36,920 nucleotides of DNA from Terriglobales bacterium. GTDB taxonomy: Bacteria; Acidobacteriota; Terriglobia; Terriglobales; Acidobacteriaceae. The stretch covers positions 1-36,920 of the forward strand of contig DASYVL010000112.1 in assembly GCA_035937135.1 (NCBI GenBank). Reading direction: 5' to 3'. The number at the start of each line of letters is the position of its first letter. Position 1 is the first letter of the stretch. Position numbers and translations under genes: made by a program. Positions 1-36,920 of this stretch are shown here, one piece after another. The notes beneath the pieces were generated by a model. The model worked only from the letters and a program-made list of their open reading frames with translations, ran no database searches and was not told where the DNA came from.

Positions 1-290
1 CCATGGACGACTCCCAGGAGGACGTGGAGAAGTTCGTCAAGGAGATGGGCGTCCACTACACCATCGTGATGGGGCGCGATTCGGTGGCCGACGCCTATGG
101 CGGCGTGCCGTATCTCCCGGGCACGTTCTACATCGACCGCACCGGCAAGATCGTGGACCGGGTCTTCGGCCTGGCCGGACACGGCGACATCGAGGAGAAC
201 ATCAAGCGCTCGCTGGCCCAGGGGGCGGCCCCGGTGAATGCATCCACGCCAACGCCCGAGGCATCGAAACCCCAGGAACAGAAACAATGA
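1..290 (+). CDS. TlpA/ResA-like thioredoxin-fold protein, C-terminal part
   Basis: The reading frame is open to the left edge, so this is only the last ~95 residues of a longer gene; the ATG at base 3 is probably internal. The visible part has the late thioredoxin-fold elements of the TlpA/ResA/AhpC-TSA group: a helix (DVEKFVKEMG), a strand (YTIVMG), the cis-proline region GVPYLPGTFYIDRTGKI, then a last strand and helix. Family members are exported thiol-disulfide oxidoreductases; the CxxC active site would lie left of the window and cannot be checked. The tail after the fold is a Pro/Thr/Glu/Gln-rich linker. The stop overlaps the next start (ATGATGA), so the two genes are translationally coupled. 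This supports a shared role in redox or disulfide handling outside the cytoplasm. Confidence 0.8.
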   Translation, partial: MDDSQEDVEKFVKEMGVHYTIVMGRDSVADAYGGVPYLPGTFYIDRTGKIVDRVFGLAGHGDIEENIKRSLAQGAAPVNASTPTPEASKPQEQKQ

Positions 291-793
291 TGAGGCTCCG
301 GCTCCAATCCGTGTTGGCCCTGCTGGCGTTGCTCGCGGCCGGAGCGCTGGCGCAGGATTCGCTCGTCCCCAAGACGCCCATCGTCATCGCCATGCCGCCG
401 GAGGCGGCGGCCGTGGCTCCGGGCGGGAACGTTCGGGTGGAGCTGCGCTTCCGCGTCAGCCCCGGCTATCACATTAACTCCAACAAACCTCACTCGGAGT
501 TCCTCATCCCCACGCGGCTGAAGTTGAGCCCCCCGGCGAACCTTACGCCGGGTAGCATCGTCTATCCGGAGGGGACGGATCTGACCTTCGCTTTTTCGCC
601 CGGGGAGAAGCTGAACGTCTATGCCGGTGACTTCACGGTGCGCGCCGAGCTGCGCGCCCTGGGTTCCGCGCCCGCGGGGAGCTACAAGGTGCTGGGCGAA
701 CTGCGCTTCCAGGCCTGCACCGACCGCGCCTGCTTCCCGCCCACCAAGCTCCCGGTGGAATTCGAAGTCACGGTGCGCAAGCCCCGTTCTTAG
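287..793 (+). CDS. Secreted DsbD-alpha-like (DsbC/DsbD N-terminal) domain protein
   Basis: This 168-residue protein has a signal peptide (MMRLRLQSVLALLALLAAG, cleavage near ALAQ) and one immunoglobulin-like domain of the type found at the N terminus of DsbD. The diagnostic end of the domain is FQACTDRACFPPTKLPVEF, with Cys144 and Cys149 in the place of the redox pair of DsbD-alpha. In DsbD this domain passes electrons from the membrane part to periplasmic partners. Here it stands alone, without the eight-helix membrane domain or C-terminal thioredoxin domain. The start overlaps the stop of the TlpA-like gene by four bases, so the two are likely made together and may be redox partners. That last point is inference. 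Confidence 0.8.
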   Translation: MMRLRLQSVLALLALLAAGALAQDSLVPKTPIVIAMPPEAAAVAPGGNVRVELRFRVSPGYHINSNKPHSEFLIPTRLKLSPPANLTPGSIVYPEGTDLTFAFSPGEKLNVYAGDFTVRAELRALGSAPAGSYKVLGELRFQACTDRACFPPTKLPVEFEVTVRKPRS

Positions 794-881
794 TTCGTAG
801 TAAGATGCGGCCCCCTCAGGATGAAGATGAGGGCGCTGCCTACGGGCGCGAGTAATGGCCATCCTTCGCGAGGGAACTCAC

Positions 882-2864
882 ATGAAGACGATTGACCGCG
901 TTCGCACGCTGATCTTGCTCGCGCCGGTGCTGGGCGCCCTGTTGTTGTTCGTCGAACCGTCGGCGGCCCAGAGCGCCCCGCCGCCTCCCGCATACCCTGC
1001 CTTGCCGAGCGAAACGCCGACCAAGCTCGTGCCCGCGACCGATAGCTTCGACTACATCCGGCGCGACGTGATGATCCCCATGCGCGACGGAGTGAAGCTG
1101 CACACCGTCATCCTTGTGCCCAAGGGCGCCAAAGGCGCGCCCATCCTCCTTACGCGCACGCCCTACAACGCCACCGAACTCACCAGCCACTCCCCAAGCG
1201 CACACCTCGGCCCGATCCTGAACGGCTACGACAATGCCACCGACGTCATCGTCGAGGGCGGTTACATCCGCGTGGTTCAGGACGTGCGCGGCAAGTACGG
1301 CTCCGAGGGCGACTATGTGATGAACCGCCCCCTGCACGGGCCGCAGAACCCGACGCCGGTCGATCACGCCACCGACACCTACGACACCATCGACTGGCTG
1401 GTGAAAAACATCCCAGAAAGCAACGGCAAAGTCGGCATTCTCGGCATCTCCTATGACGGTTTTTTGCCCCTGATGGCGCTGGTGAATCCCCATCCGGCGC
1501 TCAAAGTGGCGGTGCCGATGAACCCCATGGTCGATGGCTGGATGGGCGATGACTGGTTCCATTACGGCGCCTTCCGCCAGCAGAACATGCCCTACATTTA
1601 CGAGCAGGTGGGGACGCACGCGAATGACGCCAAGTGGTGGACGAGCAACTTTGACGACTATGACATGTTCATGCAGGCGGGATCAGCAGGGGAACTCGGG
1701 CGGCGCCGCGGGCTCGAACAGGTCGGCTTCTGGCGGAAGCTTCTCGATCATCCCAGCTACGACGCCTTCTGGCGCGACCAGGCGGTGGACAAACTACTGG
1801 CGGCCCAACCGCTGAAAGTGCCGGTGATGCTGGTACACAGCCTCTGGGACCAGGAGGACATCTACGGAGCCATCGCCGTCTACAAGGCAATCAAGCCGAA
1901 GGACACAGAGAACGACAAGGTATTTCTGGTCCTGGGTCCCTGGCATCACGGCCAGGAGATCGCGGACGGCAGCACGCTCGGCGCCCTCAGATTCAACAGC
2001 GATACCGCGCTCACCTTCCGCAGAGAGATCTTGCGTCCGTTTCTGGACCAATACCTCAAGGACGGCGCGCCCAAAGCCGCCGTCCCGCCCGTCATGGCGT
2101 TTGAAACTGGGACGAACACATGGCGGCGCCTGCCCGCCTGGCCAGCCGGCTGCGCGAGCGGCTGCACCGTTCGACCCACGCCGCTCTATCTCACCGCGGG
2201 TCTGAAGTTGAGCTTTACCGCGCCGGGTGCTGGCGATGCGACGTTCGACGAGTATGTGTCCAACCCCGCCAAGCCCGTGCCCTTCCGCGCCAGGCCCATT
2301 CAACCCGTCGGCTACGACGACAAGGGCCTCACCTGGCCCAAGTGGCTCGTGGACGATCAGCGGGAAGCGTCCGGCCGCCCGGATGTCGTCGTGTTTGTCT
2401 CTGACGTATTGAGCGCACGGGTGAAGATCAGCGGACAGCCAATCGCGAATCTGATCGCGTCCACCAGCGGCACGGACTCCGACTGGGTGGTCAAGGTGAT
2501 CGACGTCTACCCCGACGAGGTCGCAGGCCAGCCGGCCATGGGCGGATATCAATTGATGGTTTCCGCCGACATCTTCCGCGGCCGCTATCGCGAGAGCCTG
2601 GAGATGGCCAAACCCATCGCGCCCGACCAGGCCCTGCTCTACCGCTTCGCCCTGCCCACGGCGAACCACGTCTTCCTGCCCGGCCACCGGATCATGGTTC
2701 AGGTGCAGTCGAGCTGGTTCCCGCTCTACGACCGCAATCCACAGACTTTCGTGCCCAGCATCTTCTGGGCCAAGCCGGAGGATTACCGAAAGGCCGTGCA
2801 GCGGATCTACCACGTGCCCGGCCAGGCGAGCTTCATCGAACTGCCTCTAGTGGCGACGCCTTGA
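882..2864 (+). CDS. Secreted alpha-amino-acid ester hydrolase (CocE/NonD, peptidase S15-like)
   Basis: This 660-residue enzyme has a signal peptide, an alpha/beta-hydrolase domain, a helical cap and a C-terminal jelly-roll domain (the X-Pro dipeptidyl-peptidase C-terminal fold). I chose the ATG at 882 over 855 because GAGGGA lies just upstream and the signal peptide (MKTIDRVRTLILLAPVLG) begins there. The region around VRGKYGSEGDYVMNRP and GWMGDDWFHYGAFRQ closely resembles bacterial alpha-amino-acid ester hydrolases, as I recall them. Catalytic residues are visible: Ser190 in GISYDG, Asp323 in LWDQED, and His355/356 in GPWHHG. The carboxylate cluster that binds the substrate alpha-amino group in this family also seems present (Asp224, Glu325, Asp326). 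Such enzymes hydrolyse or transfer esters and amides of alpha-amino acids, including beta-lactam side chains. The natural substrate is unknown. Confidence 0.88.
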   Translation: MKTIDRVRTLILLAPVLGALLLFVEPSAAQSAPPPPAYPALPSETPTKLVPATDSFDYIRRDVMIPMRDGVKLHTVILVPKGAKGAPILLTRTPYNATELTSHSPSAHLGPILNGYDNATDVIVEGGYIRVVQDVRGKYGSEGDYVMNRPLHGPQNPTPVDHATDTYDTIDWLVKNIPESNGKVGILGISYDGFLPLMALVNPHPALKVAVPMNPMVDGWMGDDWFHYGAFRQQNMPYIYEQVGTHANDAKWWTSNFDDYDMFMQAGSAGELGRRRGLEQVGFWRKLLDHPSYDAFWRDQAVDKLLAAQPLKVPVMLVHSLWDQEDIYGAIAVYKAIKPKDTENDKVFLVLGPWHHGQEIADGSTLGALRFNSDTALTFRREILRPFLDQYLKDGAPKAAVPPVMAFETGTNTWRRLPAWPAGCASGCTVRPTPLYLTAGLKLSFTAPGAGDATFDEYVSNPAKPVPFRARPIQPVGYDDKGLTWPKWLVDDQREASGRPDVVVFVSDVLSARVKISGQPIANLIASTSGTDSDWVVKVIDVYPDEVAGQPAMGGYQLMVSADIFRGRYRESLEMAKPIAPDQALLYRFALPTANHVFLPGHRIMVQVQSSWFPLYDRNPQTFVPSIFWAKPEDYRKAVQRIYHVPGQASFIELPLVATP

Positions 2865-2899
2865 GGCGAGGCTCTTAGGCCGCGGTTACGCTTCCGCTC

Positions 2900-3301
2900 T
2901 CACTCCATCTTCAACTGCATGGTCTCGTCGATGCTCAGGGTGTGCGACACGCCTGCGTTGGGCGGCCCGGAGTAGCTCGCGGTGATGCGGAAGCCGCTGT
3001 CGGTGGTCTCGGCGGAGTAGCTGTAGGGGCCGCGATGGTTGGTGGGCATGCTGATGTCGCCGTTCGAGCGCAGTTCGTCGATGGAGACGTATTTTCCGTC
3101 GGCGGCGAAGTGGCGGCGCTCGGCGCTGGCCAGCGCGATCAGGTCGTTCTTCACCCCCACCACGTCAATGGTCGAGCGCGGCGTGGCCGTGCTGCCCGCG
3201 CCACCGCCTCCCGGCGTCACCGATTGCGCCTGCCGCATGTAGATGTAGGCGCCAATCCCCAGCACGATCAACAACCCGATAAAACCCAAAGCCCGGGACA
3301 T
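2900..3301 (-). CDS. Membrane-anchored protein with pilin-like C-terminal domain
   Basis: This 133-residue protein of unknown function begins with one hydrophobic segment (residues 5-21, GFIGLLIVLGIGAYIYM). A Gly/Ser/Thr-rich linker follows, then a small domain with VKNDLIALASAERRHFAADGK, YVSIDEL and GPYSYSAETTDSGFRITASY. That pattern (a helix with 'ae..yfa.dG.Y.s...L', then strands with 'GY.ys...t..gf.ita') is typical of the soluble part of type IV pilin-like or minor pseudopilin-like proteins. There is no classical prepilin leader with a Gly/Phe cleavage site, so it is probably an anchored relative and not a pilin. It converges with the ester hydrolase gene, 35 bp away. Confidence 0.6.
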   Translation of the reverse strand: MSRALGFIGLLIVLGIGAYIYMRQAQSVTPGGGGAGSTATPRSTIDVVGVKNDLIALASAERRHFAADGKYVSIDELRSNGDISMPTNHRGPYSYSAETTDSGFRITASYSGPPNAGVSHTLSIDETMQLKME

Positions 3302-3332
3302 AGGAACCTCCAGCGCGAGATTGTACGCCCGC

Positions 3333-3944
3333 TCAGCCGGTGGGCAGACCGAAGGCTTCCGGGACCTCTTCCGCAGCCAGCGTCTCCTTCAGCCGCGCGA
3401 TGAGGAACTCCGCGTCGTCGCGCGACAACCATCGCCCCAGCACCAGAATGAAGGCGGCGAAGATAGGGACTGCCGGCGCGGCCCACGGCGGCACGCTCCC
3501 GTGGCAGGAGAGCGGGTAGACGTGGCACAGGTAGGGCACCGCGGCCAGGACGAGTGTGATGATGGAGAGCCAGAGAGTCATGATCCATAGCACCCAGCGG
3601 CGCGTGCCCAGTCGCACGCGCATGCGCGTCCCATCCGGCGCCAGCTCGAAGCGGGCAGCGGCCTCGATCTGCAGGTCGTTCTTGTAGAAGATTTTCTTGC
3701 GTACCGCGAATCCGTATTGGGAAACCGCGCCGATTAATGGACGGCCCGCTGTACCGCGGGCGGACCAAAGGATGGCCATGCGCGAACTCCAGGGGATCAC
3801 CAGCGGCTCCAGTCGGCGGCAACACTCCTCGGGCGCCAGCCGCGTGCGCAGCGTGCGGTACTCGACGCCGAACGGATTGAGCGAGGAGCTCAGCTTTGGG
3901 ACCTCATCCGGCGGCGAGGGTCGAGGCGCTGCGCAGGCGCGCAA
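3333..3944 (-). CDS. Conserved hypothetical membrane protein
   Basis: I do not recognise a function. The N-terminal ~100 residues look like one soluble domain: RTRLAPEECCRRLEP, then RPLIGAVSQYGFAVRKKIFY, then a strand-rich stretch ending in DGTRMRVRLG. Two transmembrane helices follow (about 117-142, WIMTLWLSIITLVLAAVPYL, and 155-170), and a short cytosolic tail contains FLIARLKETLAAEEV. Genes with this arrangement (a substrate-like beta domain plus a membrane hairpin) occur as unannotated families in several phyla. The ATG at 3944 lies inside the 3' end of gltX (41-bp overlap) and there is no clear ribosome site, so the start is uncertain. The domain needs at least residues 29 onward. Confidence 0.55.
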   Translation of the reverse strand: MRACAAPRPSPPDEVPKLSSSLNPFGVEYRTLRTRLAPEECCRRLEPLVIPWSSRMAILWSARGTAGRPLIGAVSQYGFAVRKKIFYKNDLQIEAAARFELAPDGTRMRVRLGTRRWVLWIMTLWLSIITLVLAAVPYLCHVYPLSCHGSVPPWAAPAVPIFAAFILVLGRWLSRDDAEFLIARLKETLAAEEVPEAFGLPTG

Positions 3945-5349
3945 CGGTCTTATCTTTTCCCAGCGCGACCATCACCGCGAACAGGCTGGGCGCCACCGCT
4001 TGTCCGGTCAGCGCTACGCGCGCGCCGTTGATGAGCGCGCCCGCCTTCACGTTCTTCTCCGCCGCCAGCTCGCGCAGGATCTTCTCCGCACTCTCCTCGG
4101 TGAATCCGTTGGCCGTGCCGGCATAGCGCGCCCCCAACTCCGCCAGAAGCTCGCGCACCGCGCCGTCCTTCAGGTACTTGGCGGCGGCGGCCGAGTCGGT
4201 CTCGTAGTCATCGGTGAAGAAGGCGCGAAAGGAGGTGGCGAAGTCCTTCAGGTTGCGCGCCCGGGGCTTGAGCAGGTCAATGGTCGAGAACAGCCACTCC
4301 CGGTCACTGCGCGCGGGTTGCACTCCCGCCTTCTTCCACTCTTCTTCGACCAGCGGCTCCAGCTCCGACGCCGGGTAGGCGCGGATGTACTCGCTGTTGA
4401 ACCAGTCGAGCTTGGCGTTGTCGAAGACGGCGTTGGAGCGCGAGATGCCCTCCAGGCCGAAGAGGGAGATGAGCTCCGCGTCGTGCAGGATCTCCTTCGA
4501 CGAATCCGGCGGCGTCCAGCCCAAGAGAGCCAGAAAATTGCGAAACGCCTCCGGCACGATGCCCTGGTCGCGGTAGGCGATTACCGAAGTGGCACCGTGG
4601 CGCTTCGAGAGGCGCGTCTTGTCGGGACCGAGGATGAGCGGCACGTGTGCGAATACCGGCAGCGCCGCTCCCAGGGCCTGATAGAGCAGCACCTGCTTGG
4701 GCGTGTTGGAGAGGTGGTCGGCGCCGCGGATTACGTGCGAGATGCGCATCTCGATGTCATCCGCCACTATGCTCAGGTGATAGGTAGGCCCGCCGTCGGA
4801 GCGCAGTAGGACGAAGTCTTCGAGCTCGGCGTTCGAGAATTCCACGCGCCCGAAGACGCCGTCGTCGAAACCCGTCTGCCCGCTCTGTGGCACGGCGAAG
4901 CGCACGGCGCAGGCGTCGCCCGCAGCGCGCCGGCGATCGGCTTCGGCGGCTGGGATCTTGCGGCACTCGCCTCCGCAGCGCGGCGGACGTCCCGCGGCCT
5001 GGGCCGCGGCGCGCCGCTGCTCCAGTTGCTCCTTGGTGCAGAAGCAGTAGTAGGCGTGACCGCCAGCCACCAGGCGCCCAGCCGCCACGCGGTAAGACTC
5101 CATGCGCTCAGTCTGAGAGTACGGGCCTTCGTCCCAATCCAGCCCCAGCCAGCGCATCCCCTCGAGGATGCCCTCGACCATCTCCGGTGTAGAGCGCTCG
5201 AGGTCGGTGTCCTCAATGCGCAGCAGGAGGCGACCGCCGTGATGGCGGGCGAACAGCCAGTTGAACAGCGCGGTGCGCGCCCCGCCCACGTGCAGGTATC
5301 CCGTAGGAGAGGGAGCGAATCGCACGCGGATCTCGTCGGAAGGGCTCAT
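3904..5349 (-). CDS. gltX: Glutamyl-tRNA synthetase
   Basis: This class I aminoacyl-tRNA synthetase (481 residues, normal bacterial length) charges tRNA with glutamate in the cytoplasm. The HIGH-type motif is PTGYLHVGGART near residue 15. The KMSKS-type motif is KTRLSKRHG near residue 245. The CP1 region holds a candidate zinc site made of CFC (about 102-104) and RCGGEC (about 124-129). The C-terminal anticodon-binding helical domain is complete. Whether the enzyme discriminates tRNA-Glu from tRNA-Gln cannot be decided from what I can see. The start ATG is followed directly by the canonical N terminus (IRVRFAPSPTG), so the start is secure. Confidence 0.97.
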   Translation of the reverse strand: MSPSDEIRVRFAPSPTGYLHVGGARTALFNWLFARHHGGRLLLRIEDTDLERSTPEMVEGILEGMRWLGLDWDEGPYSQTERMESYRVAAGRLVAGGHAYYCFCTKEQLEQRRAAAQAAGRPPRCGGECRKIPAAEADRRRAAGDACAVRFAVPQSGQTGFDDGVFGRVEFSNAELEDFVLLRSDGGPTYHLSIVADDIEMRISHVIRGADHLSNTPKQVLLYQALGAALPVFAHVPLILGPDKTRLSKRHGATSVIAYRDQGIVPEAFRNFLALLGWTPPDSSKEILHDAELISLFGLEGISRSNAVFDNAKLDWFNSEYIRAYPASELEPLVEEEWKKAGVQPARSDREWLFSTIDLLKPRARNLKDFATSFRAFFTDDYETDSAAAAKYLKDGAVRELLAELGARYAGTANGFTEESAEKILRELAAEKNVKAGALINGARVALTGQAVAPSLFAVMVALGKDKTVARLRSASTLAAG

Positions 5350-5443
5350 GCGGGCCAGAAACCGATGTTACGGGCCGCTGGAAACAAGCGTCAAGTCGCG
5401 GTTTTTCAGGTACTTAAGTAATCGCCCGGTACCAGTCTTTGTA

Positions 5444-5472
5444 TTGACTCGACTTCGGCGGCCCCATATAGT
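5444..5472 (+). promoter_or_regulatory. Sigma-70-type promoter for the GGDEF/HD-GYP gene
   Basis: A -35 box TTGACT (5444-5449) is separated by exactly 17 bp from a -10 box TATAGT (5467-5472). Each box differs from consensus by one base. Transcription would begin near 5479, giving a ~75-nt leader before the ATG at 5554. The leader has a G-rich stretch (GGGGTTGAGGGGGG) just before the start that can act as ribosome site. Confidence 0.65.
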
Positions 5473-5553
5473 TCGGGCAGGCAAAGTCCCGGGTTCTGAA
5501 CTGCGATTCTCCGCCCCCTCCTGACAGCCCCCGGGGTTGAGGGGGGCCCTAAT

Positions 5554-8394
5554 ATGCCCAGCCTAGTCGACGCGATTCTTGCCGGCATCCTTGCGCTGTT
5601 GTCGGGCGTGGTGCTCATCCACTTGCTGCGGCAGCGCCACGAGCGGCACATGGTGGAGGAGAACCTGCCCTCCTTCTCCGTGCTGGAAGTGGATGCCACC
5701 CGTGTGCTCGAGCCCGGCGACGTGGCCCCTGCCCTGCTGCGGCAACTGGACCGGCTGGCGCGGCTGATCGGCAGCCGGCGCAGCGCCATCTACATCAGCG
5801 AGCGCTGGAGCAACGTCTTGCCCTCGGTGCAAGGCGGCTTCGCCGGAAGCTTTCTTTCCTCCCTGGAGCAGGCCGGGGGAGAAGCCCTCAGCACGCTGGC
5901 GCAGAGGCAGCCCGGGCCCGTGCGGGTGCGCGACCTCTATGAAGAAGATGGTCCGCTGATTCCCGCCCCCTCGGAACAGAAGGCGCACCTGCGCGAGTTG
6001 CTGGCCGGGGAAGGGGTCACGGCGTTGACTGCCCTCAGCCTGCGGGCCCACGACCGCTGCTTGGGCGTGGCCCTGTTCGCGCACGACGGCAGCCCCTCTC
6101 TCAGCGGCGCTCAAACGCGAATCCTGACCACGATGGGCCTGCAGCTCTCCATGACCCTGGAAAACTACGTGCTCATGCACAACGCCCAGCGGCGCACGCG
6201 CGAGTTCGAGCTGCTCACCCAGATCGGTCAGGTGGTGAGCTCGCACCTGGACCCGGACGAGGTGCTGCTGGCCATTCACCGCGAGCTGGGGCGCCTGTTC
6301 GACACCCGCAACTTCAGCGTGGCCTTCGTCGAAGGCGAGAGCGTGCGCTTCGAGCTGGAGGTGGAAGAGGGCCGGGTGCAGTCCAAGCGCTCCCGCCCCA
6401 GAGGCAACGAGATCACCGAATACATCGCGAAGAGCGGCCGCCCGCTGCTGATCCGCAGCGGGGTGGAGCCGTTGCTGGCGCAACTGGGGCTGGCCTCCAC
6501 CGGCCGGCTGGCTCGCTGTTTCGCCGGCGTACCCGTGGTGATGCACGGGCGCCCGGTGGGCGTGATGGCGGCCCAGCATTACGAGCGCGATGGCGTTTAC
6601 GACCAGCGCGACCTGGAGGTGCTGCAAACCGCCGCCGGACAGGTGGCGGTGGCCATGGAGAACGCCCGCCTGTTCGCCGAGCAGCAAAAGCGCGCCAGCT
6701 ACCTGGCGTTCCTCAACAACGTCTCCAAGACCGCCATCTCCAGCCAGAATGCGGAGCAGATGATGGCGGAGATCGTCAGCGAGGTGCAAAAGAACTTTCA
6801 GTTCGACCACATCGGCATCGGCATCCTGGACTACGCCACCAAGGACATCGAGATCAAGGCGGAAGCGGGGAGCACGGCCAAGGCGCTGGGCAAGCGCGTG
6901 CCGCTGGGCACCGGTATCATGGGCCGCGTGGCTCGCACCAACGAAATGATGCTGGCGCAGAACACCGGAGAGGGACACCTGCTGGGCATCCTGCCGCAGT
7001 CGCGCTCCGTACTCTGCATCCCGGTGAGCTACGGGGAGACCCTGCTGGGCGTGCTCAACGTGGAGAGCCAGCGCGAGAACGCCTTCGCCGAGCAGGAGGT
7101 GCTCATCCTGCGGACGCTCGCCGACCTGCTGGCCACCGCCCTGCACAATTCTTTCGTCTTCCAGAAGATGGAGCAGCAGTCCATCACCGACGGCCTCACC
7201 GGGGTCAAGACCCGCCGCTTCTTCCTGGAGTCAGTGCAGGCGGAGTGGAAGCGTTCGGCACGCGCCGGGCGCCCCTTCTCCCTGGTGCTCATCGACCTCG
7301 ACCGCTTCAAGGAGATCAACGACGCCATGGGCCACCTGGAAGGCGACCTGGTGCTGGCCCGCGTGGGTCGCCTGCTGGAGCAAAAGTGCCGGCAGTCCAA
7401 CGTGGTGGCCCGCTATGGCGGCGACGAGTTCGTCATCCTCATGCCGGAGACCGGAGTGGAGCAGGCGCACACGCTCTCCGAGCGCCTGCGCCTGTGGATC
7501 GCCGGCGACCCCATGCTGGCCGAGCGCAAGCTCACCGGCAGCTTCGGCGTCGCCACCTTCCCGCTGCACGGCGCCGGGGTGGAAGACATCCTGCGCATGG
7601 CGGATGCCGGCATGTACATCTCCAAGCACGCCGGCGGCAACCGCGTCTCCCCCGCGGGGGAATTCGCCACCACGGAAAAGCTTTCCTCGAAACAACTGGC
7701 CAACCTCTATGTGGAGGGCTTCCTGCGCCGCGAGGAAGGCGACCTCAGTTCCGTGGATGAGCTGATGACGACCCTGGAGCGCCTGAGCGCCGCGGTGCGC
7801 GCCGAGCATCGCGACGAAGCGCTGCGCGACGCCATCCGCACTCTGAACCGCACCGCCGAGACCCGGGAGATGCACTGCGTGGGCCACGGCGAGCAGGTGG
7901 CGCACTATGCCGAGGTGCTGGGCGCGGAGATGGGACTGCCTCCCGCCGAGCTGGCCGAATTGGTCTTCGCCGCCGGCGTACATGATGTGGGCAAGATTGT
8001 CGTCCCAGAGCACATCCTCAACAAGGCCGGCCCGCTCACCGAGGACGAGTACCGCGTGGTCAAGACCCACGTGGAGGTTTCCGCGCAGATCCTGAGCGTC
8101 ATCCCCAACGGCGAGCGCTTGCGCGGGATCGTGGCGCATCACCACGAGCGCTTTGACGGCGCCGGCTACCCCGCCGGCCTGCGCGGCGAGCACATCCCGC
8201 TGGGCGCGCGCATCCTGGCCGTCGCCGAAGCCTTTGTCAACATGATCACAGACCGCCCCTATGCCACCACCCGCAGCTCCGCCGAAGCCCTGGCCGAGAT
8301 GGAACGGCTCTCCGGCACCCAGTTTGACGGCCTGCTGGTGCGCATGCTGATGCGCCAGGTGAAGGACCTGAAGCCGGATCGGAAAGGGAAGTAA
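5554..8394 (+). CDS. GAF-GAF-GAF-GGDEF-HD-GYP cyclic-di-GMP signalling protein
   Basis: This 946-residue protein may both make and degrade cyclic di-GMP. It has an N-terminal membrane helix (about 7-26), three GAF-like sensory domains (roughly 70-205, 215-370, 385-545), a GGDEF diguanylate cyclase domain (about 550-705) and an HD-GYP phosphodiesterase domain (about 770-940). The cyclase motif YGGDEF is intact near residue 620. The inhibitory site that is usually RxxD reads RQSN, so product inhibition may be lost. In HD-GYP the HDVGK pair (near 810) and HHERFDGAGYPAGLRG (near 860) are intact. A later metal-binding position that is usually 'AD' reads 'AE' in ILAVAEAF. Both activities therefore look possible. 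The GAF domains probably decide which dominates. The gene has its own promoter and converges with the M14 peptidase gene. Confidence 0.93.
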   Translation: MPSLVDAILAGILALLSGVVLIHLLRQRHERHMVEENLPSFSVLEVDATRVLEPGDVAPALLRQLDRLARLIGSRRSAIYISERWSNVLPSVQGGFAGSFLSSLEQAGGEALSTLAQRQPGPVRVRDLYEEDGPLIPAPSEQKAHLRELLAGEGVTALTALSLRAHDRCLGVALFAHDGSPSLSGAQTRILTTMGLQLSMTLENYVLMHNAQRRTREFELLTQIGQVVSSHLDPDEVLLAIHRELGRLFDTRNFSVAFVEGESVRFELEVEEGRVQSKRSRPRGNEITEYIAKSGRPLLIRSGVEPLLAQLGLASTGRLARCFAGVPVVMHGRPVGVMAAQHYERDGVYDQRDLEVLQTAAGQVAVAMENARLFAEQQKRASYLAFLNNVSKTAISSQNAEQMMAEIVSEVQKNFQFDHIGIGILDYATKDIEIKAEAGSTAKALGKRVPLGTGIMGRVARTNEMMLAQNTGEGHLLGILPQSRSVLCIPVSYGETLLGVLNVESQRENAFAEQEVLILRTLADLLATALHNSFVFQKMEQQSITDGLTGVKTRRFFLESVQAEWKRSARAGRPFSLVLIDLDRFKEINDAMGHLEGDLVLARVGRLLEQKCRQSNVVARYGGDEFVILMPETGVEQAHTLSERLRLWIAGDPMLAERKLTGSFGVATFPLHGAGVEDILRMADAGMYISKHAGGNRVSPAGEFATTEKLSSKQLANLYVEGFLRREEGDLSSVDELMTTLERLSAAVRAEHRDEALRDAIRTLNRTAETREMHCVGHGEQVAHYAEVLGAEMGLPPAELAELVFAAGVHDVGKIVVPEHILNKAGPLTEDEYRVVKTHVEVSAQILSVIPNGERLRGIVAHHHERFDGAGYPAGLRGEHIPLGARILAVAEAFVNMITDRPYATTRSSAEALAEMERLSGTQFDGLLVRMLMRQVKDLKPDRKGK

Positions 8395-8401
8395 GGCGCG
8401 C

Positions 8402-10237
8402 TTACTTCGGCAGCGGCACGCCCTCAAGCGACCTCAGCCGGCCCACCGGGTACAGCCCTTGGTGCGGGTCCCACCAGGGCGAGCGGTGGAAGAAGAAGTT
8501 CAGCCGCGCCCGCGGGTCGGCGGCGAATTCCTTGTCGTTCGTCACCTTCTGCTCGAACTCTTCCTTGAGCTTCGGATCCTTGGCCATCATGTCGCGCGCC
8601 AGCTTTTCCAGCACGTAGCTCTCCCCATATTCCTTCTGTTCGAAGATGGCGTCGAAGAATCCCCAGGCCACGGCTGAGTCCGGGCTCTGCGGCTCCAGCC
8701 AGTGGATGGCGATCTTGGCGGCACGCTGGTCGAGCGCCACGACCGCGGAGCCCGCCGGGAAAGAGAGCGTCTCGCGCACCGCGCGGCAGCCCATCCCGCT
8801 GCCGGTGGGGGAGAACTCCCCACCGCCTTGCGCCGGATGACGGCCCTCGAACGGCCGCTCCTGCCACTTGACCTCGCAGCGGTAGGTCTCCACCTCCGCC
8901 GACCAGGGCGCGGTCGTGCGCACCATCTTCAGCCCGTGCGCGCTCAGCACGTCGATCACGCTCGTCCATTGCGCCGGCACGATGTAGGCGCGCGGCGGCG
9001 CGACCATCACCGTGGCCTTCAACTCGTTGTGCAGCGGGATGTCGATGTTCTCCGGCTCGTGGGTGAAGCGCGTCCACGGAACGCCGGAGACCTCGCTCAA
9101 CTCGACCACGCGCTTGTAGCCCAGGAAGTGGAATGGAACGCTGGAATCGGTGGCTGCGAGGCGCAGCGGGAACTGCGCGGCCGCGTCGGACTGCTGTCCG
9201 GCGCGGATGGTGGCGGCGTCGGCTTCGCGGTTCATCCGGACCAGCGCGTCGGCGTCGCGATTGATCATTTCCAGCAGCGCGCGCAGCAACTCGTAGTTCC
9301 CGGTGACGCGCGTCTTGTAGTCCTTGAGCATGTGCATCTCCACCAGGAAGCCCGGCCGGTTCTGCAGGATCATGTAGCCGGTGGAGAAGCGTGGCGTGTC
9401 CTGGCCGACGGTCAGCCCCCGGCTCGGATTGGCTTCGCCCACGCCCACGTACTCGCCGATGACGTGCCCGGAATCGCTGACCGACTTCTCGATGTAGGGC
9501 TTGAGCTGCTCGCGGATCCACTGAGCCAGCGCCGGATCGACGTCCGGCCCGGAGTCGATGGCGTAAGTGGTGTCGTACTGGTAGTCGGCGCCGTCGGTAA
9601 CGTGGTCGTCCACGAAAAAGTCCGGCAGCCACGCCTGGAACAGCTTAAGCAGGGCGCGGGTCTCGGGCGCGTCCGCCTTCATGTAGTCGCGGTTCAAGTT
9701 CAGGTTGCGGGCCTGCGTGCGCCAGCCCATCTCCTCCGGCCCGTTCTGGTTGATGCGGTTGTAGGGGCCGAAGCGTTCGTGCCCGTCGGCGTTGTAGATG
9801 GGCAGGATCACCACCACCGCGCGGTCCAGCAGCTTGGCCTGCGTCTTGGTGATGAGCATCTCTCGCAGCAGCGCCAGGCAGGAGTCCTTGCCATCCATCT
9901 CGCCGGCGTGGATGGCATTCTGGATGAGCAGGATGGGCCGGTTCGCCTTGTGCAGCGCCGCGGGGTCGAAGACACCGTCCTTGGAGAGGATGACGGCAAT
10001 CAGGTCGCGCCCTTCGTCCGTCCTCCCGAAAGTTGTGATCTTCACCTGCCTGGGCGCGGCTGCGGCCACCCGGCGCACGTAGGCCATGGTCTCGTCATAG
10101 CGCGGCGTGGTGCGGTAGTCGGAGATTTCCGCCGGAGTCCGCCAGTCGGCGCTGGCCGGCGCCGCCGGGCCCGCCTTCTGCGCGATGGCCAGGGAACACA
10201 GAAACAGTGACAACAGGAAAGCGGCTGCGTTTTTCAT
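8402..10237 (-). CDS. Secreted M14-family zinc carboxypeptidase
   Basis: This 611-residue exported peptidase has a signal peptide (MKNAAAFLLSLFLCSLAIAQ). The peptidase M14 domain covers about residues 35-330. The zinc ligands are visible: His110 and Glu113 in IHAGEMDG, and His212 in FFVDDHVTDG. The substrate-carboxylate arginine is in LNLNRDY (Arg183). The remaining ~280 residues are a C-terminal extension seen in the large secreted M14 proteins of Acidobacteria and Bacteroidetes. Family members remove C-terminal residues from peptides or peptidoglycan stems; the specificity here is unknown. The start is 11 bp after the ispF stop, so it is probably the last gene of the yacL-ispD-ispF transcription unit, although its function is unrelated. 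Confidence 0.9.
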   Translation of the reverse strand: MKNAAAFLLSLFLCSLAIAQKAGPAAPASADWRTPAEISDYRTTPRYDETMAYVRRVAAAAPRQVKITTFGRTDEGRDLIAVILSKDGVFDPAALHKANRPILLIQNAIHAGEMDGKDSCLALLREMLITKTQAKLLDRAVVVILPIYNADGHERFGPYNRINQNGPEEMGWRTQARNLNLNRDYMKADAPETRALLKLFQAWLPDFFVDDHVTDGADYQYDTTYAIDSGPDVDPALAQWIREQLKPYIEKSVSDSGHVIGEYVGVGEANPSRGLTVGQDTPRFSTGYMILQNRPGFLVEMHMLKDYKTRVTGNYELLRALLEMINRDADALVRMNREADAATIRAGQQSDAAAQFPLRLAATDSSVPFHFLGYKRVVELSEVSGVPWTRFTHEPENIDIPLHNELKATVMVAPPRAYIVPAQWTSVIDVLSAHGLKMVRTTAPWSAEVETYRCEVKWQERPFEGRHPAQGGGEFSPTGSGMGCRAVRETLSFPAGSAVVALDQRAAKIAIHWLEPQSPDSAVAWGFFDAIFEQKEYGESYVLEKLARDMMAKDPKLKEEFEQKVTNDKEFAADPRARLNFFFHRSPWWDPHQGLYPVGRLRSLEGVPLPK

Positions 10238-10248
10238 GGGTCTTCTGA

Positions 10249-10743
10249 TTACCTTCGAACGGCTCGGGATTTACTCTTTTTTCGCTCCACCAGCAGCACC
10301 GCCACCTGGGCGATGGCGGTGTTCTTCAGCTTCAGCCCCTCGGGCGTCTTGGCTTTGACGCCGACCGCGCCGGGCGCGACGCCCAGGAGCCTGGCCACCT
10401 GCTTCTGGATGCGCTTGGCATGAGGCCCGATCTTGGGCGCCGCCAGGATCAGCGTCGAATCCACGTTGGCGACCGCGTAGCCGGCACGCGCCACCTGCTG
10501 CAGCGCTTCGCGCACGAAGATAGTGGAGTCGGCGCCCTTCCATTTCTTGTCCGAAGGAGGGAAGTACGACCCGATGTCACCCGCCGCCACCGCGCCCAGC
10601 AAAGCGTCGGTGAGCGCGTGCAGCAGCACGTCGCCGTCAGAGTGGCCGGCCAGGCCGCTCGCGTGTGCCAGCCGTATCCCGCCGATCTTCAGCGGGATCC
10701 CCTTGCGGAATTCGTGCGAGTCCCAACCGATGCCGATGCGCAT
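10249..10743 (-). CDS. ispF: 2-C-methyl-D-erythritol 2,4-cyclodiphosphate synthase
   Basis: IspF converts CDP-methylerythritol 2-phosphate to methylerythritol cyclodiphosphate and CMP in the non-mevalonate isoprenoid pathway. The protein has 164 residues, the usual length. Metal ligands fall at the canonical positions: Asp8 and His10 in GWDSHEF, and His42 in HSDGDVLLHAL. The C-terminal CMP-binding part VKAKTPEGL is present. The ATG at 10743 shares one base with the ispD stop (TGATG); a GTG three bases earlier is an alternative. The overlap implies coupled translation. The last residues (ERKKSKSRAVRR) form a short basic extension. Confidence 0.97.
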   Translation of the reverse strand: MRIGIGWDSHEFRKGIPLKIGGIRLAHASGLAGHSDGDVLLHALTDALLGAVAAGDIGSYFPPSDKKWKGADSTIFVREALQQVARAGYAVANVDSTLILAAPKIGPHAKRIQKQVARLLGVAPGAVGVKAKTPEGLKLKNTAIAQVAVLLVERKKSKSRAVRR

Positions 10744-11474
10744 CACCGACCCCGCTTTTCCTGCGAAAGATAGAACTCCGCCAGCTCCAAGTCCGCCGGC
10801 GTCGTGATCTTGATGTTGCGGGCCGAGCCCATCACCACCGCCACCTCGTGCCCTGCGCGCTCCACCAGCGAAGCCTCGTCGGTGCCGGTGAAGCCGTCAG
10901 CCAGCGCCTCCTCGAAGGCCTTCTTCAAGACCGCGCAGCGAAAGCCCTGCGGCGTTTGCACCTGCACCACGCGCTCGCGGGGGATGGTAGCGGTCACGAT
11001 GGCGCCGTCGGCAGTGCGCTCCACCTGCTTGACCGTGTCCACCGCCGGCACGCCGGCGATGGCCGCGCCGTGCTTTTGCGCCGCGTCAATCACGCTGCGG
11101 ATGATCTCGAGATCCACGAAGGGGCGGACCGCATCGTGTACCAGCACGATGTCCTCGGCTTCCGCCTTCACCTGCGCCAGCGCGTTGGCCACCGACTGCT
11201 GCCGGCTCTCCCCGCCTTCTACCAGATGCACCTTCTTCCCCAAATCCTCTTTTTCCAGGCGGCTCCGGAACGGTTCGACCTCGCCCTTGGGAAGCGCAAC
11301 GTAGATCTCATTCACGGATTCGGCGGCAGCGAACTTGCGCAGGGTAAGGATGAGGATGGGCACGCCGCCGATCTCGGTGAACTGCTTGGAGGGGCCTGGC
11401 TTCTTGCCCGGCTTGGACGGCAGGGCCATGCGCGTCCCCAGGCCGGCGGCGGGAATGATGACGATGACTTTCAT
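10743..11474 (-). CDS. ispD: 2-C-methyl-D-erythritol 4-phosphate cytidylyltransferase
   Basis: IspD transfers CMP from CTP to methylerythritol 4-phosphate, two steps before IspF. It has 243 residues. The nucleotide-binding loop PAAGLGTRM is at the N terminus with Arg15, and the essential lysine is in PSKQF (Lys30). VHDAVRPFV and a C-terminal TTPADLELAEF are family hallmarks. The frame is open further upstream to 11582, but those residues are low-complexity Arg/Ser/Pro. The protein clearly begins at MKVIVIIPAAG, so I place the start at 11474. It lies 46 bp after the PIN/TRAM gene and overlaps ispF. IspE would have to be encoded elsewhere. Confidence 0.96.
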   Translation of the reverse strand: MKVIVIIPAAGLGTRMALPSKPGKKPGPSKQFTEIGGVPILILTLRKFAAAESVNEIYVALPKGEVEPFRSRLEKEDLGKKVHLVEGGESRQQSVANALAQVKAEAEDIVLVHDAVRPFVDLEIIRSVIDAAQKHGAAIAGVPAVDTVKQVERTADGAIVTATIPRERVVQVQTPQGFRCAVLKKAFEEALADGFTGTDEASLVERAGHEVAVVMGSARNIKITTPADLELAEFYLSQEKRGR

Positions 11475-11520
11475 GAGGGGCGAAAAGTATAAACCACCGA
11501 GCCCGCGCCGGGGCTCGACG

Positions 11521-12588
11521 CTACTCCGCGGGCCGCTCCGCGGCGACCGGCTGCGGCTTGCGCTCCGGGCGGGGTTCGGCACGGCTGGCGGCGCCGCGCT
11601 CGTCGAACTTGCCGAAAATCATCTTCCCCGCCGTGGTCTGTAGCACCGAGGTCACGGAAATGTCCACCGTCTTGCCGATCATCTTGCGCGCGTTGTCCAC
11701 CACCACCATGGTGCCATCGTCCAGGTAAGCGACGCCCTGGTTGTACTCCTTGCCCTCTTTGAGGATGAACACCTTCATGATCTCGCCCGGCAGCACGATG
11801 GGTTTCAAGGAATTGGCCAGCTCGTTGATGTTGAGCACGGCCACGCCCTGCAGTTGCGCCACCTTGTTGAGGTTGAAGTCGTTGGTGACGATCTTGGCCT
11901 CGTAGGCCTTGGCCAGCTCGATCAGCTTCAGGTCCACCTCGCGGATAGTGGGAAAGTCGTCCTCGATGAACTGGAGGTCGAGCACGGCCATCTTCTGCAG
12001 GCGTTGCAGGATGTCCAGGCCGCGGCGGCCGCGGTTGCGCTTGAGCGAGTCGGCGGAATCGGCCACAAGTTGCAGCTCGCGCAACACGAACTGGGGGATC
12101 ATGATGATGCCGTCCACAAACCCGGTCTCGGCGACGTCGGCGATGCGCCCGTCGATGATCACGCTGGTGTCCAGGATCTTGTAGCTCTTCTTGGACTGCT
12201 TCTCGCCCCCGAAGATGCCACCCAGCGCCGCCAGGTTCAGCAGGTCGCCCTTGTTGGCGCCCACGATCAGGCCTACATAGGCCATCAGCAGCATGACCAG
12301 CAGCTGCAGGAAGCTCTGGGTGCTACCCGCGGCCAGGCTGTTGTGGATGACCAGGCTGAACAGGTAGGCGCCGAGGATGCCCAGGATGCTGCCGATGGCC
12401 GCCCCGATCAGCCGCTTCAGGCTGATGGCGCGCAGGCGCATCTCGAACAGGATGATGGCGAGACCCATGCCAGCCCCGGCTGCAGCGGCGGCAGGCGCCG
12501 GCCACTTCGAAAGGCCGAAGGGCTGCAGGATCCAGCAAGCAACAGCTACGATCAGAACAAAAATCAGACGAATGACAGCCATGTCCAT
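11521..12588 (-). CDS. PIN and TRAM domain membrane protein (YacL-like)
   Basis: This 355-residue protein has an N-terminal membrane region of about four helices (residues 3-120). A PIN nuclease-like domain starts at [15 protein letters not shown] and includes the acidic positions in TSVIIDG, LRELQ and [14 protein letters not shown]-like RNA-binding domain follows ([21 protein letters not shown]) and ends in a low-complexity tail. Proteins of this build (B. subtilis YacL type) often sit next to ispD and ispF, as here. PIN domains are usually metal-dependent RNases; the target is unknown. I chose the ATG at 12588 because GGAGG lies seven bases upstream; the frame continues to 12612 without support. 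The protein would hold an RNA-binding module at the inner face of the membrane. Confidence 0.92.
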
Positions 12589-12769
12589 AGCGGGACCTCC
12601 GTATGGAGCCACTCTCTGCCCGCCCCTGTGGAGTCGCCGAAACGGCTGTCGAAGGACGCGGCAAGAACGGTCCCGTACTGCTCAATAGCGGAGCGTATGA
12701 AGGAGAAGGAATGTGCTCCGCCCGCCGCCCGCAAAGCGGGACAGCGGAAACAAAACCAGTATGGCGGGA

Positions 12770-12798
12770 AGTATAACGCACCCGCGGATAGTTATCTA
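12770..12798 (-). promoter_or_regulatory. Probable promoter of the yacL-ispD-ispF-M14 unit
   Basis: Read on the minus strand, TAGATA (12798-12793) and TATACT (12775-12770) are 17 bp apart and match 4/6 and 5/6 of the sigma-70 consensus. They lie in a locally AT-rich patch. The start of transcription would be near 12763, leaving a ~175-nt leader before the PIN/TRAM ATG. Confidence 0.4.
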
Positions 12799-12987
12799 TT
12801 GAGTTAACAGAGGCAGCTTGGTTTTTTGTTGACCGGAGAGATAACAGGCCGCATTGTGGTGGCGGCGCGCGACCCAGGAAGGCGGGCCCCGGGAGCGCCG
12901 CAAGCGAGAATCCTTGAGTTAGGCCGAACCCGAAACTGGGAGATGAGCGGCCGTCGTCCTTCCCGAAGCTGGGGGGGGACACTATAA

Positions 12988-13030
12988 AGAGCCGGCGCAA
13001 ATTCTCGGGGGAGAAACGCGCCGGCTTTTT
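12988..13030 (+). terminator. Strong intrinsic terminator without an obvious gene
   Basis: AGCCGGCGC (12990-12998) pairs perfectly with GCGCCGGCT (13018-13026), and T5 follows on the plus strand. The loop itself contains a second small hairpin (TTCTC/GAGAA around GGGG). The A residues before the first arm extend the stem with the T run. No plus-strand gene lies upstream within the intergenic region, so it may end a small RNA. It could also block transcripts entering from either side. Confidence 0.65.
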
Positions 13031-13122
13031 AATTGTGCAGTAGAACCGGCCATCTCGGAAGTCAGGTGTCCTACGAGGTGTCCAGACCGTGCCGTCCCCG
13101 CCGCCCAAATCAGGCAAAGACC

Positions 13123-13276
13123 GTGTGGCACAGGCGTCCTCGCCTGTGCCCCCGGCCGGAGCGCCTCTCCCGTAGAGGCGGCCGTCAGGCCGTCTCCCAG
13201 AAGGATCGTGTGGATGCGGGCGACTCGCCCGCGCGCGGAAAAGGCCGCAAGCCACGCGGCCCGGCCGCCCGCATCC
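13123..13276. repeat. Cluster of palindromic (REP-like) hairpin repeats
   Basis: Several perfect inverted repeats lie in a row: GGCACAGGCG/CGCCTGTGCC (13127-13150, loop TCCT), GCCTCT/AGAGGC (13163-13179), GGCC-GTCA-GGCC (13180-13191) and GCGGGCG-ACT-CGCCCGC (13216-13232). In addition GGATGCGGGCG (13212-13222) pairs perfectly with CGCCCGCATCC (13266-13276). The first hairpin has the same frame (GTGTGGCACAG...CTGTGC) as one found inside the 5' end of dusB (31661-31690), so it belongs to a dispersed family. Confidence 0.65.
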
Positions 13277-13480
13277 CGCCAAACATCCCGGCAACCCTCC
13301 CCCCGTTATCGCTCACTAAACATCCGTAATGCCGTCCAATGCAGGGAGTGGGGTCCGAACGGGCCGGCTCCGGGGACGGGGTCGAGCCGAAAAAGACCGG
13401 AAACTTTAAGCCCCTGGGAGACGTAATTACTTGGTGAATGCCGGAGCGCAGTACGCGCTGCGGCGGCAGGAAAAGGTTAA

Positions 13481-13582
13481 GGGGTTAAACAGATCGTTCC
13501 GCCGACGGGTTGGAGGCCTCGGGGCGTGGGCGATCTCAAGGGAAAGGCGGGTCCGCGAGGACGCGTCTTTTCGTTTAACCCC
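13481..13582 (+). other. Candidate structured RNA / long-range inverted repeat
   Basis: GGGGTTAAAC (13481-13490) is the exact reverse complement of GTTTAACCCC (13573-13582), 82 bases away. Directly inside it AGATCG (13491-13496) pairs with CGATCT (13531-13536), and GTCC-GCGA-GGAC near 13552-13563 forms a stem closed by a GNRA tetraloop. Together these fit a closing stem with two inner arms, i.e. a three-way-junction RNA of ~100 nt. It lies 108 bp before the next start codon, so it may be the leader of that gene or a separate small RNA. I cannot assign it to a known riboswitch class. Confidence 0.45.
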
Positions 13583-13690
13583 GCGGCACATTCTAGGCCT
13601 CCGCAACGGAAATGCAAGAGGCGTTCGCAGCCCGACCGCGGCCGCCCTTGCCGTGGTTCAGGCTGAGGCCTGGGAAAAGAGAGGAACATC

Positions 13691-14044
13691 ATGAAATTCG
13701 CAAAACTGACCCGAGTGCTGGTTCCGGTGTTGGTGCTGGCGCTCACCGCCACCGCCTTTGCCGCCAACGGCGCGGCGACGGTGAAGCTGTTCAGCGCGGC
13801 ACAACTCAACGGCAAGTCACTGGCCGCCGGGGAATACAAGGTCAAGTGGGACAGCCACAGTCCGGAGGCGGACGTGACCTTCCTGCAGGGTAAGACCGCG
13901 GTAGCAACGGCCCACGCCAAGCTGGTGGACCGCGACCAGGCATCGCCGGAGAACGTGGTCGTCACCCACGCCAACAGCGACGGATCGGAGACCATCGTCG
14001 AGATCCGCTTTGAGGGCAAGAAGTCGGTCCTGGTGTTCGAGTAA
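13691..14044 (+). CDS. Small secreted protein of unknown function
   Basis: This 117-residue protein has a clear signal peptide (MKFAKLTRVLVPVLVLALTA, cleavage after AFA-A). One small domain follows, predicted to be mainly beta: ATVKLFSAAQLNGKSLAAGE, YKVKWDSHSPEADVTFLQGK, AKLVDRDQASPENVVVTHAN and IVEIRFEGKKSVLVFE. There are no cysteines. Acidobacterial genomes carry many short exported proteins of this build ('LNGKxLxAGEYKVxW...'), none with a known role that I can cite. GAGAGGA upstream gives a good ribosome site. The long upstream region with a structured element suggests regulated expression. Confidence 0.8.
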   Translation: MKFAKLTRVLVPVLVLALTATAFAANGAATVKLFSAAQLNGKSLAAGEYKVKWDSHSPEADVTFLQGKTAVATAHAKLVDRDQASPENVVVTHANSDGSETIVEIRFEGKKSVLVFE

Positions 14045-14093
14045 TCGGCGGCCGCGGCGGCCCGGCGACGCGGGCCGCTCTCAGGCCATGGAA

Positions 14094-14130
14094 AAGCCCC
14101 GGCACCCTCAACCTGGGCGTGCCGGGGCTT
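14094..14130 (-). terminator. Terminator of the mec-cysO-moeZ operon
   Basis: A perfect 12-bp stem, AAGCCCCGGCAC (14094-14105) with GTGCCGGGGCTT (14119-14130), has a 13-base loop. Read on the minus strand it starts 28 bp after the moeZ stop and is followed by TTTT. It also lies 50 bp after the plus-strand stop at 14044 and may serve both directions, but the T run favours the minus strand. Confidence 0.8.
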
Positions 14131-14158
14131 CGCCATCCTGGGATGGATGCGGTCGACC

Positions 14159-15334
14159 TCAGTACTTCGGCATCCTGGGGTCGATGCGGTCGGCCCAGGC
14201 CAGAATGCCGCCCGTCAGGTTCCAGACCTTGCGGAAGCCGGCAGCGCGCAGGAACTCCACCGCATCGGCGCTGCGCTTGCCGGAGCGGCAGTGGGCGACG
14301 ATCTCGCGGCTGGAGTCGAGCTCGTGCACGCGCTTGGCCAGGTCGCCCAGCGGGATGAGGTGGCCCTGCAGGTTGCAGATCTGGTATTCGTGGGGCTCGC
14401 GCACGTCGAGCACGAAGACGTCCTCCCCAGCGTCCAGCCTGCGCTTCAGCTCTTCCACCTCGATGGCCGGCACTTGCGTGGCCATGGAAGCCTGCTCGGC
14501 GCGGACGCCGCAGAATTCCTGATAGTCGATCAGCTCATGGATGGTCGGATTCGCTCCGCACACCGGGCACTGCGGATTCTTGCGCAGCTTGAGCTCGCGA
14601 AACCTCATGCTCATGGCGTCCACCAGAAGCAGCCGCCCGATCAGCGATTGCTCGCGGTCGGCGCCCAGGATTAGCTTGATGGTTTCCGTCGCCTGGATCA
14701 CGCCCACCAGCCCCGGCAGGATTCCCAGCACGCCTCCTTCGGCGCACGAGGGTACCAGCCCCGGTGGCGGCGGTTCGGGATAGAGGCAGCGGTAGCAGGG
14801 GCCGTCTTTCGCGGCGAAGACGCTGGCCTGCCCTTCAAAGCGGAAGATGGAGCCATAGACGTTGGGCTTGCCGGTGAGCACGCAGGCGTCGTTCACCAGG
14901 TAGCGGGTGGGGAAGTTGTCGGTGCCGTCGGCGACGATGTCGAACTGGCGGAAAAGCTCGAGCGCGTTGGCGCTGGTCAGCTTGGTGTCGAACTTCCGCA
15001 CCTCGACCTGCGGGTTGATGCCGGCCAGCGTCTCCGCCGCCGAATCCAGCTTCTTGCGGCCCACGTCCGCGGTGGAGTGCAGGATCTGCCGCTGCAGGTT
15101 GGTGAAGTCCACCACGTCGAAATCCACCAGGCCCAGCGTGCCTACGCCCGCCGCCGCCAGGTACAGGGCCAGCGGCGATCCCAGTCCGCCCGCCCCGATG
15201 CACAGCACCTTCGCCGCCTTCAGCTTGAGCTGCCCCTCCATGCCCACCTCGGGCATGATCAGGTGGCGCGAGTAGCGCAGCACTTCCTCGTTGGAGAGTG
15301 TGCCGGTCTCGGGTTTCTGGGTAACGGCTTTCAT
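14159..15334 (-). CDS. moeZ: MoeZ-like sulfur-carrier adenylyltransferase/sulfurtransferase (ThiF/MoeB + rhodanese)
   Basis: This E1-like enzyme (391 residues) adenylates the C-terminal glycine of a ubiquitin-like sulfur carrier and then loads sulfur through its rhodanese domain. The ThiF/MoeB domain (about 20-265) has the ATP loop GAGGLGSPLALYLAAAG, the DFDVVDFTNLQRQ motif, and two CxxC pairs for zinc (CYRC and CPVC). The rhodanese domain (about 285-391) has its active-site cysteine in HCRSGKRS (near 349). The frame continues to 15394, but those codons lie in a repeat; MKAVTQKPETGT at 15334 has AGGTG upstream and fits the family. The upstream neighbour encodes the likely carrier, so partner and enzyme are co-expressed. 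Confidence 0.92.
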   Translation of the reverse strand: MKAVTQKPETGTLSNEEVLRYSRHLIMPEVGMEGQLKLKAAKVLCIGAGGLGSPLALYLAAAGVGTLGLVDFDVVDFTNLQRQILHSTADVGRKKLDSAAETLAGINPQVEVRKFDTKLTSANALELFRQFDIVADGTDNFPTRYLVNDACVLTGKPNVYGSIFRFEGQASVFAAKDGPCYRCLYPEPPPPGLVPSCAEGGVLGILPGLVGVIQATETIKLILGADREQSLIGRLLLVDAMSMRFRELKLRKNPQCPVCGANPTIHELIDYQEFCGVRAEQASMATQVPAIEVEELKRRLDAGEDVFVLDVREPHEYQICNLQGHLIPLGDLAKRVHELDSSREIVAHCRSGKRSADAVEFLRAAGFRKVWNLTGGILAWADRIDPRMPKY

Positions 15335-15370
15335 CGCACCTGAATGCAGATTGCAGATTCGGGGATTCTT

Positions 15371-15403
15371 CAATCGCCAATCGTCAATCGTCAATAGTCA
15401 ATT
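15371..15403. repeat. Heptamer tandem repeat between cysO and moeZ
   Basis: Four heptamers in a row read CAATCGC, CAATCGT, CAATCGT, CAATAGT, and a fifth begins (CAATT). The array ends directly at the cysO stop codon. Because it is open in the moeZ frame it creates a false 20-residue N-terminal extension of MoeZ. Confidence 0.7.
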
Positions 15404-15673
15404 CTACCCTCCCGCAATCGAGGGGACGATGGACAGGTTGTCGCCTTCTTTCACCGGGGTGTTCTCCTGTTGCAGGTAGCGGATGTCTTCGTCGTTGAGG
15501 TAGAAGTTCACGAAGGCGCGCAGCTTGCCGTCGTCGGTGTACAGGTGGCGGCGCAGGTCCGGATACTGCGCGGTGAGGGCGGCCAGCCCTTGGCCGGCCG
15601 TGCTGCCGGCGACCTCCACCACGTCCTTCTTCTCCGCGTACGGGCGCAGCGGGGTGGGGATATGGATCTTCAT
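15404..15673 (-). CDS. cysO: CysO-like ubiquitin-fold sulfur carrier (MoaD/ThiS family)
   Basis: This 89-residue beta-grasp protein ends in the Gly-Gly tail (VPSIAGG) that is adenylated and thiocarboxylated by MoeB/MoeZ enzymes. It is closer to mycobacterial CysO than to MoaD or ThiS: MKIHIPTPLRPYAEKK, LRAFVNFYLNDEDIRYL and DNLSIVPSIAGG match my recollection of the CysO pattern. In CysO the thiocarboxylate gives its sulfur to O-phosphoserine through CysM, and Mec frees the cysteine. The start is one of two adjacent ATGs (15676 or 15673) behind AAGGGG. It sits between mec (25 bp) and moeZ (69 bp) on the same strand. A general MoaD-like role in cofactor synthesis remains possible. Confidence 0.85.
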   Translation of the reverse strand: MKIHIPTPLRPYAEKKDVVEVAGSTAGQGLAALTAQYPDLRRHLYTDDGKLRAFVNFYLNDEDIRYLQQENTPVKEGDNLSIVPSIAGG

Positions 15674-15698
15674 CATTCCCCTTAGATGTATGCCGCGC

Positions 15699-16154
15699 TT
15701 AACGGGATTCAACCGAAGCAGCCCCTACGACCTCGATCTCCTCATCCACGAAGTGCTTTTCCTCTTCGCTTTGGCCGGCCAGCTCGAAAGAGCAGGTGCG
15801 GCTGGCCCGCCCGCCTTCCACAGAGGTGATCACGTAGGAGCAGCCCGTCCAGTGCGCCTCGGCCAGGTCGGTCTCGGACCAGCGCGCCGGATGGTCGGGA
15901 TGCGAGTGGTAAAAGCCGACCACATCCTCCCCGCGCTCCCGCGCCTCGCGCTGGATGCGGAGCAGCTCCTTGGGGTCGATGTTGTAGCGGTTCTGCGGCG
16001 AGTCGCTGCGGGTGTTGCCGCAGCGCTCGACCGAGCTGACCCGACGCACCTCGGCTTCCAGCCGTCCCAGCAGCACCCCACAGCACTCGTTGGGGTAGGT
16101 TTCTTCCCCGTGGCGACGGAGGCCCTCCAGCGCGAATTGGGAGATTCTGAGCAT
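15699..16154 (-). CDS. mec: Mec-like JAMM/MPN+ metalloprotease
   Basis: This 151-residue zinc protease is of the JAB1/MPN+ (M67) type. The motif is complete: Glu23 in YPNECCGVLLG, and HSHPDHPARWSETD (His-x-His, then Ser and Asp). In mycobacteria the homologue Mec cleaves cysteine from the C terminus of CysO after sulfur transfer. The neighbouring cysO-like and moeZ-like genes make the same role likely here. In other bacteria, similar enzymes trim inactive C-terminal tails from ThiS/MoaD proteins; this CysO already ends in GG, so tail trimming is not needed. It is the first gene of the operon. The C-terminal ~20 residues are an acidic extension. Confidence 0.85.
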   Translation of the reverse strand: MLRISQFALEGLRRHGEETYPNECCGVLLGRLEAEVRRVSSVERCGNTRSDSPQNRYNIDPKELLRIQREARERGEDVVGFYHSHPDHPARWSETDLAEAHWTGCSYVITSVEGGRASRTCSFELAGQSEEEKHFVDEEIEVVGAASVESR

Positions 16155-16248
16155 CGCTCCTCAGTTCCCAGGGGACTTTTTTAGAGTCCTGTTGTCGAAT
16201 TCGTTACGGTCAAGCTAAGTCACTGGAAACACTACTATATAACCACCG

Positions 16249-16280
16249 CCGGTTGCCGGGGGCAAGCCCCTGGCCTACCA
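16249..16280. repeat. Short hairpin repeat upstream of mec
   Basis: GCCGGGGGCAAGCCCCTGGC folds as a GGGG/CCCC hairpin with outer GCC/GGC pairs. It lies in the 220-bp divergent region between mec and the gene at 16375, which otherwise holds an AT-rich patch (ACTACTATATAA, about 16231-16242) but no promoter that I would assign. Confidence 0.4.
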
Positions 16281-16374
16281 AAAAGTCCGCGTCCACGGGC
16301 AACGCCAGCCGTCTAAGGCTATATCGTATGGACTAGGCCGCTCGGGTGGACGGCGCAGTTTTCTAGGGAGAAAC

Positions 16375-16866
16375 ATGGGAATCTTCAGTAAACCAGAGCA
16401 GCGGGACTACGACCAGACGGTGGCCTACCTGCGCGAGCACGGCTTCGACCTGCTGGAGGCCCCGGCCACGGCCCACCGCATTTTCCTCAAGAAGCACAAC
16501 TGCTCGGCCGCCATCGAGAAGGACGAGCAGGGCGGCGTGCGCCTGTTCGCCAAGCCCGGCCACCTGATCGCGGGCGAGATCTCCAAGCTCATCGACCGCG
16601 GCTACCAGAAGTTCCTCATGACCTCGAAGAGCGAGGTCCCGGCCACCGCCGACCACCTGCGCGCCCTGCACCAGTTCAGCGAGGAGCTGAAGGAAGCCCT
16701 GGGCCAGACCAGCCTCTACAACGAGTCCTTGGGGACGGTGAGTGACCGCTACCAGTACGACCGCGTCGAGCACCGCGATGAGCCCGTTGCCGCCCGTCCT
16801 CCCAAAGCCTGGGAGGCGGAACCCGTCGCCGCCGCCAAGTCCTCCTCCGGCAAGCGCCGCGCCTGA
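16375..16866 (+). CDS. Conserved hypothetical cytosolic protein
   Basis: I do not recognise this 163-residue protein. It has no signal peptide or membrane helix. The N-terminal ~110 residues look like a compact alpha/beta domain (MGIFSKPEQRDYDQTVAYL, ATAHRIFLKKHNC, GVRLFAKPGHLIAGEISKL, YQKFLMTSKSEVPATADHL). A helical stretch follows (LHQFSEELKEALGQTSLYN) and then a Pro/Ala/Lys-rich tail. GGGAGAAAC before the ATG is a good ribosome site, and codon use matches the neighbours, so it is a real gene. Spacing suggests its own promoter. Confidence 0.7.
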   Translation: MGIFSKPEQRDYDQTVAYLREHGFDLLEAPATAHRIFLKKHNCSAAIEKDEQGGVRLFAKPGHLIAGEISKLIDRGYQKFLMTSKSEVPATADHLRALHQFSEELKEALGQTSLYNESLGTVSDRYQYDRVEHRDEPVAARPPKAWEAEPVAAAKSSSGKRRA

Positions 16867-16872
16867 AGAGCC

Positions 16873-16905
16873 AGTTCTCGGTTCCCAGTACTCAGTTCCC
16901 AGTAC
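16873..16905. repeat. Direct repeat of GTTCCCAGTA
   Basis: GTTCTCG is followed by two copies of GTTCCCAGTA separated by CTCA. This simple repeat just after the stop at 16866 resembles the degenerate 'ggttcccagtactcagt' tracts seen between acidobacterial genes. It has no stem and no clear function. Confidence 0.5.
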
Positions 16906-16923
16906 AATCTTCCGTGGATTGAA

Positions 16924-17000
16924 ATGCCGGCCACGGACTCCATCATCACCGCCGCCCAGCAACCGCTCGGCCAGGTCGCTTGGTTCGACCTCAGCGACCC
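16924..17000 (+). pseudogene. Possible 5' fragment of a VOC-fold (glyoxalase-like) gene
   Basis: From the ATG at 16924 the frame reads MPATDSIITAAQQPLGQVAW and then FDLSDP, with codon choice typical of this genome. It loses protein-like character near 17000, exactly where the oppositely oriented GIY-YIG gene ends. 'GQVAWFDL' resembles the first beta strand of VOC-family proteins. No continuation is found to the right; the cyclase gene begins at 17462. It may be the remnant of a gene interrupted by the GIY-YIG segment. It may instead be chance coding on the strand opposite a decayed GIY-YIG tail. Confidence 0.3.
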
Positions 17001-17218
17001 GGCCTCCAGCCCTTCAACTGCTTCTCGCGGCGGATTGCTTTCAAGACACTGTCGAAGCTCTCGTAGTAGACAAGACGTGTGCAGTGGTACTTGCTGCTGA
17101 AGCCTTCGATCTCTCCTGCTCTATGTTGACGGACGCGAACTTCGAGATCATTGGTAATGCCAAGGTAGAGAGTGCCGGTTCTGCTGGTCACGATGTAGAC
17201 CCAGAACTTCCGATGCAT
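16991..17218 (-). CDS. GIY-YIG family endonuclease-like protein, C-terminally truncated
   Basis: This small protein (75 residues from the ATG at 17218; the frame is open to 17242) has the GIY-YIG core: WVYIVTSRTGTLYLGITNDL with the two Tyr motifs, Arg in RVRQHRAG, and REKQLKGW. Free-standing relatives are usually ~90-100 residues and continue after 'KGWRR.KK.aLI...NP.W.DLs'. Here the protein stops at KGWRPGR. The next bases still read partly like a shifted '(S)NP.SDLA' end, so the 3' end has suffered an insertion or deletion. It is flanked on its 5' side by 'CGCTCAGGATGACA' repeats, a common setting for such genes. Activity is doubtful. Confidence 0.7.
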   Translation of the reverse strand: MHRKFWVYIVTSRTGTLYLGITNDLEVRVRQHRAGEIEGFSSKYHCTRLVYYESFDSVLKAIRREKQLKGWRPGR

Positions 17219-17264
17219 CGTCAGAGTGCCTTGGGGCGGCATCGTAGCACGGGCATGGCGGGGG

Positions 17265-17440
17265 TCCTTCGACTCGGCGCTCGCACGCTCGCGCCTCGCT
17301 CAGGATGACAAAGCTAGACCCTAGCTCCTTCCCCTTCGACTTCGCTCAGGGTCAGGATTTCGGCAGCGGGCTCAGACGCCCGCTGAACGCCTCAACTTCG
17401 ACTCGCCCGTCCACGGGCGGGCTCGCTCAGGATGACAGCC
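17265..17440. repeat. Cluster of dispersed 'CGCTCAGGATGAC' repeats
   Basis: Two copies of CTCGCTCAGGATGACA (17295-17310 and 17422-17437) and one diverged copy (CTTCGACTTCGCTCAGGGTC, 17334-17353) lie between the GIY-YIG gene and the cyclase stop. The same sequence forms both arms of the palindrome at 22233-22284. GCGGGCTCAGACGCCCGC and GCCCGTCCACGGGC make further small hairpins. This is a typical landing site for mobile palindromic repeats. Confidence 0.65.
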
Positions 17441-17461
17441 GTTAAGGGTGGGGGTTTCCCC

Positions 17462-19132
17462 TCACGCCGCCCCTACCCAGCGCACGATGAACACCAAGAG
17501 CGGCAGGGACTTGCCCTTGACCAGCAGCGGCGGCATGGGAGCGCAATCGAAGCCGTCGCCGAGTTCGGCGGCGGTCGTGTCCGTGATCAGGATCTGGCCT
17601 CCGGCGGCGTGTGAGACCAGGCGCGAGGCCACGTTGACGGTGTCGCCGATCACGGTGTAGTCCAGGCGCCGCGGCGAGCCGATGTTCCCGGCGGTGACGA
17701 TCCCCGTGCTCACCCCGATGCCCACCTTCAGTTCCGGCCACTGGCGCGCGACGGAGTCGCGGTTCAGTTCCAGCACCAGCCTCTGGATGGCGATGGCGGC
17801 GCCGACCGCGTTGGCGGCGTCTTTCCCCTTGGAGATGGGCGCGCCGAACACCGCCAGCAGGCCGTCGCCCAGGTACTTGTCCAGCGTCCCGCCGTGGTCG
17901 AAGACCACGTCCGTCATGCGGGTGAAGAGTTCGTTCAGGATCTCCACCACCTTCTCCGGCGCCAGTTGCTCGGAGATGCTGGTGAAGCCGCGGATGTCGC
18001 AGAACAGCACGCTGACCTTCTGATTGACGCCGCCCAGGCGCACGTTGGGGTCGGCGGCGATCATCTCCACCACGTCCGGGGAGAGGAAGCGCTCGAGCGC
18101 CGAGCGGTGCAGCGCCTGCTCGGCCAGTTGCTGGCGCGCCAGCGCCGAGGCCAGGGCGGAGGCCGCTTGCGCCCCCACCAGTGCGAAGACGTTCAACTCC
18201 TCTTCGCTGAAGGCGAATTTCTTTTCCAGGTTGTCCACGTAGAGCAGGCCCAGCAGCCGGCCGGATTCGACGCCGGATTCGACCAAAGGCGCGCACATGG
18301 CGGAGCGCAAGCCGGAGATCTTCACGCTCTCGCTTCCCTGGAAGCGCTCGTCGGCTGCGGCGTCGGCGATCAGGATGGGAACCTTCTCCTGGCGGATGCG
18401 CTCCAGGATGGAGCGGCCCAGGATGATGCGCGGCTGCTCCTGGGCGGGCCGGCGGCGATGCGTCTTCTCACCGGCATGGCGCGAGGCGCCACGGCGGGTA
18501 CCGGAGCGGTAGTGCACCTCGGTCTGCCGCGAGACTTCGCCGGCCGCGTCGAAGAACATCATGAAGCCGCGCTCCACGCCCTCGATGCGGAAGGCCAGCG
18601 CCATCACCTCCTCGGCCAGGTCGTCGAGCAAAAGCGTCGAGTTCAGCGCCTTGCCGGCGTCGTAGAGCACCGTCAGCAGGTACTTCTCCTGCTCCAGTTG
18701 ACGGATGCGCTCCACCAGCTCGGCCGAGGTCCCGCTGGGCGCCTTGACAGAGCGCAAACCCCGGCCGGTGTCGCGGCCTTCGAGCACGTCGCGCAGGGTG
18801 GCGGGAATCTCCGCTTTGCGGATGACCACCGGGGCGATGTCGGTGGACTCGAACTTGAGCTCGTAGACGCCGACCTTCACCCGGTCTCCGTACACCAGCG
18901 CGGTTTCCGTGGAGATAGTTTTCCCGTTCACCACCACGCCGTTGGTGCTGCTGCGGTCGGCGACCAGCACGTCGCCATTCTTCTCCTGCTTGAACACGGC
19001 ATGGAAGCGGGAGACGCTCTCGTCATCCAGCACCAGGTCGTTGGCGCTGCCGCGCCCGATGGTGACCACCGGCTTGGCCAGCTCCAGGATGCCAATGGCG
19101 CCGTCCGGGGAAGAGATGATGAGGCGAGCCAT
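17462..19132 (-). CDS. FHA-GAF-class III adenylate cyclase
   Basis: This 556-residue cytosolic signalling enzyme has an N-terminal FHA domain (about 1-100: TIGRGSANDLVLDDESVSRF, then DRSSTNGVVVNGK), which binds phosphothreonine. A GAF domain (about 165-330) and a class III nucleotide cyclase domain (about 365-545) follow. The cyclase has both metal aspartates (LFCDIRGFTSIS and LGDGLLAVFG), the adenine-selecting Lys in LDKYLGDG and Asp in RRLDYTVIGD, and the transition-state Asn/Arg in GDTVNVASRL. It should therefore make cAMP. It starts 15 bp after the stop of a Ser/Thr kinase gene. The likely arrangement is that the kinase phosphorylates a protein, possibly itself, that the FHA domain reads. 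I see no cAMP receptor in the window. Confidence 0.93.
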   Translation of the reverse strand: MARLIISSPDGAIGILELAKPVVTIGRGSANDLVLDDESVSRFHAVFKQEKNGDVLVADRSSTNGVVVNGKTISTETALVYGDRVKVGVYELKFESTDIAPVVIRKAEIPATLRDVLEGRDTGRGLRSVKAPSGTSAELVERIRQLEQEKYLLTVLYDAGKALNSTLLLDDLAEEVMALAFRIEGVERGFMMFFDAAGEVSRQTEVHYRSGTRRGASRHAGEKTHRRRPAQEQPRIILGRSILERIRQEKVPILIADAAADERFQGSESVKISGLRSAMCAPLVESGVESGRLLGLLYVDNLEKKFAFSEEELNVFALVGAQAASALASALARQQLAEQALHRSALERFLSPDVVEMIAADPNVRLGGVNQKVSVLFCDIRGFTSISEQLAPEKVVEILNELFTRMTDVVFDHGGTLDKYLGDGLLAVFGAPISKGKDAANAVGAAIAIQRLVLELNRDSVARQWPELKVGIGVSTGIVTAGNIGSPRRLDYTVIGDTVNVASRLVSHAAGGQILITDTTAAELGDGFDCAPMPPLLVKGKSLPLLVFIVRWVGAA

Positions 19133-19147
19133 GGCAGGCTTTGGGGG

Positions 19148-21163
<2,016 letters not shown>

Positions 21164-21276
21164 GGTGGAACCTGGGCGTAACCTCCAGCGGCGGTCCCCC
21201 AGCGGCCTGGGCCGAAAGGAGGGAATCAAAAATACAGTAATTTCGAAGGGCCCGTCAACGCGGCGAGGGCGCCATA

Positions 21277-22149
21277 TCAGCGCGGGCTGCGCTGCAGTTC
21301 GCGGTAGGCTTCGCTCTTGGAGACGCCCATCTCCCGGGCCACCACCTTGAGCGCCGCCTTTTCATCCAGCTGGCGCTCCTGCATCACTTCCTGCAGCCGG
21401 ATGCGGACGCTCTTCTTTTTCGTTAGCTCGACCGGGACCGGCCCGCCGCCTGCGTCCTCGGCGGCCCGCACCAGCAGCGTGATCTCGCCCTTGATCTCCC
21501 GCTCCTGCAACTGCTTCAACAGGTCGCCGGCGTGTCCGCGCAGGAACTCTTCGTGCAGCTTGGTGACTTCGCGCGCGATCACCACCTGGCGCGCGGGACC
21601 CAGCACCTCCACCAGGTCGGCGAGGGTTTCCTTCAACCGGTGGGGCGCCTCGTAGAAGATCTGGGTTCGGGGCGAGTCGCGGAAGTGCTCCAGCTCCTTG
21701 AGCCGGGCGCCGCGCCTGGCTGGCAGGAAGCCGCCGAAACGGAAGGAGTCGGTGGGCAGGCCGCTCGCCGCCAGCGCCGCCACGAAGGCCGACGCGCCGG
21801 GAATCGGCACCACGGGAATGCCGTGGCGGATGGCGAGGGAGATCAGCCGATAGCCCGGGTCGGAGATGCCCGGCATGCCGGCATCGGAGACCAGCGCCAC
21901 CTTGGCGCCTTCCTCCAGTTCCACCAGCAGCCCGGCGGCCCGCGTCATCTCGTTGTGCTCGTGGTAGCTCACCGTGCGGGTGGTGACGCCGTAGTGGTTC
22001 AGCAGCTTCTGCGTCTGCCGCGTGTCTTCGCAGGCGATCACATCCGCGTCCTTCAGGATACGCAGCGCGCGCAGCGTGATGTCTTCCAGGTTGCCGATGG
22101 GCGTGGCCACCAGGTAGAGCACGCCGCCGGATTGCTCCTGCGCTTTCAT
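21277..22149 (-). CDS. rsmI: 16S rRNA 2'-O-methyltransferase RsmI (C1402)
   Basis: RsmI methylates the ribose of C1402 in the 16S rRNA decoding centre using SAM. The 290-residue protein has the tetrapyrrole-methylase fold with family motifs VATPIGNLEDITLRAL, ACEDTRQTQKLL, VSDAGMPGISDPGY, PIPGASAFVAAL and FGGFLP. The C-terminal helix-turn-helix-like part (LKVVAREMGVSKSEAYREL) is complete. The start ATG is followed by MKAQEQSGGVLYLVATPIGN, the expected N terminus. It lies 113 bp upstream of the kinase gene on the same strand and probably has its own signals. The other strand carries a repeat at 22233. Confidence 0.96.
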   Translation of the reverse strand: MKAQEQSGGVLYLVATPIGNLEDITLRALRILKDADVIACEDTRQTQKLLNHYGVTTRTVSYHEHNEMTRAAGLLVELEEGAKVALVSDAGMPGISDPGYRLISLAIRHGIPVVPIPGASAFVAALAASGLPTDSFRFGGFLPARRGARLKELEHFRDSPRTQIFYEAPHRLKETLADLVEVLGPARQVVIAREVTKLHEEFLRGHAGDLLKQLQEREIKGEITLLVRAAEDAGGGPVPVELTKKKSVRIRLQEVMQERQLDEKAALKVVAREMGVSKSEAYRELQRSPR

Positions 22150-22232
22150 CGAGCAAAGTTTACACCGCCGCCCTACATCCCAAGCGCATCGAGGGAACCC
22201 TATGCGAGCTATCGCAGCAACCCTTATAACAA

Positions 22233-22284
22233 TGTCATCCTGAGCGAGGCGCGAGCGGGCGCCAGCGCCTCGCTCAGGATGACA
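22233..22284. repeat. Perfect 20-bp inverted repeat
   Basis: TGTCATCCTGAGCGAGGCGC (22233-22252) and its exact reverse complement (22265-22284) flank 12 bases. The arms carry the same 'CGCTCAGGATGACA' core as the copies near 17.3-17.4 kb. It sits between the divergent rsmI and FmdB-like genes. It is too far from either stop to be their terminator, so I read it as a mobile palindromic repeat. Confidence 0.75.
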
Positions 22285-22345
22285 GCAACGAAGTTACAAC
22301 GGCAGAGAGCCGGTCTAGAATGAGCCGAGCGAAGGAACTCAAGCG

Positions 22346-22678
22346 ATGCCCATGTACGAGTATCAGTGCCGGAAGTGCAAGCATCGCTTCGAGCGCATCC
22401 GGAAGTTCTCTGACCGGGCACTGAAGACCTGCCCGGAGTGTGGCGGCAGGCTGGAACAGCTGGTTTCGGCTTCGTCGGTGAGATTTAAAGGCTCCGGCTG
22501 GTACGCGACCGACTACCCGAGCAAGGGCTCCGGCAAGAGCTCGGGAGAAGGCGCGGGCGAGAAAGCCGGCAGCGAGAAGGCCGGCAGCGAGAGCTCCTCC
22601 GCCGGATCAGAGACCAAGCCGGAAGCCAAGCCCAAGACCGAGACTTTTCCCAAGAAATCCCAAGACAAGAAGAAGTGA
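22346..22678 (+). CDS. FmdB/CxxC_CxxC_SSSS-type zinc-ribbon protein
   Basis: This 110-residue protein starts with an FmdB-type zinc ribbon: MPMYEYQCRKCKHRFER and TCPECGGRLEQLVSASSVRF hold the two CxxC knuckles, followed by FKGSGWYATDY. The family is common as a putative regulator or small metal-binding protein, and its biochemical role is not settled. The remaining ~55 residues are low-complexity Gly/Ser/Lys/Glu. GAAGGAAC lies before the ATG. It converges with clpB, with seven bases between the stops. Confidence 0.88.
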   Translation: MPMYEYQCRKCKHRFERIRKFSDRALKTCPECGGRLEQLVSASSVRFKGSGWYATDYPSKGSGKSSGEGAGEKAGSEKAGSESSSAGSETKPEAKPKTETFPKKSQDKKK

Positions 22679-22685
22679 GCCGCCC

Positions 22686-24194
<1,509 letters not shown>

Positions 24195-24297
24195 GGCTCA
24201 CCTTCCTTAGAATCTCCTGAACCAACAATGCAAGAACCGGGAGGCCGAACCACGTGGGTCCGGACTCCGCGCTAAGCGCATGGTCAACACTTAATTT

Positions 24298-24326
24298 ATA
24301 ATAGAATATGAGTGTGTTACTGTCAA
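24298..24326 (-). promoter_or_regulatory. Near-consensus sigma-70 promoter of clpB
   Basis: On the minus strand TTGACA (24326-24321) and TATTAT (24303-24298) are separated by exactly 17 bp. The first box is perfect and the second differs at one base. It lies in an AT-rich island (about 24285-24385) that stands out in this GC-rich DNA. Transcription would start near 24291, leaving a ~97-nt leader. I find no CIRCE, HAIR or sigma-32 type element, so control by a classical heat-shock regulator is not evident. Confidence 0.75.
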
Positions 24327-24328
24327 TG

Positions 24329-24343
24329 TTATACTATGTATAA
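24329..24343. promoter_or_regulatory. Perfect palindrome abutting the clpB -35 box
   Basis: TTATAC-TAT-GTATAA is a perfect 6-bp inverted repeat with a 3-bp spacer, two bases upstream of the clpB -35 box. Its size and position would suit a dimeric regulator. It lies between clpB and the end of rlmI. In AT-rich DNA such a palindrome can also arise by chance. Confidence 0.35.
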
Positions 24344-24351
24344 TGTTTTCA

Positions 24352-25533
24352 TTAGCTTACAACAATAATTATGCACTTAAGGTAGGATGTTTCCGGCACC
24401 GTAAGCAGGACCGGGTGGTCCTTGGACTGGCCCCGCTTTTCGAGCACCCGGGCGGTCCGATGGGCGTCGGCGGCGGCCGCGGCTACGACCTCTATGTAGT
24501 CGGCCTCGCTCAGGTGGTAGGAGCAGGAGCAAGTGACCAGGATCCCGCCGGGGCGCAGCATCTTCAGAGCGCGCAGGTTGAGTTCCTTGTAGCCCCGCAG
24601 GGCGGTCTCCACGGTGGTCTTCGATTTGGCAAAGGCGGGCGGGTCGAGAATGACGGTGTCGTACTGGCGGCCGGCGGCGGCATAGTCCTTCAGCAGGTCG
24701 AAGGCGTTGGCTTCGATCCACTCGATCTCCTTGGCGGAAGAAGACGCGCGGTTCAACTCCTCATTGCGCTCCGCCATCTCCAGCGCCGGACGCGAGCTGT
24801 CCACGCCGGTGACGCTCTCGCACCCCCGCGCCAGGTGCAGGGCGAATCCTCCCTGGTAGCAGAAGACGTCGAGCGCTTGTCCGCGCGCGTAGCCGGCGGC
24901 GGCGGCGTAGTTCTCCCGCTGGTCAAGGAAGGCGCCGGTCTTCTGGCCTTCTCCCGCCCGGTAATGAAAGCGGACGCCGTTCATAGTGAAGATGGTTGCG
25001 TCCTTCTCCCCCGCCAGCAGCCCGCCCTCCGACTCGGGCAGTTGCTCCAGTTTGCGGATGCGCGCATCCACCCGTTCCACCACGCCCGCGGGCGAGAACT
25101 CTTCCCCTAGCGCCGCTACCACGGTGGCTTTGACTTCCGGCTGGTCCATGGCCTGGGTGAGCGCCTGCAGACAGAGCACGTCGTTGTAGCGGTCCACGAT
25201 CAGGCCGGGCAGGGCGTCGGCCTCGCTGAAGACCACGCGATATGCGTCGCTCCCCTCGACCACCCGGCGCCGGTACTCGGCGGCCGCGCGGATGCGTTCA
25301 CGGATGAGCTCGAGGAGCGCGGCTTCGTCCGCTACCGGCCCGGTGGAGATCATGCGCAAGGCGATCTGCGAGGCGCTGCTATAGAGAGCGGTTCCCAGAG
25401 TGTTGCCGCGCGGGTCGCGCACGCTGACCCGCGCTCCGGGCGGCAGGCTGGAGGCGGAGGCCAGGTCGGAGCGATAGACCCAGACGTGCCCGGCGCGCAG
25501 GCGCGCGGCAGCCCGCGCCCGCACCTCGATCAC
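24352..25533 (-). CDS. rlmI: RlmI-like 23S rRNA (cytosine-5) methyltransferase
   Basis: This 393-residue SAM-dependent methyltransferase has an N-terminal PUA domain (about 1-75, ARLRAGHVWVYRSDL), a linking domain (VDRYNDVLCLQALTQAMD), and a Rossmann fold with FLDQRENYAAAA and ALDVFCYQGGFALHLARG. The catalytic region has LDPPAFAKSK and CSCSYHLS. E. coli RlmI methylates C1962 of 23S rRNA; the same target is inferred. The start codon here is GTG at 25533. In-frame codons just upstream read KHANDNPV without ATG, GTG or TTG, so a CTG start is conceivable. The gene follows the TPR gene by 20 bp. Its last codons lie in the AT-rich island (CIIIVVS) but the C terminus looks complete. Confidence 0.9.
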   Translation of the reverse strand: MIEVRARAAARLRAGHVWVYRSDLASASSLPPGARVSVRDPRGNTLGTALYSSASQIALRMISTGPVADEAALLELIRERIRAAAEYRRRVVEGSDAYRVVFSEADALPGLIVDRYNDVLCLQALTQAMDQPEVKATVVAALGEEFSPAGVVERVDARIRKLEQLPESEGGLLAGEKDATIFTMNGVRFHYRAGEGQKTGAFLDQRENYAAAAGYARGQALDVFCYQGGFALHLARGCESVTGVDSSRPALEMAERNEELNRASSSAKEIEWIEANAFDLLKDYAAAGRQYDTVILDPPAFAKSKTTVETALRGYKELNLRALKMLRPGGILVTCSCSYHLSEADYIEVVAAAAADAHRTARVLEKRGQSKDHPVLLTVPETSYLKCIIIVVS

Positions 25534-25553
25534 AGGATTGTCGTTGGCGTGCT

Positions 25554-26555
25554 TCAGTGGGGGATCTGGGTCTGCAGGGCCTGCAACCCGGCGCGCGCGC
25601 TCTCGGCCGCCGACCCGGTCGGGGATTCCTGCAGGTAGAGTTGGTACTCCGCCGCCTCCGCGGGCCGCTTCAAGGCCTCCAGCGCCCGGGCCGCGATCAG
25701 GTGCACCAGGGTGAACTGCGAGTGCTCCAAATTGTGGACTCGGCGCGCCGTGGCCACCGATTCTTCCAGCTTGCCCAGCAGCAGTTGGGTGTTGGCCAGG
25801 TGCAGCAGGGTGTCCGGGTTCATGGGATCGCCGGCCAGCGACTTGTTGAGCAGATCTTCCGCTTCGCGATATCGCTTCTCGTTATAGGCAATCAGCCCCA
25901 GGTTCTGCGCGGCGTCGGGCAGGTGGTCGTCGAGACGGAGGGCGGCCTCAAACGCCTGGCGTCCGCGTGCCGGCGCCCCGGTGTTCATGAACGCCACGCC
26001 CAGGCCGTTCGAGGCGCGCGCATACTGCGGATAGATCGCCAGGGCCTTCTCGAAGCGCACCTTGGCTTCCGGCCAGTTCTTCAGGTTCAAAGCTGTCATG
26101 CCCGCGTCATACTCCTTGCGCGCGCCGTCCGGGACGTTCAGCTCCACGGCTGAGACCGGCGGCCCCGAACCGAGCGCAACCACCCCCGCGGAGTCCTTGG
26201 CCTCCACCCGCACGAATTCAAAGTGCGTCCCCTCGCCTCGGGAGATCAGGAAGTTATTGGTGGTGACGTCCTCAATGCCGACGCCACTGACCCTCAGGCG
26301 GTAGTAGCCGGGACGAATTCGCGAGAAAATGGCTTGCCCCGTGTCATCGGTGAACCCTTGTGAAACAGACAGCTCATTACTGGTGACCAACTCCACCCGC
26401 AATCCCATAGAAACTTCCCGGTCATTGGCGTAGGTGACCCGCACTTTCAAGTCCGTGAAGGTGGTCGGGTCGGAGGGCGTGAGCTGCGCCGCGACCGGGG
26501 CGGCGAGGAACAGAACCGCCAGGGCCAATTCAAGGAACCGCGTTTTCCTTTGCAT
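25554..26555 (-). CDS. Secreted TPR protein with carboxypeptidase-regulatory-like domain
   Basis: This 333-residue exported protein has a signal peptide (MQRKTRFLELALAVLFLAAP, cleavage near VAAQ). A beta-sandwich domain (about 35-115) resembles the carboxypeptidase regulatory/transthyretin fold (DTGQAIFSRIRPGYYRLRVSG). At least four tetratricopeptide repeats follow from about 145 (KEYDAGMTALNLKNWPEAKV, ARASNGLGVAFMNTG, DAAQNLGLIAYNEKRYREAE, DTLLHLANTQLLLGKLEESV). Such proteins act as scaffolds in the periplasm or outer membrane; the partner is unknown. It lies nine bases after the zinc-ribbon gene and 20 bp before rlmI, so the three are probably one operon, although the functions do not explain each other. 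Confidence 0.85.
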   Translation of the reverse strand: MQRKTRFLELALAVLFLAAPVAAQLTPSDPTTFTDLKVRVTYANDREVSMGLRVELVTSNELSVSQGFTDDTGQAIFSRIRPGYYRLRVSGVGIEDVTTNNFLISRGEGTHFEFVRVEAKDSAGVVALGSGPPVSAVELNVPDGARKEYDAGMTALNLKNWPEAKVRFEKALAIYPQYARASNGLGVAFMNTGAPARGRQAFEAALRLDDHLPDAAQNLGLIAYNEKRYREAEDLLNKSLAGDPMNPDTLLHLANTQLLLGKLEESVATARRVHNLEHSQFTLVHLIAARALEALKRPAEAAEYQLYLQESPTGSAAESARAGLQALQTQIPH

Positions 26556-26564
26556 AAATGCCTC

Positions 26565-27386
26565 TCACGAGGAGGAGGAGGAGGAAGAGCCGGCCTCGAG
26601 CACGGATGCCTCGGGCTCGGCAGCCTCTTCCTCTGTCTTCTTGGGAGCCCGCCGGTGCGCGGAAGGGTCCGGCGCCGGCTCGTGCGCAGGGTCATAGAAC
26701 AGGATGCGCGAACAGGAATCGCAGGTCATGATCTGCGCGTTGCTCTTCACGTCGTTATAGGTCTGGGGGCGCAGCAGGACGTTGCACGCCGCGCACGTCT
26801 GTGCCCGCGCCTCCGCCACCGCCGTGTTGCGCGCGTGGAGCACCCGGTCGTAGTGCTCCAGGACGTCGGTGGCGACTCCCACGCGCAGCGTCTCGCGCCG
26901 GGCATTCTGCTCCGCCAGCAGGTTCTCGTCCTCCGCGGTGCGCGCCCGCGCCTCCGCTTTTTCCTTCTCGATCTCCGAGGTTTCCGCCCGCAGTTCGGTT
27001 TCGGCCGCCTTCTGCGCCGCCTCCCGGGCTTCTGAGTCCACCATCCCTTCCAGGATCTTGTCCTCGCAGGCCCGGATGTGCTGCTCCTCGAACTCGATCT
27101 CGTGCAGCAGCGCCTTATACTGCTCGTTGGTCTTCACCGCCAGGGACTGCTCGCGGTACTTGGAGATTTTTCCCCGGTGGTCCTGGATTTCGGTTTCGAA
27201 CTTCCGGCGGACGGCCTGATTGGCGGTCAGGCCCTGCTGCGCCTTTTCGATCTGTGCCTGGGTCCCGGCCAGCTTGGCCTCGATGACGGCGACCCGGCGG
27301 GGCAGGGTGGCAATCTCTTCCCGCAGGCGAGCGACTTCCCCGTCCGCCTGCTGCAAGGCAATCAGCTTTTCCAGGTCTGGGTGCAT
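26565..27386 (-). CDS. Coiled-coil zinc-ribbon protein (DUF164/CdsZ-like family)
   Basis: This 273-residue protein has a long antiparallel coiled coil (about 5-180, beginning MHPDLEKLIALQQADGEVAR and including KISKYREQSLAVKTNEQYKA) and a C-terminal zinc ribbon made of CAACNVLL and CDSCSRILFY. This is the DUF164 pattern (zf-RING_7), which includes chlamydial CdsZ; in most bacteria its role is unknown, with links to nucleic-acid or complex assembly suggested. The last ~45 residues are acidic and end in a run of eight serines with one interruption, encoded by a GAG/GGA-type triplet repeat. The frame stays open far upstream through the opposite-strand protease, but the start is the ATG at 27386. 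Confidence 0.88.
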   Translation of the reverse strand: MHPDLEKLIALQQADGEVARLREEIATLPRRVAVIEAKLAGTQAQIEKAQQGLTANQAVRRKFETEIQDHRGKISKYREQSLAVKTNEQYKALLHEIEFEEQHIRACEDKILEGMVDSEAREAAQKAAETELRAETSEIEKEKAEARARTAEDENLLAEQNARRETLRVGVATDVLEHYDRVLHARNTAVAEARAQTCAACNVLLRPQTYNDVKSNAQIMTCDSCSRILFYDPAHEPAPDPSAHRRAPKKTEEEAAEPEASVLEAGSSSSSSS

Positions 27387-27503
27387 ACTTCTGCCCGTAA
27401 GGAGGGGAGTGGGCAAAGATTGTAGCACGCACACGCGCTCGGCATCGGCCCGCCCCACGGTGTAAACTTTCGCCCTTCGCAAGCTACCCAGGAGGAGCAA
27501 AGA

Positions 27504-29792
27504 GTGAAGCGGCTGATTACGATTCTGATCTGTTCGGCGGCTCTGTGGGGCCAGCAGCCGGCGCAAACACCGGCGCCCCAACTGACGGTGGAGGCCATCT
27601 TCGCCGAAGGCGGCCTGACCGGCCGCGCCCCGGAGACATTCAAGTGGAGTCCGGACGGTTCGCGACTCTCCTACGTGCAGCGCGACGACGCCGGCGAGCG
27701 CGGCGAGCTCATGTACCTGGACGCCGCCACCGGCAAGGCTGCGGTGCTGGTCTCCCGCGAAAAGCTCGCCGGCCTGGCGCCGGCCGCCCGCCAGCTCAAG
27801 GACGACCGCGAGCGCGAGCGCCGCTCGCGCTACTCCGTCGCTTCCTACCACTGGGCCCCGGACTCGCAGCACCTGCTCTTCGACTCTGGCGGCCAGCTCT
27901 GGTACTTCACCTTGCAGACGGGGACCGCGGTGCAGGCGACCTCCTCGCCCGATCCCAGCGGCGATCCCAAGTTCTCCCCCGACGGCAGCCGCATCGCCTA
28001 CGTGCGCAAGCACAACCTCTACGTGCGCCGGTTGGACAAGGACCGCGAGCGCCAGCTCACCCACGACCAGGACGACGCCGTCCTCAACGGCGAGGTGGAC
28101 TGGGTCTATGCCGAGGAGCTGGACGTGCGCAGCAACTACTTCTGGTCGCCCAGCGGCAACCACATCGCCTTCTTGCAGATGAATGAAACCCCGGTGCCCG
28201 GCTATCCCATTACCGACTTTATTCCCACGCATCCCACGGTGGATTTTCAGAAGTATCCCAAGGCCGGCGATCCTAACCCGGCGGTGCGCCTGGGGGTGGT
28301 GGATACGGCGACGGGGAAGAGCCTGAAGTGGATCACGCTGCCGCCGCAGGCGCGCGAGACAGATGAGGCCGGCACCCGGCCCCGCGAGGCCAAGGACCTC
28401 TACATCCCGCGCTTCGGCTGGGTGCGCGACGGGCTGCTCTGGGCCCAGGTGCTGAACCGCGCCCAGGACCGCCTCGACCTCTACTTCGTGGACGTCGCCT
28501 CCGGCCGCTGCCAGCTCATGCTCTCCGAAAAGAGCGACGCCTGGGTCGAGGTCAACGACAACTTCCGCATCCTGCGCTCCGGCGACCGCTTTCTTTGGTC
28601 GAGCTGGCGCGATGGCTACACGCATCTTTATCTCTACCGCTTCCAGGAGGGCAATCCGCCCGCTCCCGGCGCCACGCTCGAGAAGCAGCTTACCCGCGGC
28701 GACTTCGAGACCTTTGGCATCCAGGCAGTGGATGAGGACGCCGGCGTCGTCTACCTCATCGCCAACCAGGGCGACGCCCGCGAGCGCCACCTGTATTCGG
28801 TGAAGCTCGATGGCTCGGATTTCCGCCGCGTCTCGCGAGAGCCGGGGACGCACAGCGCCAACTTCTCCCCGGACGCCCGCCACTACGTGGACAACTACTC
28901 CGCGGTCATGACCCCGCCGCAGCTCTCGTTCTGCGCCACCGGCGGCACATGCCAGAAGTTCTGGGAGGCGCGCAGCCTCGCCGCCTACAACCTGATTGCA
29001 CCCAAGTTCGTGGACTTCAAAGCCGAAGACGGCACCGTGCTGCACGGGGTGCTGCTGGCGCCCCCCGGCTTCTCCGGCGCGGCCGCGCACTCGCTGCCGC
29101 TGCTCCTCAACCCCTATGGCGGGCCGGGCGGGCAAACGGTGCGCAACGCCTGGGGCGACACAACCTTCCTCTTCCACCAGATCCTGGCTCGGGAGGGTAC
29201 CGCCCTGCTGCAGGTGGACAACCGCGGCATGGGCGCCCGTGGCCAGAAGTTCACCATCGCGCTGCGCCGCAACTTCGGCGAAGTCGAATTGAAGGACCAG
29301 CTGACCGCGCTCGACCAGGCGCTCGCCGCTAATCCCATGCTCGATTCCAAGCGCATCGGCTTCTGGGGATGGAGCTATGGCGGATACATGACGCTCTACG
29401 CGCTCACCCACTCCGGCCGTTTCACCGCGGGCGTCGCCGTGGCCCCGGTCACCGACTGGCGCGACTACGACTCCATCTACACCGAACGCTACATGGGATT
29501 GCCGCAGGAGAATGCCGCAGGTTACAAGAACAGCTCTCCTGTGAACTCGGCCGCCAACCTGCAAGGGCGCCTCCTCATCGTCCACGGCACCAGCGACGAC
29601 AACGTTCACATGCAGAACACCCTGCAGATGGTGCAGGCGCTCGTCGCCGCCGGCAAGCCCTTCGACCTGGCGCTCTATCCGCGCAAGACCCACGGCATCG
29701 CCGGCGCCGTGGCCCGCACGCACCTGTTCACCCGCATCCAAAGGCACTTCGAGCAGAACCTGATGAACGCGCCGCGGGCAGAGAGTCACTGA
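27504..29792 (+). CDS. Secreted dipeptidyl-peptidase IV-like serine protease (S9B)
   Basis: This 762-residue exported protease cleaves dipeptides from N termini in its family. A signal peptide is followed by an eight-bladed propeller (about 40-490) and an alpha/beta-hydrolase domain (about 505-755). The catalytic Ser is in GWSYGGYM (near 624), Asp in GTSDDNVH (near 698) and His in KTHGIAG (near 731). The DPP4 glutamate motif that binds the free N terminus is present as DWVYAEELDV: the first Glu of the usual EEE is Ala but the two key Glu remain. The start is GTG at 27504, six bases after GGAGGAG. The next gene starts five bases after the stop. Peptide nutrition is the likely role. Confidence 0.93.
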   Translation: MKRLITILICSAALWGQQPAQTPAPQLTVEAIFAEGGLTGRAPETFKWSPDGSRLSYVQRDDAGERGELMYLDAATGKAAVLVSREKLAGLAPAARQLKDDRERERRSRYSVASYHWAPDSQHLLFDSGGQLWYFTLQTGTAVQATSSPDPSGDPKFSPDGSRIAYVRKHNLYVRRLDKDRERQLTHDQDDAVLNGEVDWVYAEELDVRSNYFWSPSGNHIAFLQMNETPVPGYPITDFIPTHPTVDFQKYPKAGDPNPAVRLGVVDTATGKSLKWITLPPQARETDEAGTRPREAKDLYIPRFGWVRDGLLWAQVLNRAQDRLDLYFVDVASGRCQLMLSEKSDAWVEVNDNFRILRSGDRFLWSSWRDGYTHLYLYRFQEGNPPAPGATLEKQLTRGDFETFGIQAVDEDAGVVYLIANQGDARERHLYSVKLDGSDFRRVSREPGTHSANFSPDARHYVDNYSAVMTPPQLSFCATGGTCQKFWEARSLAAYNLIAPKFVDFKAEDGTVLHGVLLAPPGFSGAAAHSLPLLLNPYGGPGGQTVRNAWGDTTFLFHQILAREGTALLQVDNRGMGARGQKFTIALRRNFGEVELKDQLTALDQALAANPMLDSKRIGFWGWSYGGYMTLYALTHSGRFTAGVAVAPVTDWRDYDSIYTERYMGLPQENAAGYKNSSPVNSAANLQGRLLIVHGTSDDNVHMQNTLQMVQALVAAGKPFDLALYPRKTHGIAGAVARTHLFTRIQRHFEQNLMNAPRAESH

Positions 29793-29797
29793 ACCTC

Positions 29798-30649
29798 ATG
29801 CCTGACCCCACGCCACGCACCCTCACCCTGGGCGACTTCGAGCTGACCGTTTTCTCCGACGGCACCTACTTCCTCGACGGCGGCAACTTCTTCGGCGTGG
29901 TCCCCAAGGTCCTGTGGGAAAAGAAGATGAAACCCGACGAGCAGAATCGCGTGCCCGTGGGGCTGAATTCGCTCTTGATCCGCGACGGCAAGCACACGGT
30001 CCTGGTCGAGACCGGCATCGGCAACAAGCTCGACCCGCGCATGACCAAGATCTTCGCGCCCCAGGCCAAGCTGATGGACAGCCTGGCCGCCGCCAAGGTC
30101 GCGCCCGAGGAAATCGACGTGGTCATCAACACTCATTTGCATTTCGACCACTGCGGCTGGAACACGGTGCGCCAGGGAGATCACGTCGTGGCCACCTTTC
30201 CAAAAGCGCAGTACTACGTGCAAGAGGGGGAGTGGCGCCACGGCTCGCAGCAGCACGAGCGCGACCGCATCAGCTACCTCAGCGAGAACTACGACCCGCT
30301 CATCCAGGCCGGCAAGATGCATCTGCTGCAGGGCGACCAGGAGCTCCTCCCCGGAATCTCGGTGAAGGTCTATCCCGGCCACACGCGCCACATGCAGGCG
30401 GTGATGCTGAAGAGCCAGGGCAAGCGCGCGTGCTACGTCAGCGACCTCATCCCCACCACCGCCCACCTCGATCTCACCTGGGTGATGGCCTTCGACCTGT
30501 TCCCGCTCGAGACCATCGAGAGCCGCAAGCGCGTCTACGAGTACGCCCTGCCCGAGAAGTGGCTGATGATCTTCACCCACGATCCGGTGACGCCCTGGGC
30601 GTATCTGGAGTCGCCCGAGCCGGGGAAGATCGTGGCTGTTCCGGTCTGA
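29798..30649 (+). CDS. Metallo-beta-lactamase-fold hydrolase
   Basis: This 283-residue protein has the zinc-binding MBL signature THLHFDHCGWN (His-x-His-x-Asp-His, near 112-117). Later ligands are His in GHTRHMQ, Asp in YVSDLIPT and His in FTHDP. The pattern fits the lactonase/quorum-quenching-like branch of the superfamily, but the substrate cannot be deduced; glyoxalase II or aryl-sulfatase-type functions are not excluded. There is no signal peptide. The frame is open upstream into the protease gene, but MPDPTPRTLTLGDFELTVFS is the natural start, five bases after the protease stop, so the two are co-transcribed. It converges with dusB with two bases between stops. Confidence 0.88.
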   Translation: MPDPTPRTLTLGDFELTVFSDGTYFLDGGNFFGVVPKVLWEKKMKPDEQNRVPVGLNSLLIRDGKHTVLVETGIGNKLDPRMTKIFAPQAKLMDSLAAAKVAPEEIDVVINTHLHFDHCGWNTVRQGDHVVATFPKAQYYVQEGEWRHGSQQHERDRISYLSENYDPLIQAGKMHLLQGDQELLPGISVKVYPGHTRHMQAVMLKSQGKRACYVSDLIPTTAHLDLTWVMAFDLFPLETIESRKRVYEYALPEKWLMIFTHDPVTPWAYLESPEPGKIVAVPV

Positions 30650-30651
30650 CT

Positions 30652-31716
30652 CTAACCAGCCGCAGGAACCGGGTGGTGGTCCGCAGCGAAGAAGCGGTCC
30701 ACCTTCTCCAGGATCTCCTGCTCGGTGCGCGCCCCGTACACCGCCTTGCGCAGCGCGCCGCCGTTCTGCACGCCGTAGGTGAACCAGGAGGCGAACTGCT
30801 TCATCTTGCCCGGGGCGCCCGGCATTTCTTCCTCCACCAGCCTCTCGAAGTAGCTGCGGATCATCTGGTAGCGGTCCTGCTCGCCCGGCGGCTCGTACTT
30901 TCCGGTCGCCTGGAACTGCGCGATCTGGCGGAAGATCCACGGATTCGACGCCGCGGTGCGTCCGATCATCACCGCGTCGCATCCCGTCTCGGCCACCATG
31001 GCGGCAGCATCCTCGGGCGTGCGGATGTCCCCGTTGCCCGTGACCGGGATCTTCACCGCCTGCTTCACCGCCGTGATCCAATCCCAGCGCGCCTGGCCGC
31101 TGTATCCCTGCTCGCGGGTGCGTGCGTGCAACGCCACGCCGTTCAGGCCGCAGTCTTCGGCCAGCCGCGCCAGCTCCACGCAGATGATCTCCTTCTCGTC
31201 CCACCCGGCGCGGAACTTCACCGTGAAGGGGATCTTCACCGCGGCGCGCACGCTTTCGAAAATCGAGTGGATGCGCGGCAGGTCGCGCAGCAGGCCGGAG
31301 CCCGCCGCGCACTTCACGACCTTCTTCGCCGGGCAGCCCAGGTTCAGGTCCACCAGGTCGAAGCCCAGACCCTCGACCAGGCGCGCGGCCTCGGCCAGCA
31401 CCCGCGGCTCGCCGCCAAAGAGCTGAGCCGAGATGGGATGCTCGTCGGGATAGAAGTGCAGGTAGCGGCGGGTCTTGGCGTCGCGGTCGCGCAGCACGCC
31501 CTCGGCCGAGGTGAACTCGGTCATGATGAGTCCGCAGTCGCCCAGGTTACGGATGAAGCGGCGGAAGACCGTGTCCGTCAGCCCCGCCATGGGCGCCAGC
31601 ACCGTGGCCGGGCGGATCTCGACCGCGCCCAGGCGCACCGAGGCCGGAACCGCCACGGCCTGTGTGGCACAGCCCTCCGCGGCTGTGCGCAGCAGGTTTT
31701 CCCAGAACTTCTGCAT
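30652..31716 (-). CDS. dusB: tRNA-dihydrouridine synthase B
   Basis: DusB reduces a uridine in the tRNA D-loop using FMN and NADPH. The TIM-barrel motifs are VLAPMAGLTD, MTEFTSAEG, LNLGCPAKKV (catalytic Cys), VKFRAGWDE, HARTREQGYSG and IPVTGNGDIRTPEDA. With the ATG at 31716 the protein has 354 residues. The first ~30 are unusual because they include RTAAEGCATQA, encoded by a palindromic repeat (31661-31690). A GTG at 31638 would give 328 residues, the normal size, but neither start has a good ribosome site. The core enzyme looks intact. The gene is opposite mscL, which starts 63 bp away. Confidence 0.94.
   Translation of the reverse strand: MQKFWENLLRTAAEGCATQAVAVPASVRLGAVEIRPATVLAPMAGLTDTVFRRFIRNLGDCGLIMTEFTSAEGVLRDRDAKTRRYLHFYPDEHPISAQLFGGEPRVLAEAARLVEGLGFDLVDLNLGCPAKKVVKCAAGSGLLRDLPRIHSIFESVRAAVKIPFTVKFRAGWDEKEIICVELARLAEDCGLNGVALHARTREQGYSGQARWDWITAVKQAVKIPVTGNGDIRTPEDAAAMVAETGCDAVMIGRTAASNPWIFRQIAQFQATGKYEPPGEQDRYQMIRSYFERLVEEEMPGAPGKMKQFASWFTYGVQNGGALRKAVYGARTEQEILEKVDRFFAADHHPVPAAG
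31661..31690. repeat. Hairpin repeat inside the 5' end of dusB
   Basis: GCACAGCC (31667-31674) pairs with GGCTGTGC (31681-31688). With its flank (GTGTGGCACAG...) it matches the first hairpin of the cluster at 13123-13150. On the minus strand it is read as RTAAEGCATQA in DusB. Confidence 0.65.
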
Positions 31717-31779
31717 TGGGGCTATTCTAACCGAGCTGTAGAGTGGCTAGAAATCGCTCCCCTCATCACGGAGGCCGCC

Positions 31780-32154
31780 ATGTACGGGGAATTCAAAGCT
31801 TTCCTGCTAAAGAACAATGTGATGTCGCTCGCCGTGGCCTTCATCATGGGCGCCGCCGTGGGCAAGGTGGTCTCGGCCCTGGTAGCGGATCTGATCATGC
31901 CCGTGCTCGGGATTTTTGCCTCCGGCGGCGAGTGGCGGCAGTTGGCCTTCCAGATCGGCGGCGCCAAGTTCCTGGTCGGCGATTTCCTGGGCAGCGTGCT
32001 CGACTTCATGGTGGTGGCCCTGGTGGTCTTCCTGATGGCCAGGAGCCTGCTCAAGCCCGCGCCTACGCCGGAGACCAAAATCTGCCCCTTCTGCCTGGAG
32101 GTCGTGGCCAAGGCGGCCACTCGCTGCAAGTTCTGCACCCAGGCCGTCGACTAA
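31780..32154 (+). CDS. mscL: Large-conductance mechanosensitive channel with C-terminal zinc ribbon
   Basis: MscL opens under membrane tension to release solutes after osmotic downshock. The 124-residue protein has the cytosolic N-terminal helix and first helix (MYGEFKAFLLKNNVMSLAVA, AFIMGAAVGKVVSALVADLI), the MP-glycine turn IMPVLG, a short periplasmic loop, and the second helix (LDFMVVALVVFLMARSLL). In place of the usual C-terminal helical bundle it ends with two CxxC knuckles (CPFCLEVV and CKFCTQ), i.e. a zinc-ribbon-like module. GGAGG lies five bases before the ATG at 31780. The frame is open far upstream but only this part is protein-like. Confidence 0.92.
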   Translation: MYGEFKAFLLKNNVMSLAVAFIMGAAVGKVVSALVADLIMPVLGIFASGGEWRQLAFQIGGAKFLVGDFLGSVLDFMVVALVVFLMARSLLKPAPTPETKICPFCLEVVAKAATRCKFCTQAVD

Positions 32155-32161
32155 AAAACAA

Positions 32162-32183
32162 AGCCCCCGCCGCAGCGGAGGCT
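32162..32183 (-). terminator. Terminator of rpmE
   Basis: AGCCCCCGC (32162-32170) pairs with GCGGAGGCT (32175-32183), with one mismatch and a four-base loop. On the minus strand it is followed by TTTGTTTTTT and lies 28 bases after the rpmE stop. It also follows the mscL stop by eight bases, but no T run exists in that direction. Confidence 0.7.
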
Positions 32184-32211
32184 CGAATCGCGTTCACCGC
32201 GAAGAAGGAAG

Positions 32212-32424
32212 TTACTTCTTTTCGACCTTGGCGTACTTGCGGCGGAAGCGCTCCACGCGCCCGGCGGTATCCAGCAGCTTCTGCTTGCCGGTATAGAAGG
32301 GATGGCAGTTGGAGCAGATTTCCAGATGGATGTCGCCCTTGTGGGTGGAGCGGGTGACGAAGGCGTTGCCGCAGGCACAGTGGACGCGCACTTCGTTGTA
32401 AGCGGGATGAATGCCGGCTTTCAT
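32212..32424 (-). CDS. rpmE: Ribosomal protein L31 (zinc-binding type)
   Basis: L31 sits at the central protuberance of the 50S subunit and bridges the subunits. The 70-residue protein has the standard start [20 protein letters not shown], the four zinc cysteines in CAC and CSNC, and the family motif HPFYTGKQK. The frame extends upstream to 32484 without support. The upstream stretch GAGGGGAG may serve as a somewhat distant ribosome site. Confidence 0.96.
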
Positions 32425-32564
32425 GATGCGGGAAGCTCCCCTCGGGAAAGCTTTGATTTTACAGGAGCCTCGCGATTCCGGCAAACCGCGTCGGCTCCTG
32501 CCTACCGTTGGGGCTCACCAACCCGCCGGAGTAAGATTCCTCACCGTTTCGCGGAGACCAAGGC

Positions 32565-33242
32565 ATGGGAAAGGGCCATCTCAAATCCTGGATCACGGGA
32601 ATCCTCACCTGGCTGCTGCTGTTCCTGGTGGCCTTTCCGGTGAGCTGCGCGGGATCCTGGATCGTGCTTCAGGCGATTGGAATCCACCACGCCAAGCGGG
32701 AAGTTACGGGGGTGACTCCGGACATGTTTCCCATCCTGGTGATGACCCCGCAGCCGGGCTCCAGCACTCCCAAGGCGCAGATCGTCTACCAGAAGGATCT
32801 GGAAGAGTTCCTAACCAAGAATCCGCAGCACAGTTACCTGGTTCCCGCGGGGATGGAGGCGAGCCTCCAGAACCAGCTCATGCAGCAGAGCAGCATGAAC
32901 AAGAACCCGTCCGACTCCGGCACGCCGCCCTGGAGCGCCAGCTTCGAAGTGGAGCGCCTGCCCAACGGACACCAACTCCTGGAAGTGGACGCGCCGCCCT
33001 ATGACGATCTGCCCGACACCGGTTGGTACGAGGCCACCGACAAAGAGGTCATCCCGCGCTACCACAAGACCTATTCCGAGCTGGGGATGTCCATGGGCGC
33101 AAGCTTCCTGGCCGCGCCAGTGGCGGTCGTGCCGGGCATCCTGCTGGCCACGCTGGGCTTCTGGATCCTGCGGCGGATGCGACGCACCAAAGCTCAGCCT
33201 CCGGCCCCGGTGGTCCCTGCCCCGCCGCCTCCTTTGCAATGA
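32565..33242 (+). CDS. Hypothetical membrane protein with an extracytoplasmic domain
   Basis: I do not recognise this 225-residue protein. It has two transmembrane helices, one near the N terminus (about 12-40, ITGILTWLLLFLVAFPVSC) and one near the C terminus (about 180-203, PVAVVPGILLATLGFWIL). The ~135-residue domain between them would be outside the cytoplasm (VTGVTPDMFPILVMTPQPG, FLTKNPQHSYLVPAGMEASL, ERLPNGHQLLEVDAPPYDDL). A proline-rich cytosolic tail ends it. A GGAG ribosome site precedes the ATG. The domain may be a small alpha/beta fold; no catalytic motif is seen. Confidence 0.65.
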   Translation: MGKGHLKSWITGILTWLLLFLVAFPVSCAGSWIVLQAIGIHHAKREVTGVTPDMFPILVMTPQPGSSTPKAQIVYQKDLEEFLTKNPQHSYLVPAGMEASLQNQLMQQSSMNKNPSDSGTPPWSASFEVERLPNGHQLLEVDAPPYDDLPDTGWYEATDKEVIPRYHKTYSELGMSMGASFLAAPVAVVPGILLATLGFWILRRMRRTKAQPPAPVVPAPPPPLQ

Positions 33243-33274
33243 AAAACGGCAGGGAGCGAATCCCCGCCGCTTTT
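33242..33274. terminator. Bidirectional terminator between the hypothetical gene and HU
   Basis: CGGC-A-GGGA (33247-33255) pairs with TCCC-C-GCCG (33261-33269), with loop GCGAA. A5 precedes it and C-T4 follows, so a T run exists in both directions. It lies directly after both converging stops. Confidence 0.7.
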
Positions 33275-33290
33275 CCTGGGAAGAGACCGA

Positions 33291-33569
33291 CTACTTCTTG
33301 TTGACCGCCTGTTTGAGTTCGGCTCCGGGGGTGAACCTGGCGACTCGTCGGGCCGCGATGCTGATGGGTTTTCCCGTCTTGGGATTGCGGCCGGTGCGGG
33401 CGGCGCGCTGCGCCGTGGAAAAGCTTCCGAAGCCCACCAGGGTCACGCGGTTGCCTTTCTTGAGCGCGCTGGTGATGCCGCTCACCATGGCGTCCACGGC
33501 CGATGCCGCCTGGGTCTTGGTGATGCCCGCGGCTGCCGCCAGCCGGTCGATCATGTCGGCCTTGTTCAT
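33291..33569 (-). CDS. hup: HU-family DNA-binding protein
   Basis: This 92-residue histone-like protein bends and compacts DNA as a dimer. The sequence is canonical: MNKADMIDRLAAAAGITKTQ, VTLVGFGSFSTAQRAARTGR, NPKTGKPISIAARRVARFTP and GAELKQAVNKK. The intercalating-proline arm is NPKTGKPI. Full length with no tail. A candidate promoter lies ~55-85 bp upstream. Confidence 0.97.
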   Translation of the reverse strand: MNKADMIDRLAAAAGITKTQAASAVDAMVSGITSALKKGNRVTLVGFGSFSTAQRAARTGRNPKTGKPISIAARRVARFTPGAELKQAVNKK

Positions 33570-33622
33570 CGTATGACCGCCTCTCCGGACGGTTCCGCGG
33601 GGGCGGGACCGCCACGGCGCGC

Positions 33623-33652
33623 TATTTAGCTCCCCTTCTTCGCTCTTGTCAA
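33623..33652 (-). promoter_or_regulatory. Probable promoter of the HU gene
   Basis: On the minus strand a perfect TTGACA (33652-33647) is followed after 18 bp by TAAATA (33628-33623), a weak -10 box. The leader to the HU ATG would be ~48 nt. Coordinates may be off by one base. Confidence 0.45.
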
Positions 33653-33761
33653 GAAACTGACGATGCGCGGCTTGCTTGCGGCCTGCGGCGAGAGTAAAGT
33701 CGATGGCGTGCGCGCGTGATTCTTCAGCGCCGCGAGACTTTTCTTCCCGTCAGGTGCTGGC

Positions 33762-34532
33762 TTGGCCAACGCTGCCTCCCCTGCTTGTCCGCTGTGCGAA
33801 GGTTCGGGATGGAAGCCGGTTGCCGGCGGCGGCCCGGGCCAGCCGCGCCGCGTGACCCGCTGTGACTGCATGGCCGAGGCCCGCACCCAGCGCCTGCTCG
33901 ACGCCGCGCGCATCCCCGCTCGCTACGAGCACTGCGAACTCACCAACTTCGACCCGCCCCGCGGCCCTCATTTCGAGCCGCTGTCGAACGCCCGCCTGCA
34001 GGCCGGACGCTTCGTCGAGGAGTATCCGGTCGAAAAGACCGGTCTGCTGCTGGTCGGCTCCATCGGCGTGGGCAAGACCCACCTGGCCGTGGGCGTCCTC
34101 AAGGAGCTCATCGCGAGCAAGGGCATTTCCTGCCTCTTCTACGACTACCGCGAGCTGCTCAAGGAGATCCAGAACTCCTACAACGCGTCGGTCCAGACCA
34201 CCGAGCTCGAAGTGCTGCGCCCGGTCTTCGACGCTGAGGTACTGGCGCTCGACGAGCTGGGCGCGGTGAAGCCCACGGAGTGGGTGTGGGACACGGTCAG
34301 CCTCATCCTGAACACGCGCTACAACGACAAGCGCGCCACCATCATCACCACCAACTTCCCGGACGAGGCGGAAAGCACCGGGCTGAGCAAGGAGCAGCAC
34401 GCGGGGCGCCAAGTGACCCTGGGCGACCGCATCGGCGAGCGCATGCGCTCCCGCCTGCACGAGATGTGCCGTACGGTCCAGATGCAGGGCGAGGACTTCC
34501 GCAAGCGCGTCAAGAGCGCCAGCTTCCGATGA
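33762..34532 (+). CDS. DnaC/DnaI/IstB-like ATPase (putative helicase loader)
   Basis: This 256-residue AAA+ ATPase has an N-terminal zinc module ([11 protein letters not shown] and RCDC) of the type seen in DnaI/DnaC-like loaders. The ATPase core has Walker [12 protein letters not shown] (near 100-110), Walker [10 protein letters not shown], sensor-1 ATIITTNFP and the arginine-containing [12 protein letters not shown]. Family members load the replicative helicase; IstB relatives assist transposition, but no transposase lies nearby, so a loader role is favoured. The start appears to be TTG at 33762, behind CAGGTG. It is a single-gene unit followed by a kinase gene with its own promoter. Confidence 0.9.
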
Positions 34533-34570
34533 GCCCAACCCCTAGGCTGGATTCTGCATCTACCTCTTCC

Positions 34571-34599
34571 TTGACACCCAGCACAGCGCACCCTAACTT
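34571..34599 (+). promoter_or_regulatory. Probable promoter of the second Ser/Thr kinase gene
   Basis: A perfect TTGACA (34571-34576) is 17 bp from TAACTT (34594-34599), which keeps the key A2 and T6 of the -10 box. The start would be near 34606. Confidence 0.45.
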
Positions 34600-34613
34600 T
34601 GCCTGTCTCTCAC

Positions 34614-34628
34614 TGAACCTTAAGTTCA
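34614..34628. promoter_or_regulatory. Inverted repeat just downstream of the kinase promoter
   Basis: TGAAC-CTTAA-GTTCA is a perfect 5-bp inverted repeat about eight bases after the predicted transcription start. It could be an operator, but the arms are short. Confidence 0.3.
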
Positions 34629-34666
34629 ACCCAAATGCATAGGCCTGAACGCCTGGGGAGAAGCCT

Positions 34667-36070
34667 GTGATCGGCTCCACCCTCGGCAATTACCGCTTAG
34701 ACGAAAAGATCGGCGTGGGCGGCATGGGCGCGGTGTACCGCGCCACCGATCTGCGCCTGGGCCGCAGCGTCGCCATCAAGATCCTCACCGCGGTTTCCGC
34801 CGACTCGCAGCGCGAGGCCTTGGCGCGCTTCCTGCGCGAGGCCAAGGCCCAGTCCCGCATCCCGCATCCCTGCATCGTCAGCATCCATCAGGTCGGCACC
34901 GCGGATGAGATCCGCTACATCGTGATGGAGTTCGTCGAGGGCAAGACCCTCAAGAAGGTGATCGGCGGCAATCCGCTGCCCCCCAGCCAGATCTGCGAGT
35001 ACGGGATTCAGATCGCCGAAGGACTGGCGGTCGCGCACGAAGCCGGCATCATCCATCGCGACATGAAGTCGCAGAACGTCATGATCACGCCGCGCGGCCA
35101 GGTGAAGGTCCTGGATTTCGGCTTGGCCAAGCTGAAGGAAGCCCCCGGCGCTCCCCCGGCCGCCGCCGCCGATCTGGGCAGGACCCAGGTTTACGGGGAA
35201 GAACCCGCTGCGCCCCCCGACCCGGGAGAGTTCAAGACCCAGGTGGGCACGATCATGGGCACCGCCACCAACATGTCTCCTGAACAGTGTCTGGGGACGG
35301 AAGTGGATGCGCGCTCAGACATGTTCTCGTTCGGCGTGGTGCTCTACGAGATGGCGACCGGGAGGATGCCCTTCGAGGCTCCCCTGGCCGCCGCCCTGCT
35401 GATGATGATCCTGCAGAAGGAGCCGAAGCCGGTACGGGAAGTGGTCCCCGGGGTTCCTCCGGAGCTCGAGCAACTGATCCACCAGTGTCTGAGCAAGGCG
35501 CGCGAGAAGCGGCCCACCGCCACCGGTGTGGCCGCCGCGCTTAAGAAGATCCAGGCTTCGCTCAGCGTCGGAACCATCGCGGCGCCTGGAACGCGCTCCG
35601 ACTCGGAAGCCGCCTACCCGCCCGCGCAGAAGATGGAGAAGCTCCCCTCCACGCCGGCCATGCCGGCGGTGGCCCCGCGGGAGCAGCCCGGCCCGGCGGT
35701 CGCGGCCCGGCCGAAGACGCGGCGCATGCCGGTGCTGGAGGAGCCGCCCCAGACCCGGCGCGTCTACTCCGCCCTGCGCGTGCTTCGCATCGCGGTTTCC
35801 GTGGGGACGGTGGCGGTGGCGCTGGCTTACTTCGCGGACTTCATCATCCGCGCCGACCTCATCAAAACCCGCGCGCTTGAGGGGACCTTCCTGCCCTCTT
35901 TCATCCGCGCTCTGGTCGCGCCTGGATTGGCGATCGCAGAGAAGATGATCCACCTGCAGTTCGGGCGCTGGAACGTCCTGCTCCTCGCCCTCGGGGTCTT
36001 GACCTTCGTGGTGCGCCACTTCCTCCTGCTCTTTTTGGAAAAGATCGAACTCCGGGCGAGGACCAGGTAA
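34667..36070 (+). CDS. Membrane Ser/Thr protein kinase (PknB-like)
   Basis: This 467-residue kinase has its catalytic domain at about 8-300: glycine loop GVGGMGAVYRA, catalytic Lys in VAIKILTAV, HRDMKSQNVM, and DFG in KVLDFGLAK. The usual APE segment reads SPE in ATNMSPEQ. A ~35-residue Pro/Ala-rich insert lies between DFG and the activation-segment end (EAPGAPPAAAADLGRTQVYG). A Pro-rich linker leads to a transmembrane segment (about 370-390) and a last hydrophobic stretch (FGRWNVLLLALGVLTFVVRH) near the C terminus, with no PEGA domains. The start is GTG at 34667 behind GGGGAG. The substrate is unknown. Confidence 0.92.
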   Translation: MIGSTLGNYRLDEKIGVGGMGAVYRATDLRLGRSVAIKILTAVSADSQREALARFLREAKAQSRIPHPCIVSIHQVGTADEIRYIVMEFVEGKTLKKVIGGNPLPPSQICEYGIQIAEGLAVAHEAGIIHRDMKSQNVMITPRGQVKVLDFGLAKLKEAPGAPPAAAADLGRTQVYGEEPAAPPDPGEFKTQVGTIMGTATNMSPEQCLGTEVDARSDMFSFGVVLYEMATGRMPFEAPLAAALLMMILQKEPKPVREVVPGVPPELEQLIHQCLSKAREKRPTATGVAAALKKIQASLSVGTIAAPGTRSDSEAAYPPAQKMEKLPSTPAMPAVAPREQPGPAVAARPKTRRMPVLEEPPQTRRVYSALRVLRIAVSVGTVAVALAYFADFIIRADLIKTRALEGTFLPSFIRALVAPGLAIAEKMIHLQFGRWNVLLLALGVLTFVVRHFLLLFLEKIELRARTR

Positions 36071-36078
36071 CTGTTTTT

Positions 36079-36125
36079 GCTTCCTGCGGGGATTCCTCCG
36101 TGTCTCCGCGCCTCCGCGGTGAGAG
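36079..36125. repeat. Dispersed 'tccgtgtctccgcg' type repeat
   Basis: The stretch after the kinase stop reads TTCCTCCGTGTCTCCGCG then CCTCCGCGGTGAGAG. It consists of repeated CTCCG-type units as found in many GC-rich intergenic regions. It directly precedes the uvrC-like gene and provides its GAGAG ribosome-site candidate. Confidence 0.4.
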
Positions 36126-36134
36126 AATCGTGCG

Positions 36135-36920
36135 GTGCTCGCCCGCTCGATGGAGTTCGCGCCGGAGTGTGATGCGGAAGTCTTCGCCGCAGTCCCGGCG
36201 GCGCCCGCCGTCTTCCTGCTGCGCGGGAATGAAGCTGAAGCCGAGCCCTATGTCAGCAAGACTGCCAGCCTGCGCCGCCGGCTCATCCGCCTGCTGGGTG
36301 CGTCCGGAGAGATCAGCCGCCGGCTCAACCTGCGCGACCGCGTTCGCCACATCGAGTTCACCCTCACTGGCTCGGATTTCGAATCCGGCTTCCTGCTCTA
36401 CCAGACGCTGCGGCAGGCGTTCCCCGCGAAGTATCGCAAGCGCCTTCGCCTGCGCTTCGCGCCCTTGGTGAAGTTCAACCTCGACAACCCCTATCCCCGC
36501 GCCTACATCACCCGTCGCGTCACCAGCCTGCGCGGGAAGTCGGTGTACTACGGGCCCTTCGCCTCGCGCGCCGCGGCGGAGAAGTTCCTCAACGACTCGC
36601 TCGACCTCTTCAAGATGCGCCGCTGCGACTTCGACCTCCATCCCGATCCGCAGTTTCCCGGCTGCATCTACTCGGAGATGAAGATGTGCCTCGCCCCCTG
36701 CTTCAAAGGATGTACGGACGGGGAGTACGCCGGGGAAGTGGGACGCGTGAAAGCGTATCTCGATAGCGGCGGGCAATCGCTGCTGCGGGAGATTTCCGCG
36801 GAGCGCGAGCGCGCCTCAGCAGCGCTGGCATTTGAAGACGCCGCGGCTCTCCACGCCCGCGTGGAGAAGGCCGCGACCGCCGCCGGCTTACTGCCCGAGG
36901 TCGCGCGCCGCCTCGACCGC
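36135..36920 (+). CDS. UvrC-like excinuclease subunit, N-terminal part
   Basis: The gene runs off the right edge. About 262 codons are visible. The order fits UvrC: an N-terminal GIY-YIG-like region (AVFLLRGNEAEAEPYVSKTA, SLRRRLIRLLG), then YPRAYITRRV and VYYGPFASRAAAEKFLNDSL, the cysteine cluster CIYSEMKMCLAPCFKGC, and the start of the UVR motif (ERERASAALAFEDAAALHAR) that contacts UvrB. The GIY-YIG part is eroded: 'YVGK' reads YVSK, and the Glu expected in 'EALLLE' is not found in FESGFLLYQ. It may be a divergent UvrC paralogue with an impaired 3' nuclease. I prefer the GTG at 36135 (behind GAGAG) over the ATG at 36150. Confidence 0.8.
   Translation, partial: MLARSMEFAPECDAEVFAAVPAAPAVFLLRGNEAEAEPYVSKTASLRRRLIRLLGASGEISRRLNLRDRVRHIEFTLTGSDFESGFLLYQTLRQAFPAKYRKRLRLRFAPLVKFNLDNPYPRAYITRRVTSLRGKSVYYGPFASRAAAEKFLNDSLDLFKMRRCDFDLHPDPQFPGCIYSEMKMCLAPCFKGCTDGEYAGEVGRVKAYLDSGGQSLLREISAERERASAALAFEDAAALHARVEKAATAAGLLPEVARRLDR

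Follow-up and report, generated by a model that had tools for sequence, protein, structure and literature searches.

What kind of RNA, if any, is encoded by the roughly hundred bases that fold into a candidate three-way junction ahead of a small secreted protein gene in the window, that is, the whole analyzed stretch of 36,920 nucleotides? The first-pass annotation had placed the region before such a gene and proposed either a regulatory leader or a small RNA. The gene is indeed found there, on the plus strand, and our results support this pair of readings, with the leader favored of the two because the RNA keeps its place before the gene, an ECF-type box stands upstream, and a weak pattern scan detected no terminator between RNA and gene. 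Based on comparative sequence analysis, the region is probably (at about 70%) a conserved, structured, cis-acting 5′ leader RNA of an undescribed family, belonging to an ECF-driven regulon in Acidobacteriota of the window's class.

The junction fold of the window exceeds chance and is strand-specific. The plus strand of 13481-13582 folds at −59.5 kcal/mol compared to a shuffled mean of −38.2 (z −6.38), and none of 200 shuffles was equally stable. The minus strand reaches −39.3 kcal/mol (z −2.73), with 2 of 200 shuffles equally stable. All three stems described by the first-pass annotation were located where it had placed them, including a closing stem of ten base pairs without a mismatch. Its second stem, AGATCG/CGATCT, is present (13491-13496/13531-13536) but longer than the six pairs given, as it forms the base of a nine-pair helix with two G-U pairs, which is followed by an upper helix CGCC/GGCG (13500-13503/13523-13526). 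The third stem consists of a lower helix (13541-13549/13564-13572) and a top of GTCC/GGAC (13551-13554/13559-13562), capped by a GCGA loop at 13555-13558. This GNRA loop is real in the window, but the P3 loops of relatives read TTGC, TTTT and others, and we rejected it as a functional feature. A protein-coding reading of 13481-13582 was likewise discarded: the overlapping open reading frames are merely mechanical, in keeping with the earlier statement that no protein gene crosses the stretch, and the changes in relatives track pairing.

Table 1. Features of the leader region in the window, with their basis.
Feature	Position	Strand	Basis or remark
ECF-sigma-type promoter box GAAAC-N17-CGTA	13400..13425	+	variant of GGAAC-N16/17-CGTA, letters checked
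P0 hairpin (tentative)	13440..13467	+	leader fold; between the inferred transcription start (~13431) and the junction
Three-way-junction core	13481..13582	+	folds, pairs checked, R1 score, covariation
P1	13481-13490/13573-13582	+	10/10 Watson-Crick pairs
P2	13491-13503/13523-13536	+	9 + 4 pairs and an apical part
P2 apical loop region ACGGGTTGGAGGCCTC	13505..13520	+	consensus over the RNA family is CGGTTTGGCGGCCC
P3	13541-13554/13559-13572	+	9 + 4 pairs
Conserved linker CATTCTAG	13589..13596	+	ATTNTA in the RNA family
P4 hairpin GCCTC/GAGGC	13597..13622	+	pairs checked
GCCGCC strip	13641..13646	+	complementary to the usual P2 loop GGCGGC
P5 small hairpin CAGGC/GCCTG (tentative)	13659..13672	+	by eye; before the ribosome-binding site
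Small secreted protein gene, 117 aa	13691..14044	+	signal peptide by eye

To search for relatives, we used a covariance model (R1) with hand-drawn stems, seeded with 10 of the first 17 copies, which were picked because they aligned well. R1 scores 88.9 bits on the plus strand of the window and 22.8 on the minus strand. Among 398 genomes drawn from the window's taxonomic family, it detected the RNA in 117 (E up to 0.01). In the class sample the count was 44 of 399 (E up to 1e-4) and in the phylum sample 5 of 297, these five all being members of the window's taxonomic family; the three samples overlap. The 44 genomes of the class sample comprise 20 of the window's taxonomic family, 19 of family f5, 4 of f7 and 1 of f10, and separate searches (E up to 0.001) gave 19 of 39 genomes in f5 and 4 of 89 in f7. 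Furthermore, among the 80 loci listed by a pattern scan of named genomes, some of them in assemblies already contained in the other samples, R1 matched 28 of 30 acidobacterial loci and none of the 50 others. These 28 include Terriglobia, Acidobacteriaceae, Ca. Sulfotelmatobacter, and Acidobacteria gp1 and gp13. As far as the searches reach, the RNA seems confined to Acidobacteriota. The window's own genome holds one full junction match, and its remaining matches are 27 bases or shorter.

The presence of the RNA was also followed from the gene. From 38 protein matches we obtained 30 homologue loci, of which 29 upstream stretches were inspected and one (L060) was left out at a contig end. The first-pass annotation had named loss of the stems in gene-keeping relatives as evidence against an RNA. 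The outcome is mixed, with the RNA preceding the gene homologue in 17 of the 29 stretches and absent from the other 12. One genome of the window's taxonomic family (G032, locus L061) carries diverged protein homologues and is without an R1 hit at the 0.01 E-value limit.

The structured junction is conserved in both sequence and pairing. Evidence for this comes mainly from 102 copies aligned to R1, made from 98 loci and not from every genome match. In this alignment, whose pair counts lean toward R1 because it was fitted to R1 and whose shuffle controls ignore kinship, standard pairs occupy 90.1% of cells (74.8 in shuffles) and both sides have changed in 25 of 29 pairs (21.9 in shuffles). Double-change cells number 399, compared to 110.8 in shuffles and 40−93 for slid partners, and the covariation score is 0.424, compared to 0.168 and at most 0.088, respectively. 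Compensatory changes, backing the secondary structure as is typical of leader RNAs, were found in P1, P2 and P3. Aligning related genomes had been proposed at the outset as a check, and it revealed strong compensatory change in all three stems, affecting six of the eight modelled pairs of the 10-bp stem. The sequence-only alignment of the 10 seed copies agrees in direction, at smaller size, with 86.6% paired and 20 double-change cells compared to 6−11 for slid partners.

Other approaches recovered the junction to varying degrees. RNAalifold, applied to sequence-only alignments of 17 and 43 copies, returned P2 alone (10 and 8 pairs); the larger alignment holds 43 of 70 selected sequences, nearly all from the window's taxonomic family, with L121, L280 and other diverged ones included. 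Folded singly, 14 of 17 cores give a three-way junction as judged by eye, and L054, L055 and L057 differ in part. Among 101 distinct cores, 88 have z below −2 (40 shuffles each). P1 shifts by one base and P3 varies in length among members. L278, a 29.7-bit copy without P3, was included in the covariation, downstream-gene, promoter-box and loop-strip longest-run counts of the full alignment, and left out of the 43-sequence selection, the core-fold and P0 z scores, and the ATTNTA, P4 and GCCGCC counts.

Within the junction, the P2 loop and its closing GG/CC pairs are nearly invariant over the 102 copies. The loop reads GGTTTGGCGGCC in most of them and GGGTTGGAGGCC in the window. The conserved stretch extends past 13582, at a minimum to the linker CATTCTAG, and possibly reaches the start codon at 13691. 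The corresponding ATTNTA follows P1 in 89 of 101 copies, so that nearly invariant unpaired residues in the P2 loop and in ATTNTA are framed by covarying helices, a trait of riboswitches. Downstream of it, P4 holds the conserved AAATGCAAG (13610-13618; AAANGCAAG in the RNA family), the last G of which joins the stem in the window. A GCAA-like motif was found within 40 bases in 93 of 101 copies, and 83 of 100 copies have a helix resembling P4; both counts are permissive and without a control. In L107 (1501-1690) and L116 (1431-1613), the predicted fold pairs one strand of P4 to the ribosome-binding site beside the start codon, which favors control of translation. At the place of P5, many relatives carry CCCGACG..TCGGG.

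Of 78 leaders from the window's taxonomic family, 69 carry the strip GCCGCC, complementary to the usual P2 loop, ahead of the start codon, compared to 3.5 expected from shuffles and 3 in the opposite orientation. It mostly lies 30−50 bases from the start codon (median 43). For these strip counts, as for the loop and T-run counts, start codons were set by a ribosome-site pattern and not singly. The window's own loop, GGAGG, has one mismatch to its GCCGCC strip; a perfect complement to the window loop GGAGGCC is offered by GGCCTCC (13596-13602), on a strand shared with P4. In L058, a loop TGGGAG faces CTCCCA at the matching place, a compensatory change, and L066 and L121 retain the loop-strip pairing via G-U. 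Among the 22 copies from f5, f7 and f10, a single one has GCCGCC; the variant TCGCCA, which supports loop-strip pairing, is present in 5 of 17 f5 copies. A longest-run test of loop against strip gave 7.4 (shuffles 6.2) in f1 and 6.5 (shuffles 6.5) in f5, and so barely discriminates. The case for a loop-strip contact consists mainly of conservation, plus one clear compensatory example.

The RNA mostly accompanies one gene family, yet is not tied to that family. The same-strand downstream open reading frame matches the small-protein profile in 95 of 102 copies, and in 94 of these 102 the match starts 70−226 bases past the RNA, a conserved same-strand place directly before a gene as is characteristic of leader RNAs. 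In the remaining profile-matching copy (L105), the match lies 625 bases on, behind a tandem second RNA copy that precedes the same gene. The other seven comprise four with other genes (L104, L107, L116, L110), two at a contig edge and L278 with a weak match. More specifically, L104, L107 and L116 (f7) carry the RNA before exported TPR proteins (by Pfam for L104 and L116, by eye for L107), and L110 (f5) before a secreted protein that has a HEIGH motif and matches matrixins at a score below cut-off. L285, also of f5, adds a case in which the RNA stands before a HEIGH protein that looks, by eye, like the one in L110. In total, the RNA is found in five copies ahead of secreted proteins of two other kinds, TPR and protease-like. 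Four f5 loci (L103, L105, L106, L111) contain two RNA copies about 490−970 bases apart; in L106 and L111 each copy has its own gene, forming two successive RNA-gene units, and in L103 the second copy runs into the contig end.

The protein encoded by the main partner gene is matched in 26 of the 61 genomes searched, among them the window's own. Its AlphaFold model is all-beta, with nine strands and a mean pLDDT of 85.9. Neither NCBIfam nor Pfam gave the 117-aa protein a match above cut-off; DUF2911 scores 15.6 bits on it, below the Pfam cut-off of 27 bits, and of 26 aligned members 12 match it at E up to 0.1, the best at 0.001. When the predicted structure was compared with known folds, no clear relative was listed, Foldseek reaching E 0.26 and VIA-align Z 3.9 at best, and a homologue search with the protein in genome contigs confirmed none.

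Upstream of the RNA, a promoter box recurs. GGAAC-N16-20-CGTA was found in 76 of the 101 copies with at least 150 upstream bases, compared to a single reverse-strand match and 0.25 in shuffles; all spacers found are 16 or 17, giving the shape GGAAC-N16/17-CGTA that we take to be typical of ECF-sigma promoters. The box stands 62−230 bases from the RNA, mostly 70−100. The window is outside the 76, as it reads GAAAC instead of GGAAC and does not match the strict pattern; from its GAAAC-N17-CGTA, transcription would start near 13431. A search for GGAACTT-N15-CGTA in the window's genome gave two matches, neither at the leader. Upstream of 41 of 101 copies stands a second promoter-like box, TAAC-N16-CGTCC(AA), which hints that the leader is preceded by a tandem pair of ECF-type promoters in relatives. 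In the window, CGTCCAA alone remains at about 13318-13346, the first half of the second box having diverged.

Regarding transcript ends, the weak pattern scan of the window detected no terminator on the way from the RNA to the gene, and among 95 leaders T5 occurs in 11 and a T6-like run in 4. Together, these results argue against an attenuator or a separate small RNA. The same scan misses, presumably due to its long loop, a GC-rich inverted repeat followed by a T run at 12990-13030 (AGCCGGCGC...GCGCCGGCTTTTT), which is probably a terminator.

From its position and the promoter box, we infer that the junction is transcribed as part of the mRNA leader, where it probably acts in cis on translation. 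In the proposed mechanism, an ECF-type sigma factor would start transcription, and the leader would fold into P0, the junction of P1, P2 and P3, the ATTNTA strip and P4, followed by the gene of the exported beta-sheet protein. The P2 loop, GGCGGCC in most members, could then pair with GCCGCC some 43 bases ahead of the start codon, and the presence or absence of this contact would set the ease of ribosome loading. We regard this last part of the scheme, that the P2 loop pairs with GCCGCC and thereby governs ribosome loading, as tentative and somewhat short of an even chance.

A more specific form of the leader would be a ligand-sensing riboswitch, with the junction as aptamer and P4 plus the strip as expression platform. 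The nearly invariant unpaired strips beside freely covarying stems speak for it, as do the predicted meeting of P4 with the ribosome-binding site in L107 and L116 and the occurrence of the RNA before three kinds of gene. However, the exported, TPR and protease-like proteins share no evident metabolite pathway, no ligand is suggested, and the ECF-type promoter already supplies the unit with an input. We regard a sensing leader as unlikely, and equally doubtful its fuller version, a new riboswitch class in which the P2 loop-strip contact lets ECF-driven messages for exported proteins be translated only with a small-molecule or ion signal. A leader that solely protects or stabilizes the mRNA, without sensing, would suit a very stable 5′ structure ahead of a short gene and the freely varying P0 and P3 sequences, but leaves the nearly invariant P2 loop, ATTNTA and GCCGCC strips unexplained, and we consider it improbable.

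The compact, very stable core, the ECF-type box upstream and the five copies retained before different genes could also point to a trans-acting small RNA that merely shares a transcript with the gene. Such an RNA would hardly need to stand immediately ahead of one gene family in 94 of 102 copies and before other secreted proteins in four more, with one before a tandem second copy and two at contig ends, nor would it require GCCGCC at a similar start-codon distance; combined with the terminator results above, this makes the small RNA a rather poor prospect. Nothing past a first look at one sequence favors a chance palindrome or mobile repeat, and the single full match in the window's genome, the covariation and the conserved place led us to reject it as extremely improbable. 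The cis-acting leader is thus our preferred explanation, although RNAalifold recovered P2 alone, three of 17 single folds lack the full junction, 12 of 29 homologue loci are without the RNA, and the window lacks the strict promoter pattern.

The covariance-model search recommended by the first-pass annotation was run with Rfam 15 and gave no match on the window at gathering scores. Permissive scans yielded five chance-level matches in window 12800-13800 (E up to 10), none of them on the junction, and four in 13 member loci (E up to 1); none of these nine comes near its family cut-off. The twister-sister ribozyme is a junction RNA with GCAAG-like loop motifs, and the likeness, a junction plus a GCAAG-like motif, is a lead only: unlike that ribozyme, the window RNA has no such Rfam match and no identified cleavage site. 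MicA and RybB, sigma-E-dependent small RNAs of enterobacteria, are likewise structured and stand behind an ECF-type promoter. The window RNA differs from them in lying directly before a gene and in having, by the weak scan of the window, no terminator pattern of its own. Closer counterparts are the orphan leader RNAs and candidate riboswitches described in PMC2864571, which similarly combine covarying stems, invariant loops, a fixed place before a gene and narrow taxa. Compared to these motifs, the window RNA has no Rfam family, is confined to Acidobacteriota as searched, and usually has an ECF-type box. The same paper tables two Acidobacteria RNA motifs, Acido-1 (RF01686) and Acido-Lenti-1 (RF01687), as not cis-regulatory ('n'); neither turned up in the permissive scans of the window (E up to 10) or of the 13 member loci (E up to 1). 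A search of PMC8632094 for acidobacterial and sigma-factor terms gave nothing. A literature search, with most subscription papers and a 2017 survey of 224 candidate RNAs outside its scope, gave no description of such an RNA. In kind, then, the RNA appears to be a structured leader, and its family appears to be new.

To our knowledge, regulatory RNAs have been little studied in Acidobacteriota, a phylum common in soils. What has been assembled here looks like an entire RNA family, undescribed so far: it has roughly one hundred distinct members, its promoter box recurs and its main gene partner is defined. The family links a structured RNA to ECF-type promoters and uncharacterized exported proteins. 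With the covariance model and the named member assemblies, a possible second, RNA-level control of such acidobacterial genes becomes directly testable.

Two further observations concern the surroundings of the junction. At the P0 site, hairpins are common in relatives and their sequences differ (median z −1.48, 50 of 72 below −1). In L069, L079, L084, L243 and L254, the P0 loop holds CCAACCAGC(C), partly complementary to GGTTTGG of the P2 loop, and a further long-range contact between the two loops is possible in these loci. On the minus strand of the window, 10743-16154 encodes IspD, a PIN-TRAM protein, a ThiF-rhodanese fusion, a ThiS-like protein and a JAB protein, a sulfur-carrier cluster adjoining the leader gene.
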